From assembly GCA_030526485.1 (NCBI GenBank), contig JAUNCS010000020.1:1-35045 (forward strand): DNA of 35,045 bases, given 5' to 3'. This stretch comes from Erysipelotrichaceae bacterium (GTDB taxonomy: Bacteria > Bacillota_I > Bacilli_A > Erysipelotrichales > Erysipelotrichaceae). Both the position numbers and the translations under genes were made by a program. A model generated the notes under the pieces. It searched no databases. It was not told the DNA's origin and saw nothing but the letters and a program-made list of their open reading frames with translations. Of this stretch, positions 1-35,045 are shown in pieces. Numbering within the stretch: the stretch's first letter is position 1; each line of letters begins with the position of its first letter.

Positions 1-83
1 TAGTATCAAATTACCATTTTTTATAAGAACTTACACAGTTTACTTGACACAGTCGGATTTGTAATCAGTGAACTCTTACTATA

Positions 84-632
84 TTATTCCGAATAATAAA
101 GTGTTCCTTGTATTCTTGTGATTTCAATATTAGTAGGCACGGTCTGTGCGTCCCCGCTTCTTCCATATCCATCAATCAAAGATGTTTCGCTCTCAAAAAT
201 GTTCGTAATCATGCCGTTCATTTCTTGGCTTTCTAAATTAGAAGCAAGTTCTCCGATGGTTAAGACGCCCTTTTCTATGTCGATTTCCACATGTCTCCAT
301 TCCATGATATAGTTATATTCCACGGTAATATCAGTATTATATCCTACCATTTCATATCCGTTTTTCAATACAATAAAGGCAGATTGACGCATACTATCAA
401 TCTCATCAAAGGCATTCTTTATTGTTTCTGCACGTTCGACAATTTCAAAGTAATCCTGCCAGTTATCCGTTGTGATTTCTACAGTTTTTACTGTTTCTTC
501 GCTACTTCCTTCTGTAACACTTTCTTTACTTACATCGTTTTTGCTTGTTTCTTTCATTTCACTGCTGTTGCCACAAGCAACAAGGGAGAAGCACATGGCT
601 ACTACCAAAAGCATCGCAAATAGTTTCTTCAT
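84..632 (-). CDS. Predicted lipoprotein, unknown function (paralogous leader, copy 1)
   Basis: A 182-residue protein with a clear lipoprotein signal: positive start MKK, hydrophobic core, lipobox LVAC with the modified Cys at residue 20. It should be lipidated and held on the outer face of the membrane. Residues 21-50 are a Ser/Thr/Glu-rich linker, and a globular part begins near 'TTDNWQDYFEIVE' (about residue 54). I do not recognise the domain; similar 'NWxxYFEI' openings occur in other Gram-positive lipoproteins of unknown role. A Shine-Dalgarno AAGGAAGG (642-649, minus strand) supports the ATG at 632. The signal peptide and the whole upstream region are nearly identical to those of the gene at 894-1328, while the mature parts are unrelated. 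No convincing terminator is visible in positions 1-83. Confidence 0.8.
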   Translation of the reverse strand: MKKLFAMLLVVAMCFSLVACGNSSEMKETSKNDVSKESVTEGSSEETVKTVEITTDNWQDYFEIVERAETIKNAFDEIDSMRQSAFIVLKNGYEMVGYNTDITVEYNYIMEWRHVEIDIEKGVLTIGELASNLESQEMNGMITNIFESETSLIDGYGRSGDAQTVPTNIEITRIQGTLYYSE

Positions 633-764
633 AGTCGTTAACCTTCCTTTTGTATTCCTCGCATCGATTACAACGTGCGCAGCATATATAGCAGCTTATC
701 GTTCAAGAAAACCGTGTGAAACTGTTCCACTACTGCGCCCCCATAATTTTTTCAGGATAAATTT

Positions 765-785
765 TTTATATATATAATCTGTCAA
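765..785 (-). promoter_or_regulatory. Promoter of lipoprotein copy 1 with (TA)5 tract
   Basis: A perfect -35 TTGACA lies at 780-785 (minus strand), followed by a (TA)5 tract at 767-776. The nearest -10-like TATAAA (765-770) is only 9 bp from the -35. A 17-bp spacer would put a poor ATTTAT at 757-762. In the paralogous promoter at 1459-1489 the tract is (TA)10. This copy may therefore be in a low or off state; that is inference. Confidence 0.6.
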
Positions 786-820
786 GTTTAGGTCTTTCGT
801 TATCCATATCTGATTTCCAC

Positions 821-834
821 GAGGTGTAAACCTC
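821..834. promoter_or_regulatory. Inverted repeat upstream of lipoprotein promoter
   Basis: GAGGT-GTAA-ACCTC is a perfect 5-bp inverted repeat about 36 bp upstream of the -35. It is conserved with one change at 1525-1538 in the second copy. It could be an operator; nothing in the window identifies the regulator. Confidence 0.35.
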
Positions 835-858
835 ATCCCCATTTACGAAAAAGCTAAA

Positions 859-878
859 CGCGGGACTTACGCCCCGCG
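859..878 (-). terminator. Intrinsic terminator of lipoprotein copy 2
   Basis: On the minus strand CGCGGG pairs with CCCGCG across an 8-nt loop, then TTTAGCTTTTTC follows. It lies just after the stop of the 894-1328 gene. Confidence 0.75.
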
Positions 879-893
879 CTGTATTAGTTCTGA

Positions 894-1328
894 TTATTCC
901 GTTTTAAAAATTTCAAAATCGCCAAATTGGAGTTGCCCGTTTTCATTTTCTACTATCCTATATCCACACCAATGAAGTGCTTCACCAAGGATACAAATAC
1001 TTACTCCATAACCCGATTCCCCTCCACGAGCCAAACAAATTCCATTGTCTCGCCAATCAAATTCGTATATAGCATCATCTCCTTCTTGCTCGTATGTTCC
1101 AGTGCCATTCTCATTAAAGACCAGTGTTACATTGGTTTTAGGACCAGGGTGAAAACCTTTCCATGTTCCGACAGGATTGTAAGTTTTTTTCTTATCCACT
1201 TCGTTATTATTTTGTTCGTTCTGCTGCTCGTTGTTATTGTCTGCGCTCGGTGTATCATTTCCGCCGCCACAAGCAACAAGGGAGAAGCACATGGCTGCCA
1301 CCAAAAGCATCGCAAATAGTTTCTTCAT
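894..1328 (-). CDS. Predicted lipoprotein with lipocalin-like domain (paralogous leader, copy 2)
   Basis: A 144-residue lipoprotein. The signal peptide differs by one residue from that of the 84-632 gene and has the same LVAC lipobox (Cys20). After it comes a low-complexity Asn/Gln/Glu linker to about residue 46, then a small beta-rich domain beginning 'YNPVGTWKG' with 'LVFNENGTGTYE' and 'FDWRDNG'. That pattern (GTW, then F-N-x-x-G-x-G-x-Y) is typical of lipocalin-like/DUF5640-type domains in Bacillota lipoproteins. Function is unknown; an extracellular binding or envelope role is inference. It ends before a strong terminator, and its promoter has the (TA)10 tract. Shine-Dalgarno AAGGAAGG precedes the ATG as in copy 1. 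Confidence 0.82.
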   Translation of the reverse strand: MKKLFAMLLVAAMCFSLVACGGGNDTPSADNNNEQQNEQNNNEVDKKKTYNPVGTWKGFHPGPKTNVTLVFNENGTGTYEQEGDDAIYEFDWRDNGICLARGGESGYGVSICILGEALHWCGYRIVENENGQLQFGDFEIFKTE

Positions 1329-1552
1329 AGTCGTTAACCTTCCTTTTGTATTCCTCGCATCGATTACAACGTGCGCAGCATATATAGCAGCTTATCGTTC
1401 AAGAAAACCGTGTGAAACTGTTCCACTACTGCGCCCCCATAATTTTTTCAGAATAAATTTTATATATATATATATATATAATCTGTCAAGTTTAGGCCTT
1501 TCGTTATCCATATCTGATTTCCACGAGGTGTAAACCCCATCTCAATTTGCGA
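1266..1552 (-). repeat. Direct repeat copy 2: promoter, 5' leader and signal-peptide cassette
   Basis: Partner of 570-848, offset 696 bp at the coding end and 704 bp upstream of the TA tract. The extra 8 bp come from five additional TA units and two fewer T residues. The repeat ends about 7 bp before the mnmM stop codon. Confidence 0.93.
1459..1489 (-). promoter_or_regulatory. Promoter of lipoprotein copy 2 with (TA)10 tract between -35 and -10
   Basis: TTGACA at 1484-1489 (minus strand) is followed by (TA)10 at 1461-1480. A -10 TATAAA sits at 1459-1464 with a 19-bp spacer, or TATATA at 1461-1466 with 17 bp. Gain or loss of TA units would shift the spacer in 2-bp steps. The arrangement is like the TA-repeat phase-variable hif promoters of Haemophilus influenzae. 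Confidence 0.6.
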
Positions 1553-1558
1553 CATCAT

Positions 1559-2080
1559 TTATTTTTTGATGATATAGGTAATAGGTTCATTGGCACTCTT
1601 ATAGGCACGATAGGTATCAAGAATATTAATGTTATGAGTGCTGAAATAATCATTCAGCAGGTAGTATTCATCCTTGCCACCAATATGTCCTCTATAGAAA
1701 GTGATGATGATATAACCTTTATTCTTTAGAAGTTGATAAGCTTTCTTAAAAGCTGTTAAGGTATCGTTCGCATTGGTGATTGTTGGATTATCACTGTGAG
1801 GAAGAAAGCCCAAATTAAAGACAAATAAACTGATTTCTTCTTTAATATACTTATCGACATTGGCGTGAGAATCCAGGATAAATTCAATATTATCTAAGTC
1901 TTTGCATCTTTCTTTAGAATTGTTAATCGCAACACTAGAAATATCAAATGCATAGACTTTCTTAGCTGTCTTGGCTAAGAAGTAGGTGTCATTGCCATTA
2001 CCGGCTGTCATATCAGCGACAATGTCATTATTATCAATTAGTCCCTTAATATATTTATGGACAAAGGTATTATTATTCAT
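1559..2080 (-). CDS. mnmM: tRNA mnm5s2U methyltransferase MnmM (YtqB family)
   Basis: A 173-residue class-I SAM-dependent methyltransferase. The SAM-binding loop is 'ADMTAGNGNDT' near residue 22, matching the 'D-x-T-x-GNG-x-DT' signature of the YtqB/rRNA_methylase family, and 'NLGFLPHSD' is a second family hallmark. YtqB was renamed MnmM because it methylates 5-aminomethyl-2-thiouridine at tRNA position 34 to mnm5s2U, replacing the MnmC methyltransferase domain of Gram-negatives. The gene overlaps mnmL by 8 bp, so the two are translationally coupled. The ATG at 2080 gives the full N-terminus. The family is clear; the exact substrate follows the Bacillus subtilis precedent. Confidence 0.88.
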   Translation of the reverse strand: MNNNTFVHKYIKGLIDNNDIVADMTAGNGNDTYFLAKTAKKVYAFDISSVAINNSKERCKDLDNIEFILDSHANVDKYIKEEISLFVFNLGFLPHSDNPTITNANDTLTAFKKAYQLLKNKGYIIITFYRGHIGGKDEYYLLNDYFSTHNINILDTYRAYKSANEPITYIIKK

Positions 2081-3008
2081 ATCTGCTTCCCTGGTAAGTA
2101 TCTAGTTTTACCATTAACTTATCAATATCATTTAAAATGGTTGTCTTATTTAAGATCCATTTAGGTTCAATTAAATCCTCTTTAATTGGATCGCCTGTCA
2201 GTCTTTCAATGATTACTTCTGGTCTAAGAAGTTCAAGTTGTTTAACGACAAGTTCTATATATTCTTCTCTGCTTAAGATATCAAAAGGCTTTTCTTCATA
2301 CATTTTAGCTAATCTTGTATCTTTGACGATGTGCAGCATATGAATCTTAATGGCTTCAAATTTTAAATGATTAATATCTTTAATTGTTTGAAGCATATCT
2401 TCCTTGGTCTCGTATGGTAAGCCATTTATCACATGAACACAGGTCTTGATATTTGTTTTATTTAATCTCTTTAGTGTTTCTGTAAAATCCTCAAATGTAT
2501 AACATCTGTTTATCAAATCGCCAGTCTTATTGTTGGATGTCTGTAATCCCAGTTCTATCCAGACAGGTTTCTTGTTTGTGATTGAATTAAGATATTCAAT
2601 GACTTCATCCTTTAAACAGTCACATCTTGTGGCGATAGATATTTCTGCTACTTCTTCCATTTCTAAGAAGGGTTCAATCATTGCCTTAATCTTTTCTAAA
2701 GGTCCATAAGTATTGGTAAAAGACTGAAAGTAGGGAATATAGTAGTCGTTGTTCCACTTTCTGTCCATCATTACTTTGTTATTCTTATATTGTGTTAAAA
2801 CATCTTCACCTATTGAGGTATTAGAGTCACCACTGCCGCTTCCTGAACAGAAGATACAGCCACCATATCCTTTAGAACCATCACGGTTAGGACAGGTGAA
2901 ATGACCATCTAATATAACTTTGGCTACTTTGCCTTTATAGGTAGTTTTTAAATGATAATTAAAGGTATGATAACGCTTGTTATCAAGGGTATATTTAAAC
3001 TTATTCAC
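2073..3008 (-). CDS. mnmL: Radical SAM tRNA-modification protein MnmL (YtqA family)
   Basis: A 311-residue radical SAM protein of the TIGR01212/YtqA family. The N-terminus 'DNKRYHTFNYHL' and the cluster region 'CPNRDG...GGCIFC' (Cys about 38, 52, 55) supply the [4Fe-4S] ligands. 'FQSFTNTY' and 'ELGLQTSN' are family motifs. YtqA/MnmL acts with MnmM in the Gram-positive route to mnm5s2U in tRNA, and the overlap with mnmM fits that. The start is GTG at 3008, chosen because homologues begin just before DNKRYH. No Shine-Dalgarno precedes it, and a -10 box ends only 6 bp upstream, so the mRNA may be leaderless. Confidence 0.9.
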   Translation of the reverse strand: MNKFKYTLDNKRYHTFNYHLKTTYKGKVAKVILDGHFTCPNRDGSKGYGGCIFCSGSGSGDSNTSIGEDVLTQYKNNKVMMDRKWNNDYYIPYFQSFTNTYGPLEKIKAMIEPFLEMEEVAEISIATRCDCLKDEVIEYLNSITNKKPVWIELGLQTSNNKTGDLINRCYTFEDFTETLKRLNKTNIKTCVHVINGLPYETKEDMLQTIKDINHLKFEAIKIHMLHIVKDTRLAKMYEEKPFDILSREEYIELVVKQLELLRPEVIIERLTGDPIKEDLIEPKWILNKTTILNDIDKLMVKLDTYQGSRYE

Positions 3009-3014
3009 AAATTA

Positions 3015-3020
3015 ATCATA
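3015..3020 (-). promoter_or_regulatory. Extended -10 of mnmL, implying a leaderless transcript
   Basis: On the minus strand TGA-TATGAT is followed by TAATTT and then the GTG start. The expected transcription start falls on or next to the first base of the start codon. No clear -35 is visible. Confidence 0.5.
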
Positions 3021-3026
3021 TCAAAT

Positions 3027-3055
3027 TTGCTTTTTTCCTTAATAATAACTATCAT
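3027..3055 (+). promoter_or_regulatory. Promoter of the T-box/leuS transcript
   Basis: TTGCTT (3027-3032), a 17-bp spacer, then TATCAT (3050-3055). The predicted start near 3062 lies at the beginning of the T-box leader. It is divergent from, and only a few bp away from, the mnmL -10. Confidence 0.55.
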
Positions 3056-3061
3056 TAAAAA

Positions 3062-3240
3062 GTAATCGTTGAGAGTAGTAATCTGAAATTTATTTAAAGA
3101 GAGTCAATGGTGGTGGGAATTGATAATAAAGGATAGATGAACTTGCTTAACATCGTGATTAATCGCATTTCTGCGTTATAGAAAAAAGTAAAAATAAAGG
3201 TGGTACCGCGCTCTTGCGCCCTTGGGCTGCCTTTTTTATT
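3062..3240 (+). promoter_or_regulatory. T-box leader (leucine) controlling leuS
   Basis: The T-box signature AAGGTGGTACCGCG is at 3197-3210. A stem III hairpin is visible (AATCGCA 3161-3167 with TGCGTT 3172-3177). GAACTTGC around 3139-3146 suggests specifier codon CUU (Leu) at 3142-3144. AAAGGTGGT can pair with GCTGCCTTT, enclosing a GCGC/GCGC stem, to form the terminator before TTTTTT at 3232-3237. Uncharged tRNA-Leu should stabilise the antiterminator and let leuS be transcribed. Stem I was not folded in detail, so the specifier is less certain than the T-box itself. Confidence 0.93.
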
Positions 3241-3253
3241 TTAGGAGGAAAAT

Positions 3254-5650
3254 ATGTCAGTTTTTGATTTCAAAACAATTGAAAAGAAGTGGCAAGACTT
3301 CTGGGCTGAAAATGAAACATTTAAGACAGATGTTTATGACTTCACTAAGCCAAAATATTATGTATTGGATATGTTCCCATATCCATCAGGTGTAGGTCTT
3401 CATGCAGGACATCCTGAAGGCTATACTGCTACTGATATCATGGCTCGTTATAAGAGAATGCAGGGCTTTAACGTTCTTCATCCAATGGGCTTTGACTCAT
3501 TTGGTTTACCGGCTGAACAGTACGCTATTCAGACTGGTAATCATCCTGCAGGTTTCACAAACAAGAATATTGATCATTTCACTGATCAGTTAAAGGGTTT
3601 AGGTTTCTCTTATGACTGGTCTAAGGTAGTATCTACTTCTGATCCTGAATTCTACAAGTGGACTCAGTGGATTTTTGAAAAGCTGTTTGAAAAGGGCTAT
3701 GCAAAGTGTGTAGAAATGCCAGTTAACTGGTGTGAAGAACTGGGCACAGTATTAGCTAATGATGAAGTAATTGATGGCAAGTCTGAAAGAGGTGGCTATC
3801 CGGTTATCAGAAAGAATATGAAGCAGTGGATTATGGATATCCCAGCTTTCGCTGAACAGTTACTGGAAAATCTAAATACTATTGACTGGCCAGAATCTAC
3901 AAAGGAAATGCAGCGTAACTGGATTGGCAAGTCTATTGGTGCGGAAGTACACTTCAAGGTTGCTAATACTGATTATGACTTCACAGTTTTCACTACTCGT
4001 TGTGATACTTTATTTGGCGCAACTTATTGTGTGCTTTCTCCTGAACATCCATTAGTTGAAAAGATTATGACAGCTGATAAGGCAGAAGAAGTAGAAAACT
4101 ACAAGAAGGTTTGTGCTGCCAAGTCGGAAATGGAAAGAACTGAATTAAATAAGGATAAGACAGGTGTCTTCACTGGTGCTTATGCGATTAATCCGGTTAA
4201 TGGTAAAGAAATTCCAATCTGGATTTCTGACTATGTATTAATGACTTATGGTACAGGTGCTATCATGGCGGTTCCTGCCCATGATGAAAGAGACTATGAA
4301 TTCGCTAAGAAGTTCAATATTGAAATCATTCCGGTAATCGAGGGTGGTGATACAAGTGTTGAAGCTTACACTGGTGATGGTGTTCATATCAATTCTGATT
4401 TCTTAAATGGTATGAACAAGCAGGATTCTATCAATAAGATGATTGAAATCCTTTCTGAAAAGGGTATCGGTAAGAAGAAAGTTAACTACCGTATCAGAGA
4501 ATGGATTTTCGCAAGACAGCGTTACTGGGGTGAGCCAATTCCGGTTATTCATTATGAAGATGCTACTATCGGTGTTCTTGATACTGAAGATTTACCATTA
4601 ATTCTTCCTGAACTTGAAGATTATGGTCCAAGTAAGACTGGTGCACCTTTAGATAAGGCTACTGATTGGGTAAATGTTGAATACCATGGCAAGAAGGGTA
4701 AAAGAGAAACTTCTACTATGCCAGGTTCTGCTGGTTCTTCTTGGTACTTTATCAGATATATTGATCCTAAGAATGACAAGGAAATCTGTGCTCCTGAACT
4801 AATGAAGCACTGGTTGCCAGTTGACTTATATATTGGTGGTCCAGAACATGCGGTTGGTCACTTATTATATTCAAGAATGTGGAATAACTTCTTACATAAT
4901 GAAGGTATTGTGCCAGTGGCTGAACCATTCCAGAAGCTTGTTCACCAGGGTTACATCCTTGGTTCAAATGGTATCAAGATGGGTAAGAGATTCCCTGAAT
5001 ATGTTGTAAACCCTACTGATGTCGTAAATGAATTTGGTGCTGATACACTTCGTTTATATGAAATGTTCATGGGCCCACTAGAAGCTGATAAGCCTTGGTC
5101 TACTCAGGGTCTAGAAGGTGCTCACAGATGGCTGGAAAGAGTTTATCGTTTAATTGCTGAATCTGGTAAGGTTAGCGAAGAAAATGATGGCAAGCTTGAT
5201 TACTCATACAACTTCACTGTTAAGAAGGTTACTGAAGATATAGAAAATCTTTCTTTAAATACAGCTATTTCACAGATGATGATTTTCGTAAATGACTGTT
5301 ACAAGGAAGAAAAGCTATACAAGGAATATGCGATTAATCTGGTACAGATGCTGTCACCTTGGGCTCCACATATCTGTAATGAAATGTATGAAATGTTAAC
5401 AGGTAAGACTGATCTTGCTTATCGTCCTTGGCCAAAGTGCGATGAATCTAAGCTGGTGCTTTCAACTAAGGAAGTAGTAGTTCAGATCAACGGTAAGGTA
5501 AGAGCTAAGTTTACTGTGGCTAGCGATATGTCTGATGAAGATATGTATGCTGAAGCTTTAAAACAGGAAAATGTAATCAAGAATCTTGATGGCAAGGAAG
5601 TTAAGAAACACTTCGTTATCAAGAATAAGATGATTAATATCGTTGTTTAA
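3254..5650 (+). CDS. leuS: Leucyl-tRNA synthetase
   Basis: A 798-residue class-I synthetase that charges tRNA-Leu. The HIGH motif appears as HAGH in '[12 protein letters not shown]' near residue 51. The CP1 editing domain has '[13 protein letters not shown]' and '[13 protein letters not shown]' with the conserved editing Asp. 'WYFIRYIDP' and '[16 protein letters not shown]' are strong LeuRS blocks. The usual KMSKS loop reads KMGKR ('[18 protein letters not shown]', about residue 578), which departs from the common motif but keeps the second Lys. GGAGG lies just before the ATG. It sits alone behind the T-box and ends in its own terminator, so it is a single-gene unit regulated by leucyl-tRNA charging. 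Confidence 0.97.
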
Positions 5651-5659
5651 TAATTTGAT

Positions 5660-5685
5660 GGTCACTTAAAAAAGTGACCTTTTTT
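5660..5685 (+). terminator. Intrinsic terminator of leuS
   Basis: GGTCACTT, loop AAAA, AAGTGACC, then TTTTTT. Confidence 0.93.
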
Positions 5686-5721
5686 CTTGTATAAATCATT
5701 AAAATGAAATATACTTTCAAA

Positions 5722-5880
5722 GTACGTTTTCTGTACAGAATTTGACCGCTAAGAATTGCTCTAAGGCTACGGAATGCCGGGTCAAAGACCGAAGACTTGT
5801 TGAAGAGACAAGAACCGTATTTAGTGGAATACGGAAGGGTATTCACCCTTATTGATTGAGTTAAAAGCTCAGTTTTATTT
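5722..5880 (+). ncRNA. Candidate structured RNA, family not recognised
   Basis: The 355 bp between leuS and the next gene holds no credible ORF but many stems. TTTGACC (5741-5747) pairs with GGTCAAA (5780-5786) and encloses CGG/CCG at 5770-5779. Three hairpins follow: CTTGT/ACAAG (5796-5812), CCGTATT/AATACGG (5815-5834) and AAGGGT/ACCCTT (5835-5850). TGAGTT/AGCTCA (5857-5871) with GTTTTATTT after it resembles a terminator. A weak promoter TTGTAT-17-TATACT lies at 5687-5715. It could be an independent small RNA or the first part of a leader for the 6007 gene, whose own terminator is at 5962-5985. It matched no RNA family that I know by sequence (not tmRNA, SRP, RNase P or a common riboswitch). 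Confidence 0.5.
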
Positions 5881-5961
5881 AGTTGTATTACTTACACCTT
5901 ATAAAATGATCAATAAGAAGCGATTTCTGTTACAGAAAGGACTTAATATTTTTTTATTTTC

Positions 5962-5985
5962 GACAGGTGTTAGTATGCACCTGTC
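5962..5985 (+). terminator. Strong hairpin terminator or attenuator just before the 6007 gene
   Basis: GACAGGTG, 8-nt loop, CACCTGTC, then TTTTT. It ends about 20 bp before the ATG at 6007 and just ahead of the ribosome-binding site, a position typical of transcription attenuators. No alternative antiterminator pairing was identified. Confidence 0.8.
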
Positions 5986-6006
5986 TTTTTGCTGGAGGAA
6001 GAGAAA

Positions 6007-6810
6007 ATGAAAAAAGGACTAAAGTTATTGGTAGCCTTATTAATGGTGTTTGCATTATTTGGCTGCACAACAAAAACAGAAACTGTTAATGAACCTGCAA
6101 AGGTTAAGGTTGGCGTTTCTTGGGCTATGGATGAAAGTGATGCGATTGAAGATGAAGACATTCAGGCTTATGTTGAATCTATTAAGCTTGCAGGTGGTGA
6201 ACCTGTATATATGGAACAGGCTACTGATTTAGAAAGCGCAATAGCATTCCTGGCTAATGTTGACTGTATTATTATGGCGGGTGGCGAAGATGTTAATCCA
6301 GCTATGTATGGTGAAGAAATGCTTGCTGAATGTGAAGAACCATATGATGAAAGAGATACTTCTGATTTCTGGTATATCAAGGCTGCAATTGAAATGGATA
6401 TGCCATTACTGGCTACATGCCGCGGTATGCAGATGTTGAATGTTGTATGTGGTGGCACGTTGTATCAGGATTTATTCACACAATACGATACTGAAATCAA
6501 TCACAGAGATCCTGAACTTGAAGATTTTACATATCACACTATTACAATTGAAGACGGCAATATTTTAGCTGAAGCTATGGGTGGTGCCGGTGAATATACT
6601 GTAAATTCTTGGCATCATCAGGGTATTAAGACTGTAGGCGAAGGTTTAAGCGTTGTGGCGCTTGCTGAAGATGGTATGATCGAAGGATTAATTTATGATA
6701 ATGCTTCTTACATCTATGGAACACAGTTCCATCCTGAATGGCACGTAGTTGAAGAAACTCTTGATTGTTTACCTGTTTTCACTGCTTTGATGGAAGCCGC
6801 TTCTAAATAA
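6007..6810 (+). CDS. Lipoprotein with class-I glutamine amidotransferase-like (peptidase C26) domain
   Basis: A 267-residue protein. Residues 1-20 form a lipoprotein signal (MKKGLK..., lipobox ALFGC). The rest is a gamma-glutamyl-gamma-aminobutyrate hydrolase (PuuD/peptidase C26) fold: 'IIMAGGEDVNPAMYGE', nucleophile Cys in 'LLATCRGMQMLN', 'INHRD', and the His-Glu pair in 'GTQFHPEW'. All three catalytic residues are present. Relatives are normally cytoplasmic and cleave gamma-glutamyl amides; here the enzyme should sit outside the membrane and may act on gamma-glutamyl peptides or peptidoglycan-derived substrates (inference). The ATG at 6007 follows GGAGG at 5994-5998. It is preceded by the attenuator-like hairpin and the structured RNA, so regulated expression is likely. 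Confidence 0.88.
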   Translation: MKKGLKLLVALLMVFALFGCTTKTETVNEPAKVKVGVSWAMDESDAIEDEDIQAYVESIKLAGGEPVYMEQATDLESAIAFLANVDCIIMAGGEDVNPAMYGEEMLAECEEPYDERDTSDFWYIKAAIEMDMPLLATCRGMQMLNVVCGGTLYQDLFTQYDTEINHRDPELEDFTYHTITIEDGNILAEAMGGAGEYTVNSWHHQGIKTVGEGLSVVALAEDGMIEGLIYDNASYIYGTQFHPEWHVVEETLDCLPVFTALMEAASK

Positions 6811-6813
6811 AAC

Positions 6814-6836
6814 AAAAGTACCGTGAGGTACTTTTT
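6814..6836. terminator. Bidirectional terminator between convergent genes
   Basis: AAGTACC-GTGA-GGTACTT with A-rich and T-rich flanks on both sides. It serves the 6007-6810 gene on plus and rpiB on minus. Confidence 0.88.
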
Positions 6837-6842
6837 GTAGAC

Positions 6843-7292
6843 TTATTTTTGTCTTTTTTCAATGTCGGCTAATAAAGCGATACGATGATTATGTCTTTCA
6901 CCATTTGAGAATGGTGTAGTTAAGAATGTATCAACCAGTTCCTTAGCCTTGTCTAAGTCGACGATTCTGGCGCCAAATGCCAGGATGTTGGCGTTATTGT
7001 GTTCTCTGATTAGACGAGCTGTATCACATTCTGAGCAGACACCAGCTCTAATTCCATTTACCTTATTGCAGGCAATTGAGATACCGACACCAGTACCACA
7101 AATTGCGATACCCAAGTCTACTTCCTTATCTAGTACAGCGTGAGCTAATCTTTCACCAGCTACCGGATAGTCACAGCTTTCATTTGTATCAAATCCATAA
7201 TTGATGACTTCATAACCTTTAGACGCAAGATAGTCCATAAGCTGGAACTTCATTTCTGTTGCGGCATGGTCGTTGGCGATTCCTACCTTCAT
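6843..7292 (-). CDS. rpiB: Ribose-5-phosphate isomerase B
   Basis: 149 residues, the usual RpiB length. It starts 'MKVGIANDHAATEMK', with the active-site loop 'CGTGVGISIACNKVNGIRA' carrying the catalytic Cys, and 'ANILAFGARIV' near the C-terminus. The enzyme interconverts ribose-5-phosphate and ribulose-5-phosphate in the non-oxidative pentose phosphate pathway. A longer reading frame extends upstream to 7478, but the ATG at 7292 has a Shine-Dalgarno (GGGAGGG) and matches family N-termini. LacA/LacB-type isomerases share the fold; the single gene and motif set favour RpiB. It is divergent from scpA with overlapping promoters. Confidence 0.94.
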   Translation of the reverse strand: MKVGIANDHAATEMKFQLMDYLASKGYEVINYGFDTNESCDYPVAGERLAHAVLDKEVDLGIAICGTGVGISIACNKVNGIRAGVCSECDTARLIREHNNANILAFGARIVDLDKAKELVDTFLTTPFSNGERHNHRIALLADIEKRQK

Positions 7293-7323
7293 TATTATCC
7301 CTCCCTCAAGTCTTCTTACCTCA

Positions 7324-7343
7324 ATAATACCATATGGTATAAT
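7324..7343. promoter_or_regulatory. Back-to-back rpiB/scpA promoters on a 14-bp palindrome
   Basis: ATACCATATGGTAT (7327-7340) is a perfect palindrome. It yields the extended -10 TGG-TATAAT (7338-7343) for scpA and TGG-TATTAT (7324-7329, minus) for rpiB. Neither strand has a good -35, and the two -10 boxes are only 8 bp apart, so polymerase binding should be mutually exclusive. Confidence 0.65.
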
Positions 7344-7353
7344 TATTAGGCTT

Positions 7354-8088
7354 ATGGGATTTAAGGTAGAAACTATGAAATTTGAAGGTCCATTGGACCT
7401 GATGTTGCATCTGATTCGCGAACAGGAATTAGATATTTTTGACTTGGATATGGAGGTTTTAACTGACCAGTACATCAAGTATCTTCATGAGATGGAAAAT
7501 CTTGAACTGGAAGTTGAAAGTGAGTATCTGGTTGAGCTTGCTACCTTAATTGAATACAAGTCTAAAAAGCTATTGCCTAAGCCGGTAGATCCTTTAGAAG
7601 GCGAATATGAAGAAGACCCTAAGGAAAGACTGGTTAAGCGATTATTGGAATATCAGAAGTTTAAGGAAATATCTAAGACCTTATCTGATACTTATATTGA
7701 AAGACAGGACCAGTTGGCTAAACAGGTTTCTTTGGATAGTGTAGTTAAAAATACTATTAATGATGACCAGAAACTTGAGGGTAATCCTTATGATTTACTT
7801 AAGGCCATGAATAGAGTCTTAAGAAGACTTCAGTTATCTAAGCCAATTGAGACCAGATATACTTCAAAGGAAATTTCAACTGAAGACCGTATCCTGGAAA
7901 TCAAGTCACGTCTAATCAATTTGCCAGATACTTTTAATTTTGAAAATCTGGTTGAGGATTGTCGTTCAATACATGAATATGTAGTTACATTTATGGCTAT
8001 TCTTGTCATGGCTAAGGATCACTTCTTAGTATTTGATATTGATGAGAATGAAAATATCTGGTTTAAAAGAGGTACTGGAAATGAATGA
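7354..8088 (+). CDS. scpA: Segregation and condensation protein A (ScpA kleisin)
   Basis: A 244-residue kleisin of the SMC condensin. The N-terminal motif 'FEGPLDLMLHLI' is the ScpA signature for binding the SMC neck; 'LVELATLIEYKSKKLLP' is the second family block; the C-terminal winged helix ('FENLVEDCRSIHEYVVTFMAIL') binds the SMC cap. The ATG at 7354 aligns with homologues ('KVETMKFEGPLD'). An alternative ATG at 7375 has AAGGT upstream. The -10 TATAAT ends 10 bp before 7354, so the longer form would be read from a leaderless mRNA. The gene overlaps scpB by 8 bp. Confidence 0.93.
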   Translation: MGFKVETMKFEGPLDLMLHLIREQELDIFDLDMEVLTDQYIKYLHEMENLELEVESEYLVELATLIEYKSKKLLPKPVDPLEGEYEEDPKERLVKRLLEYQKFKEISKTLSDTYIERQDQLAKQVSLDSVVKNTINDDQKLEGNPYDLLKAMNRVLRRLQLSKPIETRYTSKEISTEDRILEIKSRLINLPDTFNFENLVEDCRSIHEYVVTFMAILVMAKDHFLVFDIDENENIWFKRGTGNE

Positions 8089-8749
8089 TTTTGAACAAAT
8101 AAACAGTATTGTCCAAAAGATGGAAGACATCATTGAAGATAAAAAAGAAGAAGAAACAGTGACTGTAGAAGAAACAGCAGTGGAAGAGGGCCGTATTGAA
8201 GTAAAACAGCCTGGTAATCTGGAAGCTATTGTAGAAGGTCTTCTTTATATCGTTGGTGATGATGGTGTTAAGGTTGAACAGTTAGCCAATACAATTGAAA
8301 TGTCTATTGAAGATACGCAGGTTATTCTTGATAATATTCAAAGAAAATATGCCAGCGAAATCTATGGCATTGAGCTTGTTGGCTATGGCAAGGTTTATAA
8401 GTTTATTTCCAAGAATGCGGTGTATCCTTATGCCCAGGAATTATTCCATACAGCCAAGTCTAATGCCTTATCACAGAGTGCGATGGAAACTTTAGCGATT
8501 ATCGCTTATAAGCAGCCTATTACTCGTGTGGAAATTGAGGAACTTAGAGGCGTTGGTGCGGATATGATGCTAAGAAAACTGCAGGCTCGAAATCTGATTA
8601 GAGAAGCAGGACGTTCGGAAGCTCCTGGTAGACCAATCCTATATGAGGTAACAGAAGAATTTATGGATAGCTTTAAGCTATATACCCTAAATGAACTTCC
8701 TGATTTACCGGAATATACAAGTGATGAAACAGAAGAACTATTTGATTAG
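8081..8749 (+). CDS. scpB: Segregation and condensation protein B (ScpB)
   Basis: 222 residues. ScpB dimers bind the middle of ScpA and shape the SMC complex. The two winged-helix regions are recognisable: 'LEAIVEGLLYIVGDDGVKVEQLA', then 'LSQSAMETLAIIAYKQPITR', 'IEELRGVGADMMLRKLQAR' and 'GRPILYEVTEEF'. An acidic N-terminal extension of about 45 residues ('EDKKEEETVTVEETAVEE') precedes the folded part, making it longer than the usual ~190-200 residues. The start at ATG 8081 overlaps the scpA stop and has GAGGT upstream; a longer in-frame TTG-type start is unlikely. Confidence 0.94.
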   Translation: MNDFEQINSIVQKMEDIIEDKKEEETVTVEETAVEEGRIEVKQPGNLEAIVEGLLYIVGDDGVKVEQLANTIEMSIEDTQVILDNIQRKYASEIYGIELVGYGKVYKFISKNAVYPYAQELFHTAKSNALSQSAMETLAIIAYKQPITRVEIEELRGVGADMMLRKLQARNLIREAGRSEAPGRPILYEVTEEFMDSFKLYTLNELPDLPEYTSDETEELFD

Positions 8750-8761
8750 GAGGAATTATAA

Positions 8762-9742
8762 ATGAGTGAAGAAAAGTGTACACATTGTGAAGGCGAATGC
8801 GCTGAAGAATGTGATGGCAATTGTGAAAACTGCAGTGGTAATTGCGAATCTTGCGAACATAGCGAAGGCTGTTCAGGCGATTGTGAAAGCTGCGGCAGTT
8901 CAGAAGGCTGCTCAGGTGACTGCAACTCTTGTGGCAGTTCTTGTGGAGGTGGCTGCGGCAGTTCTGCTCCACCAAAGAAAGTTGAATTATTAAGTGATTC
9001 AAGAATTAAAAAAGTTATTGCTGTTCTAAGTGGTAAGGGTGGCGTTGGCAAGTCAATGGTTACTTCTTTACTGGCTGTAGAACTTGCTAAGACAGGTTAC
9101 AGTGTAGGTATCCTTGACTCTGATATTACTGGTCCATCAATCCAGAAAATCTTTGGTGCTCAGGGTGAATTATATGGTGACCATGAGGGTATTTTCCCAG
9201 CAGAAACACCTTTAGGTATTAGAGCTGTATCGGTAAATATGATGCTTCCGGATGCGGAAACTCCAGTTTTATGGAGAGGTCCAATTCTTGGCGGTATTAT
9301 TGAACAGTTCTATTCAGAAGTACACTGGGGCGATTTAGATTACTTATTAATCGATATGCCTCCAGGAACAGGTGATGTGGCAATGACTGTTTTCCAGAGA
9401 CTGCCAGTTGATGAAATTGTTATGGTAACTACGCCAAGTAAGCTTGTTTCAATGGTGGTGGCAAAGGCTATCAATATGGCTGAACAGGTAAATGTACCTA
9501 TCGTTGGTTTAGTTGAAAATATGGCTTATGTGAAGTGCGATGAATGTGGTCATGAAATCAAGATCTACAACAATGATGACACTCCATATGTAGCTGAAAA
9601 ATATGGTTTAGAAGTTGTTGGTAAACTGCCAATTGATCCGGTATTAGCTAATATGGCTGATGAAGGAACTATTGAAGAATACGATGGCTTCTTATTAGAT
9701 GAACTTGTTAAGAAGGTAGCTATTAATGGTAAAGAATTCTAA
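8762..9742 (+). CDS. Mrp/NBP35-family Fe-S carrier ATPase with Cys-rich N-terminus
   Basis: A 326-residue P-loop ATPase of the Mrp/ApbC/NBP35 family, which binds and transfers [4Fe-4S] clusters. The deviant Walker A 'GKGGVGKS' lies near residue 94; 'DIMDSDITGPS'-type switch is seen as 'ILDSDITGPS', with 'LIDMPPGTGDVAM' after it. The family CxxC for cluster binding is 'VKCDECGHE' near residue 260. The first 65 residues hold 16 cysteines (6, 9, 13, 17, 21, 24, 28, 31, 37, 41, 44, 50, 54, 57, 61, 65) in Gly/Ser/Glu-rich repeats such as 'EGCSGDCESCGSS'. NBP35 proteins have a four-Cys N-terminal motif; this is far more. GGAGG precedes the ATG. It lies after scpB and overlaps the next gene by 17 bp. 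Confidence 0.93.
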   Translation: MSEEKCTHCEGECAEECDGNCENCSGNCESCEHSEGCSGDCESCGSSEGCSGDCNSCGSSCGGGCGSSAPPKKVELLSDSRIKKVIAVLSGKGGVGKSMVTSLLAVELAKTGYSVGILDSDITGPSIQKIFGAQGELYGDHEGIFPAETPLGIRAVSVNMMLPDAETPVLWRGPILGGIIEQFYSEVHWGDLDYLLIDMPPGTGDVAMTVFQRLPVDEIVMVTTPSKLVSMVVAKAINMAEQVNVPIVGLVENMAYVKCDECGHEIKIYNNDDTPYVAEKYGLEVVGKLPIDPVLANMADEGTIEEYDGFLLDELVKKVAINGKEF

Positions 9743-10331
9743 GTTTGCCTTAATACTGAATGCTACTGTAGTGGCATTGGCAGTAGCTGGTATCGTCTTA
9801 AATAAAAATGATTTAAGTCCGCTGAACTTAAGTAATACAGCTAACTATTTAGCTTTAGTAGCTTCATTACTGTTTGTAGTGATGATTGTTTCTAAAAAGG
9901 AACAGAAAGAATTGCCTTTCTTTGTACCGGCACTAAGGTTTGCGTCAACAGTATTATTAGTTATCAATTTACTGGTGACCGTCTTAAATTCAGCATTAAA
10001 TGGTGATTTTGCTTCATTTATGAATGCTGGCTTATTAATGAATCTGGTTAACCCAATTATCAGCTTTGTTTCATTTATCTTATTTGAAGCTGATAGAAGA
10101 CTTAATAAGAAGACTACTATCTGGTTTGGTATGATTCCGGTTCTTGTTTACTTTACCTTAATTACTGTAATGGTAATGGCTTCAAAGTTAAGCAGTCCTT
10201 ATTCATTTATTAATGGAACTTCATTAGATGTGGCATATCTAGTAGCAATTATTGTAGTAGCATACATCGTTTGTCGTTTCACATTAATTCAGAATCAGAA
10301 ACATACTCCTAGAAGAGTAAGAAAAGCTTAA
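9726..10331 (+). CDS. Integral membrane protein, unknown function
   Basis: A 201-residue hydrophobic protein with about six predicted membrane segments (roughly residues 8-24, 38-56, 68-92, 104-120, 132-152 and 166-186) and a basic C-terminal tail ending 'QKHTPRRVRKA'. I do not recognise the family. The ATG lies inside the end of mrp (17-bp overlap) with AAGAAGG upstream, so it is co-transcribed and probably coupled to mrp. A strong terminator follows. Confidence 0.8.
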   Translation: MVKNSKFALILNATVVALAVAGIVLNKNDLSPLNLSNTANYLALVASLLFVVMIVSKKEQKELPFFVPALRFASTVLLVINLLVTVLNSALNGDFASFMNAGLLMNLVNPIISFVSFILFEADRRLNKKTTIWFGMIPVLVYFTLITVMVMASKLSSPYSFINGTSLDVAYLVAIIVVAYIVCRFTLIQNQKHTPRRVRKA

Positions 10332-10338
10332 TATTGCA

Positions 10339-10362
10339 CCCAAGGAAATTCCTTGGGCTTTT
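10339..10362 (+). terminator. Terminator of the scpA-scpB-mrp operon
   Basis: CCCAAGG, 5-nt loop, CCTTGGG, then CTTTTATTT. Confidence 0.92.
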
Positions 10363-10376
10363 ATTTATATAAATAA

Positions 10377-10400
10377 TAAAAAAAGCACCGTTTGGTGCTT
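10377..10400 (-). terminator. Terminator of tRNA-Gln
   Basis: On the minus strand AAGCACC-AAAC-GGTGCTT is followed by TTTTTTATT, just downstream of the tRNA 3' end. Confidence 0.88.
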
Positions 10401-10411
10401 AATTTTTTAAT

Positions 10412-10486
10412 TGGCTGCAGTGATAGGGTTCGAACCTATGAATGGTGGATTCAGAGTCCACTGCCTTACCACTTGGCTACACTGCA
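10412..10486 (-). tRNA. tRNA-Gln (anticodon CTG)
   Basis: 75 nt with encoded CCA. The acceptor stem TGCAGTG (10480-10486) pairs with CACTGCA (10416-10422), discriminator G, CCA at 10412-10414. The T-arm loop GTTCGAA is visible at 10428-10434. The anticodon stem GTGGA/TCCAC encloses CTCTGAA, giving anticodon CUG (codon CAG). The U1-A72 pair is typical of tRNA-Gln. It stands alone with its own promoter and terminator. Confidence 0.96.
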
Positions 10487-10497
10487 ATGCACTATTT

Positions 10498-10525
10498 ATT
10501 ATACCCAAATAATTTAATTTGTCAC
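10498..10525 (-). promoter_or_regulatory. Promoter of tRNA-Gln
   Basis: GTGACA (10520-10525), a 16-bp spacer, then TATAAT (10498-10503) on the minus strand. It overlaps the end of rlmA. Confidence 0.65.
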
Positions 10526-11304
10526 TACTTTTTGGATTTTTTGTATAAATCTAGTACAAAACAGAAAGAAACAGTCAGATTTTCGACATTTAAGAGCTTA
10601 TTAAAGTCCTTAATTGCAGTTTTGTGGTAATAAGGAGTCATTTTAAAGAGATCAATTATTTCTTTATTGTTTAATAAAGCTTTGTTTTCAATCTTGAATT
10701 CTTTAACTAATTCCAGACCCTCAATATCTATTTCTTCTACTTCATTTAAATAAGGATTGTCATAAACCTTTTCTTTTAATTCAAACAGGTGATAGACATC
10801 AGGCTTTACCAGAATGAAATAACCTTCTTCTTTTAATAATCTTTTAACTTCTTTAGAGATAGGGGCAAAGATGGTAATAATGCCATCTAAAGAATTATCA
10901 GCTAAAGGTACATCGAAGATGGTCTTTAAGATATATTGAGTAGATTTATCTTCTCTTGAAGCCAGTTTAAGTGTTTCCTTGCTCAGGTCAATACCAATCT
11001 TATCTTTTACTTTAAAGGAACTGGTGTAATATCCTTCGCCACATCCTAAATCCAATAGATTGTTTAAGTTAAGAGAATCAATTACTTCATTAATCTTATC
11101 TCTTAAGAAAGAATAGTAACCCTTATCCAGGAATTCTTTTCTGGCGATAACCATTTCTTTTTCATCACCGGTTTTAACAGAACTTTTAAGATTCAGGTTT
11201 AAATATCCCTGTTTAGCGATATCAAAGCTGTGTCTATTGGCACAGACATAGCGCTTTTCTTCTTTTATCAGTTCTTCTTTACAGACAGGACATAGTATTT
11301 TCAT
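10525..11304 (-). CDS. rlmA: 23S rRNA (guanine-N1)-methyltransferase RlmA
   Basis: About 259 residues. The N-terminal zinc finger 'CPVCKEEL...YVCANRHSFD' matches the Cys3His site of RlmA, followed by the family motif 'FDIAKQGYLNL' and the SAM loop 'LLDLGCGEGYY'. RlmA methylates a guanine in the hairpin 35 loop of 23S rRNA; the Gram-positive form (RlmA-II/TlrB type) acts on G748. The frame is open to 11352, but homologues start at the 'MKILCPVC' Met (ATG 11304). A TATAAT ends 9 bp upstream of it and there is no Shine-Dalgarno, which suggests a leaderless mRNA. It is divergent from rpsF. Confidence 0.92.
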   Translation of the reverse strand: MKILCPVCKEELIKEEKRYVCANRHSFDIAKQGYLNLNLKSSVKTGDEKEMVIARKEFLDKGYYSFLRDKINEVIDSLNLNNLLDLGCGEGYYTSSFKVKDKIGIDLSKETLKLASREDKSTQYILKTIFDVPLADNSLDGIITIFAPISKEVKRLLKEEGYFILVKPDVYHLFELKEKVYDNPYLNEVEEIDIEGLELVKEFKIENKALLNNKEIIDLFKMTPYYHKTAIKDFNKLLNVENLTVSFCFVLDLYKKSKK

Positions 11305-11313
11305 AACAATACT

Positions 11314-11319
11314 ATTATA
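11314..11319 (-). promoter_or_regulatory. -10 box of rlmA, implying a leaderless transcript
   Basis: TATAAT on the minus strand, followed by AGTATTGTT and then ATG. The predicted start would leave a leader of about 2-4 nt. No good -35 is seen. Confidence 0.5.
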
Positions 11320-11333
11320 CCGAAATAATTTAT

Positions 11334-11363
11334 TTGCATTATTCAAATACACTGATATATAAT
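11334..11363 (+). promoter_or_regulatory. Promoter of rpsF-ssb-rpsR
   Basis: TTGCAT (11334-11339), an 18-bp spacer, then TATAAT (11358-11363). The predicted start near 11370 gives a leader of about 64 nt. Confidence 0.65.
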
Positions 11364-11390
11364 ATTTGAGCGAATAGAAATTATACTATT

Positions 11391-11427
11391 CCTTGTCTAG
11401 AAATAGACCGTTAGTCCAGAAGGAGGT
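11391..11427 (+). promoter_or_regulatory. Candidate S6:S18 autoregulatory leader element
   Basis: CCTT (11391-11394) can pair with AAGG of the Shine-Dalgarno (11420-11423). Inside, GTCTA-GAAA-TAGAC forms a tetraloop hairpin (11395-11408), with CCG at 11408-11410 next to it. Known rpsF leaders bind the S6:S18 complex through a hairpin with an exposed CCG, and the operon here encodes both proteins. The match to the known consensus was made from memory only. Confidence 0.5.
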
Positions 11428-11433
11428 AAAAGA

Positions 11434-11733
11434 ATGAGACAATACGAAACTATGTACATCCTAAAGTCTTCTTTAGATGAAGCTGCTAAGGCTGCTGCTA
11501 TGGAAGAACTACATGGCATTATCACTAACAACGGTGGTAAGATCGAAAATGTAGATGATTGGGGTTTACGTGATTTTGCATACGAAATCGATGGTATGTC
11601 AAAAGGTTACTACGTTGTATTAACTTATAGTGTCGATGTTGAAGGTTTAAACGAATTCAAACGTCTAAGCGGTATTAACGCTAACGTTGTTCGTACTATG
11701 ACTATCAACACTGAAGAAAAGGCTGGTAAGTAG
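11434..11733 (+). CDS. rpsF: 30S ribosomal protein S6
   Basis: 99 residues, standard length. Family blocks 'MRQYETMYIL', 'VDDWGLRDFAYEIDGMSKGYYVVL' and 'NVVRTMTI' identify S6, which binds the central 30S domain as a heterodimer with S18, encoded two genes downstream. A strong Shine-Dalgarno AAGGAGGT lies at 11420-11427. Codon use favours C-ending codons, as expected for a highly expressed gene. Confidence 0.98.
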   Translation: MRQYETMYILKSSLDEAAKAAAMEELHGIITNNGGKIENVDDWGLRDFAYEIDGMSKGYYVVLTYSVDVEGLNEFKRLSGINANVVRTMTINTEEKAGK

Positions 11734-11736
11734 TAA

Positions 11737-12201
11737 ATGATCAATCGTGTAGTATTAGTTGGTAGACTTACAAAAGATATTGAATTAAGAAAAACTACTT
11801 CAAATATCTCAACTTGTACATTCACGCTTGCATGTAATCGTAAATTTTCGTCTTCAGCTAATAATCAGGGTCCTACAGCAGATTTTATTAACTGTGTTGC
11901 TTGGAGGCAATCTGCAGATTTTCTAGCGCAGTATGCTAGTAAGGGCGCTATTGTTGGTGTTGAAGGTAGAATAACTACAAGAAGTTACGATGGCCAAAAC
12001 GGCAAAGTTTATGTAACAGAAGTTACTTGTGATAGTGTTCAGCTAATTGGTGGTTCAAAGGCTAGTGCCTCAACAGGTATGAGTCAGAATAGAACTTTCA
12101 CACCAAGTGCAGAAGCTGGATTCAGTGAGAATAGTCTTGATGACGACTTCTCAAACACTCCATCACTTGACATATCTAGTGATGATTTACCATTTTATTA
12201 A
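11737..12201 (+). CDS. ssb: Single-stranded DNA-binding protein
   Basis: 154 residues with an N-terminal OB fold ('[18 protein letters not shown]', '[13 protein letters not shown]', '[23 protein letters not shown]'), a Ser/Asn-rich linker and an acidic C-terminal tip. It coats single-stranded DNA and recruits replication and repair proteins through the tip. The tip reads 'SSDDLPFY': one Tyr follows the normally terminal Phe, which is unusual. It starts 3 bp after rpsF in the standard S6-SSB-S18 order. Confidence 0.97.
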
Positions 12202-12218
12202 TAGAGAGGAATAAAGTT

Positions 12219-12449
12219 ATGGCTTTTAGAAAACAGAGAGTTGGCTATAAGAAAGTTTGTTACTTCACTAAGAACAAAATCACTTATATCGATTATAAAG
12301 ATGTTGAACTATTAAAGAAGTTCATCAGCGCTAACGGCAAGATCACTCCAAGAAGAGTTACTGGTACAAGCGCTAAATACCAGAGAATGTTAACAACAGC
12401 TATCAAGAGAGCTCGTCAGATGGCTCTACTTCCATACATTGTTGACTAA
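12219..12449 (+). CDS. rpsR: 30S ribosomal protein S18
   Basis: 76 residues with '[15 protein letters not shown]', '[17 protein letters not shown]' and '[13 protein letters not shown]', all diagnostic of S18. GAGAGGA precedes the ATG. It is the last gene of the operon and is followed by a terminator. Confidence 0.98.
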
Positions 12450-12470
12450 TTTAATAATTTAATTAAGAAG

Positions 12471-12500
12471 GCCTCCAATTTTTTAATGGAGGCTTTTATT
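12471..12500 (+). terminator. Terminator of rpsF-ssb-rpsR
   Basis: GCCTCCA, 9-nt loop, TGGAGGC, then TTTTATTTT. Confidence 0.92.
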
Positions 12501-12508
12501 TTACATTT

Positions 12509-13447
12509 ATGAATAAGACTAAGAAATTAACGCAGGGTGCCATGTTGATGGCAATTATTGGGGCGGTAATGCTGATAGACAGACAGTTATCATTTCTGTT
12601 TGAAGATGTAATTGTTCTGTTAGTGCCGGTGATTATCGCTATTTACTCATGTATGTATGAGGTAAAGGATGGGGCCATCCTTTGTGTAGGCCTGGCTGCC
12701 CTGACTATTTTGTTTGGTTCACTTAGAACCTATATGTATATGCCTATCGCCTTAATTGCGGGTGTAGGTATCAGTTATGTTATTAAGAAAGATATGGATA
12801 GAAGAAGAATCACAGCGGCAGCTATGCTTCTTTATATCATTGGTGAGCTGATTGTCATCTATCTGGTATCACCATTATTGGGTATCGATATTGCCAGTCA
12901 GATTGAAAGTATCAATGAAATGTTTAATGAAGCAGGTATGATGCAGACTCTAAATCAGACTATTGCTAATCCGACTTCATTTATTATGATTATCTTCTTT
13001 GCTTCTACTGTTTTATTAGGAGTAATGGAAGGCTATCTTACTTCAATCCTTACTTTCTTTGTATTAAAGAGATTAAAAATTAAGGATGTTGGTATCTCAA
13101 GTGTCTTTGATATCAAATTATCTAAACCAGCTGCTTATGGCTTACTGGCTGTATCAGCTTTAGGCTTTATCAAAGTTCCATTCTTTGATCGCTTTGGTGA
13201 AACCTTTGTTTATAGTATGTATGTAATTGGGGCAGTAGCTACGCTGATCTTAGCTTACTTTGGCTATCTGTTCTGCGTTATGTATATGCGTCTTAGAACC
13301 GGTAAGAAGGGTGTCTTCTTATTGCTTCTATCAATTTTCTTATTATTGCCTTTCTCTTATTTCGCCTTAGTGATCTTTGGCTTCCTATATGGCTCAGGTC
13401 CTTTAAGAGATAAGATTGAATCAATGATACAAAGTCCCGTAAAATAA
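12509..13447 (+). CDS. yybS: YybS/DUF2232-family membrane protein
   Basis: A 312-residue integral membrane protein with about eight hydrophobic segments. The N-terminal 'LTQGAMLMAIIGAVML' and the large size fit the DUF2232 (YybS) family, which in Bacillota lies directly upstream of gdpP, as here. Its biochemical role is not established. The ATG lies only 8-9 bp after the rpsR terminator, with no Shine-Dalgarno at normal distance and no clear promoter. A stop and a 5-bp gap separate it from gdpP. Confidence 0.82.
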   Translation: MNKTKKLTQGAMLMAIIGAVMLIDRQLSFLFEDVIVLLVPVIIAIYSCMYEVKDGAILCVGLAALTILFGSLRTYMYMPIALIAGVGISYVIKKDMDRRRITAAAMLLYIIGELIVIYLVSPLLGIDIASQIESINEMFNEAGMMQTLNQTIANPTSFIMIIFFASTVLLGVMEGYLTSILTFFVLKRLKIKDVGISSVFDIKLSKPAAYGLLAVSALGFIKVPFFDRFGETFVYSMYVIGAVATLILAYFGYLFCVMYMRLRTGKKGVFLLLLSIFLLLPFSYFALVIFGFLYGSGPLRDKIESMIQSPVK

Positions 13448-13452
13448 TATAT

Positions 13453-15417
13453 ATGAAGAAAATTAATAAGCTTATTGTCGTTGCCTTGTCTTTTGCCTTA
13501 ATTATGGCAGCTGGCCTGGTGCTTGACTTTATCATTTATCAGAAACCTAATACTTTGGCTCTTACTATTTTTATAGTGGCTTTAATCATGATTGTTGCCT
13601 TATTTATTATGTTTGGTAACTATCATAAGGCTGTAGCCGATGATGTCATTAACTCTTTAAACAGTTCAATGACTGATGCCTTAAGAGTTGGTGAAATAGG
13701 TATTCTTGTCTATAACGAAGACTATGAAATTACCTGGCTGTCTTCAATGTTTAATGAAAAGCATTTAAACAGAGTTGGTGAAAAAGTTTTGGTCTGGCTG
13801 CCTGAACTGCAGGACTTGCTTTCAGGTAAGGTTAAGAATGTTACAGTCGTTATTAATGATGAAAAATATCAGGTTTCTAAGAAAGAAGAAGCTTATGCCC
13901 TTTTCTTCAATGATATTTCCAGGGAATATGATTTATCAGAAACGCTCAAAAACAAGGCCTATGTGTTAGGCCTGGTAAACTTTGATAACTTTGATGAGGC
14001 AAGTTTATCAGAAGATGAAATTGCTTATATTAATACCAATATCAAGGTGCCGGTCCTGGAATACTTTAAGAGCTTTGGTGTAGTATATAAAACTTTAAGA
14101 AACAATCGACTGCAGCTGATTTTAAATAATCAGATTTATCAGAAATTACTGGATGATAGATTTTCTATTCTGAAAAAGGTTAGAAGAGAATCTAAGGCTG
14201 GTGATGTCGATGTTACATTATCTATTTCTTTAACTTATGGCAGTGATGACTTAAGTGAACTTGATGAAGCTGCCAGTGCCTTACTGGAAATTGCGGAAAC
14301 AAGAGGCGGCGACCAGGTGGCAGTTAGAGAACTTGGTAAGGAAGCTGTCTTCTATGGCGGTTCCAGTGAAGCCAAGGAAAGACAGAGTAGAGTTAAGGTT
14401 AGAGTTGTTGCCAATACGATTCGTCGTATGATGCAGGAAGCCAGCAATGTCATTATTGTTGGTCATAAGGATGCGGATGCAGACTGCATCGGGGCAGCTA
14501 TCGCTACTTCTTTATTGGCTAAGTCTTTAAAGAAGGATGCCTATATCTGTTTATCTGGTGGTGTTGAATCAATGATTAATGAAGTTCTTCTAAAGTATGA
14601 TTCTACTTTAAAGAAGAAACATAACTTCGTTAATGAATTTCAGGCTGTCAATTATATGAATAAGGATAGTCTGATTGTGATGGTTGACCATCATTCCAAG
14701 GCTACCAGCAATGCTCCTTCAATTCTTGAAGAAGACAATGACTTAATTATTATTGACCATCATCGTCGTAAGGCTGATTTGGATGTTGATGCAAGCTTCT
14801 TATATATTGAAGCTGGTGCTTCTTCAGCTACTGAAATGGTGGTCGAAATGTTCCCTTACTTTAACAGGGGTATTAATGTGGAAACAGAAGAGGCTAATAT
14901 TATGTATATTGGTCTCTTGATTGATACAAATCACTTCAGAAATCGTAGTGATTCAAGAACCTTCGATGTTGCGAAGAACTTAAAACAATATGGTGCTTCT
15001 AATCAGGAATGTGAATTAATGATAGAAGAACCTTATGATATGTCCGTTAAAAGATATGAAATTATTGCCGCTGGTAAGAGAGTCTTTGATAATTTCATGA
15101 TTGCCGATATGCGCAATGATGTAATCACCAGATCAATCGCTTCCCAGGCTGCTGATATGATGGTAGCGATTAAGGAAATCCAGGCTTCATTTGTTATTTT
15201 CTCTTTAGGAAAGAATGAATATGCGATTTCCGCAAGAAGTGATGGCTCTATCAATGTTCAGGTAATAATGGAAAAACTGGGCGGTGGTGGCCATATGACG
15301 GCTGCTGGTCTACAGGTTAAGGATAAGGATCCTGATCTTTTATATGGTGAATTAATTGACTCTTTAAAAGAGTATTTAGAAAGTGTGGAAGAGGATGAAA
15401 GTAATACTGTTGAGTGA
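13453..15417 (+). CDS. gdpP: Cyclic-di-AMP phosphodiesterase GdpP
   Basis: A 654-residue membrane phosphodiesterase that hydrolyses c-di-AMP and so controls potassium, turgor and wall homeostasis. Order: two N-terminal membrane segments (about 8-28 and 33-54), a PAS-like region ('[18 protein letters not shown]'), a degenerate GGDEF domain ('[10 protein letters not shown]'), then the DHH/DHHA1 unit with '[14 protein letters not shown]', 'MVDHHSK', 'IIDHHRR' and the C-terminal '[11 protein letters not shown]'. All metal-binding motifs are present, so it should be active. It overlaps rplI by 23 bp. Confidence 0.96.
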
Positions 15418-15835
15418 TGTAAAGAATGTTGGTAAGAAGGGTGAAATCAAGGATGTAGCTGATGGCTATGCCAGAAACTTTCTTATCGCCAGAAAGCTTG
15501 CTGTGCAAGCTAGTGAATCTGCAAATAAGGTTTTAGCTAAGCAGAATGAAGAAAAGGCTAAGCAGGATGAAATAAATAAGAATGAGGCAATCAAGGTTAA
15601 GGAACAGCTGGAAAAGCTTGAATTAAACTTCAAGGTTAAGGCTAAGAATGGTCGTGTTTCTGGTTCAGTTTCTACTAAGGAGATTGCTGATGAATTAAAG
15701 AAAAAGGGTATTGAAATCGATAAGCGTAAGATGATTGATAAGAATCCGGTTTCTACTCTTGGTTATTCTAAATTAAAGGTTGAACTTTATAAGGACGTTA
15801 TCGCTACAATTACTGTCAAACTAATTGAAGAATAG
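15395..15835 (+). CDS. rplI: 50S ribosomal protein L9
   Basis: 146 residues. The N-domain '[18 protein letters not shown]' and '[16 protein letters not shown]' are L9 hallmarks, followed by the long connecting helix rich in Lys/Glu and a C-domain with '[13 protein letters not shown]'. The ATG at 15395 lies inside gdpP, in a GGAAGAGG context; an earlier in-frame Met lacks family support. It is the second member of the conserved gdpP-rplI-dnaB string. Confidence 0.96.
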
Positions 15836-15843
15836 GAGGGCAT

Positions 15844-17190
15844 ATGAGTCAAAGAAACATGCCTTACAGCATTGAAGCTGAAGAATCTTTGCTTGGTAAT
15901 ATTCTTTTATATCCAGAGGCTATGCAGGAAAGCATGGAGGCCATGATTTCCAGTGAGGACTTTTATCTGGATAAGCATAAAAGAATCTTTTCTATCATGT
16001 CTAACATGTATGAGAACAAGGAAAAGATAGATACAGTTTCTTTAAGTGCCAAATTAAGAGACTTTGATTATTTTGATAAGATTGGTGGTTTAGACTACCT
16101 TTTAAAGTTAACAGATTCTACTATTTCCCGCGTTAATACAAAAGAATATATCCGTATTATCAAGAATAAGTCTCTTTCTCGCCAGATTATCAAGGCTGGT
16201 GAAGAGATTGCGGAAAATGGTTATGATGGTGCCAATTCAATTGAACTTGTCTTGGAAGCAGCAGAAAAGAAAATCCTGGATATTACCAGAAGCCGTACGG
16301 ATTCGGACTTTAAGACTGGTACCCAGGTTTTTGAAGATGCCATCAAGAAAATTGAAATGATTGAAGCCGCTGGTAATACCATTACCGGTGTTCGAACAAG
16401 ATATTCAGCTTTGGATAATATTACTGCCGGTCTGCAGAAGTCCGACATGATTATTCTGGCTGCCCGTCCATCTATGGGTAAGACCGCTTTTGCGTTAAAT
16501 ATTGCCTTAAACTCAGCAATGGTTAACCAGGGTGCCTGTGCTATTTTCTCTTTGGAAATGCCGGCTGAATCCTTGGCTACCCGTATGTTGTCTGCCAAGT
16601 CCAAGGTGCTTGGTCAGAACTTAAGAAAGGGTACTTTAACCGAAAGCGACTGGTCAAAGCTTAATGAAGCTGCCCAGGAGCTTAAACATCAGAAATTCTT
16701 TATCGATGATACTCCAGGTATCAAGATCTCTGATATGTATGCCAAGTGCCGTAAACTTAAGCAGGACCATGGTCTATATCTGATTGTTATCGACTATTTG
16801 CAGTTAATACAGGCTAGTGGCAAATCTGAGTCTAGACAACAGGAAGTATCAGAAATTTCCCGTAAGCTGAAGGCGATGGCCAGAGAACTGGAAGTACCGA
16901 TTATCTGTCTTTCACAGCTATCGCGTACTGTTGAATCAAGACAGGATAAGCGTCCTATGCTTTCAGACTTGAGAGAATCTGGTGCGATTGAACAGGATGC
17001 CGATATCGTAATGTTTTTGTATCGTGAAGATTACTATAAGCGTGAAGAAGAAAAACAGGCTGAAAGAGAAGATGTTGAATTGATCATTGCCAAGCACCGT
17101 AATGGTCCTACGGGTACCGTTAAGCTGGCTTTTGAAAAGGGCGTTAATGCCTTCTATTCAATTTCTAATGGTTTAGAAGAAGAACAATAA
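15844..17190 (+). CDS. dnaB: Replicative DNA helicase DnaB
   Basis: A 448-residue hexameric fork helicase (called DnaC in B. subtilis). The N-terminal domain opens 'MPYSIEAEESLLGNILL'; Walker A is 'ARPSMGKTAFALN' near residue 210; Walker B is 'LIVIDYLQLI'; then 'LSQLSRTVE', 'RPMLSDLRESGAIEQDAD' and 'AKHRNGPTG'. No intein or insertion is present. Shine-Dalgarno AGGAGGG precedes the ATG at 15844. Confidence 0.98.
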   Translation: MSQRNMPYSIEAEESLLGNILLYPEAMQESMEAMISSEDFYLDKHKRIFSIMSNMYENKEKIDTVSLSAKLRDFDYFDKIGGLDYLLKLTDSTISRVNTKEYIRIIKNKSLSRQIIKAGEEIAENGYDGANSIELVLEAAEKKILDITRSRTDSDFKTGTQVFEDAIKKIEMIEAAGNTITGVRTRYSALDNITAGLQKSDMIILAARPSMGKTAFALNIALNSAMVNQGACAIFSLEMPAESLATRMLSAKSKVLGQNLRKGTLTESDWSKLNEAAQELKHQKFFIDDTPGIKISDMYAKCRKLKQDHGLYLIVIDYLQLIQASGKSESRQQEVSEISRKLKAMARELEVPIICLSQLSRTVESRQDKRPMLSDLRESGAIEQDADIVMFLYREDYYKREEEKQAEREDVELIIAKHRNGPTGTVKLAFEKGVNAFYSISNGLEEEQ

Positions 17191-17192
17191 AA

Positions 17193-18704
17193 ATGAAGAA
17201 AAACGGAATTATTGGAATTTTACTTTGTTTTGTATTGAGCTGTCTGGTGGTTTTTGGCTTAAATACTCTGGCTGAAGAAAGAAATATTTCTTTGGACCAT
17301 GAGAATGCTAATGCGAAAATCAGCCAGAAGGTTTTAGAATATTCAGAAAATAAAAATACTTATCACAAGTTATATGAATCAGGACAGCTGATTGGTGTAA
17401 TTTCAGATATGGACTTCATTAATGATGGTATCGCTAAAGAGTATGAAAACTATAAGGAAAAGTTTCCAGAGACTGAGTTAGGCCTTAGTGACAATATGTA
17501 TATCGTTGATGAAGATACTTATAATGTTTTTGAAAATAAGGATGAAGAAATTGTTGACTACTTAATTTCTAATAATCTATTAGGTGTTAAGACGCACGCA
17601 ATTGAATTTTCTACAGCTGAAGGTGTCTTTGATATTATCTATGTCAATAATATTGATGATTTCTATACAGCCAGAGATCAGTTCTTATTAAACTTTGTAT
17701 CCCAGGATACTATTGATAGCTTAAGAAATAATAAGAAGATTGATGAGCCAAGTAACTTTGGTACAGTGGAAATGGGCTTAACCATTAAGGAAAACATGAC
17801 TTTCCAGGAAGCCTATATGCCACCTAATGATATCTATACAAGTGTTAATGAAATCTATAACTATCTGTGTTATGGACGTAATGAAGAAAGACAGTACTAC
17901 AAGATTCAGGAAGGTGATACTTTACAGGGTGTAGGTTATCGTTTCCAGAATATGTCACCTAAGCAGATTATGCTGATTAATCCCGATGTGATTTTCTCAG
18001 AAAATCAGGTACTTGAAGTAGGTATGTCAATCAATGTCACTTACTTCTCAAGTCCTCTAACTGTTGTGGTTACCAAGAATCGTCTGGCTCAACAGGTTGT
18101 TAATCCACAAAACCCAGAATACCGTCAGGATTCAAGTTTATCAGCCGGTGTAACAAGGGTTGATGTTGAGGAAATCAATGGTCTGGAAAATGTAATGTAT
18201 GAAGAAACCTGGGTCAATGGTGTCTTGCAGGAAGGTAAGCAAATATCTTCAGTTATTGTAAGAGCACCAGTAAGAGGTGTGATCACTGTTGGTACCCATC
18301 GTTTACCAGACTATGGTACTGGTAACTATATCTGGCCAGTTGATAATCCAGCCATTACCTGTCATTGGGGCTGTTACTTTGGCCATACTGGTACTGACCT
18401 TGTTAATATTTATCAAAGATATGGTCCAATCTATGCGGCTGATACTGGTGTTGTAAGTAGAGCTACCTATAATGGTATCGATGGTTACTTTGTCGTAATT
18501 GACCATCAGAATGGTTATAAGACCCACTATGGTCATATGACAGAGTTCTATGTTACTGAGGGTCAGGCGGTACAAAGAGGTGATGTCATCGGTATGATCG
18601 GTTTCTCAGGTGTAGCTACTGGTCCGCATGTTCATTTCCACTTTATTGTTGATGGCGTTATAACTAACGCATGTACAATTATGGATTGTACGACTATTTC
18701 GTAA
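17193..18704 (+). CDS. Secreted or membrane-anchored M23 peptidase with LysM and G5 domains
   Basis: 503 residues. An N-terminal hydrophobic segment (about 5-23) exports the protein. A poorly conserved region follows to about 220. Then come a LysM ('YYKIQEGDTLQGVGYRFQ' ... 'EVGMSINV'), a G5-type region ('LTVVVTKNR...GLENVMYEETWVNGV'), and a C-terminal M23 metallopeptidase with 'YFGHTGTDLVN' and 'GPHVHFHF' supplying the zinc ligands. It should bind and cut peptidoglycan cross-bridges or stems. The start lies 2 bp after dnaB. Similar LysM-G5-M23 proteins occur in many Bacillota; which bond is cut cannot be told. Confidence 0.9.
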   Translation: MKKNGIIGILLCFVLSCLVVFGLNTLAEERNISLDHENANAKISQKVLEYSENKNTYHKLYESGQLIGVISDMDFINDGIAKEYENYKEKFPETELGLSDNMYIVDEDTYNVFENKDEEIVDYLISNNLLGVKTHAIEFSTAEGVFDIIYVNNIDDFYTARDQFLLNFVSQDTIDSLRNNKKIDEPSNFGTVEMGLTIKENMTFQEAYMPPNDIYTSVNEIYNYLCYGRNEERQYYKIQEGDTLQGVGYRFQNMSPKQIMLINPDVIFSENQVLEVGMSINVTYFSSPLTVVVTKNRLAQQVVNPQNPEYRQDSSLSAGVTRVDVEEINGLENVMYEETWVNGVLQEGKQISSVIVRAPVRGVITVGTHRLPDYGTGNYIWPVDNPAITCHWGCYFGHTGTDLVNIYQRYGPIYAADTGVVSRATYNGIDGYFVVIDHQNGYKTHYGHMTEFYVTEGQAVQRGDVIGMIGFSGVATGPHVHFHFIVDGVITNACTIMDCTTIS

Positions 18705-18709
18705 GTATT

Positions 18710-19762
18710 ATGAAAAATAATCGTTTATTAATAATATGTATTTCACTTCTCTTTATCTGGGTACTGATGTTAAGCATTGAAATGAACAATACCCGAATAG
18801 AGAATGACAATATTCACAACAATGTAACCAAATATGAGGTAATCGGTTTTTCAACCGATTTCTCTAATGTGGTTGATAAGTGCAAGTCATCTATTGTTTC
18901 TATAAGACAAAATGACACTTATTCAAGTGGCTTTGTCTATGGCAAGGATGAACAGAGAGTCTATATTGTGAGCAGTTTCCATGGTGTAAGTGGAAGTGCC
19001 AATATTGAAATAACTTTCCATAATGGTTTAAAAGTTATAGGTAATCTATTGGGCAAGGATATCCTGTCTGATGTAGCTTTAATCGAATGTGAATTTCCAT
19101 ATGATGTACAAATGCTAAGTAAGGGTGACAGCACTTTATTAAAAGATGGTGAATTTATCTTAACGATTGGTACAGCTGGCCATCCGGAATATGCCTTCTC
19201 TAGTCAGTTTGGCATGGTATCAAGCAGGTATCGTGAAATAAGCAATCATGTCCACTATGAAGATGAATCTTATGACTACTATCCAGGTCTTATTCAACTA
19301 AGTGGTGAATTCCTGAATGGCTATTCAGGAGCTCCGGTTCTTAATATGAATGGTGAACTTGTTGGTATGATTACCATGAAAGATGAGTATGCGACTTTCG
19401 CTACAACCATCAATGAAATCAATGCCCTGGTAAGTAAACTGTTAAATGATGCGGAATTTAAGAAATTTAATTTCGGCATGGGCGGTACTTATTTAAAGAA
19501 CCTTGAAAACTATGAGGTAGCTGGTTTAAATATCGGCTTAGATACAACTGATGGCTACTATGTAAAAGAAGTGGTCAATGGTGGTCTGGCTCATAATTTG
19601 GGAATTAACAGGGGCGATGTCATTACTTCTATTAATGGTTCCGCTATTACTGATTTCAAGTCAATGCTAAATGTTATCTATTCAAAGGCTGAAAGCTTTG
19701 ATATTGAAGTAGTTAGAAATGGTGAAAAACTATTGCTTAAGGGAGAAATAGTCAATGATTAA
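18710..19762 (+). CDS. Membrane-anchored HtrA-like serine protease with PDZ domain
   Basis: About 350 residues. An N-terminal membrane anchor ('LLIICISLLFIWVLML') is followed by a trypsin-like domain: His in 'IVSSFHGVSG', Asp in 'DILSDVALIE', Ser in 'LNGYSGAPVLN' (GxSGxP). A C-terminal PDZ follows ('GLAHNLGINRGDVITSINGSAI'). The triad is complete, though the Ser motif reads SGAP where HtrA proteins usually have SGGP. In B. subtilis htrC also lies beside rlmH, so this is its positional counterpart. An in-frame ATG at 18671 is possible, but ATG 18710, after the upstream stop, gives a standard signal-anchor. It overlaps rlmH by 8 bp. Confidence 0.88.
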   Translation: MKNNRLLIICISLLFIWVLMLSIEMNNTRIENDNIHNNVTKYEVIGFSTDFSNVVDKCKSSIVSIRQNDTYSSGFVYGKDEQRVYIVSSFHGVSGSANIEITFHNGLKVIGNLLGKDILSDVALIECEFPYDVQMLSKGDSTLLKDGEFILTIGTAGHPEYAFSSQFGMVSSRYREISNHVHYEDESYDYYPGLIQLSGEFLNGYSGAPVLNMNGELVGMITMKDEYATFATTINEINALVSKLLNDAEFKKFNFGMGGTYLKNLENYEVAGLNIGLDTTDGYYVKEVVNGGLAHNLGINRGDVITSINGSAITDFKSMLNVIYSKAESFDIEVVRNGEKLLLKGEIVND

Positions 19763-20213
19763 GGTTATTGCGATTGGCAAGGTCAAGGATAAACACCTGG
19801 CTGCCTTGATTGATGACTATACGACTAAGGTTTCTTATTATCACAAGATTCAGGTCATTGAAGTAAAGGATGAACCGATTCGTGATGATGAAAAAGAAGT
19901 TCTGGATAAGGAAGCAGAAAGAGTTCTGGAAAAGATCGATAGTAATGAATATGTAATTCTTCTTGATTTACATGGCAAAAGTATTGATTCAATATCATTA
20001 GCTAACAAGATTGATAAGCTCTTTATTACTAATTCCAAGCTTACTTTTGTAATCGGTGGTTCACTTGGTTTAGGTGAAGCTCTTAGAAAAAGAGCCAATG
20101 AGGCGATTAAATTATCGGATTTAACTTTCCTTCATCAGATGACCAGACTGGTCTTGATGGAGCAGATTTATCGCAGTTTTAAAATCTTGAATCACGAAAC
20201 TTATCATAAATAA
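19755..20213 (+). CDS. rlmH: 23S rRNA (pseudouridine1915-N3)-methyltransferase RlmH
   Basis: A 152-residue SPOUT-family enzyme that methylates pseudouridine 1915 in helix 69 of 23S rRNA. The knot motif 'FVIGGSLGLGEALRKRAN' and the C-terminal 'LSDLTFLHQMTRLVLMEQIYRSFKI...YHK' are diagnostic. It is slightly shorter than the usual ~159 residues. It ends the run that starts at yybS; only an AT-rich inverted repeat follows. Confidence 0.97.
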   Translation: MIKVIAIGKVKDKHLAALIDDYTTKVSYYHKIQVIEVKDEPIRDDEKEVLDKEAERVLEKIDSNEYVILLDLHGKSIDSISLANKIDKLFITNSKLTFVIGGSLGLGEALRKRANEAIKLSDLTFLHQMTRLVLMEQIYRSFKILNHETYHK

Positions 20214-20236
20214 TAATAATTATTTATTAATTATTG

Positions 20237-20250
20237 AAAAAGCGCTTTCA
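20237..20250. promoter_or_regulatory. cre-like CcpA site upstream of ptsH
   Basis: AAAAAGCGCTTTCA matches the cre consensus TGWAARCGYTTWCA at 12 of 14 positions; the right half is perfect. It lies about 40 bp before ptsH. Confidence 0.45.
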
Positions 20251-20290
20251 GGTGCGTAAAATAAGATTATATAAAAGGAGATCATTCATA

Positions 20291-20557
20291 ATGAAAGAAA
20301 TTACTGTATTAGTTGTTGACCCTGTAGGTCTACATGCTCGTCCTGCTACTGTAGCTGTTAACGCTGCTAGCAAATTTAAAAGTGATGTTAAGGTTAGCTT
20401 CAAGGGCAAATCTGTAAATATGAAGTCAATCATGGGCGTTATGTCACTTGGTATTCCAACTCAGTCTGAAATCACTATCTCATGTGAAGGTGAAGATGAA
20501 GAAGAAGCTATCGCTAAGATTGAAGAAACACTAAAGGCTCAAAAAGTAATCGGCTAA
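20291..20557 (+). CDS. ptsH: Phosphocarrier protein HPr
   Basis: 88 residues. His15 in 'GLHARPAT' is the PTS phospho-acceptor, and Ser46 in 'NMKSIMGVMSLG' is the regulatory site phosphorylated by HPr kinase in Bacillota, which makes HPr a CcpA co-repressor. The ATG at 20291 follows AAAGGAG. It is a single-gene unit: no ptsI follows, and a terminator comes right after, so enzyme I must be elsewhere. Confidence 0.97.
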   Translation: MKEITVLVVDPVGLHARPATVAVNAASKFKSDVKVSFKGKSVNMKSIMGVMSLGIPTQSEITISCEGEDEEEAIAKIEETLKAQKVIG

Positions 20558-20575
20558 TTTTAGAAAATAAATCAC

Positions 20576-20600
20576 AAAGAGGAACGCGTTTCCTCTTTTT
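20576..20600 (+). terminator. Terminator of ptsH
   Basis: AAAGAGGAA pairs with TTTCCTCTTT around CGCG, then TTTTTATTT. Confidence 0.9.
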
Positions 20601-20655
20601 ATTTGCTTAATTTGCATAGATTAAGTATTATTAAGACTGCATTAGTGAGAATTTT

Positions 20656-21243
20656 ATGATTGAAGACGTAAAGAGTAAGGCATTAAGGGAAGATGTTCCC
20701 ATCATCAAAGATGGTGGATTAGCTTTTATATTGAATCTGATTAAAGAAAGAAATGTAAAAGACATCCTGGAACTGGGAACGGCTGTTGGCTATTCTAGTA
20801 TGAATATGGCAAGACTGTCTAAAGATATTAAAATAGATACCTTGGAAAAGAATCCTGATATGTATAATCAGGCAATTGCCAATATTGAAAATGAAGGACT
20901 GAATGATCAGATTACTGTCCACTTTGGACCAATTGAAGACTTCAGTACTGATAAGATGTATGATCTGATTTTTGTTGATGCGGCAAAGGCTCAGTATGGT
21001 AAGTATACCGAACAGTTTTTAAATAATTTAAGAGAAGATGGCGTCTTTGTCTATGATAATATGGTCTTCCACGGCATGATTTATGATGTTGAAAACATCA
21101 AGGGACGTGGTACCAGAGCCATGGTTCGCAAAATCATTAAATTCCGTGAAAATATGTTAAACGATGAGCGTTTTGATATAATGTACTATGATGAAGTCGG
21201 CGATGGACTTTTAATTGCGTATAAAAAGAAGAATGAGAGATAA
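20656..21243 (+). CDS. trmR: SAM-dependent O-methyltransferase, probably tRNA 5-hydroxyuridine methyltransferase TrmR
   Basis: 195 residues, class-I methyltransferase of the COMT-like family. The SAM loop is 'ILELGTAVGYSSMNMA'; the metal and SAM contacts include 'DLIFVDAAKAQYGKY' and 'VYDNMVFHG'. The N-terminal 'VPIIKDGGLAFI' resembles B. subtilis YrrM/TrmR, which makes 5-methoxyuridine at tRNA position 34. It is somewhat shorter at the N-terminus than YrrM. Other COMT-like enzymes share the fold, so substrate assignment is tentative. It overlaps the next gene by 11 bp. Confidence 0.75.
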   Translation: MIEDVKSKALREDVPIIKDGGLAFILNLIKERNVKDILELGTAVGYSSMNMARLSKDIKIDTLEKNPDMYNQAIANIENEGLNDQITVHFGPIEDFSTDKMYDLIFVDAAKAQYGKYTEQFLNNLREDGVFVYDNMVFHGMIYDVENIKGRGTRAMVRKIIKFRENMLNDERFDIMYYDEVGDGLLIAYKKKNER

Positions 21244-23812
21244 AAACATAGCGCTTCTGGGCTTTGTTTCTTCTGCTGCAGAATATCTAAAAGATGTGAT
21301 TGATGAAGAAGGAGAAGAAATCAAGGAACTGGGAGAAATCAATTTTGATCAGATTAAGAGTGAACTTTCAAAAAAGATAGGTTCATCTTTTAATACTGCT
21401 TCAGATAACTCTAATGATTTAATCTCTGCTGGACGTGAAATATTTGATGAATTCATTTCTAAGAAACCTACTTTAATTGATGAATTTGAAGATATTTTTG
21501 ATGTCGATTTTAAAAAAGAAAATGATGAAAAAAATGCCCAGGTAACTAATCACCTGTTGCATATGTTAAAGAATCCTGTTGAAGAAATAGTGGAAGAAGA
21601 AGTAATTGAAGAAGAAGAGGAAGAAGTTCCTGTTTTATTCGATACTCCAGAGTTTGCTGAAATTGCTGCCAGACTTAACGCTATTGAGGTTGAAGAGGAA
21701 GAAGAAAAGAAAATTGAGATTATTAAGGATAAGGATGAAGAGGCAGAAATTGATTCCATCTTCACGGAAATCCTGAGTCATGAAAATAATGTGATTGAAC
21801 AGGCTTTTGAGGCTGCTAAGGAAACTATTGAATCTTTAGATAATGAATCAATCACCAAGATTATTGAAGAACTGGAAACAGATATTAATATTTCTTCTTT
21901 AAATGAAAGAGTGGAAGCTCATAAGGAAGAAGAAAAGATCTTTGTTTCGAATTTAAGCGACAGCGAATTATTAGAAGATATCGTTGCCAAGATGATGACT
22001 ATTATTGAAAACAGCGAGGTAATTCATTTGCCAGCTAAGCCAATCATCGAAGTAAAGGAACCAATCGTTAGATTCGCTAATGTCGTTAAGAAGGAAGAAG
22101 TAATCAATAAGGAAGACTTAAGTGATAGTGACTTATTAAATACTATTGTTAAGCGTATTGAAGATATCGTGGAAAATAGTCCACTTATCCATCTTCCAGA
22201 TGAACCAATTATTGAAGAAAAGAAGCATATCGTACGTTTCGCTAATGCAGTTAAGAAAGAAGATACTGTTAACTATGAAGTAGAAAGTATTGATGTGATT
22301 GCTGATAGACTTAGTGAAATCATTGAAAATAATCCTTTGATTAACTTGCCAAAGGAACCTATTTTCGAGGAAAAGACACTTGAAAGAAAGATTGTGGAAA
22401 CAATCGAAATTACTGAAGAGGAAGAAACTGCAGTTACTGAAGAAACTGTTCCTGAATTAAGTGAAGAAGAAGCTGAAGAAATCATTGAAGATTTAATCAG
22501 CAAGAATACTGAGGAAGAGGTACATGTACCGCTTTCAGAAAGACTTAATTCTTTACAGGAAGAATATCGCAATAAGGCTATTGAGGAAGTAGAGACTTAT
22601 ATGTCTGATACTACTGATAGTGAAGAAATTCTTACTTTATCAGCCTTCCTTGAAAGACTTAAGAGTGATGAGGGTTTATATCATAGAGAAAACACTATTG
22701 ATATCTATAATGAACCTGTTGTTGAAGAAGAGACTAAGACTGCTACGCTTTCTGATGAATTAAGACATTTGAAAGATGTAGAAGAGCCTAGTGTTGAAGA
22801 TATTATCGATGAATCTTTTGAAGAGATTTTAGAGGCTGAACTGGAAGAAGAAACAGCTGTTGAAGAAATCTTTGAAGATGATGAGGAAGATGAAATTGTA
22901 ACTATTGAGGACAGCTTGGAAGAGGCTGAACTTGAAGAATTTGATATTGTTCCTACTAATAGTGAACAGGAAGAGGCTGCTTTAAGAGAATTTGAATCTA
23001 GAACTCTGGAACAGTTATATATTCCAAATCCTGGTCTGGATGTCTTAGAACAGATCGAAGAGGAACAGCGTGCTCAGATTGAACAGCTGGAAGAATTTGC
23101 TGAAGAGGCAACACTGATTGATGAAGAAACTAATCAGGAAATTTCTGAACTGTTAAATGATGAATATGAAACAAGTGAAGTATTCACTGAGACTGCTGAT
23201 ATTGAAGAGGAAGCAGTTCTTGAGGAAGAAGAACTTGTAGAAGAAACAGCTGAGGAAATAATTGAAGAAGTATTAGAAGAAGAAACAGCTCCAGTAGTTG
23301 AGACTACTAAGGAATTTGTAGAAGTTACAACTGCTGAATACAATCAGGATGATTATATTGCTGAACTTCTTAATACTTTAAATAACGATACAATTGCCAA
23401 GGAAATAGAAGCGGCTCGTGCAGCTGAAGAGGCTACTAAAAACGAGGTTTATGAGTCTATTAGAAGTATTTATCCATACCTGTCTAATGGCTTTATCAGA
23501 GGCGTCTATGACTTAAAGGAAGCCTTAGCTATTGAATATATGGAAGGTGAAGAAATCATTATTCTTCACAGATTAATATTCACTGAAGTTGATGGCTTGC
23601 ATAGATTTGTTGAAGTGATGATTGGCCATGGCTATGCCGTGAATGTTGATGAATCACAGATGCTGGTTGATGTCTTTAAGGAACACATCAATACTGATGG
23701 CAAGATCTTAACCGATATCTTCGAAGTAGCTAACCAGGCTAAGTTACTGACTGGTGAGTATGAAGGTTATCGCGTTATTGAAAATGAATTAGTTGTTAAT
23801 CAAGAAGATTAA
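21233..23812 (+). CDS. Large, highly acidic repeat protein of unknown function
   Basis: 859 residues, unusually rich in Glu/Asp, with no signal peptide or membrane segment. Three tandem repeats of about 53-55 residues start near residues 240, 295 and 348 (21950-22375); each has a helix ending 'IIEN/IVEN', then 'P-L-I-H-L-P-x-x-P-I-x-E-x-K', and the first two end 'IVRFANxVKKE'. Low-complexity Glu tracts surround them. The last ~125 residues look globular ('YPYLSNGFIRGVYDLKEALA' ... 'LHRLIFTEVDGLHRFVEVM'). I recognise no domain. It overlaps trmR and is followed 12 bp later by a membrane protein with an equally acidic N-terminus. A scaffold or assembly role is inference only. The ATG at 21233 is weakly supported by an AAAAGAAG sequence. 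Confidence 0.8.
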   Translation: MRDKNIALLGFVSSAAEYLKDVIDEEGEEIKELGEINFDQIKSELSKKIGSSFNTASDNSNDLISAGREIFDEFISKKPTLIDEFEDIFDVDFKKENDEKNAQVTNHLLHMLKNPVEEIVEEEVIEEEEEEVPVLFDTPEFAEIAARLNAIEVEEEEEKKIEIIKDKDEEAEIDSIFTEILSHENNVIEQAFEAAKETIESLDNESITKIIEELETDINISSLNERVEAHKEEEKIFVSNLSDSELLEDIVAKMMTIIENSEVIHLPAKPIIEVKEPIVRFANVVKKEEVINKEDLSDSDLLNTIVKRIEDIVENSPLIHLPDEPIIEEKKHIVRFANAVKKEDTVNYEVESIDVIADRLSEIIENNPLINLPKEPIFEEKTLERKIVETIEITEEEETAVTEETVPELSEEEAEEIIEDLISKNTEEEVHVPLSERLNSLQEEYRNKAIEEVETYMSDTTDSEEILTLSAFLERLKSDEGLYHRENTIDIYNEPVVEEETKTATLSDELRHLKDVEEPSVEDIIDESFEEILEAELEEETAVEEIFEDDEEDEIVTIEDSLEEAELEEFDIVPTNSEQEEAALREFESRTLEQLYIPNPGLDVLEQIEEEQRAQIEQLEEFAEEATLIDEETNQEISELLNDEYETSEVFTETADIEEEAVLEEEELVEETAEEIIEEVLEEETAPVVETTKEFVEVTTAEYNQDDYIAELLNTLNNDTIAKEIEAARAAEEATKNEVYESIRSIYPYLSNGFIRGVYDLKEALAIEYMEGEEIIILHRLIFTEVDGLHRFVEVMIGHGYAVNVDESQMLVDVFKEHINTDGKILTDIFEVANQAKLLTGEYEGYRVIENELVVNQED

Positions 23813-23824
23813 TTGGAGGTTAAA

Positions 23825-24526
23825 ATGTTAAACGAAAAGAATCCTTATGAAAATGAAAATTCAGTAGATATCCCTGATTTTCCTTCAATCAAGGCTGAAG
23901 ATGACGATATCGATCGTTCAATCTTTAAGATGGACCTTGATGATGAATATGAAGAAGATGAAGATGAATACTACGATGAAGAAGATGATGAGGAAGAAGA
24001 ACCAACTTATCTTAATGTCAGAAAGTCAGTAGTTACTGTTACTGCTATTCTTTTAGTTGTATTATTAGCTGTATCTGTTATCGGTTTAGCTTATGGTATG
24101 TCTAAGAAGAAGGCTTATACTACTTTAAAGACTGAATATGATCAGTATGTAAGTAAGGCTAATGGTACAGAAACTGCCTTAAATGCTCAGATTGCTGCAT
24201 TACAGAAGCAGGTAGCAGAACTTGAAAAGGGTAATGTTCCTGTGGCTGAAGGTGGCGAAACATATAAGGTTAAGGTTGATATGATTACTGTAAGAGCTGG
24301 TGCTAGTGCTAGCAATTCTTATGCTAACTACAACAATCTTCCTGATAATGTGAAGAGTGTTTGTACAAAGAATGGTGACTACGTTTATATTGCTGGTGGT
24401 AAGAGCTTTACTGTTCTTGAAACTAAGACAGAAGAACTTAAGTCTGGCAAGCGTATCTGGGGTCGTATCGCTGATAATGCCTGGGTATGTCTAAGCGATA
24501 ATGGCGAAGCTTATTGCGCTAAATAA
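23825..24526 (+). CDS. Acidic membrane-anchored protein with SH3-like C-terminal domain
   Basis: 233 residues. Residues 1-58 are very acidic (runs such as 'DEYEEDEDEYYDEEDDEEEE'). A single membrane segment follows ('VVTVTAILLVVLLAVSVIG', about 63-84), then a short coiled coil ('LNAQIAALQKQVAELEK'), and a C-terminal SH3b-like domain ('YKVKVDMITVRAGASASN' ... 'RIWGRIADNAWVCL'). This predicts a cytoplasmic acidic tail and an extracellular SH3b, a fold often used for wall or peptide binding. GGAGG precedes the ATG at 23825. It is co-transcribed with the acidic repeat protein and closed by a terminator, so the two probably work together. Confidence 0.85.
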   Translation: MLNEKNPYENENSVDIPDFPSIKAEDDDIDRSIFKMDLDDEYEEDEDEYYDEEDDEEEEPTYLNVRKSVVTVTAILLVVLLAVSVIGLAYGMSKKKAYTTLKTEYDQYVSKANGTETALNAQIAALQKQVAELEKGNVPVAEGGETYKVKVDMITVRAGASASNSYANYNNLPDNVKSVCTKNGDYVYIAGGKSFTVLETKTEELKSGKRIWGRIADNAWVCLSDNGEAYCAK

Positions 24527-24537
24527 AAATAATTGAT

Positions 24538-24566
24538 AATGCTATTGCTGATGCAGTAGCATTTTT
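24538..24566 (+). terminator. Terminator after the acidic-protein operon
   Basis: AATGCTATTGC, loop TGAT, GCAGTAGCATT (one G-T pair), then TTTT. It ends 8 bp before the next start codon. Confidence 0.88.
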
Positions 24567-24573
24567 AAAGAGT

Positions 24574-25206
24574 ATGAAAGAAATAAAAGCATATCTGTTT
24601 GATATGGATGGCACTTTAGCCAATTCCGAAAAGTATTATTGCGATCACACTTACAACGCTTTAAAGAAATATGCTTATGATAGAGACTATCAGGAACTAT
24701 GTGATAACTTTATTGGTTGTACTGATGATGAGTCAATTTCTTATTTAGAAAAAGTATTTAATGTTGATAGAAATAGAGCTGAAGAAATCTTTAGAGATAT
24801 CTATGATACTTCAGTAGTTGACTATAAGGACTATATTTTCCCTGATGCTTTAGAAACATTAAATGAATTAAAGAAGAGGGGCTATAAGCTGGCTATGTGT
24901 ACGATGAATTATCAGTATAATGTAGAAAGCTTTCTAAAGAATGGTTTTGAAGATGTCTTTGATTTAATCTTTTCGGCATATGAATTAAAGCTCAATCCCA
25001 AGCCTTCACCAGATGTCTATAATCTGGCTTTAAAGGAACTGGGCTTAAATAGTGATGAAGTAATAGTAGTAGAAGATTCTTATAATGGTATTCTGGCTGG
25101 CAAGAGTGCTGGTGCCTATGTGATTGCCAATAAGGAATCGGGCTTTATTATCGATACCAGCAAGGCTGATAAATGTATCGACAATTTGATAGAATTAATT
25201 AGGTGA
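24574..25206 (+). CDS. HAD-family phosphatase (beta-phosphoglucomutase-like)
   Basis: 210 residues, HAD subfamily IA. Motif I 'LFDMDGTLANSE' carries the nucleophile Asp; a helical cap follows; motif II/III region 'ELKKRGYKLAMCTMN' and 'LNPKPSPDVY'; motif IV 'VVVEDSYNGILAGKSAG' binds Mg. Substrate cannot be predicted; sugar or nucleotide phosphates are usual. It begins right after a terminator without an obvious promoter and lies 4 bp upstream of murA, so it probably depends on read-through or a poorly recognised promoter. Confidence 0.88.
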   Translation: MKEIKAYLFDMDGTLANSEKYYCDHTYNALKKYAYDRDYQELCDNFIGCTDDESISYLEKVFNVDRNRAEEIFRDIYDTSVVDYKDYIFPDALETLNELKKRGYKLAMCTMNYQYNVESFLKNGFEDVFDLIFSAYELKLNPKPSPDVYNLALKELGLNSDEVIVVEDSYNGILAGKSAGAYVIANKESGFIIDTSKADKCIDNLIELIR

Positions 25207-25210
25207 AACA

Positions 25211-26455
25211 ATGAATGAATCAATAAAAATTAGAGGTGGCAGACGCCTTAGTGGCGAAGTTAGAATATCTTCCAGTAAGAACGCAACAGTAGCTATCTTA
25301 CCGGCTGTAGTATTGGCCAGTGAAATGGTTAAGCTTTATGATGTGCCAAATATCGAAGATATTAATGCCTTAAATAAAATACTGGCTAAATTGAATATCT
25401 CTGTGGAACAGCACAAAGATAGTTTTGTTATAGATCCAACTGATATCAAGAATGTGGTACTTGATGGTGAAGAAGTCAGAAAGCTTAGAGCTTCTTACTA
25501 CTTCATGGGTGCTCTTCTTGGTCGTTTTAAACATGTAAAGATGCTTTATCCTGGTGGCTGTAATTTGGGTCCTAGACCAATTGACTTACACTTAAAGGGT
25601 TTTGAATCTTTAGGTGCAACAGTTAAGACTGAGGGCGACATGATTGAAATCAGTGCTGATGAATTAATTGGTGATGAAATCTATCTGGACTTTGCTTCAG
25701 TTGGGGCAACTATCAACATTATGCTGGCTGCGGTTTTTGCCAAGGGTCGTACTGTAATCAGAAATGCTGCCAAGGAACCAGAAATTATTGATTTATCAAG
25801 TATGTTGAATAAGATGGGTGCTCATATTCGTGGTGCCGGTACATCTGATATTAAGATTGATGGTGTAAGCCGTCTAAAGGGCTGTATCCATGATATTATT
25901 CCTGATCGTATTGAGGCTGGTACTTATATCTGTATCGCTGCAGCAATGGGTGATAATGTAACTGTTAAAAATGTTATCCCGCAACACTTAGAAGCTTTAC
26001 TTTCAAAGCTTGAAGAAATGGGTGTGGAAATGGAAGTTGGTACTGACTATGTTAAGGTTTTAAGTGCTGATAACCTAAAGGCTGCGGATATTCAAACGCA
26101 GATCTTCCCAGGTTTTGCGACTGACCTGCAGCAACCGATTACGCCACTTCTTTGTATCGCCAATGGCGTTTCAAAGGTTAGAGAAACTATTTATCCGGAA
26201 AGATTTAAACACTGCGCTGAACTTAATAAGATGGGTGCTGATATTGTGACAGGCGATGCCAAGGCCACAATTAATGGCCCGGTTAAGTTTAAGGGTGCCA
26301 GAGTTACTGCAACTGATCTTAGATGTGGTGCTGGCCTTATCGTAGCTGCTTTAATGGCAGAGGGCGAGACAATTATCGATGATGCTTATCATATCTATCG
26401 CGGTTATGATAACGTAATTGAAAAATTAAATTTACTTGGAGCTGATGCTGAATAA
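25211..26455 (+). CDS. murA: UDP-N-acetylglucosamine 1-carboxyvinyltransferase
   Basis: A 414-residue enzyme of the first committed step of peptidoglycan synthesis (UDP-GlcNAc plus phosphoenolpyruvate). The N-terminal 'IRGGRRLSGEVRISSSKNA' holds the conserved Lys-Asn, and 'YPGGCNLGPRPIDLHLKGFE' carries the catalytic Cys (E. coli Cys115 equivalent), the residue attacked by fosfomycin. 'GTYICIAAAMG' and 'GAGLIVAALMAEG' are further family blocks. Many Bacillota carry two copies; whether this is the murA or murZ type cannot be decided here. Shine-Dalgarno AGGTGA precedes the ATG. Confidence 0.96.
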   Translation: MNESIKIRGGRRLSGEVRISSSKNATVAILPAVVLASEMVKLYDVPNIEDINALNKILAKLNISVEQHKDSFVIDPTDIKNVVLDGEEVRKLRASYYFMGALLGRFKHVKMLYPGGCNLGPRPIDLHLKGFESLGATVKTEGDMIEISADELIGDEIYLDFASVGATINIMLAAVFAKGRTVIRNAAKEPEIIDLSSMLNKMGAHIRGAGTSDIKIDGVSRLKGCIHDIIPDRIEAGTYICIAAAMGDNVTVKNVIPQHLEALLSKLEEMGVEMEVGTDYVKVLSADNLKAADIQTQIFPGFATDLQQPITPLLCIANGVSKVRETIYPERFKHCAELNKMGADIVTGDAKATINGPVKFKGARVTATDLRCGAGLIVAALMAEGETIIDDAYHIYRGYDNVIEKLNLLGADAE

Positions 26456-26480
26456 CTGGTAGAGATACCAGTTTTTATTT
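26455..26480 (+). terminator. Terminator of murA
   Basis: ACTGGTA-GAGA-TACCAGT followed by TTTTATTTT; it overlaps the murA stop codon. Confidence 0.9.
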
Positions 26481-26490
26481 TGGTTTAAAT

Positions 26491-26504
26491 GTTAAACGCT
26501 TACA
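26491..26504. promoter_or_regulatory. cre-like CcpA site upstream of the alcohol dehydrogenase
   Basis: GTTAAACGCTTACA matches the cre consensus except for the first two positions. It lies about 140 bp upstream of the mapped -10, so it may act at a distance or on another promoter. Confidence 0.5.
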
Positions 26505-26510
26505 TTTATA

Positions 26511-26539
26511 AGTACCCCTATAGTTACTCTAGGGGTACT
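26511..26539. promoter_or_regulatory. 10-bp inverted repeat holding a copy of a 12-bp repeated motif
   Basis: AGTACCCCTA pairs with TAGGGGTACT around a 9-nt loop. The motif TATAGTTACTCT (26519-26530) overlaps the loop and recurs at 26648-26659 inside the promoter. The following T-run is weak, so an operator is as likely as a terminator. Confidence 0.5.
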
Positions 26540-26560
26540 TTGTTAATACTAATTAAATAA

Positions 26561-26630
26561 TTCACAAAGTTTAGTGTAAAAATGTGAAATTGTGTGAAGT
26601 CTTTTAATAATTTCACAGAAAATAGTGAAA
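26561..26630. promoter_or_regulatory. Cluster of TTCACA/TGTGAA half-sites
   Basis: Half-sites TTCACA at 26561 and 26612, TGTGAA at 26583 and 26593, and AGTGAA at 26624; TTTCAC and GTGAAA (26611-26630) form an inverted repeat. The half-sites resemble those of Rex (TTGTGAA-N4-TTCACAA), but the spacing does not fit a canonical Rex site. Confidence 0.45.
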
Positions 26631-26640
26631 AATTTAACTA

Positions 26641-26671
26641 TTGCGCTTATAGTTACTCTCACGACTATAAT
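26641..26671 (+). promoter_or_regulatory. MerR-type promoter with 19-bp spacer and inverted repeat
   Basis: TTGCGC (26641-26646), a 19-bp spacer, then TATAAT (26666-26671). The inverted repeat TTATAGT-N10-ACTATAA (26647-26670) spans the spacer. Over-long spacers with a dyad are typical of promoters activated by MerR-family regulators, and one is encoded downstream at 29388-30002. Confidence 0.6.
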
Positions 26672-26704
26672 GGACGATGTTAATAAAGAAAGGGGAGTAG
26701 TGAA

Positions 26705-27901
26705 ATGCAAAATTTTAACTACAATATTGCAACTCGAATTCATTTCGGTAAGGGTGCTGTTACTCAGTACTTAAAGGATGAAGTTCTAAACTATGGTAAA
26801 AAAGTACTATTCGTTTACGATGACATCCCTGTAAAGGCATCTGGCTTATACGATGAAATCGTGAAGGCACTTAATGATGGTGGTATTGAGTTCACTGAAT
26901 TCTCAGGTATTGAACCAAATCCTAAGCATACTACTATCAATAAAGGTATCGCTCTATTAAGAGAAAAGGGCGGCGAAGTTGTTATCGCTGCTGGTGGCGG
27001 TTCTACAATCGACACAGGTAAGGCTATCGGCTTTGGTTACTATGGTGACGAAGATGTTTGGGACTTCTATTGCGGTAAGAAGACAGTTACTAAGACTCTT
27101 CCAGTTATCTGTATCCCAACACTGGCTGCTGCTGGTGCAGAAGTTTCTTGGTCTGCTGTAGTTTCTAACTTAGAAGCTAAGAGAAAAATCGGTTTAAGAA
27201 ATCCTCTTAACCGTCCAGCTGTTGCGATCGCTGATCCAACTTATACTTTCTCAGTTCCAGCTTTCCATACTTCTTGTGGTGTTATCGATATTATGTCTCA
27301 TACTCTTGAAACATATTTCTCAAACACTATGGCTATGCAGGACTCAATTTCTGAAGGTATTCAGTTAGCTGCAGTTCATGCTGGTAGAAAAGTACAGATC
27401 AACCCATCTGACTATGATGCTCGTGCTGAATTAATGTGGGCTGCTCAGTTCTCAATCATGCAGGTTTCTTCTTTCGGTAGAACTAACTGCAACACTATCA
27501 TCCACACATTAGAACACATGCTTTCTGCTCATATCGATGCAGTAATCCATGGTGCTGGTATTGGTATCTTATCTCTTGCTTACTACAAGTATGCATTAAA
27601 TGATCAGACAGCTCCTAAGTTTGCTCATTGGGGCAAGAGAATCTGGGGCGTTGATCCTTCATTAAGCGATTATGAAGCTGCTAGAGAAGCTATCGCTAGA
27701 TATGAAGCTTTCATTGAAGAAATGGGTCTTCCAACTCGTTTATCTCAGATGAAGATTGCTCGTGGTTCTGATAAGAACATCACTCTTGAAGATGTTATGC
27801 CAGTAGTAGAAGACTTAGCTAAGACTTCTGATGGCTCTAAGTGGTACGCTCCAGTTAACACTAAGGAAGACTACTTAGCAATCTTCAAGTTAGCTATGTA
27901 A
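26705..27901 (+). CDS. Iron-containing (group III) alcohol dehydrogenase
   Basis: A 398-residue NAD(P)-dependent dehydrogenase of the BdhA/YqhD type. 'AAGGGSTIDTGKAIGF' binds the nucleotide. Metal ligands are seen as Asp and His in 'VIDIMSHTLETYF', and two His in 'LEHMLSAHIDAVIHGAG'. It would interconvert an aldehyde and an alcohol; the substrate is unknown. It is followed 36 bp later by an anion transporter, so the substrate may be an anionic hydroxy or aldehyde compound (inference). C-ending codons are frequent (TTC, ATC, AAC), unlike murA next door, which points to high expression. GGGGAG precedes the ATG. Confidence 0.92.
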   Translation: MQNFNYNIATRIHFGKGAVTQYLKDEVLNYGKKVLFVYDDIPVKASGLYDEIVKALNDGGIEFTEFSGIEPNPKHTTINKGIALLREKGGEVVIAAGGGSTIDTGKAIGFGYYGDEDVWDFYCGKKTVTKTLPVICIPTLAAAGAEVSWSAVVSNLEAKRKIGLRNPLNRPAVAIADPTYTFSVPAFHTSCGVIDIMSHTLETYFSNTMAMQDSISEGIQLAAVHAGRKVQINPSDYDARAELMWAAQFSIMQVSSFGRTNCNTIIHTLEHMLSAHIDAVIHGAGIGILSLAYYKYALNDQTAPKFAHWGKRIWGVDPSLSDYEAAREAIARYEAFIEEMGLPTRLSQMKIARGSDKNITLEDVMPVVEDLAKTSDGSKWYAPVNTKEDYLAIFKLAM

Positions 27902-27937
27902 TTTAAAAAATATTTTAAGAAGGGAATAATTTAATTA

Positions 27938-29308
27938 ATGAAAAACAACAAAAAGTTAGTACAGTGGATTATTATCGCTGTAGCTTTCGTTGCTATTAAG
28001 TTAATTCCAACAAATGAACTTTGGACTCCAATTCTAGGTACTTACCTAGCAATCACAGTTTCAGGTATCTTACTGTTAGCTTTCAACTTACTAAACAACG
28101 TTACATCATCTATCATCTTAATGTTTGCTTATCCTTTAGCTAAGGTTTGTACATTAACTCAGGCTTTATCTAACTGGACTTCACAGGCTATCTGGATGAC
28201 TCTATGCTGCTTCGTATTAGTAGTATTAATTCAGAAGACTACAATTCTTGAAAGAATTGCTTACTCAATTGCTGCAAAATGTAAAGGTAACTACGTTGCA
28301 TTAGTATTAGCTATCGCTGGTATCTCTTTCATCGCTAGAATCCTTATGCAGGGTATCTTAGCCCTAGTATCTGTAATCGCTATCGTTTATGGTATGTGTA
28401 AGGCTCTTGGCCTTAAGGGTAAGGCTGCTGCTGGTCTATTACTGGTATGTACTTTCGTTTACCATGATGCTAACCACTTCTTATACTCAGCTGGTTACTT
28501 CACAATCGTTCTATCAAATGCACAGGCTGTAGTTCCTGAATTAACTTCAAGCTACCCTGCATTCTTCGCTGATAACTGGGTATTCATCATCCCACTTATC
28601 ATCACTACTGTAGTTGTTGCTTTAATGTGCAAGCCAAAAGAAGGCTTAGCTGCTACTGACTTCTTCGATCAGAAGTTAAAAGAATTAGGTCCTTGGACTC
28701 CTAAGGATAAGAAGATGATGGTTATCTTAGCTATCTTCATCGTTCTACTATTCACTGACTCTATCCACCACTTAGGTATGATGTATGCATTCGTATTCGT
28801 AATCACTGCACCATTCCTTCCAGGTATCGATATCGGTGAAGCAAGCGACTTCAATAAAGTTTCTTGGGGCGGTATCTTCTTCGTTGCTGCTTGTATGACA
28901 ATTGGTACTGCTGGTGCAGCTGCTGGTTTCGGTAAGTTCATCTCTACTGTTACTTTCCCAGTACTACAGAACGTTTCTGGTAAGACTTTCTTATCATTAA
29001 CTTACTTCTTATCAGTTGCTCTAAACTTCATCATGACTCCAGCTGCTGTAATGTCAGTTATGGGTGAACCTCTAGCTCAGGTATGCTTAACATTAGGCTT
29101 CAGCCCAATGGCAATGTGCTACGTAGTATTCCAGGGTATTTCTCAGTTATTATTCTCTTACGAAGTAACTGTATACATGGTTGCCTTCTCATTCGGCCTA
29201 TTCGATACTAAGGAATTCGCAATTCCAATGTTCGTTAAGTTCGTAATCCAGACTGTGGCATTACTAACAATCGGCTTCTTATGGTGGGGCGTTAGAGGTC
29301 TTATCTAA
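27938..29308 (+). CDS. DASS/SLC13-type anion transporter (ArsB/NhaD superfamily)
   Basis: A 456-residue membrane protein with about 11-12 segments and the inverted-repeat look of divalent anion:sodium symporters; the hairpin-like regions are 'FNLLNNVTSSIILMFAYP' and 'FLSVALNFIMTPAAVMSV'. Known members carry dicarboxylates, citrate, sulfate or sulfonates. Classical SNT motifs are not evident, so the substrate is open. Codon use matches the upstream dehydrogenase (many TTC/ATC/CTA), supporting a single highly expressed operon. A strong terminator follows. Confidence 0.82.
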   Translation: MKNNKKLVQWIIIAVAFVAIKLIPTNELWTPILGTYLAITVSGILLLAFNLLNNVTSSIILMFAYPLAKVCTLTQALSNWTSQAIWMTLCCFVLVVLIQKTTILERIAYSIAAKCKGNYVALVLAIAGISFIARILMQGILALVSVIAIVYGMCKALGLKGKAAAGLLLVCTFVYHDANHFLYSAGYFTIVLSNAQAVVPELTSSYPAFFADNWVFIIPLIITTVVVALMCKPKEGLAATDFFDQKLKELGPWTPKDKKMMVILAIFIVLLFTDSIHHLGMMYAFVFVITAPFLPGIDIGEASDFNKVSWGGIFFVAACMTIGTAGAAAGFGKFISTVTFPVLQNVSGKTFLSLTYFLSVALNFIMTPAAVMSVMGEPLAQVCLTLGFSPMAMCYVVFQGISQLLFSYEVTVYMVAFSFGLFDTKEFAIPMFVKFVIQTVALLTIGFLWWGVRGLI

Positions 29309-29330
29309 TAAGCTTCAATTAACAAATATC

Positions 29331-29358
29331 AAGCATCAGGGTTATCCTGGTGCTTTTT
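29331..29358 (+). terminator. Terminator of the dehydrogenase-transporter operon
   Basis: AAGCATCAGG, loop GTTAT, CCTGGTGCTT (one G-T pair), then TTTAT. Confidence 0.9.
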
Positions 29359-29367
29359 ATATACTCA

Positions 29368-29399
29368 AAAGAAAAAGAGAAGTATTTTTACTTCTCTTT
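29368..29399 (-). terminator. Terminator of the MerR-family gene
   Basis: AAAGAGAAGTA and TACTTCTCTTT form an 11-bp stem around TTTT (29374-29399); on the minus strand TTCTTTT follows. The stem overlaps the last codons and stop of the gene. Confidence 0.8.
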
Positions 29400-30002
29400 C
29401 ATATCTTCATTTACTTCTTCAATGAATGCTTTTTGTGATAAGACAAAATCATGCAGATTTCTCATTGAACCACGTTTCTTATCAACAAAAGTATTATCTC
29501 TCTTTTCTTCTTCTACTATCTGATTTAGATATGAGTAGTATCTGATTTTGTATTGGAGATCATTTAAGGAATTACTTAATTCCCTGATCTGATTTTCCAG
29601 TTTGGCATTTAATCCCAATAATATCTTTAAACGATCCTTGGCAGTTTCATCACCTTCCATAGTATTTAGAATAAATACACGACAGTCGTGAATTGAAAGT
29701 CCTAAGCCTCTTAAACAAAGTATCATCTTACCATAGGCATAATCGGCATGTGAGAAATGTCTTTCGTTATTTTCACTTCGATAGACATATGGGAATAGAT
29801 GTTCGTTGTCATAATACCTGACAGTGTGGACAGATGTTTCTAACTTATCAGCCAGTTCTTTTACAGAATAGACTGGTGTAGTGTCATAGCCACAGCTTGT
29901 TCCATCTTTGTCTTCGCCACTTACTTTTTCGTTTATTCTTTTAATTATTTCTTCATCACTTAAATGAGAGTCGGTATTAAAAAAGATATCTTTTTCGCGC
30001 AT
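29388..30002 (-). CDS. MerR-family transcriptional regulator with N-terminal extension
   Basis: 204 residues. An unusual 43-residue N-terminal region ('DEEIIKRINEKVSGEDKDG') precedes a MerR winged helix: 'YSVKELADKLETSVHTVRYYDNE', 'ERHFSHADYAYGKMILCLRGLGLSI'. A long dimerisation helix with coiled-coil pattern follows ('LNAKLENQIRELSNSLNDLQ') and a short C-terminal tail. No Cys-based metal site is evident, so a metal sensor is unlikely. It is convergent with the dehydrogenase-transporter operon, whose promoter has a MerR-type 19-bp spacer, making that operon its likely target. A -10 TATAAT (30030-30035, minus) and GGGG upstream support the ATG at 30002. Confidence 0.88.
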   Translation of the reverse strand: MREKDIFFNTDSHLSDEEIIKRINEKVSGEDKDGTSCGYDTTPVYSVKELADKLETSVHTVRYYDNEHLFPYVYRSENNERHFSHADYAYGKMILCLRGLGLSIHDCRVFILNTMEGDETAKDRLKILLGLNAKLENQIRELSNSLNDLQYKIRYYSYLNQIVEEEKRDNTFVDKKRGSMRNLHDFVLSQKAFIEEVNEDMKEK

Positions 30003-30067
30003 ATTATTTCCCCAATCTCTGTTAAATAGATTATATATGCAATTCTTGAATAAAAAAACCGATGCGG

Positions 30068-30080
30068 GCTAACTATTAGC
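30068..30080. repeat. Short inverted repeat between merR-family gene and phosphohexomutase
   Basis: GCTAA-CTA-TTAGC, 11-14 bp upstream of the phosphohexomutase -10. Possible operator; too short to be sure. Confidence 0.3.
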
Positions 30081-30090
30081 TAAAAGAAGA

Positions 30091-30127
30091 TGATATTATA
30101 AAGGTAGACGTTTTGATAACGCTTTCA
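30091..30127 (+). promoter_or_regulatory. Phosphohexomutase promoter with downstream cre site
   Basis: The extended -10 TGA-TATTAT lies at 30091-30099. TGATAACGCTTTCA at 30114-30127 matches the cre consensus at 13 of 14 positions and sits just downstream of the predicted start, a roadblock position for CcpA repression. Confidence 0.65.
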
Positions 30128-30150
30128 AAACAATAAGGAGACAATTAATT

Positions 30151-31848
30151 ATGGGATATGAAGAAAAGTATCAACAGTGGGTTTCTAAACCTGATTTAGA
30201 TCCACAGTTAAAGGCTGAGCTTTTAGCTATGTCTGAAGAAGAAAAGAAGGATGCCTTCTACATGGATGCAGAATTCGGTACTGCTGGTATGAGAAACTTG
30301 CTTGGTGCAGGTACAAACAGATTAAATATTTATGTTATTCAAAGAGCTAATGTTGGTTTTGCGAAATATATTCTGGCCCAGGAAAATGGTGCTGAAAGAG
30401 GTGTAGCAATCTCTTATGATAATAGACATAAGTCTTATCGTTTCGCTATTGAGTCAGCTAAGGTTTTAGCTCACTATGGTATCAAGTCTTACATTTTTGA
30501 ATCTTTAAGACCTACACCTGAATTATCTTTCGCTGTAAGACACTTAAAGTGTGCTGGTGGTATTATGATTACTGCTTCTCACAATGCGAAGGAATATAAC
30601 GGTTATAAGGTATATGATGATTCAGGTTGTCAGTTACTTCCTGAAGATGTAAAGCTTATCGTTGATGAAATCAATAAGGTCGAAGATATCTTAAATGTGC
30701 CAACAGCTACTGATGATGAAGCTTGGCCATATATGAACTGGATTGGTGAAGAAGTAGATAAGGCATATTATGAAGCAGTTAAGACTTGTGAAATCAATCA
30801 TGATATTGATAAGTCAAACTTCAAGATTGTTTACTCACCTCAACATGGTGCTGATAATATTCCAGTTAGAACTGTTTTAAAGGAATTAGGTTATAACTGC
30901 ATTCCAGTACTGGCGCAGTGTATGCCAGATCCTGACTATACAAATACTAAGTCACCTAACCCAGAAGTAGAGGCTTCTTATGAACTTTCTATTAAACTGG
31001 CTAAGGAAGTAGACGCTGATGTGGTAGTTATTACTGACCCAGATGGCGATAGACTTGGTGTAGTAGCTAAGCATAATGGCGAATATGTCTTAATGTCTGG
31101 TAACCAGTCTGCTGCTGTTTATCTTGAATATATTCTGTCTCAATTACAGGCGCAGGGTAAGCTTCCTAGCAATGGTGTAATGTATAACACTATCGTTACT
31201 TCTGATTTAGGTGAACTTGTTGCGAGATCTTATGGTGTGGATGTTGAAAAGACTTTAACTGGTTTCAAATTCATCGGTGATAAGATCAGAAAATATGAAA
31301 AGACTGGTGAAAAGGTCTTCTTATTCGGTTATGAAGAATCTTATGGCTGTGTAGTTAAGGACTTCGTAAGAGATAAGGATGGCGTTCAGGCGGTATTAAC
31401 TGCTGCTGAATGTGGTGCTTACTATAAGGCTCAGGGCAAGGACTTGATTGATGTCTTAAATGATCTTTATGCAAAACATGGTACTTTCAAGGAATCGCAG
31501 GTTGCTTTATCTAAGTCTGGTGAAGCAGGTCTTAAGCGAATTGCGGAAATCATGTCTGATTTAAGAGCTGATGCACCAACTGAAATTGGTGGTCTAAAGG
31601 TTGTGACTGTTGAAGACTATCAGACTTCAATTAAGAATAGTAATGGTGTTGAAACTGTTATTGATCTTCCTAAGTCTAATGTTCTTAAGTACTACCTTGA
31701 AGATGGTTCTTGGATTGCTGCTAGACCTAGTGGTACTGAACCTAAGATTAAGTTCTACTTCTCTATTAAGGGCAAGGATGCTGAGGATGCAGCTAATAAG
31801 ACTGCTGTTCTTCAGAAGGATGTTCTTAATATCGTTCACGAAAACTAA
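30151..31848 (+). CDS. pgcA: Phosphoglucomutase/phosphomannomutase (PgcA type)
   Basis: A 565-residue alpha-D-phosphohexomutase. The phospho-serine loop is 'MITASHNAKEYNGYK' near residue 140; the Mg loop is 'TDPDGDRLGV' (about 298); the sugar loop is 'FGYEESYG'; the phosphate-binding loop is 'ARPSGTEPKIKFY'. It interconverts glucose-1- and glucose-6-phosphate, feeding nucleotide sugar and glycogen or teichoic acid pathways, and may also act on mannose phosphates. The length fits the long PgcA/PGM2-like group. Shine-Dalgarno AAGGAG precedes the ATG, and the cre site suggests glucose control. Confidence 0.93.
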   Translation: MGYEEKYQQWVSKPDLDPQLKAELLAMSEEEKKDAFYMDAEFGTAGMRNLLGAGTNRLNIYVIQRANVGFAKYILAQENGAERGVAISYDNRHKSYRFAIESAKVLAHYGIKSYIFESLRPTPELSFAVRHLKCAGGIMITASHNAKEYNGYKVYDDSGCQLLPEDVKLIVDEINKVEDILNVPTATDDEAWPYMNWIGEEVDKAYYEAVKTCEINHDIDKSNFKIVYSPQHGADNIPVRTVLKELGYNCIPVLAQCMPDPDYTNTKSPNPEVEASYELSIKLAKEVDADVVVITDPDGDRLGVVAKHNGEYVLMSGNQSAAVYLEYILSQLQAQGKLPSNGVMYNTIVTSDLGELVARSYGVDVEKTLTGFKFIGDKIRKYEKTGEKVFLFGYEESYGCVVKDFVRDKDGVQAVLTAAECGAYYKAQGKDLIDVLNDLYAKHGTFKESQVALSKSGEAGLKRIAEIMSDLRADAPTEIGGLKVVTVEDYQTSIKNSNGVETVIDLPKSNVLKYYLEDGSWIAARPSGTEPKIKFYFSIKGKDAEDAANKTAVLQKDVLNIVHEN

Positions 31849-31852
31849 GACT

Positions 31853-31880
31853 AAACTGGCTTTTTTAGCCAGTTTTATTA
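31853..31880 (+). terminator. Terminator of the phosphohexomutase gene
   Basis: AAACTGGCT and AGCCAGTTT around a T-rich loop, followed by TATTAATTT. Confidence 0.88.
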
Positions 31881-31885
31881 ATTTA

Positions 31886-31915
31886 TTGTGTATTTGGAAT
31901 TTTTCGTGGTATTAT
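31886..31915 (+). promoter_or_regulatory. Promoter of rpmE
   Basis: TTGTGT (31886-31891), an 18-bp spacer, and the extended -10 TGG-TATTAT (31910-31915). It leaves a leader of about 55 nt, which could carry an L31 autoregulatory element, but none was resolved. Confidence 0.55.
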
Positions 31916-31975
31916 ATATAAGCATTTAACTTTCTTTGGACAAAAGATGTTCAAGGCGTGAAGGAGGAAATTGAA

Positions 31976-32185
31976 ATGAGAAATGGAATTCATCCAGATT
32001 ACCATAAGGTAAAAGTAGTTTGTGCAGGATGTGGTGCTGAATTCGAATCAGCTTCAACTGTTAAGGGCGATACAATCAAGGTTGATACTTGCTCACAATG
32101 TCATCCATTCTATACAGGAAGACAGAGATTCACTGCAGCTGCTGGTAGAATTGAAAGATTCAATAAGAAATACGGTACAAAATAG
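31976..32185 (+). CDS. rpmE: 50S ribosomal protein L31 (zinc-binding form)
   Basis: 69 residues. '[20 protein letters not shown]' and '[12 protein letters not shown]' give two CxxC pairs, the zinc-binding (C+) type of L31, which also acts as a zinc store. The ATG at 31976 follows AAGGAGG (31961-31967); an earlier in-frame start is inside the ribosome-binding region. It is transcribed alone between two terminators. Confidence 0.96.
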
Positions 32186-32211
32186 TAAGGTTATAAAAAC
32201 CTTACTTTTTT
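32184..32211 (+). terminator. Terminator of rpmE
   Basis: AGTAAGGTT, loop ATAAA, AACCTTACT, then TTTTT. Confidence 0.92.
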
Positions 32212-32214
32212 ATA

Positions 32215-32220
32215 TATAAT
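32215..32220 (+). promoter_or_regulatory. -10 box of tdk, implying a leaderless transcript
   Basis: TATAAT is followed by TTTGGTGT and then the ATG at 32229. It lies right after the rpmE terminator; the predicted start would leave a leader of 1-3 nt. No good -35 is visible. Confidence 0.45.
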
Positions 32221-32228
32221 TTTGGTGT

Positions 32229-32819
32229 ATGTATCAAAAATATGTAGATGGCTGGATTGAAACGATTTCTGGTTGTATGTTTGCAGGTAAGACTGAGGAA
32301 CTGATCAGAAGAGTAAAGGTCTTGGAATTTGCCAATAAAAAGATCTTAGTGTTTAAGCCAGCAATAGATAATCGCTATTCAGTTGATAAGGTGGTTTCAC
32401 ATGCAGGTTCACAGGTTCAAAGTATCGTAATTAGGGATGCAGAAGAAATCTATAACTATGTTAAAGAAGATACTGAAGTAGTAGCGATTGATGAGGTACA
32501 GTTCTTTAAGGACAATGTTGCGACAGTCTGCAATGATTTAGCTGATCGTGGTATCAGGGTAATGGTTGCCGGACTGGATACCGACTTTAGGGGTGAGCCC
32601 TTTGGTTGCATGCCAACATTAATGGCAGAAGCAGAGTTTGTAACCAAACTTACTGCTGTTTGTAATAAGTGTGGAGCACCAGCAACCAGAACTCAAAGAA
32701 TTGTTAATGGATTACCGGCAGATTATAACGAACCTATTATTTTGGTAGGTGCAAAAGAAAGCTATGAGGCAAGATGCAGACAGTGTCATGAAGTACCCTC
32801 AAAGCCAGGAAGAGGATAA
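32229..32819 (+). CDS. tdk: Thymidine kinase
   Basis: A 196-residue type-II thymidine kinase of the pyrimidine salvage pathway. The P-loop is '[16 protein letters not shown]', Walker B is '[10 protein letters not shown]', followed by the lasso-like '[15 protein letters not shown]'. Four Cys in 'CNKCG' and 'CRQCH' form the structural zinc site. In many Bacillota tdk follows rpmE and precedes prfA, as here. No Shine-Dalgarno is present, only GGTG touching the start codon. Confidence 0.96.
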
Positions 32820-32822
32820 ATT

Positions 32823-33899
32823 ATGGATGCAAGAATTATTAAGTTAGAAAGTATTGAAAAGCGCTATTTGGAAATTAGCGATGAAATGATGAAAGATGAA
32901 GTAGTAAGTAATGTAAAGTTATTTACTAAGTTATCTAAGGAACAGGCTACTATTAAGAATGCTTATGAGGCTTATCAGCTTTTTAAGAAATTAAATAGTG
33001 ATATTGAAGGTGCCAAGGAAATGCTTATGGAAGATGATCCAGAAATCAAGGAAATGGCACAGATGGAACTGGAAGAAGCAGAGGCTCAGCTAGGTCCATT
33101 AAATGAAAAGATTGATGAATTATTATTACCAAGAGATCCTGAAGATGCTTATGACTGCTTAGTTGAAATCAGAGGTGCAGCTGGTGGTGATGAAGGCAAT
33201 ATCTTCGCTGGTGACTTATTTAGAATGTATGGCTATTATGCGCAGGCTTTAGGTTTTAAGACAGAAGTTATGGAATCTAGTGAATCTGAAGCTGGTGGAT
33301 ATGCCCTAATTAGTTTTGCGGTTAAGGGCCAGGATGCTTATCGTCATTTTAAGTTTGAGTCTGGCGCACACCGTGTACAGCGTGTTCCTAAGACTGAAAC
33401 TCAGGGTAGAGTTCATACTTCAACTGCAACAGTTATTGTTTTCCCAGATGTTGAAGATGAAGACGTAGAAATCCCAGACAGCGATTTAGAAATTGAGACT
33501 CACCGTGCTTCTGGTGCTGGTGGGCAACATATCAATAAAACCGATTCAGCTGTAAGAATTGTCCACAAGCCTACAGGTATTACTGTTAACTGTCAGGATG
33601 GTCGTAACCAGTTAGCCAATAAGGAAACTGCTTTAAGAATCATCCGTGCCAGAGTTTATGAATACTATAAGGAAATCAAGGCTAAGGAAGAGGGCGAAAT
33701 CAGAAGAAGCAAGATTGGTACTGGTGATAGAAGTGAGAAGATCAGAACTTATAACTATCCACAGAACAGAGTTACTGACCATCGTATCGGTTTAACTATT
33801 AATCAGTTAGACAGAATCATGGAAGGTAAGCTTGATGATGTCGTAAATGCATTAATTAAGAACGAAGAGCAAGAAAAGTTACTAAATGACAACGTATAA
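32823..33899 (+). CDS. prfA: Peptide chain release factor 1
   Basis: A 358-residue class-I release factor reading UAA and UAG. The peptidyl-hydrolysis motif GGQ is in 'HRASGAGGQHINKTDSAVR'; 'GAAGGDEGNIFAGDLFRMY' and 'QVPKTETQGRVHTST'-type block (here 'RVPKTETQGRVHTST') are RF1 hallmarks. Glutamine of GGQ is the target of PrmC, encoded next. The gene starts 3 bp after tdk and overlaps prmC by 14 bp. Confidence 0.98.
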   Translation: MDARIIKLESIEKRYLEISDEMMKDEVVSNVKLFTKLSKEQATIKNAYEAYQLFKKLNSDIEGAKEMLMEDDPEIKEMAQMELEEAEAQLGPLNEKIDELLLPRDPEDAYDCLVEIRGAAGGDEGNIFAGDLFRMYGYYAQALGFKTEVMESSESEAGGYALISFAVKGQDAYRHFKFESGAHRVQRVPKTETQGRVHTSTATVIVFPDVEDEDVEIPDSDLEIETHRASGAGGQHINKTDSAVRIVHKPTGITVNCQDGRNQLANKETALRIIRARVYEYYKEIKAKEEGEIRRSKIGTGDRSEKIRTYNYPQNRVTDHRIGLTINQLDRIMEGKLDDVVNALIKNEEQEKLLNDNV

Positions 33900-34722
33900 C
33901 GATTTATTAAATGAATATAAGAAGGTCTTTAATGAAAAGGAAACATTAAGGGCTTTTCTTTTCGAATTATGTAATGAATACAATATCAATCTCTATATGG
34001 AGAAGGATAGAGAAGCTGATCCTAGGGTCATTGAAAGATTTAAGGAAGGCGTTTCTAGATTAGCTAATAATGAACCATTAAACTATGTTTTAGGTTATTC
34101 ATATTTCTATGGCTATAAGATGACTGTTAATAATGGTGTACTTATCCCAAGATTTGAAACTGAAGAACTGGTTGGTCTTGTTTTATCTAAGATTGATGAA
34201 TTCTATAAAGACAGAGAAGAAATCGATCTGGCTGATGTTGGCACAGGAAGTGGGGCTATCGCTATTTCGCTAAAGTGTGAAGAACCTAAGTTAAAGGTTG
34301 TGGCTTCTGATATTTCTAAGGATGCCTTAGAAGTAGCTAAGCTAAATGCCAAGAATAATGAGGCTGATATTACTTTCTATGAAGGTAGTATGTTAGATCC
34401 ACTTGTAGAAAATGGTATCAAGCTGGATATTCTGGTTTCTAATCCGCCTTATATCAAGCAGGATGAAGTTCTGGATTTATCAGTCAAGGACTATGAACCA
34501 CATGTTGCTTTATTTGGTGGTGATGATGGTCTTAAGTTCTATCGTATGATTTTTGAAAAGGCTCATCTGGTTATGAAAGATAAGGGCTTGCTTTTCTTTG
34601 AAATGGGTTATGACCAGAAGGAAAGACTTAGTGCTTTGGCCAGAGAATACTTTAAGGATGCTCATATTGAGGTCTTTAAGGATATCAATAATAAAGACAG
34701 AATGTTGTATATCAAGTTATAA
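33886..34722 (+). CDS. prmC: Release factor glutamine methyltransferase
   Basis: A 278-residue SAM-dependent enzyme that methylates the GGQ glutamine of release factors. The N-terminal RF-binding domain includes 'EPLNYVLGYSYFYGYKM' and 'NNGVLIPRFETEELV'; the SAM loop is 'LADVGTGSGAIAI'; the catalytic motif is 'LVSNPPYIKQDEV'. Overlap with prfA gives translational coupling of enzyme and substrate. Confidence 0.97.
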   Translation: MTTYNDLLNEYKKVFNEKETLRAFLFELCNEYNINLYMEKDREADPRVIERFKEGVSRLANNEPLNYVLGYSYFYGYKMTVNNGVLIPRFETEELVGLVLSKIDEFYKDREEIDLADVGTGSGAIAISLKCEEPKLKVVASDISKDALEVAKLNAKNNEADITFYEGSMLDPLVENGIKLDILVSNPPYIKQDEVLDLSVKDYEPHVALFGGDDGLKFYRMIFEKAHLVMKDKGLLFFEMGYDQKERLSALAREYFKDAHIEVFKDINNKDRMLYIKL

Positions 34723-34751
34723 GACATGTGTGAAAATGCATGTCTTTTCTT
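34721..34751 (+). terminator. Terminator of tdk-prfA-prmC
   Basis: AAGACATG and CATGTCTT around a 10-nt loop, followed by TTCTTTTTG. It overlaps the prmC stop codon. Confidence 0.85.
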
Positions 34752-34787
34752 TTTGTAAAAAATTTTCAAAAAAATGTAAAAAAGTAG

Positions 34788-34816
34788 TTGACGAGTCGAT
34801 CTGTACTTGGTAATAT
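34788..34816 (+). promoter_or_regulatory. rRNA operon promoter P1
   Basis: TTGACG (34788-34793), a 17-bp spacer, and extended TGG-TAATAT (-10 at 34811-34816). Confidence 0.8.
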
Positions 34817-34894
34817 AAATGGGCACACTTCAAAAAAGTGTTTACATAGATTACTTATCTTACTTAGTTAAAAATAAATAAGATAAAAAAGTAG

Positions 34895-34923
34895 TTGACA
34901 TATCGATGAATAGTTGGTATGAT
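34895..34923 (+). promoter_or_regulatory. rRNA operon promoter P2
   Basis: A consensus TTGACA (34895-34900), a 17-bp spacer, and extended TGG-TATGAT (-10 at 34918-34923). It lies 107 bp after P1 and shares TAAAAAAGTAGTTGAC, TCGAT and TTGGTA with it. Confidence 0.88.
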
Positions 34924-35045
34924 TAGAAAGCTATCACTTCTAAGCAATTAGAAAGTGATAAGCTAAGTCAACACTGATAAAGATGTTGATGTGCACTTGA
35001 GAAATCAAGTATTGATCTTTGAAAACTGAATAAGAATTAATTAAA
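34924..35045 (+). other. Leader of an rRNA operon, 16S gene beyond the window
   Basis: A bulged hairpin spans 34929-34964 (AGCTATCACTTCTAA against TTAGAAAGTGAT-AGCT). ACTTGA-GAAA-TCAAGT follows at 34995-35010. Then TGATCTTTGAAAACTG (35013-35028), the boxA-like sequence typical of Bacillota rRNA leaders. No mature 16S sequence is reached. Confidence 0.85.

Follow-up and report, generated by a model that had tools for sequence, protein, structure and literature searches.

A TA microsatellite in the candidate promoter region of a lipoprotein gene with a duplicated 5' cassette in an Erysipelotrichaceae bacterium

The window analyzed here, a whole contig of 35,045 nucleotides from an Erysipelotrichaceae bacterium, carries two lipoprotein genes that share a duplicated 5' cassette, and the sole insertion or deletion within this duplication of about 290 bp, a net difference of 8 bp, lies inside a tract of TA repeats. 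In the copy that precedes lipoprotein gene 2 this tract has ten units, a length not accounted for by chance in this genome. We tentatively favor a reading in which the exact TTGACA beside the (TA)10 tract would act as the -35 box of a lipoprotein 2 promoter that is tuned by tract length, with copy 1 as a short derivative with a poor promoter.

A duplicated 5' cassette upstream of two lipoprotein genes

Each copy of the cassette comprises upstream DNA, the TTGACA-TA region, a leader, a ribosome-binding site and the codons of a lipoprotein signal peptide (MKKLFAMLLVAAMCFSLVAC, as read from the sequence) (Table 1). A global alignment of the two copies contains 14 substitutions and one 8-bp gap, while the leader of roughly 150 bp that extends from the tract flank to the signal peptide is identical in both, with 0 substitutions. 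The flanks of the two copies are offset by 8 bp, and not by 10 bp, because a TA of copy 2 faces an AA of copy 1. The cassette was copied recently; no copies besides the two in the window were found in a genome-wide search, and none was detected by DNA search in other genomes of the genus.

Table 1. Features of the duplicated cassette and the lipoprotein genes (window coordinates)
Feature	Position	Strand	Remarks
Lipoprotein 1 gene	84..632	-	ORF; 182 aa, same signal peptide as lipoprotein 2, unrelated mature part
Copy 1 of duplicated 5' cassette	559..848	-	290 bp
Leader of copy 1	633..739	-	Decayed helix-turn-helix C-terminus remnant plus ribosome-binding site
TATAAA of copy 1	765..770	-	9 bp from TTGACA
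(TA)5 of copy 1	767..776	-	At background frequency
TTGACA of copy 1	780..785	-
Intrinsic-terminator-like hairpin after lipoprotein 2	857..880	-	10 pairs, 7 GC
Lipoprotein 2 gene	894..1328	-	ORF; 144 aa, lipobox VACG, acidic linker
Copy 2 of duplicated 5' cassette	1255..1552	-	298 bp
Leader of copy 2	1329-1435	-	Same as copy 1 leader
TAAAAT, candidate -10 of copy 2	1457..1462	-	21 bp from TTGACA
TATAAA, candidate -10 of copy 2	1459..1464	-	19 bp from TTGACA
(TA)10 microsatellite of copy 2	1461..1480	-	Candidate spacer
In-tract TATATA of copy 2	1461-1466	-	17 bp from TTGACA
TTGACA, candidate -35 of copy 2	1484..1489	-	Exact match

Despite the common cassette, the mature lipoproteins 1 and 2 are unrelated to each other, and no family match was found for either mature part. 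The gene under candidate control is nevertheless predicted, from its signal peptide, to encode a surface protein. For lipoprotein 2, the only Pfam match was a sub-threshold one (DUF5640); AlphaFold2 modeled its mature domain as all-beta, at low confidence (pLDDT 55), and Foldseek returned no fold match to this model below E 0.1. Lipoprotein 1 has a homolog beyond the signal peptide in only one genome of the genus (G024, 37% identity), and its predicted structure (pLDDT 36) was uninformative.

Both lipoprotein genes are preceded by mnmM and mnmL, as identified by NCBIfam; mnmM, which runs in the same direction, ends 230 nt before gene 2, and no terminator-like site was found between the two. 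The hairpin that separates genes 2 and 1, by contrast, would isolate gene 1 from read-through, so that gene 1 should need a promoter of its own; lipoprotein 1 may be weakly expressed. Beyond gene 1, whose end lies 83 bp from base 1, the contig stops. An Rfam scan matched only a tRNA, and no plausible plus-strand gene precedes leuS at 3254.

TA tracts and the candidate promoter region

The initial annotation described TTGACA, a TA tract and TATAAA in both copies, with spacers of 9 bp in copy 1 and 19 bp in copy 2, and this layout was confirmed on the minus strand, where TTGACA is followed in both copies by GAT and then by the TA run. To judge the tract lengths against chance, we used a third-order Markov estimate derived from 69.5 kb of the genome and scaled to its 1.95 Mb. 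TA runs of at least five units were expected 4.4 times and observed six times, whereas those of at least eight units were expected 0.0017 times and observed three times. Of the six runs in the whole-genome census, three had five units (that of copy 1 among them), one had eight and two had ten, while lengths of six and seven units were absent. Set against the Markov expectation, this census makes the (TA)5 of copy 1 ordinary, at background frequency, and places the (TA)10 of copy 2 in a separate class, that of true microsatellites, in line with repeats growing by slippage.

A simple weighted scoring of the whole upstream region, with weights that were hand-chosen and not trained on the source organism, was used to scan for promoters. 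In copy 2, the best pair was TTGACA-17-TATATA, followed by TTGACA-19-TATAAA, and 7% of shuffled sequences equaled it; in copy 1, the score of the best pair was equaled by 38% of shuffles, and copy 1 thus offers nothing promoter-like beyond what shuffled DNA contains. Judged by its sequence, copy 2 is a plausible spacer-length promoter. The proposal that both copies carry phase-variable promoters finds its ingredients in copy 2, where an exact TTGACA and a spacer containing a ten-unit microsatellite precede a lipoprotein gene, but not in copy 1, with its five background units and its shuffle result: only in copy 2 does a tandem repeat long enough to slip lie between the candidate -35 and -10 boxes. 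Copy 1 also bears, on the plus strand at 749-778, TTTTCA-18-TATAAT, which, of all promoter-like matches within the first 6 kb, scores highest; its spacing is allowed by the short tract of copy 1 and broken by the longer tract of copy 2.

For a tract of n units, TATAAA lies 2n-1 bp and TAAAAT 2n+1 bp from TTGACA, while at all n of at least 10 the tract itself supplies a TATATA at 17 bp; in copy 2, a further in-tract TATATA lies at 15 bp. With these hexamers available, the suggestion that nine units would be ideal proved too simple. TATAAA does not end in the T that is conserved in -10 boxes, TATATA matches four of the six -10 positions and also lacks the final T, and at n = 10 no candidate combines a 17-bp spacing with that T. 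As several -10-like hexamers compete, a graded effect would be likelier than a clean switch, and the in-tract TATATA, being always available at ten or more units, would blunt switching further.

We propose, then, that the (TA)10 of copy 2, a genuine microsatellite, belongs to the promoter region of lipoprotein gene 2, that TTGACA is most likely its -35 box, and that unit number would set both the choice and the spacing of the -10 box. Slippage would consequently adjust the expression of lipoprotein 2 by steps of 2 bp, as a rheostat more than as an on/off switch, while copy 1 would be stable at its shorter length.

The second (TA)10 of the genome (C3:90532-90551; L061:4033-4052) lies within an intergenic gap of 47 nt, much of which it fills, between a gene for an Hpt-domain protein and one for a response-regulator/EAL/GGDEF protein, and it adjoins a likely ribosome-binding site. 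The (TA)8 (C10:6664-6679; L062:3965-3980; L120/L121) coincides exactly with a change of reading frame inside a giant surface-protein gene, with frames of 1578 and 3792 codons open on either side. This gene encodes a signal peptide and List_Bact/YDG/MBG repeats (YDG and MBG in the scanned part of the 3792-codon frame), and its end resembles a membrane segment followed by a charged tail, a likely C-terminal membrane anchor. Coding phase variation usually shows itself in this way, through a repeat tract placed precisely where the frame shifts. Near C10:1975, about 4.7 kb upstream of the (TA)8, a T4 run marks a second frame break of the same gene, which leaves decay or sequencing error as possible explanations of the frame change at the tract. 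That the lipoprotein promoter, the C3 gap and the C10 frame switch together form a small set of TA-microsatellite contingency loci is, in our estimate, unlikely; were it true, slippage would vary both surface and signaling proteins, in a lineage for which the literature searched describes no such loci. Two sibling genomes (G001 and G012; L042, L045, L053) also contain long TA tracts, of 8-12 units, at distances of 4-42 nt ahead of start codons; two of these tracts precede genes for small peptides that resemble double-glycine-leader peptides.

Leader origin and alternative readings

Sequences that match the leader lie upstream of a lipoprotein gene in G024 (z 18.1) and in MT837913 (z 9.3). An upstream promoter common to the window and either relative was rejected, since the TTGACA-TA region did not align (z 1.3 and -0.5, respectively). 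Translation of the corresponding stretch in both relatives yields the C-terminal tail of a helix-turn-helix protein; read past a frameshift, that of G024 matches DUF1670 (E 1.1e-5) and HTH_38 (E 5e-4). In frame, the leader reads VSHGFLER*AAIYAAHVVIDARNT in the window and VSRYVHEHEAAVNAVRVVIDAQNT in G024. The differences between G024 and MT837913 fall on codon positions 1/2/3 in the numbers 1/1/9, a pattern that bears the mark of coding constraint, whereas those between the window and G024 are even (6/7/6) and accompanied by an internal stop in the window. The evenness and the stop indicate that the window leader is a decayed coding remnant that was copied together with the signal peptide.

Such an origin raises the chance that the TTGACA beside the tract is accidental, and it is central to the leading alternative, which we regard as possible though rather unlikely: that TA repeats and TTGACA have their origin in decayed coding sequence or intergenic DNA and were copied with the leader and signal peptide as a neutral microsatellite, whose length has no effect. 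Transcription would then start at a true promoter elsewhere or reach gene 2 by read-through from mnmL-mnmM, as the co-directional mnmM with no terminator-like site behind it would permit. This reading also gains from a search for TTGACA-N3-(TA)5 with at most one mismatch in 36 congeneric genomes, which gave six matches and six for a reversed control, and hence no enrichment of the pattern in the genus. Two observations speak against it: an exact TTGACA lies only 3 bp from the tract, and no other pair in its region scores better as a promoter than that of copy 2.

Comparison with relatives, using one genome per species, found no lipoprotein gene with TTGACA and a TA tract downstream of mnmM at any of 28 sibling mnmM loci, and the arrangement thus appears special to the source genome; it was likewise absent from 30 congeneric lipoprotein upstream regions and from both cassette relatives. 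A sequence model of the leader and signal peptide, run on 296 genomes of the class, gave nothing new that clearly contained the leader, most matches being to the signal-peptide part only, and the leader RNA was predicted to fold no better than shuffled sequences. The pattern TTGACAGATTATATA-N-AAATTTAT had four matches in the genome and viral contig collections (genome_contigs and viral_contigs), all in other organisms, and the match in a viral contig was set aside as resembling coding DNA. The leader plus signal-peptide cassette recurs across three contigs (the window; L004:1410-1500; L066:5285-5376), with similar signal peptides and different mature proteins. One of these, MT837913.1 (L066), is a 6-kb fecal contig listed in GenBank as 'Bacteriophage sp.' (unverified); by eye, its ORFs are Fic-like, transposase-like, kinase-like and lipoprotein-like, and it may be a bacterial contig.

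It is improbable, in our judgment, that the promoter works but does not vary, with RNA polymerase always using the in-tract TATATA at 17 bp, insensitive to length at ten or more units, and with shorter alleles rare. The two in-tract hexamers of copy 2, at 15 and 17 bp, would allow this, but TATATA is an imperfect match to a -10 box, and better hexamers lie at positions that depend on tract length.

Marginally less probable still is an artefact of assembly or sequencing, in which tract lengths were miscounted: the genome is a draft of 72 contigs with closely similar repeats, the contig edge lies near gene 1, and the giant surface gene has an unrelated frame break at its T4 run, yet the two copies are resolved, each with distinct flanking substitutions, and such miscalls would themselves come from a slippage-prone tract.

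The tuned lipoprotein 2 promoter thus draws on the excess of long TA runs, the confinement of the only indel to the tract, the best-scoring pair in copy 2, a lipobox-bearing product, the mycoplasma precedent considered below and the C10 microsatellite at a frame change. Against it stand the equality with the reversed control, the weakness of a test that 7% of shuffles pass, the -10 candidates available at ten units (none with both features, and TATATA always present), the lack of TTGACA-TA in relatives and a homopolymer in Mycoplasma agalactiae that proved irrelevant.

Comparison with known systems

The closest known system is that of the Mycoplasma mycoides lipoprotein Vmm, which is switched at the level of transcription by dinucleotides gained or lost in the promoter spacer, as demonstrated in ON and OFF clones; poly-TA tracts precede several lipoprotein genes in the M. 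mycoides species cluster (PMC2628566, PMC10502178, PMC3053259). The present case resembles it in having a TA tract of about ten units, with 2-bp steps, in a lipoprotein promoter region, here known from one sequence, and differs in having one long tract where M. mycoides has tracts at several lipoprotein genes.

The precedent named in the initial annotation, hifA/hifB of Haemophilus influenzae, in which a (TA)9-11 tract alters the -35/-10 spacing (PMC2651432, PMC3899988), holds for the spacing principle and fails for gene arrangement: hifA/hifB requires two divergent genes, whereas the genes that flank each tract here are all on the minus strand, with no plus-strand partner, which makes Vmm the closer model.

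Further surface protein genes with insertions and deletions between the -35 and -10 boxes are vlp of M. hyorhinis and maa2 of M. arthritidis (PMC2268961), the tract of vlp being homopolymeric A and not TA (PMC10502178). Our candidate shares with these a possible spacer-length control of a surface protein gene, the variation of vlp and maa2 having been shown experimentally.

In vpma of M. agalactiae and vsp of M. bovis, a conserved 5' untranslated region and signal peptide precede different mature lipoproteins (PMC2268961), as in the two window genes. Here, however, there are two genes only, while vpma switches by means of the Xer1 recombinase; no site-specific recombinase was found among the subset of window ORFs scanned, in a contig that ends at base 1. 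The T homopolymer adjacent to the M. agalactiae vpma promoter is irrelevant to switching (PMC2268961), which counsels caution in deducing function from a tract alone.

The duplicated leader and signal peptide, carried by unrelated mature proteins, imply that a ready-made secretion cassette can fuse to new lipoproteins. If the tract of copy 2 varies in cells, it would represent Vmm-like control of a lipoprotein by a TA tract outside the mycoplasmas, where such control has been demonstrated.
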